Part shown: positions 1 to 16,135 of the stretch, in pieces
How positions within the stretch are numbered: position 1 is the first letter of the stretch
Layout of the letters: the number at the start of each line of letters is the position of its first letter
DNA from: DAOVGU01 sp030637775 [NCBI: bacterium]
GTDB lineage: Bacteria > Ratteibacteria > UBA8468
Reading direction: 5' to 3'
Length of the DNA: 16,135 bases
NCBI GenBank assembly: GCA_030637775.1
Contig: DAOWFY010000121.1
Location: forward strand, 1-16,135
Program-made: the position numbers and the translations under genes
Notes under the pieces: generated by a model
Databases searched by the model: none
Told to the model about the DNA's origin: nothing
What the model saw: the letters and a program-made list of their open reading frames with translations, nothing else

Positions 1-114
1 CAACTTTAGGACTCTACCTAAAATATCTTCATTGCTGAACCGCTGATCTAATTTCCCTATTAACCCTTTAATATCCTTGCTTATTTTCTCCGATGGTGGT
101 ATTCTATTATTCAT
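1..114 (-). CDS. Transposase-like protein, N-terminal fragment (cut by window edge)
   Basis: An ATG at 112-114 on the minus strand opens a reading frame that runs off the left edge after 38 codons. It begins MNNRIPPSEKISKDIK and reaches NEDILGRVLKL at the edge. An AAAGGAG ribosome binding site lies about 8 nt upstream (123-129), which supports translation. The charged helical start and the ILGRVLKLG-type run resemble the N-terminus of IS256/Mutator-type transposases, but the DDE catalytic core lies outside the window, so family assignment is an inference. The strong hairpins just upstream (131-182) fit an insertion-sequence end, where such structures often stop read-through transcription into the transposase. 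It is divergent from the plus-strand operon that starts at 296. It could also be an unrelated small regulator. Confidence 0.4.
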   Translation of the reverse strand, partial: MNNRIPPSEKISKDIKGLIGKLDQRFSNEDILGRVLKL

Positions 115-130
115 TGTGAGGTCTCCTTTT

Positions 131-163
131 AGAGGGCTGTAACCCCTGTGGTTATGGCCCTCT
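131..163. repeat. Strong inverted repeat / hairpin upstream of the edge transposase
   Basis: The arms AGAGGGCTGTAACC (131-144) and GGTTATGGCCCTCT (150-163) pair over 14 bp, with two adjacent G-U wobbles, around the loop CCTGT. No T-tract follows on the plus strand. On the minus strand the hairpin is followed directly by AAAAGGAG, the ribosome binding site of the edge gene. It may control translation or read-through of the transposase, or form part of an IS end. Confidence 0.7.
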
Positions 164-165
164 CT

Positions 166-182
166 TAGGGGATTTTCCCCTA
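166..182. repeat. Second short inverted repeat adjacent to the first
   Basis: TAGGGG (166-171) and CCCCTA (177-182) form a 6-bp stem around ATTTT. It lies 2 nt from the larger hairpin, in the leader of the minus-strand edge gene. The stretch from 183 to 280 is AT-rich and holds no gene and no promoter I can place with confidence, although the plus-strand operon must be transcribed from somewhere here. Confidence 0.5.
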
Positions 183-295
183 TTAACTTCTTTTTATTCT
201 TATAGGATACCTCACGCCCTAATCTTTTTCCAGATATTTTAAGACATTACCCTTTTTATACGGTTTAAAAAGTTGAGAAAATGAAAGGAAGGCGT

Positions 296-574
296 ATGGC
301 TAAAAGTAAGGTGATTGTCACGGTAGTGGGGAAGAATCGGATAGGGGTTTTATCTGAAGTAACCACTGCCATTGCAGCCCTTGGTGGTAATATTATGGAT
401 ATTAGCCAGAAGATGCTATCCGGCTATTTCAACCTGATTATGATCGTGGATATCTCAAAGGCAAAGGTGAACCTGGCCGATTTTAAGGAAAAATTGGAGA
501 AATTGGAAGACAAAAAGGGCTACAAAATCAGCGTTCAGCATGAGAAAGTCTTCCATTATATGCACCGTATTTAA
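296..574 (+). CDS. ACT domain-containing protein, UPF0237 family
   Basis: This 92-residue protein is a single ACT-type ligand-binding domain of the UPF0237 family. ACT domains usually bind amino acids and act as regulatory modules, but the role of this stand-alone family is not established. Diagnostic stretches are GKNRIGVLSEVT near residues 12-23, the NIMDISQ loop, the GYFNLIMIVDI strand, and the C-terminal VQHEKVFHYMHRI typical of the family. I chose the ATG at 296 because AAAGGAAGG (284-292) is a good ribosome binding site for it; an upstream in-frame ATG at 281 would add only MKGRR and would consume that site. The gene ends 12 nt before the UPF0210 gene, its usual partner in many bacteria and archaea, so joint function is likely. 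Confidence 0.9.
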   Translation: MAKSKVIVTVVGKNRIGVLSEVTTAIAALGGNIMDISQKMLSGYFNLIMIVDISKAKVNLADFKEKLEKLEDKKGYKISVQHEKVFHYMHRI

Positions 575-586
575 TAAGGGGAGAAA

Positions 587-1957
587 ATGGAGATAGGTTC
601 AGAAGAGATATTGGAAACCATCCGGATGGTTGAGCTACAGAACCTGGATATTAGAGCGGTAACGATATCCATAAATCTTTTAGATTGTAGCCATTCAGAT
701 ATAAAAGATTTACAGTCTAAGATAACACAAAAAATAGTAAAATATGCCAAGAGTTTGGTTAAGGTTTGCCAGGAAATTGAATCCATCTATGGCATCCCTA
801 TTGTCAATGAACGCATTGCGGTCACGCCAATTTCTCTGGTTGGGGCCAGTTGCAATGTAAAGAATTATGTCCCGATAGCAAAAACTTTGGATGAAGCGGC
901 TAAAAAGGTAGGAGTGGACTTTATCGGTGGATTTTCTGCTTTGGTAGAGAAAGGTCTTACTAAAAGCGATCTGAAACTTATTGACTCTATTCCAGAGGCC
1001 CTTGCCTCTACCGATTTTGTCTGTAGTAGCGTTAATGTTGCGGCCACAAAGGTTGGAATAAATATGGATGCGGTGATCAGGATGGGCAGGATTATCAAGG
1101 AAACGGCTGAATTAACGGCTAAAAATAATGGTATCGGCTGCGCCAAGTTAGGTGTATTTGCTAATCTTCCCGGGGATGTTCCCTTTATGCCGGGGGCTAT
1201 CCACGGAGTTGGCCAGAGCGAATGCGTTATTAATGTTGGAGTAAGTGGTCCCGGGGTGGTGAAGTCAGTTTTGGGAAAAATGGCAGATGCCAATTTAAAT
1301 GAAATGGCAGAAGTGATAAAGAAAACCTCCTTCAAAATCACCCGTATGGGAGAATTAGTTGGAAGAGAGGTAGCAGAAAAATTGAAGGTTGAGTTTGGTA
1401 GCGTTGACCTTTCGCTTGCTCCTACCACTAAAGTGGGAGATAGTATTGCTCAGATTTTAGAGTTAATGGGTCTGGAGGTCTGTGGCACCCACGGAACAAC
1501 CGCCGCATTAGCTCTTCTTACCGATGCGGTAAAGAAGGGAGGGGCAATGGCTTCTTCCTCGATAGGAGGTTTCAGCGGCGCCTTTATCCCTGTCTGTGAG
1601 GATAGAGGGATGGTTGAGGCGGTGAGAAAAGGAGCAATTGGTCTGGATAAGTTGGAGGCAATGACATCCGTTTGCGCGGTTGGTTTAGATATGGTCGTTG
1701 TTCCCGGGAATAGTTCAGAGGAAACAATCTCGGCCATTATCGCTGATGAGATGGTTATCGGGGTGATCAATAATAAAACCACGGGAGTAAGGATTATTCC
1801 CGCTCCGGGAAAAAAGGCAGGAGAAAAAGTAAAATTTGTTGGCCACAAAGGGCTTTTAGGAGAAGGGATCGTGATGCCGGTGAATAAATATGGTGCAAAG
1901 AAGTTTATTCAGCGCGGTGGAAAAATTCCTGCCCCCTTGCGAAGCTTAGGGAATTGA
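587..1957 (+). CDS. PFL-like protein, UPF0210/DUF711 family
   Basis: The 456-residue product matches UPF0210 (DUF711) in length and sequence. Members have a barrel fold related to pyruvate formate-lyase and ribonucleotide reductase, but their reaction is unknown. Visible family segments are [11 protein letters not shown] (215-225), [12 protein letters not shown] (276-287), [11 protein letters not shown] (299-309) and [18 protein letters not shown] (325-342). These glycine-rich loops would line the active site. There is no signal peptide or membrane segment, so it is cytosolic. The start at 587 has AAGGGGAG at 576-583 as ribosome binding site. The gene follows the ACT protein by 12 nt, a conserved arrangement suggesting that the ACT subunit regulates or partners this enzyme. 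Its TGA (1955-1957) ends 2 nt before the ATG of the next gene. It appears full length and intact. Confidence 0.93.
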
Positions 1958-1959
1958 AA

Positions 1960-2885
1960 ATGAACCATCGAGAAAGAGTTTTAGCCTCCTTGCAGCATAA
2001 AGAGCCGGATAGAATCCCCATAGATTTAGGGGGGATGGATTCTACCGGAATTGTGGGTATAGCCTATAACAGGCTCAAGAAATATTTAGGAATAAAAGGA
2101 GGGAGAACCCAGATTTTTGACCCAATTAATCCACCTTTATCGAGACCTTTGACTATCCCTCCTATTGGGATGAAAATTACTCAGATTTAGAAAGGAAAAC
2201 AAAACATCTTTATGAAAATACCGACTATACTTTGATGGGAAATTTTGCCCCGCACATCTTCGCTGCGGGTTAGATATTAGGAGGATTTAAGCAATTTATG
2301 GTTGACCTGATCAGCAATCAGAAAATTGCTCGATGTATTATGGAAAATTTAGTTAACACCTTTATTGAAAGATTTAACAGATATAACGCGGCTATTGGAA
2401 AGTATATTCAGATTATCAACGTTAATGATGATTTGGGTATGCAGGATGGACCCCAGATTTCGCCAGCATCATACCGAAAAATGGTCAAACCCTATCAAAA
2501 AAGGCTTTATCAACATATCAAGAAAAATTCAAACCTTTACCTTTTTCTCCATACCGATGGCTCGGTTTACGAATTCATCCCCGACTTTATTGAGATGGGA
2601 GTTGATATTCTCAACCCGGTTCAGTTTACTGCCAAGGATATGGGACTTGAAAAATTAAAAAAAGAGTTTGGTAGAGATATAAGTTTCTGGGGAGGGGGCT
2701 GCGATACGCAAAATGCTCTTCCTTCCGCTACTCCTCAGGAGGTCAAAAAACATGTAAGGGAATGCATATCTATTCTTGCCCCTGGTGGAGGGTTTGTTTT
2801 TAACCAGATACATAATATCCAGGCCGATGTTCCCCCGGAGAATATCATGGCGATGTATGAAGCGGTGAAGGAATATAGTTATTGA
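1960..2885 (+). pseudogene. Decayed uroporphyrinogen decarboxylase-like (MtaA/CmuA-type) methyltransferase gene
   Basis: The 5' part starts at ATG 1960 with MNHRERVLASLQHKEPDRIPID, the classic N-terminus of URO-D-superfamily corrinoid methyltransferase-like proteins. It runs on until TAG at 2188. From 2166 the homologous reading continues in another frame (WDENYSDLERKTKHLYENTDY), meets an in-frame TAG at 2271-2273, and then runs open to TGA at 2883-2885 with NVNDDLGMQ, FLHTDGSVYEF, FWGGGCDTQ and PPENIMAMYEAV. I see three lesions. First, a block of perhaps 60-100 codons seems missing near 2113-2130, where IFDP is joined directly to INPPLS. Second, there is a frameshift near 2160-2166. Third, there is the TAG, which falls where relatives often have Gln, so a CAG-to-TAG change is the simple explanation. 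Intact members have about 340-390 residues; about 308 codons remain. The family reads or transfers methyl groups; the substrate here is unknown. An ATG at 2298 could still yield a 195-residue C-terminal fragment. Confidence 0.8.
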
Positions 2886-2901
2886 AAAAAGAGGAAAACC
2901 T

Positions 2902-4137
2902 ATGCCTTTAGATAAGATAGAGAAATGGGTATCGGAAAGATTAGTCCAGCTTGAGGAAAAAGGCAGCCTTAAAGGTAAAGAATTGGTAATAAGAGAGATA
3001 AAGAAATCTTCAGGAACCAGAGGTTCGAGATATTTTGTGGAAGGCGAGGGTGATAAAGAGTTTATGAAGATGAACTCCAACTCTTACCTGGGGATGTCCT
3101 TAAAGAAAGAGGTAATAGAAGCGGAGAAGGAGGCGACAGAAAAATTTGGGGTAGGACCGGGAGCGGTGCGTTTCATCCACGGGACCTTTAAACCCCATGT
3201 AGAGTTAGAAAAAAGGTTAGCCGAGTTTCACCAAAGGGAAGCCTGTATGCTCTTTAGTTCGGCATACGCTGCCGTCTGCGGGATTCTCTCCCCTCTGATT
3301 TCTCCCGAGACGATAGTAATAAGTGATGAACTGAATCATAACTGTATCATTAATGGTCTTAGACTTTCTAAACCAAAGGACAAGAAAATATATGCTCATT
3401 TAAATATGAAGGAGTTGAAGAATAAGATAGAAGAATGTTTAGGAAATTGCCAACGGGTTATCATCGTCACCGATGGAGTATTCAGTATGAGAGGAGATTA
3501 CCCTGACCTTAAAGAATTGATGAATTTAGCTAAAAAATACCACCCCGAATTTAAGGAAGGTGTTTTTACCATTGTGGACGATTCCCATGGGGTAGGTGCC
3601 TTTGGAGAGAGAGGAAGAGGCACCTGTGAGGTCACCGGCGAAGATGGGGTGGATATATTAGTCTCTACTTTGGGTAAGGCATTGGGAGTAAATGGGGGGT
3701 ATGTGGTAACCAATACCAAAATCGTGGAATACCTGAGGGAAACCGCTCCCTTTTATATCTACTCTAATCCTATTACCCCCTCAGAAGCAAGCGCCGCCAT
3801 AAAAGCCCTGGAAATTCTGGATAGCGAAAAGGGCCAGAAGATGCTACGTAATTTGAAGGAAATGACCCTTTATTTTAAGGAAGGACTGATTAATCTGGGG
3901 TATGAGACGATAAGAGGAGAGCACCCTATTGTCGCACTGATAGTGCGGGATACGCAGGAGACAATAAAATTGGTCAATTACCTCAAAGAGCGGGGAATCT
4001 TAGCGGTGGGTTTGAAATACCCGGTAGTTCCCCGAGGCGATGAATGTATCAGATTCCAGATCTCCGCCGACCATACCAGAGATGATTTAGATTGTGTGCT
4101 CGGCGTTTTAGGAGCAAAAAAATGGAAGGAAAATTAG
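2902..4137 (+). CDS. PLP-dependent alpha-oxoamine synthase, glycine C-acetyltransferase (KBL)-like
   Basis: This is a 411-residue cytosolic fold-type I PLP enzyme of the alpha-oxoamine synthase family (KBL, BioF, HemA, serine palmitoyltransferase), which condenses an amino acid with an acyl-CoA. Expected residues are present: the RFIHGT segment (90-95), DELNH with His146 to stack on the cofactor, DGVFSMRGDYPDL (191-203), DDSHGVG with Asp226 and His229, the PLP-binding Lys259 in STLGKALG, and Arg384 in CIRFQISA for the substrate carboxylate. Length is normal, with an N-terminal extension of about 50 residues before the core. The LGKALG motif is closer to KBL than to serine palmitoyltransferase. 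The start at 2902 has GAGG at 2891-2894, 17 nt after the broken methyltransferase gene. Its 3' end overlaps the SDR gene by 16 nt, implying coupled synthesis. The acyl-CoA and amino acid used cannot be read from the sequence. Confidence 0.88.
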   Translation: MPLDKIEKWVSERLVQLEEKGSLKGKELVIREIKKSSGTRGSRYFVEGEGDKEFMKMNSNSYLGMSLKKEVIEAEKEATEKFGVGPGAVRFIHGTFKPHVELEKRLAEFHQREACMLFSSAYAAVCGILSPLISPETIVISDELNHNCIINGLRLSKPKDKKIYAHLNMKELKNKIEECLGNCQRVIIVTDGVFSMRGDYPDLKELMNLAKKYHPEFKEGVFTIVDDSHGVGAFGERGRGTCEVTGEDGVDILVSTLGKALGVNGGYVVTNTKIVEYLRETAPFYIYSNPITPSEASAAIKALEILDSEKGQKMLRNLKEMTLYFKEGLINLGYETIRGEHPIVALIVRDTQETIKLVNYLKERGILAVGLKYPVVPRGDECIRFQISADHTRDDLDCVLGVLGAKKWKEN

Positions 4138-4877
4138 AGGGAAAGGTAGCCATTGTCACCGGAGCGGCTCAGGGAATGGGGGAATCGGTGGCTAAACTTT
4201 TTGCTCAGGAAAGGGCTGAAGTTGTTGTCAATGATATCAATGAGGAAAAAGCAAAGAAAGTAGCGGGGGAAATTAAATCCCAGGGTAAAGAAGCGTTAGC
4301 CATCAGAGCGGATGTAAGCAACGGCAAAGAAGTTTCCCAGCTGGTAGAGAAAACTGTTGAAGAATTTGGCACGATTCATATCCTCATTAATAATGCCGGG
4401 ATTCTGAGGTCAAGCAAGGTGGATGAAATCGGTGAGGAGGAATGGAATTTGGTAATTAATGTTAACTTAAAGGGAACATTTCTTTGCTCCAAGGCGGTTC
4501 TCCCGATAATGAAGAAAAATAGGTATGGAAGGATAGTTAATTTTTCCTCCTCGGCGGGAAGAAGTGTGAGCACCTTAGGCGGCGCCCATTATACCGCGGC
4601 CAAAGCCGGAATCCTTGGCTTTACCCGACAATTGGCAAAGGAGGTAGCCGCTGATGGAATTAATGTGAATGCTGTATGCCCTGGTCTCATTGATACCGAG
4701 ATGGTGGGAGCAAACTGCCCTCCGGAGAAATTAAGGGATTACGAGAGAAGTTTTCCTATTCCTCGCTTGGGAAAACCGGAAGAGGTGGCGAGTCTGGTTC
4801 TTTTTTTAGTTTCCGATAGAGCCTCCTATATTACCGGCGCCTCCTTAGATATCAATGGTGGCGACCTGATGATTTAA
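4122..4877 (+). CDS. Short-chain dehydrogenase/reductase (FabG-like, probably NAD-dependent)
   Basis: This classical SDR has 251 residues. It has the dinucleotide motif TGAAQGMG (13-20), NNAG (90-93), Asn115 in NVNLKG, and the catalytic set Ser144, Tyr157 and Lys161 (YTAAK). It ends in the usual ITGASLDINGGDLMI. Asp38 at the end of the second strand (VVVNDIN) favours NAD(H) over NADP(H), unlike typical fatty-acid-synthesis FabG. I chose ATG 4122 because TAGGAG (4109-4114) lies 7 nt upstream and MEGKLEGKVAIVTG is a normal SDR start; in-frame codons further upstream belong to the preceding gene. The 16-nt overlap with the oxoamine synthase suggests that it acts on that enzyme's keto product or a related compound, but other hydroxy/keto substrates are possible. 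It is the last gene of the plus-strand operon, before a terminator. Confidence 0.9.
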   Translation: MEGKLEGKVAIVTGAAQGMGESVAKLFAQERAEVVVNDINEEKAKKVAGEIKSQGKEALAIRADVSNGKEVSQLVEKTVEEFGTIHILINNAGILRSSKVDEIGEEEWNLVINVNLKGTFLCSKAVLPIMKKNRYGRIVNFSSSAGRSVSTLGGAHYTAAKAGILGFTRQLAKEVAADGINVNAVCPGLIDTEMVGANCPPEKLRDYERSFPIPRLGKPEEVASLVLFLVSDRASYITGASLDINGGDLMI

Positions 4878-4904
4878 TAGAGCTAACATATTCATATTAT
4901 TTTA

Positions 4905-4913
4905 TGCTATAAT
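4905..4913 (+). promoter_or_regulatory. Candidate extended -10 promoter element
   Basis: TGCTATAAT is a perfect extended -10 (TGnTATAAT), placed 28 nt after the SDR stop. No good -35 is visible upstream, as expected for extended -10 promoters. It would start a transcript around 4920, within the terminator stem, and lead to the AAGGAGG at 4946-4952. It may be the surviving promoter of the truncated frame that begins at 4957. Confidence 0.35.
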
Positions 4914-4940
4914 GGTTACTACAAAATAGTAGCCATTTTT
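4912..4940 (+). terminator. Rho-independent terminator of the plus-strand operon
   Basis: ATGGTTACTA (4912-4921) pairs with TAGTAGCCAT (4927-4936) in a 10-bp stem with one G-U pair and loop CAAAA, followed by a T-run to 4940. It lies 34 nt after the SDR stop, which fits the end of the operon. Confidence 0.75.
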
Positions 4941-4956
4941 ACTATAAGGAGGCTTC

Positions 4957-5001
4957 GTGCTCAGGTATATTTATCGGCGTTTCCTTCATTTCTTCCCTTA
5001 G
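4957..5001 (+). pseudogene. Possible relic: start of a DppB/OppB-type permease gene
   Basis: A textbook AAGGAGG (4946-4952) sits 4 nt before GTG at 4957, which opens only 14 codons (VLRYIYRRFLHFFP) before TAG at 4999. The pattern LRYIxRRxLxFxP closely resembles the N-terminus of peptide/nickel ABC transporter permeases of the DppB family. Nothing downstream continues the protein in any frame I checked, so this may be the 5' stump of a deleted gene. With so few residues, chance or a short leader peptide cannot be excluded. Confidence 0.3.
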
Positions 5002-5198
5002 TCATCTGAGCCCGTTCAATAGAACTAAATCGGTGGGCATCAACGGGTTAAAACCACATCTTCTTCTCCCTTCACTGCAACTACCTAAATCTTCAAAATT
5101 GGTAGCTTGCTCAAGGATATAGAAAAATCCTCTTCCGAAAACCCCTAAAAATCGATCCATTTTTGCTCTTTTCGTATCTATATGGTGTTAGACGATAA
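5002..5198. other. Intergenic stretch between convergent gene blocks
   Basis: I recognise no gene here. There is an inverted repeat, AGCCCGTT (5009-5016) with AACGGGTT (5042-5049), around a 25-nt spacer. The rest is AT-rich. A weak AT-only palindrome near 5147-5164 and a 5-bp stem around 5115-5133 are the only candidates for stopping minus-strand transcription, and neither is convincing. Confidence 0.5.
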
Positions 5199-8100
5199 TC
5201 ACTCGAATATCATTTCCCACCACTCGCTATAATTCTCCCATACGCCGTATTTGCTTATTGGAATACTTGCTGAATATTCTACTCGGTCAAGATAAATTGA
5301 GCTCTCGCATCTGGCAAATGCAATCATCCATCTGTCCCCTTTTTGTGGAAAAGGCGATATATTCCTGAAAGTGAAATTTTTTAATGGAATCTTTATTTCA
5401 ATTGACCAGTATTTATCTTTGTCTGACCAGTCATTAATTGTTCCATCTACATGGAAAGCACACAAAAGTCCTTTAGCATTCCATGCTTTCCTTGTCACCA
5501 CTCTATATCCTGAGGTGTTGGGCAAGCCTCGTTTATCCAGGCCATCCCATATTGTACCCAAAGGACTAAATTCAAATTCATATATGAATCTTTTAGCTGT
5601 ATTCGGTCTTACAAATACTTCAAAAGCGTCTTCATTATATATTGGATCATCTCGTTGTGTGAGATTTCCTACAATATCCTCATCATACATCTTTGCCCCA
5701 AAATACAAATACTCATTATCCCACATAGAATATACTTTTGTTTGATACTTGGCATGTCCCAATTTCTTAGACTTAAAAAATGTCTCGGTAATCAGCTTGT
5801 CTTTCCAGATAGCATCGTTTAGCTTTCCATCAAAAATTAGTTCTCCATCTTTTCTGTGGCAGACAGATACGTTCTGTTGTTCATCTGCGTGAGTTGTGCT
5901 AACGAAGGAGACTCTAAACATTTTGGTGTCTGAACACCCGGTGGCAACATCACGCACTTCTATTTTCCAATTCCCAGTTTTGTCATTCAGTGCTAATGGA
6001 ATTATCCCTTCAGCTTTGCCCATGTCCAGATTAATGTTTCGGCAATAATGTCTTTGCATATTTCCTTCAGGGTCAAATACTTCAATTCGTATAACATGAC
6101 GGTCAGAGGTTTTCATGGTTATAGAATATAAAAGCTCTTCGCCTAATGATGCCTCTGATTTCATCTGCAGTTTTAATCCTGACACTTTCTCTGGCAGTAT
6201 AGCCCATAACCCCGCCATACCAGGCTTCAAGTTTGTTTTTATCTTGTCACTATATCCGGAAAATCTCCCGGCGCGAACGTCATAAACATATCCTATGGCC
6301 GGAAGTATTATTTGAGCTTTCTGCCTTTTTATCTTTGGAGAATGGTGTCTGAGTAAACCCACATATTTCATATTTCCATCCGTAAATATTGCCAGCTCTC
6401 CTTCATAAACTTCTCCTGTGCTTGTTGTAACATAAAATTCAGGTTTTATGCTTAATTCTTTCAATCTTTTTGCGAAAAGTGCTCTCATGGCTGAAGCATC
6501 GGTATTGCCACTCTTATATCTTGAGATATCTCTGCCTATGACCACTGCCCTTTCTCCAATGAACCTTTCCCATTTCGAATCCTCAATTGGCTTTCCATGC
6601 TCATCATAGATGCCTGGTACTATATCAGCAATAACCTTCCCACCATGTTCTACAAATGAACAAATCTGCTCTTTTTCCTGGCCGGAAAGTGCTATGGAAC
6701 AGGGAAGTATCAGCAGTCTATAATTCTCCCTCTCCAGAATACCTTGTTTCAATTGTTCATAAGAAATAAATCTATATTGATAATTTAGATCTTCCAGGAT
6801 CCTGATAAAATCATATTGGCTATCATTGGGATTGCCGTATTTTGAATAATATGTTGCTGCATGTAAACTTGGCTGGGAATACAAAATTGCTATTCCTCCT
6901 GAATCACGTCTGCATCCAAGTAGAAGTTTGCCTATCCCTGATTTTATCTCCAATGCTTCTTCGGAACTTGCCTTAAGTATTGGAAAAGGCTTGAATGAAG
7001 CAGGATTCATTGCGTCCTCAGCCTGAACGTTGCTGGTAAATGATGTAATAGTATTAAACCACCAGATGCTGTTCATTTCATGGAAAAGCACATACCATGG
7101 CTCCCAATGGGCATATTCAACAAACCTTGTTAAATGATTATACCCCCCATACCATCTGCCTGTCCTTGCTTCCTCCCTATGGAATGACCTCAATATCTCT
7201 GCCTGCAAATGGTCTGGATATATTCCCCATAAGTCTAAAACTCGGGATAACTTCCACCAGTCATACCCGGTAAAACTTGTTATGTCAAAACCCCCATCAA
7301 ATCCGACCAGAGCATCCGGATCTATGCCTTTGATTGTTTCTTTCCCTGTCTTATGAATATTTAAAAATACATTCTCCATATGCATCCTGAAATCCACCCA
7401 TCTGGCTGGCTGGTTTAGTTTTCTTGCCTCTTCTAAAGGGATAGGTTCTATCTCATCCCATGAATTATAAGCTGTATCCCATTCCCTATTTAAGGCTTCA
7501 ATGTTTTTGTAAATCCTTTTTATATACTCCCTGAAACCGTCTTTGCAACTTTTAGAAAAACATACTTCGTGGTCATTTATTGACAAATCATTCTCATCTC
7601 CCAGGGAATAAGCGACTGGCGCAAAGGGACTGGTTGCCTGTGCTATTTTTCTTAATCTTTCTTGCTGAGCTTCTATATATTTCTGATTACTCAAGCAGGA
7701 CATTCTCTCATGGCACGGTCCTTTAGTTGTCTTACCTATTGCGTAGCGGGTCATGTATGGTATTATATGAAAGCCTGCTGTTGCAGCTGCCCATGATTGC
7801 ATCCATGATGTTCTATAACCTCCATAAGAACTATCAACTCCAAGTTTATATAATTCCCTGCGTGCATAGTGCCAGAGATATTCATTGGGAAAGATCCCCC
7901 AGCACACAAAACCAAAGTCGTCTCTTGGATAAAAAACTTTCACAGGAATGAAAGTCTCAAAACGGCTTAATTTCTGCTTATTGTTATAAAGAACGACTTT
8001 AGCCTTTATCAGGTTGCTCAAAGGATGCGATAGGACAATTTCAGTTTTAGCTGTATCTCTATCCGGCAGGATATTCTCACTTATATCAGCAATAAGTCTT

Positions 8101-9377
8101 CCAAATACATCTATAAGTTGCACTCTTAAAGACATATCTTCCTTAGCTTTATTCGAAAGCGTTGCGGTTAATATCAATTTAGTGTCTTGCTCTAATGTTT
8201 TTGGACTGACATCCACCGACTTGATTGTTGGCTCTCTTTTAATTTTAAATGAAGTGGAATGCCAATTAAGGGATTTGCCTTTTGCTTTTGCTATGACATC
8301 CGCAATATACTCTCCTGCTGGCAGTTCCGGTAGTTTAAATGTCTTTTTCCTTTTTTCTTCCTGATGCACAGTCTCACCAAAAACATTACGTACCCTGAAA
8401 CTGAAGTCTACTGGTATTTTAATGCCTGAAGTCTTGATCTCAACAAAACCATGTTTAATCACACATCCTAAATCGCTATCCGGGCTTTTGCCTGCTACCC
8501 ACAAGACCGCTTTAGATGCTAAGGAGAAATAATAATCTATTTCCCACAACTTTATTTCAGGCTTATTTGGTGGCGAAGGGACAAAGAATATATTCCGGGA
8601 TTTACCACCAACACTTAAGATTGCTACTTTACCTTTACCAAGTTTTCTAAGAGATACAATCTTGTTTATTGCCTCTTGATTCGATTTGAAGTGTTTCCAT
8701 GAGCTTAACGCTGTAAAAGGAATACCTTTTCCGATTAGATCCCTTTGTGTTTGACCAATAAATGGAATATCTTTTAAAACGGCAGGGATAAAATCCGTCT
8801 GATTCCTATCCGCAAAACTAATAACCAGCCCTGTTCCTTTTTTTACTCTGTTTAATATCTTATTTTGCATATCTTCCGGAAAAGCTTCCCAAAACATTTG
8901 TCCAATAATTATAACATCGTATTGTTTATGTAAGAGCTTGTTCAGACGGTTAACTTGTTTCCCCTGTTCATAACCAACGGGAGTGCTATACCTTCCTAGT
9001 GTGCCATACCCTATCGATTTGTTACGTCCCCCCTCAAATCTCTCTCCTCCTAACCTTTTAGAATTGTAAGCACAAAAAGCATCAAATCTTATGTCTAATC
9101 TTTGCGCCAGTTCTATAGTATCCCGATGGCAGACACGAGGAGCAATTACCAATGCTCTTACCTTCCCGCGATAGTATGGCTTTGCCCACTTCGTGTGAGG
9201 AGTTTCATAAGACATATCCACTTCCGCAAATTCAGGCTCGTAAACGGATGGATGCCTTTCTATATTAGGGAAATATTCAGGCCAGTCTTTTTGTTTAACT
9301 CTAATAATGTTCTTAGAGTATGCAGAATTCACAATCAAAACCAAAAACAAAAAACAAAAGAGTAATCTTTTAGACAC
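5199..9377 (-). CDS. Exported 1392-residue GH42-like glycosidase with C-terminal CBM9-like domain
   Basis: A signal peptide (residues 1-21, likely cut after AYS) marks export. A Rossmann/class-I glutaminase-like region (about 72-300) follows, then two beta-sandwich Ig-like segments (about 305-385 and 390-475). A GH42-like barrel lies at about 485-790. Within it, SLGDEND (591-597) offers Glu595 as candidate acid/base, and IEALNREWDTAYNSWDEI (626-643) closely follows the GH42 signature. FHEMNS (765-770) gives Glu767 as a possible but untypical nucleophile. A beta-galactosidase trimerisation/glutaminase-like domain follows (about 820-945), then a beta-rich linker, then a CBM9/DOMON-like domain (about 1165-1390: DGKLNDAIW, YLYFGAKMYDED, EDAFEVFV, WSIEIKIPL). 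The start is GTG at 9377 with AAAGAGG upstream; no ATG nearby keeps the signal peptide. It lies 18 nt after the 1597-residue homologue, so the two are probably cotranscribed. Substrate unknown; retained activity is unproven. Confidence 0.85.
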   Translation of the reverse strand: MSKRLLFCFLFLVLIVNSAYSKNIIRVKQKDWPEYFPNIERHPSVYEPEFAEVDMSYETPHTKWAKPYYRGKVRALVIAPRVCHRDTIELAQRLDIRFDAFCAYNSKRLGGERFEGGRNKSIGYGTLGRYSTPVGYEQGKQVNRLNKLLHKQYDVIIIGQMFWEAFPEDMQNKILNRVKKGTGLVISFADRNQTDFIPAVLKDIPFIGQTQRDLIGKGIPFTALSSWKHFKSNQEAINKIVSLRKLGKGKVAILSVGGKSRNIFFVPSPPNKPEIKLWEIDYYFSLASKAVLWVAGKSPDSDLGCVIKHGFVEIKTSGIKIPVDFSFRVRNVFGETVHQEEKRKKTFKLPELPAGEYIADVIAKAKGKSLNWHSTSFKIKREPTIKSVDVSPKTLEQDTKLILTATLSNKAKEDMSLRVQLIDVFGRLIADISENILPDRDTAKTEIVLSHPLSNLIKAKVVLYNNKQKLSRFETFIPVKVFYPRDDFGFVCWGIFPNEYLWHYARRELYKLGVDSSYGGYRTSWMQSWAAATAGFHIIPYMTRYAIGKTTKGPCHERMSCLSNQKYIEAQQERLRKIAQATSPFAPVAYSLGDENDLSINDHEVCFSKSCKDGFREYIKRIYKNIEALNREWDTAYNSWDEIEPIPLEEARKLNQPARWVDFRMHMENVFLNIHKTGKETIKGIDPDALVGFDGGFDITSFTGYDWWKLSRVLDLWGIYPDHLQAEILRSFHREEARTGRWYGGYNHLTRFVEYAHWEPWYVLFHEMNSIWWFNTITSFTSNVQAEDAMNPASFKPFPILKASSEEALEIKSGIGKLLLGCRRDSGGIAILYSQPSLHAATYYSKYGNPNDSQYDFIRILEDLNYQYRFISYEQLKQGILERENYRLLILPCSIALSGQEKEQICSFVEHGGKVIADIVPGIYDEHGKPIEDSKWERFIGERAVVIGRDISRYKSGNTDASAMRALFAKRLKELSIKPEFYVTTSTGEVYEGELAIFTDGNMKYVGLLRHHSPKIKRQKAQIILPAIGYVYDVRAGRFSGYSDKIKTNLKPGMAGLWAILPEKVSGLKLQMKSEASLGEELLYSITMKTSDRHVIRIEVFDPEGNMQRHYCRNINLDMGKAEGIIPLALNDKTGNWKIEVRDVATGCSDTKMFRVSFVSTTHADEQQNVSVCHRKDGELIFDGKLNDAIWKDKLITETFFKSKKLGHAKYQTKVYSMWDNEYLYFGAKMYDEDIVGNLTQRDDPIYNEDAFEVFVRPNTAKRFIYEFEFSPLGTIWDGLDKRGLPNTSGYRVVTRKAWNAKGLLCAFHVDGTINDWSDKDKYWSIEIKIPLKNFTFRNISPFPQKGDRWMIAFARCESSIYLDRVEYSASIPISKYGVWENYSEWWEMIFE

Positions 9378-9395
9378 TTTTAGCCTCTTTGAGAA

Positions 9396-12300
9396 CTATT
9401 CAATCGCCATTAAAGCCTTCTGTAGTTTTTCTCTTTCCAAACGTATTTTTTCTTTATCATTTTCTCCAACCGCACTACCAAATTCTTCCAGTAAAGTAAA
9501 AGTGTCAAAGAGTTGTTCCTTTTTAGAAGGATATCTTTGCCTTAATCGCTCAAACCTCTTTTTAAAATTCTCATAAATTCTTGTATTTTCCTTTTTTGCC
9601 TGCCCTGCCAGGAAGAGTTCTTTTCTCGTGCTTAGCAAGTCTTTTCCCTGTTGGTCTAAAATAGAAACTATGATTTCATAAACACCATCAGGTAACCCTT
9701 TTGCGGAAAAGGAGAATTCTTTTTCCAAAGGTTCTTCGAAAGAGACATCATGGCTAAATTCTCCTATTTCCTTTACCATCTTTCCTTCTTTAAAAAGAGA
9801 AATCTTTCCATTCAGTCTCTTCTTCTCTAAAAAAGCGCTTCCTACTTCTACTGTAAATCGTATCTCTTTATCCTGCAAAAGAAAAGTGTTGGGTAAAGAA
9901 ATGTATAAAGTAATCCCTTCCCTGAAACTACTCACACCGGAAATTCCTTTTATCAGGAAGAGTTCTGTATGCAGGGAAAGGGCTTTCAGTGATTCTATTT
10001 TCTTTTTTGGAGTAAAAAGCTCCAGGTTGTACCGGTCGGCTCCCATCCAGATATAAACTGTTTTGACCTCATCTAAAAAAAAAGAGGTAATGTAGGCTAC
10101 TTTTCTTCCTTTATCACAACAGCAAGCCCAACCTTCTTTTGGAGTAAAACAATGATTGCTCCTACTTCTGACATAGGAAGGTGTTTCTAACCCTTCTGGA
10201 GTAGGGATAAAGAAACGATCTTCTCTGTCTGCTATCCCTCCAATACTTAACTCAGGATGCAGGCACAAAGACAGTAGTTTTGAAACGTTACCATAATTAT
10301 ATTCTTCTATGCCTAAATCTACTTTAGCCTCATTCTTCTTGATGGTAATTAGTTTCTTTAACAAAAGATCGTTAACGGCATGATCCATTTTAAGTAATAC
10401 CTTTATCTCTTTTGCGGTATCCTTTATTATTTTATAAGAGAAGGGTTGGTCGAAAAAGCTGCCTGGCCATTGACCTTCATTCTCTTCTATTCCTCCGCCA
10501 GCAAGGTGGTTTACTTTCTCGGGAAGAGTAGAATATTCTATTATCTTCCCCCCCCTCTCAGGAACTATTGTTAATCTTACCAGTCCATTTGACAAAAGCA
10601 GCTTATCACCTTCCTTCTGAAAGGAGCAAGAAGAGGAAACGGGTTCCTTTTTATTTTTTTTTATCTCTACTTCCATCCACAGAGGATACACGAATTGGAC
10701 GGAGATACATTTAACCAGGAAGGAGGTATCCTTAAAAGAAAATACATAATCTTTACCTGGCTCAACCTTCCTTTTCAATTTCTCCTTTCCCTTGCTTACC
10801 GTAAGAAAAGCTTCTCCAGTATCAACGGAGAAGGAGATTACAGTTGTTTGAAAGAAAAAACCATCTATCTCCTTTGGCTCTTCTATGCAAAGATTGCCTC
10901 TATAGGGAAGAGAAGAAGTGGCAGTGGTGGAAAAATTTGACTTTGAAACTTCCTTCACCACGACAGTAAAACGTTCTGGAGAAAAAGAAGTCTTCTTTGA
11001 AGAAAGTTTCTTCAGTTGATAGACCCTGCCGCCGGGAGAGGTCATTAAACCAGAGAAAGAGGTGTAATTACCATCAAAGGTAGAAGGAATCTCTGCCCCA
11101 ACGAGATAGTCGATAACCTTGCAGTTCCCTTTTATCTTTAACAAAAACTCATTTATAAGGTTTTTGTCTTTTGGGTAAACACAGATAAGGTATCGGCTGT
11201 CTTTATGTTCCCACTCTCTAATTATAAGGTTTTTGTCTCCACAGATATACTTGGCTCCAAGATCGATCTCTTTCATAACCTCCTTCATGATTATAGTAGA
11301 TTCCGGATACTCTATTTGATACTCCAGGCCAAAAGGTGCTCCATTAACCAACATCTTTCCTTTACCTACATGAACAGAAACTAAAGCTGGCTCACCTCCG
11401 GCATAATTTAACAGCGCCTTTCCTCTTTCTTTAGAAAAGAGCGAAGGAGCAAAAGCAAATTCAGGCTTTTTGACAAAAAAAGTATCTCCCGCTGGAAGAA
11501 AAATCTCTTTTCTTTTTACAAAGGAGGGGGCAATACCTGCTTCTTTAAGGAGAAGATTCCCAGGATGTCCGTAATTATCAAACTTGCCTGCATTTCCATC
11601 CAGAAGGAGATTGCCCCCGTTTTTTACATAATCAATCAGCGCTTTTTGCAGGTCTTCAGAAAGATATTCTGCTGCTGATACAATTAAAAGCCTGCAATTA
11701 GAAAGATCCGTACCCTCCAAAATAGCCTCCTCAGCGATTACCCTTGCTGGTTGGTAATATCGTAAGAAGAAAGAATAAAAGTTTCTTGTTGCCTGAACAT
11801 GAAGAGAAGAGTTTTCCCCTTCAATCCAATCCTGGTCATGGCAACGGGTGGTATCGGAAAACAGTATTCTTATCTCAGATTCTTCTCTCTTTCCATCCAG
11901 GATAATATGGTCAAATTTTTGAAGATCAGAGACCAGATTTTTCAGCTCCCAACCATAAAGAGTAGGCAGTCCTGCAGTATCCACGTAATTTCCTCTGAAA
12001 CTGTTTAATCGCCATACCCAGCAGTTAATACCAACTGCTCCGCCACTAACCTCTGACCATACCCCTTGAGATAACTTTCGCCTGCCTTCTAAGATATTTT
12101 TTGGTGCTCCATAGAAAAGACCCCATTCTGTGGTAAGGAACGGCTTCCCACAATTGAGGTCAAACCAGATCCATTCATTCAGCGCAGGAAGGCGACCATA
12201 AGTCCCGTCCACACCGGCTATATCCTGCATTTTGGTAATCTGGTAGAAATTTGTTCCGTAAAGAGGGCATCTCATTGAACCGGTGGAAGTGCAACGAGAA

Positions 12301-14189
12301 ACAGGTGTTTGGGAGTCATATTTCTTAAAGGTATCATAACCAAACTGAAGCACAGAAAGATACCTTTCCTCCCTGAAGTTCGTCCAATCTTCCCAGTTAC
12401 TGTGTTCAGAGATAGTAACAGGTTTCTTGGTTAAAAGTTCTATCTCTTCAAATTTCTTATGGTCTGTCTGCCAACGTTCATTTAAAGATTTAATGTTCTT
12501 ATATTTCTCTTTAAGATATACATGATATTCCTCCTTTGCCTGCTCTCCCCAGAATTTAGTCATTAATCCTCTTTCCCCAGCACTCCAGTATCGTAGTACA
12601 GGCTCATCCTTCCATTTTTCCACAAAATCTTTTATCTTTTTTTCCAGCAATTTATAGTTATATACTTTTTTTGAAGCTCCTCCAGACTTTCCTGTGCGTG
12701 GGTTTAACTTCCCTGTGGTAGGAATTATCTCCTTAAAGCAATAAGAGGGCGTAGAATAAAGATCAAACTTTATTCCGCTTTTATTCTTTTTTACTACCGG
12801 GTCATCCAAATATTTGAAAAAAAGTCTATCCTGCCATTGGGGATAGTAGACATTTGCACCTAATTCCTTCATCGTCTGGAAAAAGTCTTTCCTCAGCATA
12901 TAAAGACCCATGGGCTTGGTTATGCCGGCTTCAATAACTATCCCGCCGAGAGGACTTTTTATCTTTACTTCCTCTAGACACTTAATCTTTTTACTCTCTT
13001 TTGCTAACCCCTTCTTGATAGTTCGGAATCTTTTTACTTCCTTCTCTATTTTAATTAAAAGTTCTTTTCTTTCCTTATCCTGAACTTGAGTATCTGAACC
13101 GGAAAGCAGAAGCCTGTCTATTTTTTGTTTCTTATTCATTATATAAGAGAGAGCATCTTCGCAGGAACGCATCTTATTCTTCAATTCTCCAAATTCTTTT
13201 TCCTTTTTGTAAAATTTATAAAAGGTTAAATCTCTTAAAGGAGCATATATTTCCATGAAGAGCCCGCCAAAGCTGCTTATCTGTCTTTGAAGATTAACAA
13301 TCCTTTCGTAGTAGACAGGTTCTTCTTCCCCGGGAAGTCTCGTTTCGCAAAGTTTCAAGGAAGTATAAAGAACATCCTTGGCAAAAATAGTATTAAGTAA
13401 AGATGAGCCCAGATTCCCAAGGAGAATCAGAGTAGAACCATTGAAGTAGGCACTATGGTAGCGATAGGCGATAAAGTCGGTCGCTTCGTCATTTGGTAAG
13501 AGATAGACAGGAAAAATGATATTGGCTGCTGTCTCTATATTTTTTTCACTGGGGAAACAAGTACCATCACCAGTGTTCCAGCCCTTTGGTCCACATCGAT
13601 GGTAATTCATTTTATCTAAAAGATAACAGTTCTCATTAAAAGGTCCAACAGTAGGAGGGAGGTCTTTTAACAAGAAAGAAGGAAGGTCTGAATTTACCTT
13701 CAGGTAACAGTTAAGGCTTCTCTTCTCCCAGGGAAGATGCCTTATCTGAAATTCACTGTGCATATTTTTCCCAGTGCCATCATCTAAACGAATGCCTTTT
13801 GCCCAATTCTCTTTTTCCGGATCATATTTAATGCCATATCGGGGAAGACGACCTGTAATTACATTTCCACCTTCAGAAAGGAAATTAAGAATAGTATATG
13901 CTGCTACAAATGGAATGGAATCGCCGTTAGGTAAAATAAGTGTATCAAACCTGCTTTTTGTTAGAAATTCAGCATCCCCGATCTCTCTGGCGCCGGCAAC
14001 AGTTACATCAAGCTCAAAATCAGCTAAGGTCTCTTTATACCAGGATAAAGGTTTTGTTCCACTTCCACCTCGAAAACCGTCTTCAAAAAAAATCACAACC
14101 CTCTTGTTCTGAATAAACTCTTCACTCTGCACTAAAGATGTTCCCGAAAAAAGAAGTCCCAAACAAATCATTACCGTAATTAGTTTCAT
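9396..14189 (-). CDS. Exported 1597-residue GH42-like glycosidase with mutarotase-like domain and helical tail
   Basis: A signal peptide (1-22, cut near VQSEE) is followed by a glutaminase-like region (about 30-120, VVIFFEDG, LILPNGDS), then a highly charged helical, probably coiled-coil insert (about 325-405). A GH-A clan barrel spans about 413-760: YWSAGERG (534-541) offers Glu539 as acid/base, SLNERWQT (568-575) echoes the GH42 signature, and KPFLTTEWG (682-690) offers Glu688 as nucleophile, a convincing catalytic pair. A beta-galactosidase trimerisation-like domain follows (about 815-960). A galactose-mutarotase-like beta-sandwich spans about 1195-1420, then an Ig-like segment to about 1530, then a charged helical tail (1532-1597). 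ATG 14189 has AGGAGG (14196-14201) 6 nt upstream. It stops with TAG 18 nt before the 1392-residue protein. It likely cleaves a galactoside or related glycan outside the cytoplasm; the exact substrate is not visible. Confidence 0.87.
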   Translation of the reverse strand: MKLITVMICLGLLFSGTSLVQSEEFIQNKRVVIFFEDGFRGGSGTKPLSWYKETLADFELDVTVAGAREIGDAEFLTKSRFDTLILPNGDSIPFVAAYTILNFLSEGGNVITGRLPRYGIKYDPEKENWAKGIRLDDGTGKNMHSEFQIRHLPWEKRSLNCYLKVNSDLPSFLLKDLPPTVGPFNENCYLLDKMNYHRCGPKGWNTGDGTCFPSEKNIETAANIIFPVYLLPNDEATDFIAYRYHSAYFNGSTLILLGNLGSSLLNTIFAKDVLYTSLKLCETRLPGEEEPVYYERIVNLQRQISSFGGLFMEIYAPLRDLTFYKFYKKEKEFGELKNKMRSCEDALSYIMNKKQKIDRLLLSGSDTQVQDKERKELLIKIEKEVKRFRTIKKGLAKESKKIKCLEEVKIKSPLGGIVIEAGITKPMGLYMLRKDFFQTMKELGANVYYPQWQDRLFFKYLDDPVVKKNKSGIKFDLYSTPSYCFKEIIPTTGKLNPRTGKSGGASKKVYNYKLLEKKIKDFVEKWKDEPVLRYWSAGERGLMTKFWGEQAKEEYHVYLKEKYKNIKSLNERWQTDHKKFEEIELLTKKPVTISEHSNWEDWTNFREERYLSVLQFGYDTFKKYDSQTPVSRCTSTGSMRCPLYGTNFYQITKMQDIAGVDGTYGRLPALNEWIWFDLNCGKPFLTTEWGLFYGAPKNILEGRRKLSQGVWSEVSGGAVGINCWVWRLNSFRGNYVDTAGLPTLYGWELKNLVSDLQKFDHIILDGKREESEIRILFSDTTRCHDQDWIEGENSSLHVQATRNFYSFFLRYYQPARVIAEEAILEGTDLSNCRLLIVSAAEYLSEDLQKALIDYVKNGGNLLLDGNAGKFDNYGHPGNLLLKEAGIAPSFVKRKEIFLPAGDTFFVKKPEFAFAPSLFSKERGKALLNYAGGEPALVSVHVGKGKMLVNGAPFGLEYQIEYPESTIIMKEVMKEIDLGAKYICGDKNLIIREWEHKDSRYLICVYPKDKNLINEFLLKIKGNCKVIDYLVGAEIPSTFDGNYTSFSGLMTSPGGRVYQLKKLSSKKTSFSPERFTVVVKEVSKSNFSTTATSSLPYRGNLCIEEPKEIDGFFFQTTVISFSVDTGEAFLTVSKGKEKLKRKVEPGKDYVFSFKDTSFLVKCISVQFVYPLWMEVEIKKNKKEPVSSSCSFQKEGDKLLLSNGLVRLTIVPERGGKIIEYSTLPEKVNHLAGGGIEENEGQWPGSFFDQPFSYKIIKDTAKEIKVLLKMDHAVNDLLLKKLITIKKNEAKVDLGIEEYNYGNVSKLLSLCLHPELSIGGIADREDRFFIPTPEGLETPSYVRSRSNHCFTPKEGWACCCDKGRKVAYITSFFLDEVKTVYIWMGADRYNLELFTPKKKIESLKALSLHTELFLIKGISGVSSFREGITLYISLPNTFLLQDKEIRFTVEVGSAFLEKKRLNGKISLFKEGKMVKEIGEFSHDVSFEEPLEKEFSFSAKGLPDGVYEIIVSILDQQGKDLLSTRKELFLAGQAKKENTRIYENFKKRFERLRQRYPSKKEQLFDTFTLLEEFGSAVGENDKEKIRLEREKLQKALMAIE

Positions 14190-14218
14190 TACATACCTCC
14201 TCGGATTTTGTATTCTTT

Positions 14219-14243
14219 TTAAGTTAGCTATGCGCTTAACTCA
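14219..14243 (-). repeat. Imperfect hairpin in the leader of the 1597-residue protein gene
   Basis: Read on the minus strand, AGTTAAGC and GCTAACT pair over 7 bp with one bulged A around GCATA. It lies about 18 nt before the AGGAGG of the large glycosidase gene. No T-run follows, so it is not a terminator; a leader role is conceivable. Confidence 0.35.
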
Positions 14244-14249
14244 AATGGT

Positions 14250-14371
14250 GGGGTGTATACACAACTTTCAGCGCTGAAAAGCGACTTTGGTGGGGAGCAA
14301 TCCCTGCACACACTGCTATTGGGAGTTACTTACCCACAAAATTTGGGCAACTTGAGCGAAGCGTACACCCC
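14250..14371. repeat. Candidate 122-bp miniature mobile element or structured leader
   Basis: The ends are perfect 8-bp inverted repeats, GGGGTGTA (14250-14257) and TACACCCC (14364-14371). Inside are a 14-bp perfect palindrome, TTTCAGCGCTGAAA (14266-14279), and an imperfect stem near 14330-14350 (TTACCCA with TGGGCAA). A direct repeat, TGGTGGGG, occurs at 14246-14253 and 14289-14296. The segment holds no convincing gene and separates two genes that otherwise look like one transcription unit. It resembles a MITE or the fused ends of an insertion sequence, but no target-site duplication is obvious. A regulatory RNA leader is the alternative. Confidence 0.35.
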
Positions 14372-14378
14372 TTTTTAT

Positions 14379-15326
14379 TTAAAAAATCTGATTCTGCGAA
14401 GAAAGTTCTTCCTTGGTCGCCTTTATAAAAGAGGATATTTTACTCTCCTCCTCTCCTTTGAGGATATATCCTTTTTTCCTTATTCCAGCTACCTGTGCCA
14501 CAAAAGAACTTACTTTTTTCTCAAGCTCTTTTTTCTTCTCTTCGTCTTCAACAGAATTTAGATTTTTGGATATCTCTCTTAGAGAATTCTCCCAGTAAGT
14601 AAGTTTCCTTTCCATTCTCTCCTTAACCGGAGCCCATCTTCTGATTGTTTCTTCTTTAAAAGCCTCTTCTGTAGGAACTTGTCCCTCTATTTTGATGTCA
14701 TCAACATAGATAACTGCTCTACCTCTTCCCCTAAGATGTAAGTAGATACCAGGTACATAGCCGCTAATATTATCCCCTCCTGCTCCCCAGATACGCTTTG
14801 CCAAGGCTGGAGCTGACGTCAGTTTAACCAGGTCTCCGCTAAACAGCTTCCATTTACCATTCGTTGTGCGATACGCCTCCCCATACTTTGAAATAACCCT
14901 GTTGCCGCCGTGCCCGATAGGAGAAAAATAAATTATTCTTCCTAACCCTGCTTTACAATTAGTGGTTTCTTCCCCAATAAGTAAATGTCCGGAAAAATTA
15001 ATAGGGTCTTTCCCAATAACCGGTATCCTCTTTGGCAGTGGAATCTGCCAGTAGAAGTAAGAGCCTTTCTCAAAGGTAACATCTAACTTGAACGATTTCT
15101 TGCCTGAGTGAACTTTCTCTTCGGTTAAACCTTTGAAGTTCACTGTATATTCTCCATTGCTGCACCAGAACTTTACTGGATCAGTCTCTTCAAACCCCTG
15201 AGTGTAGTGATAGAGTTCTGTATCTGATTTCTCCTCTTCACTCATCTCTATCTGCGCTGCTTTCAACCCGGACCCAATTACCAAAATACCTGCCACTGCT
15301 AATAAAACAACCTTTCGTTTAAGCAT
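14379..15326 (-). CDS. Exported carbohydrate-binding-like protein with helical C-terminal tail
   Basis: The 315-residue product has a signal peptide (1-24, cut near LKAAQ). A jelly-roll carbohydrate-binding-like domain follows, roughly 40-215. It opens with GFEETDPVKFW, has KVHSGKKSFKLDV in an early strand, and closes with AVIYVDDIKIEG, the typical last strand of CBM4/9/22-like modules. Residues 218-315 are charged and almost wholly helical, with heptad-like Glu/Lys patterns that suggest a coiled coil. No catalytic motif is seen. ATG 15326 has GGAGGAGG 6 nt upstream. The downstream neighbour is the 1597-residue glycosidase-like protein, which also ends in a charged helical tail, so this small protein could dock to it or present glycan to it; that is an inference. 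Exact CBM family unassigned. Confidence 0.75.
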   Translation of the reverse strand: MLKRKVVLLAVAGILVIGSGLKAAQIEMSEEEKSDTELYHYTQGFEETDPVKFWCSNGEYTVNFKGLTEEKVHSGKKSFKLDVTFEKGSYFYWQIPLPKRIPVIGKDPINFSGHLLIGEETTNCKAGLGRIIYFSPIGHGGNRVISKYGEAYRTTNGKWKLFSGDLVKLTSAPALAKRIWGAGGDNISGYVPGIYLHLRGRGRAVIYVDDIKIEGQVPTEEAFKEETIRRWAPVKERMERKLTYWENSLREISKNLNSVEDEEKKKELEKKVSSFVAQVAGIRKKGYILKGEEESKISSFIKATKEELSSQNQIF

Positions 15327-15344
15327 TTTGAACCTCCTCCATAT

Positions 15345-15375
15345 ATTTTATTTTGACAGTACCAATAGCTATCAA
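15345..15375 (-). promoter_or_regulatory. Weak promoter candidate for the carbohydrate-binding protein gene
   Basis: On the minus strand, TTGATA (15370-15375) and TAAAAT (15345-15350) resemble -35 and -10 boxes, with 19-nt spacing that is longer than ideal. The pair lies after the terminator-like hairpin at 15380-15420 and just before the GGAGGAGG of the 315-residue gene, where a promoter would be needed. The untranslated leader would be very short. Confidence 0.3.
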
Positions 15376-15379
15376 CCTG

Positions 15380-15420
15380 AAAAAACGGCGAATGACACCA
15401 TTCCCGTGGTCAATTCGGCG
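15380..15420 (-). terminator. Imperfect terminator-like hairpin after the pseudopilin gene
   Basis: Read on the minus strand, CGCCGAATTGACCA and TGGTGTCATTCGCCG form an imperfect stem (one C-C mismatch and small bulges) around CGGGAA, followed at once by six Ts. It starts 22 nt after the pseudopilin stop and would at least partly separate it from the downstream glycan genes. Confidence 0.55.
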
Positions 15421-15442
15421 CACTCATCTCACCACCTCCTCG

Positions 15443-16087
15443 CTAATCGCCAGCAGCTCTGGTAAAATTGCCCAGTGTTAGGTCCTCTGGCTTGTGGCTT
15501 TTTACATGAAGATCACAGAAAAGGTAATTAGCACTACCAGAGTGATATCCGGCACAGTTTGCATATCCCACGGCTGAATTCGAATCCTTATCGTTGTGCT
15601 TGTAGTGGAATTCAAGCAAGAGAACGGTATTGGAGGGATCGCGCAGGCTGGCGAATCTGACACTGCCTGGACCATGGGTGCCATATTTGTGCCAACTGAC
15701 TCCGGTGTCACTTTCATACGAATTCCCTGCATTTATACTGTAAGAGCGCGTGCCTACAGTTTTGTCAGTTGGGCATTTGAAGGGACCCATTTTAGAGGGG
15801 TATGTTACATTCAAACTGCTGTACAAATGCTGATCCCACGACTTATAGCTCGTATTATGTGCAACTGGAAGATACCCATCCCACTCATCAGCATACATCA
15901 TCAGCGCCAAGCCTAACTGCTTGAGGTTACTCATACAGACTGCCCTTCTTGCTCTTTCTCTTGCTTGAGAAAGAGCAGGTAATAGCATCGCCGCCAGAAT
16001 GGCAATGATGGCGATTACCACTAAAAGTTCGATTAAAGTAAACGATTTTCGGTTTCGCAAACCCTTCTTTATTCTTTTAGTTTTCAT
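15443..16087 (-). CDS. Type II secretion/pilin-like pseudopilin with H-X9-D signature
   Basis: The 214-residue product has a class III prepilin signal: a basic leader ([15 protein letters not shown]), then [20 protein letters not shown], with Phe16 as +1 and the conserved Glu20 at +5. The residue before the cleavage site is Ser rather than the usual Gly, which is frequent in this protein class. Residues 37-70 ([27 protein letters not shown]) continue the N-terminal helix. Near the C-terminus, His182 is followed nine residues later by Asp192 ([15 protein letters not shown]), matching the H-X9-DG motif except that Gly is replaced by Leu. Such proteins are often present in many copies in Planctomycetota, Lentisphaerota and related phyla. 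ATG 16087 has GGAGG 9-10 nt upstream plus an AAGGA closer in. A terminator-like hairpin follows. It may help assemble a secretion or surface fibre serving the exported glycan proteins, or it may be independent of them. Confidence 0.88.
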
Positions 16088-16122
16088 TATCCTTTTCCTC
16101 CTTTTCGTTTACCTCACCGACC

Positions 16123-16135
16123 AAACCGTGCGTGC
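16123..16135 (-). other. Edge fragment resembling the 3' half of group II intron domain V
   Basis: Read on the minus strand from the right edge, GCACGCACGGTTT matches the 3' strand of group II intron domain V, whose consensus there is close to CGCACGYACGGTTY. The 5' strand and tetraloop would lie outside the window. I see no clear domain VI hairpin between it and the pseudopilin start. Thirteen bases are weak evidence. Confidence 0.25.

Follow-up and report, generated by a model that had tools for sequence, protein, structure and literature searches.

The gene row and the A-B pair

The window, the whole 16,135-nt stretch of DNA that was analyzed, carries a row of four genes on the minus strand in the order pseudopilin, C, B, A, with A and B at the end of the row (Table 1). 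In agreement with the preliminary description of this DNA, A and B are minus-strand reading frames separated by 18 nt (9378-9395), and each product has a hydrophobic, signal-like N-terminus as judged by eye. That description passed over both the four-gene row and the missing GH-A nucleophile of A. The pseudopilin gene exceeds the Pfam cut-off twice (PF07596, 44.5 bits; PF07963, 35.3 bits). In the A family described below, 65 genes have an upstream neighbor on the same strand, and for 24 of them a pseudopilin, recognized by its motif, is among the first four such neighbors. The nearest published hint of this link that we found is a Verrucomicrobiota isolate grown on alginate, for which a pseudopilin is reported among the over-expressed genes (PMC13274419). 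Promoter and terminator sites within the row are no more numerous than in shuffled sequence.

Table 1. Genes and protein features of the row, with residue ranges, window positions and the basis of each assignment
Feature	Position	Strand	Description or basis
Gene A	5199..9377	(-)	1392 aa, GTG start; exported-looking GH42-like protein without GH-A nucleophile
A N-terminal alpha/beta domain, about 70-300	8478..9170	(-)	model secondary structure
A beta-sandwich region, about 300-480	7938..8480	(-)	model secondary structure
A (beta/alpha)8 barrel, about 481-820, approximate limits	6918..7937	(-)	superposition on GH42 5xb7
A Asp594-Glu595 dyad (GDEN), end of strand 4	7593..7598	(-)	conservation and alignment
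A strand 7 and its end, 738-746 (RTGRWYGGY), place of the GH42 nucleophile	7140..7166	(-)	
A trimerisation-like domain, about 824-1000, contains D918	6378..6908	(-)	structural superposition
A weak MG2-like sandwich, 1088-1156	5910..6116	(-)	strands in model; Pfam MG2 below cut-off
A C-terminal CBM9 module, about 1170-1392	5202..5870	(-)	PF06452
Gene B	9396..14189	(-)	1597 aa; exported-looking GH42-like enzyme
B (beta/alpha)8 barrel, about 430-790, approximate limits	11820..12902	(-)	Pfam GH42 at 508-661
B acid/base candidate E539	12573..12575	(-)	Glu in 8/8 aligned B homologues
B nucleophile candidate E688 (TTEW)	12126..12128	(-)	Glu in 7/7 B homologues reaching it
B trimerisation-like domain, about 797-1000	11190..11801	(-)	PF08532, PF22369
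B galactose-mutarotase-like beta-sandwich, 1187-1415	9945..10631	(-)	match to 4bze
B C-terminal helical tail, 1529-1596	9402..9605	(-)	three helices in model
Gene C	14379..15326	(-)	315 aa, exported-looking; stand-alone GH123-like N-terminal module and helical tail
Pseudopilin-like gene	15443..16087	(-)	214 aa, DUF1559 (PF07596), prepilin N-terminal motif; first gene of the row

Adjacency of A and B was found in this window only. A genome of the same genus (G032, 93% complete) carries a pseudopilin-C-B row, with a C orthologue upstream of B, and a second B cut by a contig end, yet has no match to A at E up to 1e-20. We also sampled 288 genomes from another phylum, scoring two candidates per genome for A and for B. 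B turned up in three of them; one of these, G127, also has an orthologue of A (48% over residues 3-1155). G036 also holds homologues of both, and in both of these distant genomes A and B lie on different contigs. Observations that B occurs without A in the same genus and that the two are split across contigs elsewhere led us to reject a conserved adjacent unit: physical linkage is not conserved, and co-occurrence at the level of the genome is suggestive. The proposal that A and B are a complementary pair acting on one glycan is correspondingly weak, keeping the shared presence in two distant genomes and losing the adjacency. Their differing C-termini are by themselves no sign of complementarity because the counterparts of A's CBM9 module in the genomes of A orthologues are separate genes (ORFs of 253-292 aa with 56-64% identity at three loci, L149, L150 and L151).

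Architecture of A and B

Both proteins contain a divergent GH42-like barrel, as first described, scoring 48.2 (A) and 51.0 bits (B) against Pfam GH42 (PF02449; cut-off 21), and the LN.xW signature can be read from the translations as ALNREW in A and SLNERW in B. The structure model of A (pLDDT 85.8, pTM 0.88) superposes on the GH42 enzyme 5xb7 over residues 487-1063 (model residues 465-1041; Z 25.4, rmsd 3.1, 536 aligned) and, among the VIA matches listed, on GH164 (Z 22.8) and GH167 (Z 19.8). In this model, strand 4 spans residues 590-594 and strand 7 residues 738-743. For B, the barrel model aligns with both GH42 and GH164 structures (Z about 21).

Trimerisation-like domains had been assigned to both proteins. 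In B, the assignment is borne out by two Pfam matches over cut-off (PF08532, 28.3 bits versus 25.8; PF22369, 36.3 bits versus 27.7); in A, PF08532 stays below it at 18.4 bits, yet the model superposes on GH42 chains in this region. The different C-termini were likewise recovered. A ends in a CBM9 module (PF06452, CBM9_1; 31.2 bits, cut-off 23.4), preceded by a sandwich that Pfam MG2 matches at 13.6 bits, far under its cut-off. B carries the mutarotase-like sandwich and the helical tail; VIA-align places the former on GalM 4bze with Z 20.9, rmsd 2.6, 222 aligned residues and 14% identity, as expected of a super-sandwich fold. The glutaminase-like N-termini could not be substantiated: the profile of A's N-terminal domain retrieved no solved relative that would justify a GATase label (best PDB hit, E 0.62), and Pfam has no match in this part of A and none over cut-off at the N-terminus of B.

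B retains both catalytic glutamates, E539 in 8/8 homologues and E688 in the 7/7 that reach it, the latter counted in the B-homologue alignment; in the larger alignment one of these sequences (L025) is out of register there. Judged from the two glutamates, B should be an ordinary retaining glycosidase. The Asn of the clan GH-A Asn-Glu motif is not conserved; in the eight homologues the residue before the acid/base is Gly (the window protein), R, Q, H, E, D, S or N. An HMM built from three canonical GH42 sequences, which themselves score about 1130-1147 bits, gives B only 29.2 bits. The B profile matches GH42 at 54.6 bits, GH167 (9whd) at 50.2 bits and a beta-1,2-glucosyltransferase (7vkx) at 45.7 bits; since the last two are about as close as GH42, we assign B to no family. 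Within the GH42-like superfamily of clan GH-A, A and B belong to separate branches, both divergent.

The A family and its strand-7 site

The A-family set comprises 91 non-redundant members, mostly from PVC-type phyla and Armatimonadota. Against the family HMM, 98 of 101 member ORFs score at least 347 bits and the other three 180-339 bits; the non-member ORFs that we collected reach at most 125 bits. In the tree, 85 A sequences form a single clade (support 0.987, stem 0.41). This clade, together with the HMM separation, makes the earlier suggestion of an undescribed subfamily fair for A, which resembles a separate family more than a subfamily. Searches of the open-licence PMC literature, judged by titles and abstract openings, gave no description of it. 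The family is large: nine genomes chosen for their A-family loci each hold 6 to 40 matches to the GH42 model (E ≤1e-5, A and non-A proteins pooled), mostly giant ORFs among the matches listed.

Conservation was counted at each column among the members with a residue there (denominators 81-90). The GH42 acid/base is retained as E595, which is Glu in 85/90 members; three Hydrogenedentota proteins have Gly and two other members Asp. D594 is Asp in 83/90 and Glu in a further five. The residue preceding the acid/base is Asp in 79/85 A sequences versus Asn in 7/9 other GH42-like proteins; D594, as aligned, is a mark of the A family. The strand-7 nucleophile Glu of GH42, in contrast, is missing. Column 741, its equivalent, is acidic in 4/87 members, is Arg in the window protein and contains G 29, Q 9, S 8 and A 8 times. 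Only 6/81 members have an Asp or Glu anywhere in the nine-residue stretch that Y746 closes, and no conserved Glu is present at the end of strand 7 across 35 A-family members of the phylum. The exceptions include the L032 member (8909-13165), with a Glu one column off, and a few members with an Asp nearby. A profile-profile alignment of A (75/81 sequences used) with three canonical GH42s (probability 99.8, E 9e-30) agrees, placing E595 on the Glu of the DNE motif and leaving the MEQQ nucleophile opposite a gap. We are highly confident that A represents a GH42-like family in its own right and that this family lacks the GH-A nucleophile.

Only four well-filled columns are acidic in >90% of members: 594, 595, 662 and 918, the last lying in the trimerisation domain (Asp in 84/88). 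Acids also fill position 694, on strand 5, in 68% of members and position 794 in 80%; the latter is Ser in the window protein. Y746 is Tyr in 81/89 members, and the Tyr motif is broken in some others. We considered Y746 as a sialidase-like replacement nucleophile and rejected it, as an improved register moves the former nucleophile to column 741 and most of the B set shares the Tyr. It is found in 7/8 B-set proteins with a residue in that column, and B has it beside a normal nucleophile, which suggests that Y746 was probably inherited.

Candidate mechanisms and known families

The Asn that precedes the acid/base in clan GH-A contacts O2 of the sugar; A has Asp there, forming an Asp-Glu dyad where strand 4 ends. 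We tentatively propose that A is a hydrolase of beta-N-acetylhexosaminides and works by substrate-assisted catalysis. E595 would act as proton donor to the leaving group, and D594 would hold the 2-acetamido group; the carbonyl of that group would attack C1, yielding an oxazoline. Room for the group could come from the emptied nucleophile site, and Y746 and W742/W761 are likely pocket residues. A precedent for the dyad is the DE motif of GH123-type enzymes: its Asp stabilizes the 2-acetamido group, and replacing this Asp by Asn or Glu leaves little or no activity (PMC11087588). The row would then export enzymes for a polysaccharide containing amino sugars, which A's CBM9 module and the C protein would bind.

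Gene C fits this proposal weakly. It has no Pfam family over cut-off, and its HMM matches the N-termini of GH123-like proteins of 873-902 aa that carry a YGxDEA motif (MGRDEA in one). A profile of C and these proteins matches nine PDB sequences (E up to 0.01), of which seven bear the name beta-N-acetylgalactosaminidase and two are called 'glycoside hydrolase'; the matches fall on flanking domains and leave out the DE motif. Proteins of this kind are found no more than 5 kb from A-family genes at L047, L153 and L156 (two copies at the last), and at L149 a more distant relative is within 1 kb of such a gene. The GH123 N-terminal family PF22680 is about twofold more frequent near A than a rough hand estimate predicts, which proves little because several of these genomes have many copies (33 hits in G036, 18 in G035, 12 in G127; none in the window's own genome). 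This high background weakens the GH123-like neighbors as evidence for the substrate. One A orthologue adjoins a GH130-type gene, which may indicate mannosides rather than amino sugars.

The same strand-7 site accommodates other readings. A could be an inverting enzyme, with E595 as the general acid and a water in the emptied site activated by D594, the acid at 694 or D794. The mostly small or neutral residues at column 741 could admit water, and acids are frequent at 694 and 794; no second strand-end acid is near-invariant, however, the Ser at 794 disqualifies D794 as the general base in the window protein, and D594 adjoins E595, where the clan Asn faces the 2-substituent. We consider inversion unlikely. 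A retaining mechanism with a borrowed nucleophile, most likely D918 of a neighboring subunit, would draw on a nearly invariant Asp in a domain that forms trimers in GH42 and GH164 (PMC7105311). This Asp follows a GG-x-x-x-A turn and may be structural. We know of no clan GH-A enzyme that takes its nucleophile from a trimerisation domain. The GH42 place carries no conserved acid and D918 is a candidate, but such borrowing seems quite improbable to us.

We give similarly little credence to A being an inactive descendant of a GH42 enzyme that binds sugars or acts as a scaffold. A lost nucleophile classically marks a dead glycosidase, a CBM9 module is fused or adjacent, and E595 itself is gone in the five members noted above; decay, however, would not keep D594 and E595 among the most conserved acids of a family that spans several phyla. 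That phosphate replaces the nucleophile, as in GH112, is very unlikely. These phosphorylases are GH42-like, work without a nucleophile and hold phosphate near the GH42 nucleophile position (PMC8106489), but A looks exported, and outside the cell phosphate would be scarce and sugar phosphates lost. The lacto-N-biose phosphorylase family is also absent from the Pfam matches of A (E up to 1), and GH112 from the names of its solved-structure matches. Least probable of all is an ordinary pair of GH42 beta-galactosidases: both proteins exceed the Pfam GH42 cut-off, but A lacks the nucleophile, B scores 29 bits where canonical enzymes exceed a thousand, and the adjacency is not conserved.

Substrate-assisted hydrolysis by A would have a further consequence. 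It is possible, though doubtful, that the A family is a new GH family in which the retaining machinery of clan GH-A was rebuilt as substrate-assisted, with Asn changed to Asp and the nucleophile discarded. If true, the mechanism would have switched inside a single superfamily. Uncultured PVC-type and Armatimonadota lineages would carry many copies of the result, and amino-sugar polymers would be a major food for them. Whatever their chemistry, the targets of these Asp-Glu barrels would show what many uncultured bacteria feed on.

Pfam labels A a GH42 beta-galactosidase because its score exceeds the cut-off; despite this label, A cannot use the GH42 mechanism as known. A and B share with GH42 the barrel, the trimerisation domain, the core order and the strand-4 acid/base Glu; they differ in being about twice as large, with extra N- and C-terminal domains, and A also in the missing strand-7 nucleophile and in Asp for Asn before the acid/base. 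GH164 beta-mannosidase resembles A in fold and trimerisation domain but is a retaining enzyme with Glu-160 and Glu-297 (PMC7105311). GH148 EngU, with 905 residues and a signal peptide, has local GH42-like similarity; its INNEN and VTEYN glutamates are each essential, since alanine at either abolishes activity (PMC5725463), and the second has no counterpart in A. GH112 shares the GH42-like architecture and the phosphate site, and differs in being a phosphorylase, whereas A is exported-looking. For B, the closest systems besides GH42 are GH167 (9whd, 50.2 bits) and the Ignavibacterium beta-1,2-glucosyltransferase (7vkx, about 45 bits), which we take to be a member of GH35.

GH20, GH112 and GH123 are not among the 50 VIA matches listed for A, a list that is not a search and whose silence is uninformative; GH20 and GH123 are also absent from its Pfam matches (E up to 1) and from the names of its 37 solved-structure matches (E up to 0.1). 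GH20 enzymes have an Asp-Glu dyad at a comparable strand position, as do those of GH123, and no enzymic nucleophile. For GH123, the dyad without an enzymic nucleophile is described in PMC11087588. No sequence match was found to link A to either family; the likeness would be one of mechanism only. Finding what A cuts would test whether a few changes can turn a retaining clan GH-A barrel to substrate-assisted catalysis.

Gene row and domain organization

Two ORFs lie on the minus strand where the preliminary description had placed a tandem of giant genes (A and B). They are preceded by a small gene (C) and a pseudopilin gene in the order pseudopilin – C – B – A, with intergenic gaps of 116, 189, and 18 nt. 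Because promoter and terminator scans of the row gave no more sites than shuffled sequence, its operon status is judged from spacing alone. The source genome is fragmentary (1.4 Mb, 83.5% complete) and contains 10 PF07596 matches.

Genes of the minus-strand row
Feature	Position	Strand	Description
Gene A	5199-9377	minus	ORF, 1392 aa, GTG start
Gene B	9396-14189	minus	ORF, 1597 aa
Gene C	14379-15326	minus	315 aa, upstream of B
DUF1559 pseudopilin	15443-16087	minus	upstream of C

A plus-strand row (281-4877) runs towards these genes and encodes an ACT domain protein, a DUF711 protein, a URO-D-type methyltransferase, a KBL/BioF-like aminotransferase, and a short-chain dehydrogenase. The URO-D gene (1954-2885) is apparently broken into a 78-aa ORF, which has no Pfam match and whose start we take to be URO-D-like, and a 195-aa ORF that spans only positions 169-346 of the PF01208 profile in Pfam; a frameshift, decay, or an assembly error appears to be the cause.

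Pfam confirms the GH42 barrels proposed for A (residues 550-722, 48.2 bits) and B (508-661, 51.0 bits; cut-off 21 for both) and the CBM9 domain of A (31.2 bits, cut-off 23.4). GH42M and GLMA_2nd both exceed their cut-offs in B, and GH42M falls below its cut-off in A; the two proteins share 20% identity across the second barrel half and the trimerisation domain. In an AlphaFold2 model of A (residues 23-1165, 34 family members as input; mean pLDDT 85.8, pTM 0.88), the core (about 481-1064) superimposes on GH42 structures 5xb7 (Z 25.4, rmsd 3.1, 536 aligned) and 3tts (Z 24.9), followed by GH164 (22.8) and others, with family labels of PDB entries taken from entry titles. The B model (residues 398-1597, eight sequences) is weaker (pLDDT 71.5, pTM 0.59) and matches GH42/GH164 with Z about 21; it reproduces the expected mutarotase-like sandwich (1187-1415 on galactose mutarotase GalM, Z 20.9) and helical tail (1529-1596). 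The N-terminal region of A is modeled as an alpha/beta domain followed by beta-sandwiches, and its description as glutaminase-like is unproven, as a profile of the domain found no solved relative (best E 0.62). Two B homologues from other genomes (L134, L140) carry an extra N-terminal region that looks LamG-type by eye.

Acid/base and nucleophile places in the A family

A search of 35 genomes of the phylum (E up to 1e-20) matched A in 27, with the query ranges, as listed, covering the barrel in 16 and CBM9 only in 11. Scanning named genome contigs once yielded 48 A loci, whose draft-genome record titles, possibly wrong, name Victivallaceae, other Lentisphaerae, Verrucomicrobia, Kiritimatiellae, Armatimonadota, Hydrogenedentota, Planctomycetes, Omnitrophota, and others. 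A core HMM separates the family: 101 A ORFs score at least 180 bits, all except three at least 347, and every other collected ORF at most 125. A FastTree phylogeny (104 sequences, rooted on canonical GH42s) groups the 85 A proteins in a single clade (support 0.987, stem length 0.41), in which the window's A clusters with L147, L148, and L149 (support 1.0). GH42-model matches (E up to 1e-5) number 40, 29, and 27 in genomes G053, G040, and G036, and are mostly giant ORFs among the matches listed; one GH42-like protein outside the A family (L124, from G035) has a QDE motif at the acid/base.

D594-E595 of A occupies the place of the Asn-Glu acid/base motif of GH42. Each residue is present in 34 of 35 aligned barrel-bearing proteins, the window's A included. 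Among 47 proteins from named contigs, which partly overlap this set, position 594 is Asp in 41/46 and Glu in 4/46, E595 is kept in 43/46, and Y746 in 40/42. After duplicate removal, the 91 members retain D594 (83/90, five more having Glu), E595 (85/90), R664 (84/91), Y746 (81/89), and W761 (88/89). Departures at E595 are Gly in three Hydrogenedentota proteins and Asp in two other members; the former (L085, L088, L101) also lack the strand-7 Tyr motif and are possibly non-catalytic descendants.

At the strand-7 end, which should carry the nucleophile, the 35 aligned proteins lack a conserved Glu. As canonical references we used three GH42s from named-contig genomes (L117-L119) with motifs DNE and [ML]EQQ. 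The A profile (75/81 sequences used) aligns to them with probability 99.8 and E 9e-30, placing their acid/base on E595 and their nucleophile segment opposite a gap. Two registers, HMMER against 9ta3 and alignment with B, assign the nucleophile to column 741, the latter setting E688-W of B opposite R741-W742 of A. This column is acidic in 4/87 members, and any acid occurs within the nine residues ending at Y746 in 6 of the 81 members having that Tyr. More than 90% of members have an acidic residue at just four of the well-filled columns, 594, 595, 662, and 918; D662 is matched by an equivalent residue in a canonical GH42, and D918 sits in the trimerisation domain. A keeps the acid/base, has Asp for the canonical Asn, and shows no conservation of an acid where the nucleophile would sit. 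Although A passes the Pfam cut-off, it fails a defining GH42 feature, and we therefore do not file it in that family. Searches of open-licence PMC turned up no literature on such a family.

Gene B, its co-occurrence with A, and gene neighbors

B retains an acid/base candidate, E539, in 8/8 homologues and a nucleophile candidate, E688, in the 7/7 that reach it. Thus, the neighbors appear mechanistically unlike, B with and A without a GH-A nucleophile. Different residues precede E539 among the homologues, so B lacks the clan Asn-Glu motif. Its profile matches GH42 (54.6 bits), GH167 (50.2), and a beta-1,2-glucosyltransferase (45.7; an Ignavibacterium enzyme that we take to be GH35) about equally, and we therefore place B in no family. 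A nine-protein 'B' set, which took in the weak GH42-like L135 and L136, is not one clade in the 104-sequence tree.

The expectation that the pair co-occurs elsewhere held in part: in genomes G127 and G036, an orthologue of A and a homologue of B are both present, but on different contigs, and among the genomes compared adjacency is found only in the window. Within the phylum, B occurs in 3/35 genomes (E up to 1e-20): the window's own, the same-genus G032 (54%, with a further copy truncated at a contig end), and G021 (partial, 24%). G032 has the row pseudopilin – C – B – C', C' being a copy of C, and was not hit by A (E up to 1e-20). Four of the 22 genomes behind the named A loci match B (E up to 1e-10), with two long matches (G053, 33% over 28-1576; G036, 29%). 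Among 288 sampled genomes of G053's phylum, with two candidates per genome scored in both searches, B is found in three (E up to 1e-30; G053, G127 at 40%, and G305) and A in nine (E up to 1e-60), at orthologue level only in G127 (48%). G035 has A without B; G053 and G305 have B, the former with only distant members of the A family and the latter with no A match. Finding B in two of the three outside genomes with an A orthologue, against 3/288, has a chance of about 3e-4 by hand, but these genomes are not independent draws, G127 having been found via B. CAZyme-rich genomes may simply hold everything, A and B included.

In orthologues' genomes, the CBM9 of A is encoded on its own, by a neighboring gene in L149 (64% identity) and by a gene at another place in G036 and G127 (56-57%). 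The first same-strand gene downstream of the A family encodes a CBM9 protein in 17/63 cases, against 45 of the 943 ORFs in these partly redundant loci. In 24/65 cases, one of the first four same-strand genes upstream encodes a pseudopilin, recognized by motif; with 61 pseudopilins among the 943 ORFs, this link partly reflects the general richness of A-family loci. Next to the A orthologue L147 are a GH130-type gene and a GntR-type regulator.

Proteins of 873-902 aa (L047, L156 twice, L153), which carry a YGxDEA-type motif (MGRDEA in L047), match C in their N-terminal part. A profile of these, the 1056 aa protein of L149, and the C proteins matched nine PDB sequences, of which seven bear the name beta-N-acetylgalactosaminidase and two are called 'glycoside hydrolase'; the matches cover flanking domains but do not extend over the DEA motif. 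C' (L045:122-1249, downstream in G032) retains a GH123-type N-domain start (23.6 bits) and then stops, so that C looks like a cut-down GH123-like enzyme.

Possible mechanisms and known systems

The Asn of clan GH-A contacts the substrate O2, and GH20 shares the Asp-Glu dyad of GH123. We infer that A may catalyze substrate-assisted hydrolysis of N-acetylhexosaminides. The GH123-like context of A gives weak support, since such proteins are common in several of the compared genomes.

Alternatively, A may be an inverting enzyme, may borrow the nucleophile from another subunit, or may be a dead scaffold or, less probably, a phosphorylase. Substrate-assisted hydrolysis by A would resemble GH123 and its relatives (PMC11087588): there the Glu of the DE motif serves as acid/base, while its Asp stabilises the 2-acetamido group and can be replaced by Asn or Glu only at the cost of most or all activity. 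For a GH42-like protein without a nucleophile, GH112 is a precedent, with phosphate bound near the nucleophile place (PMC8106489).
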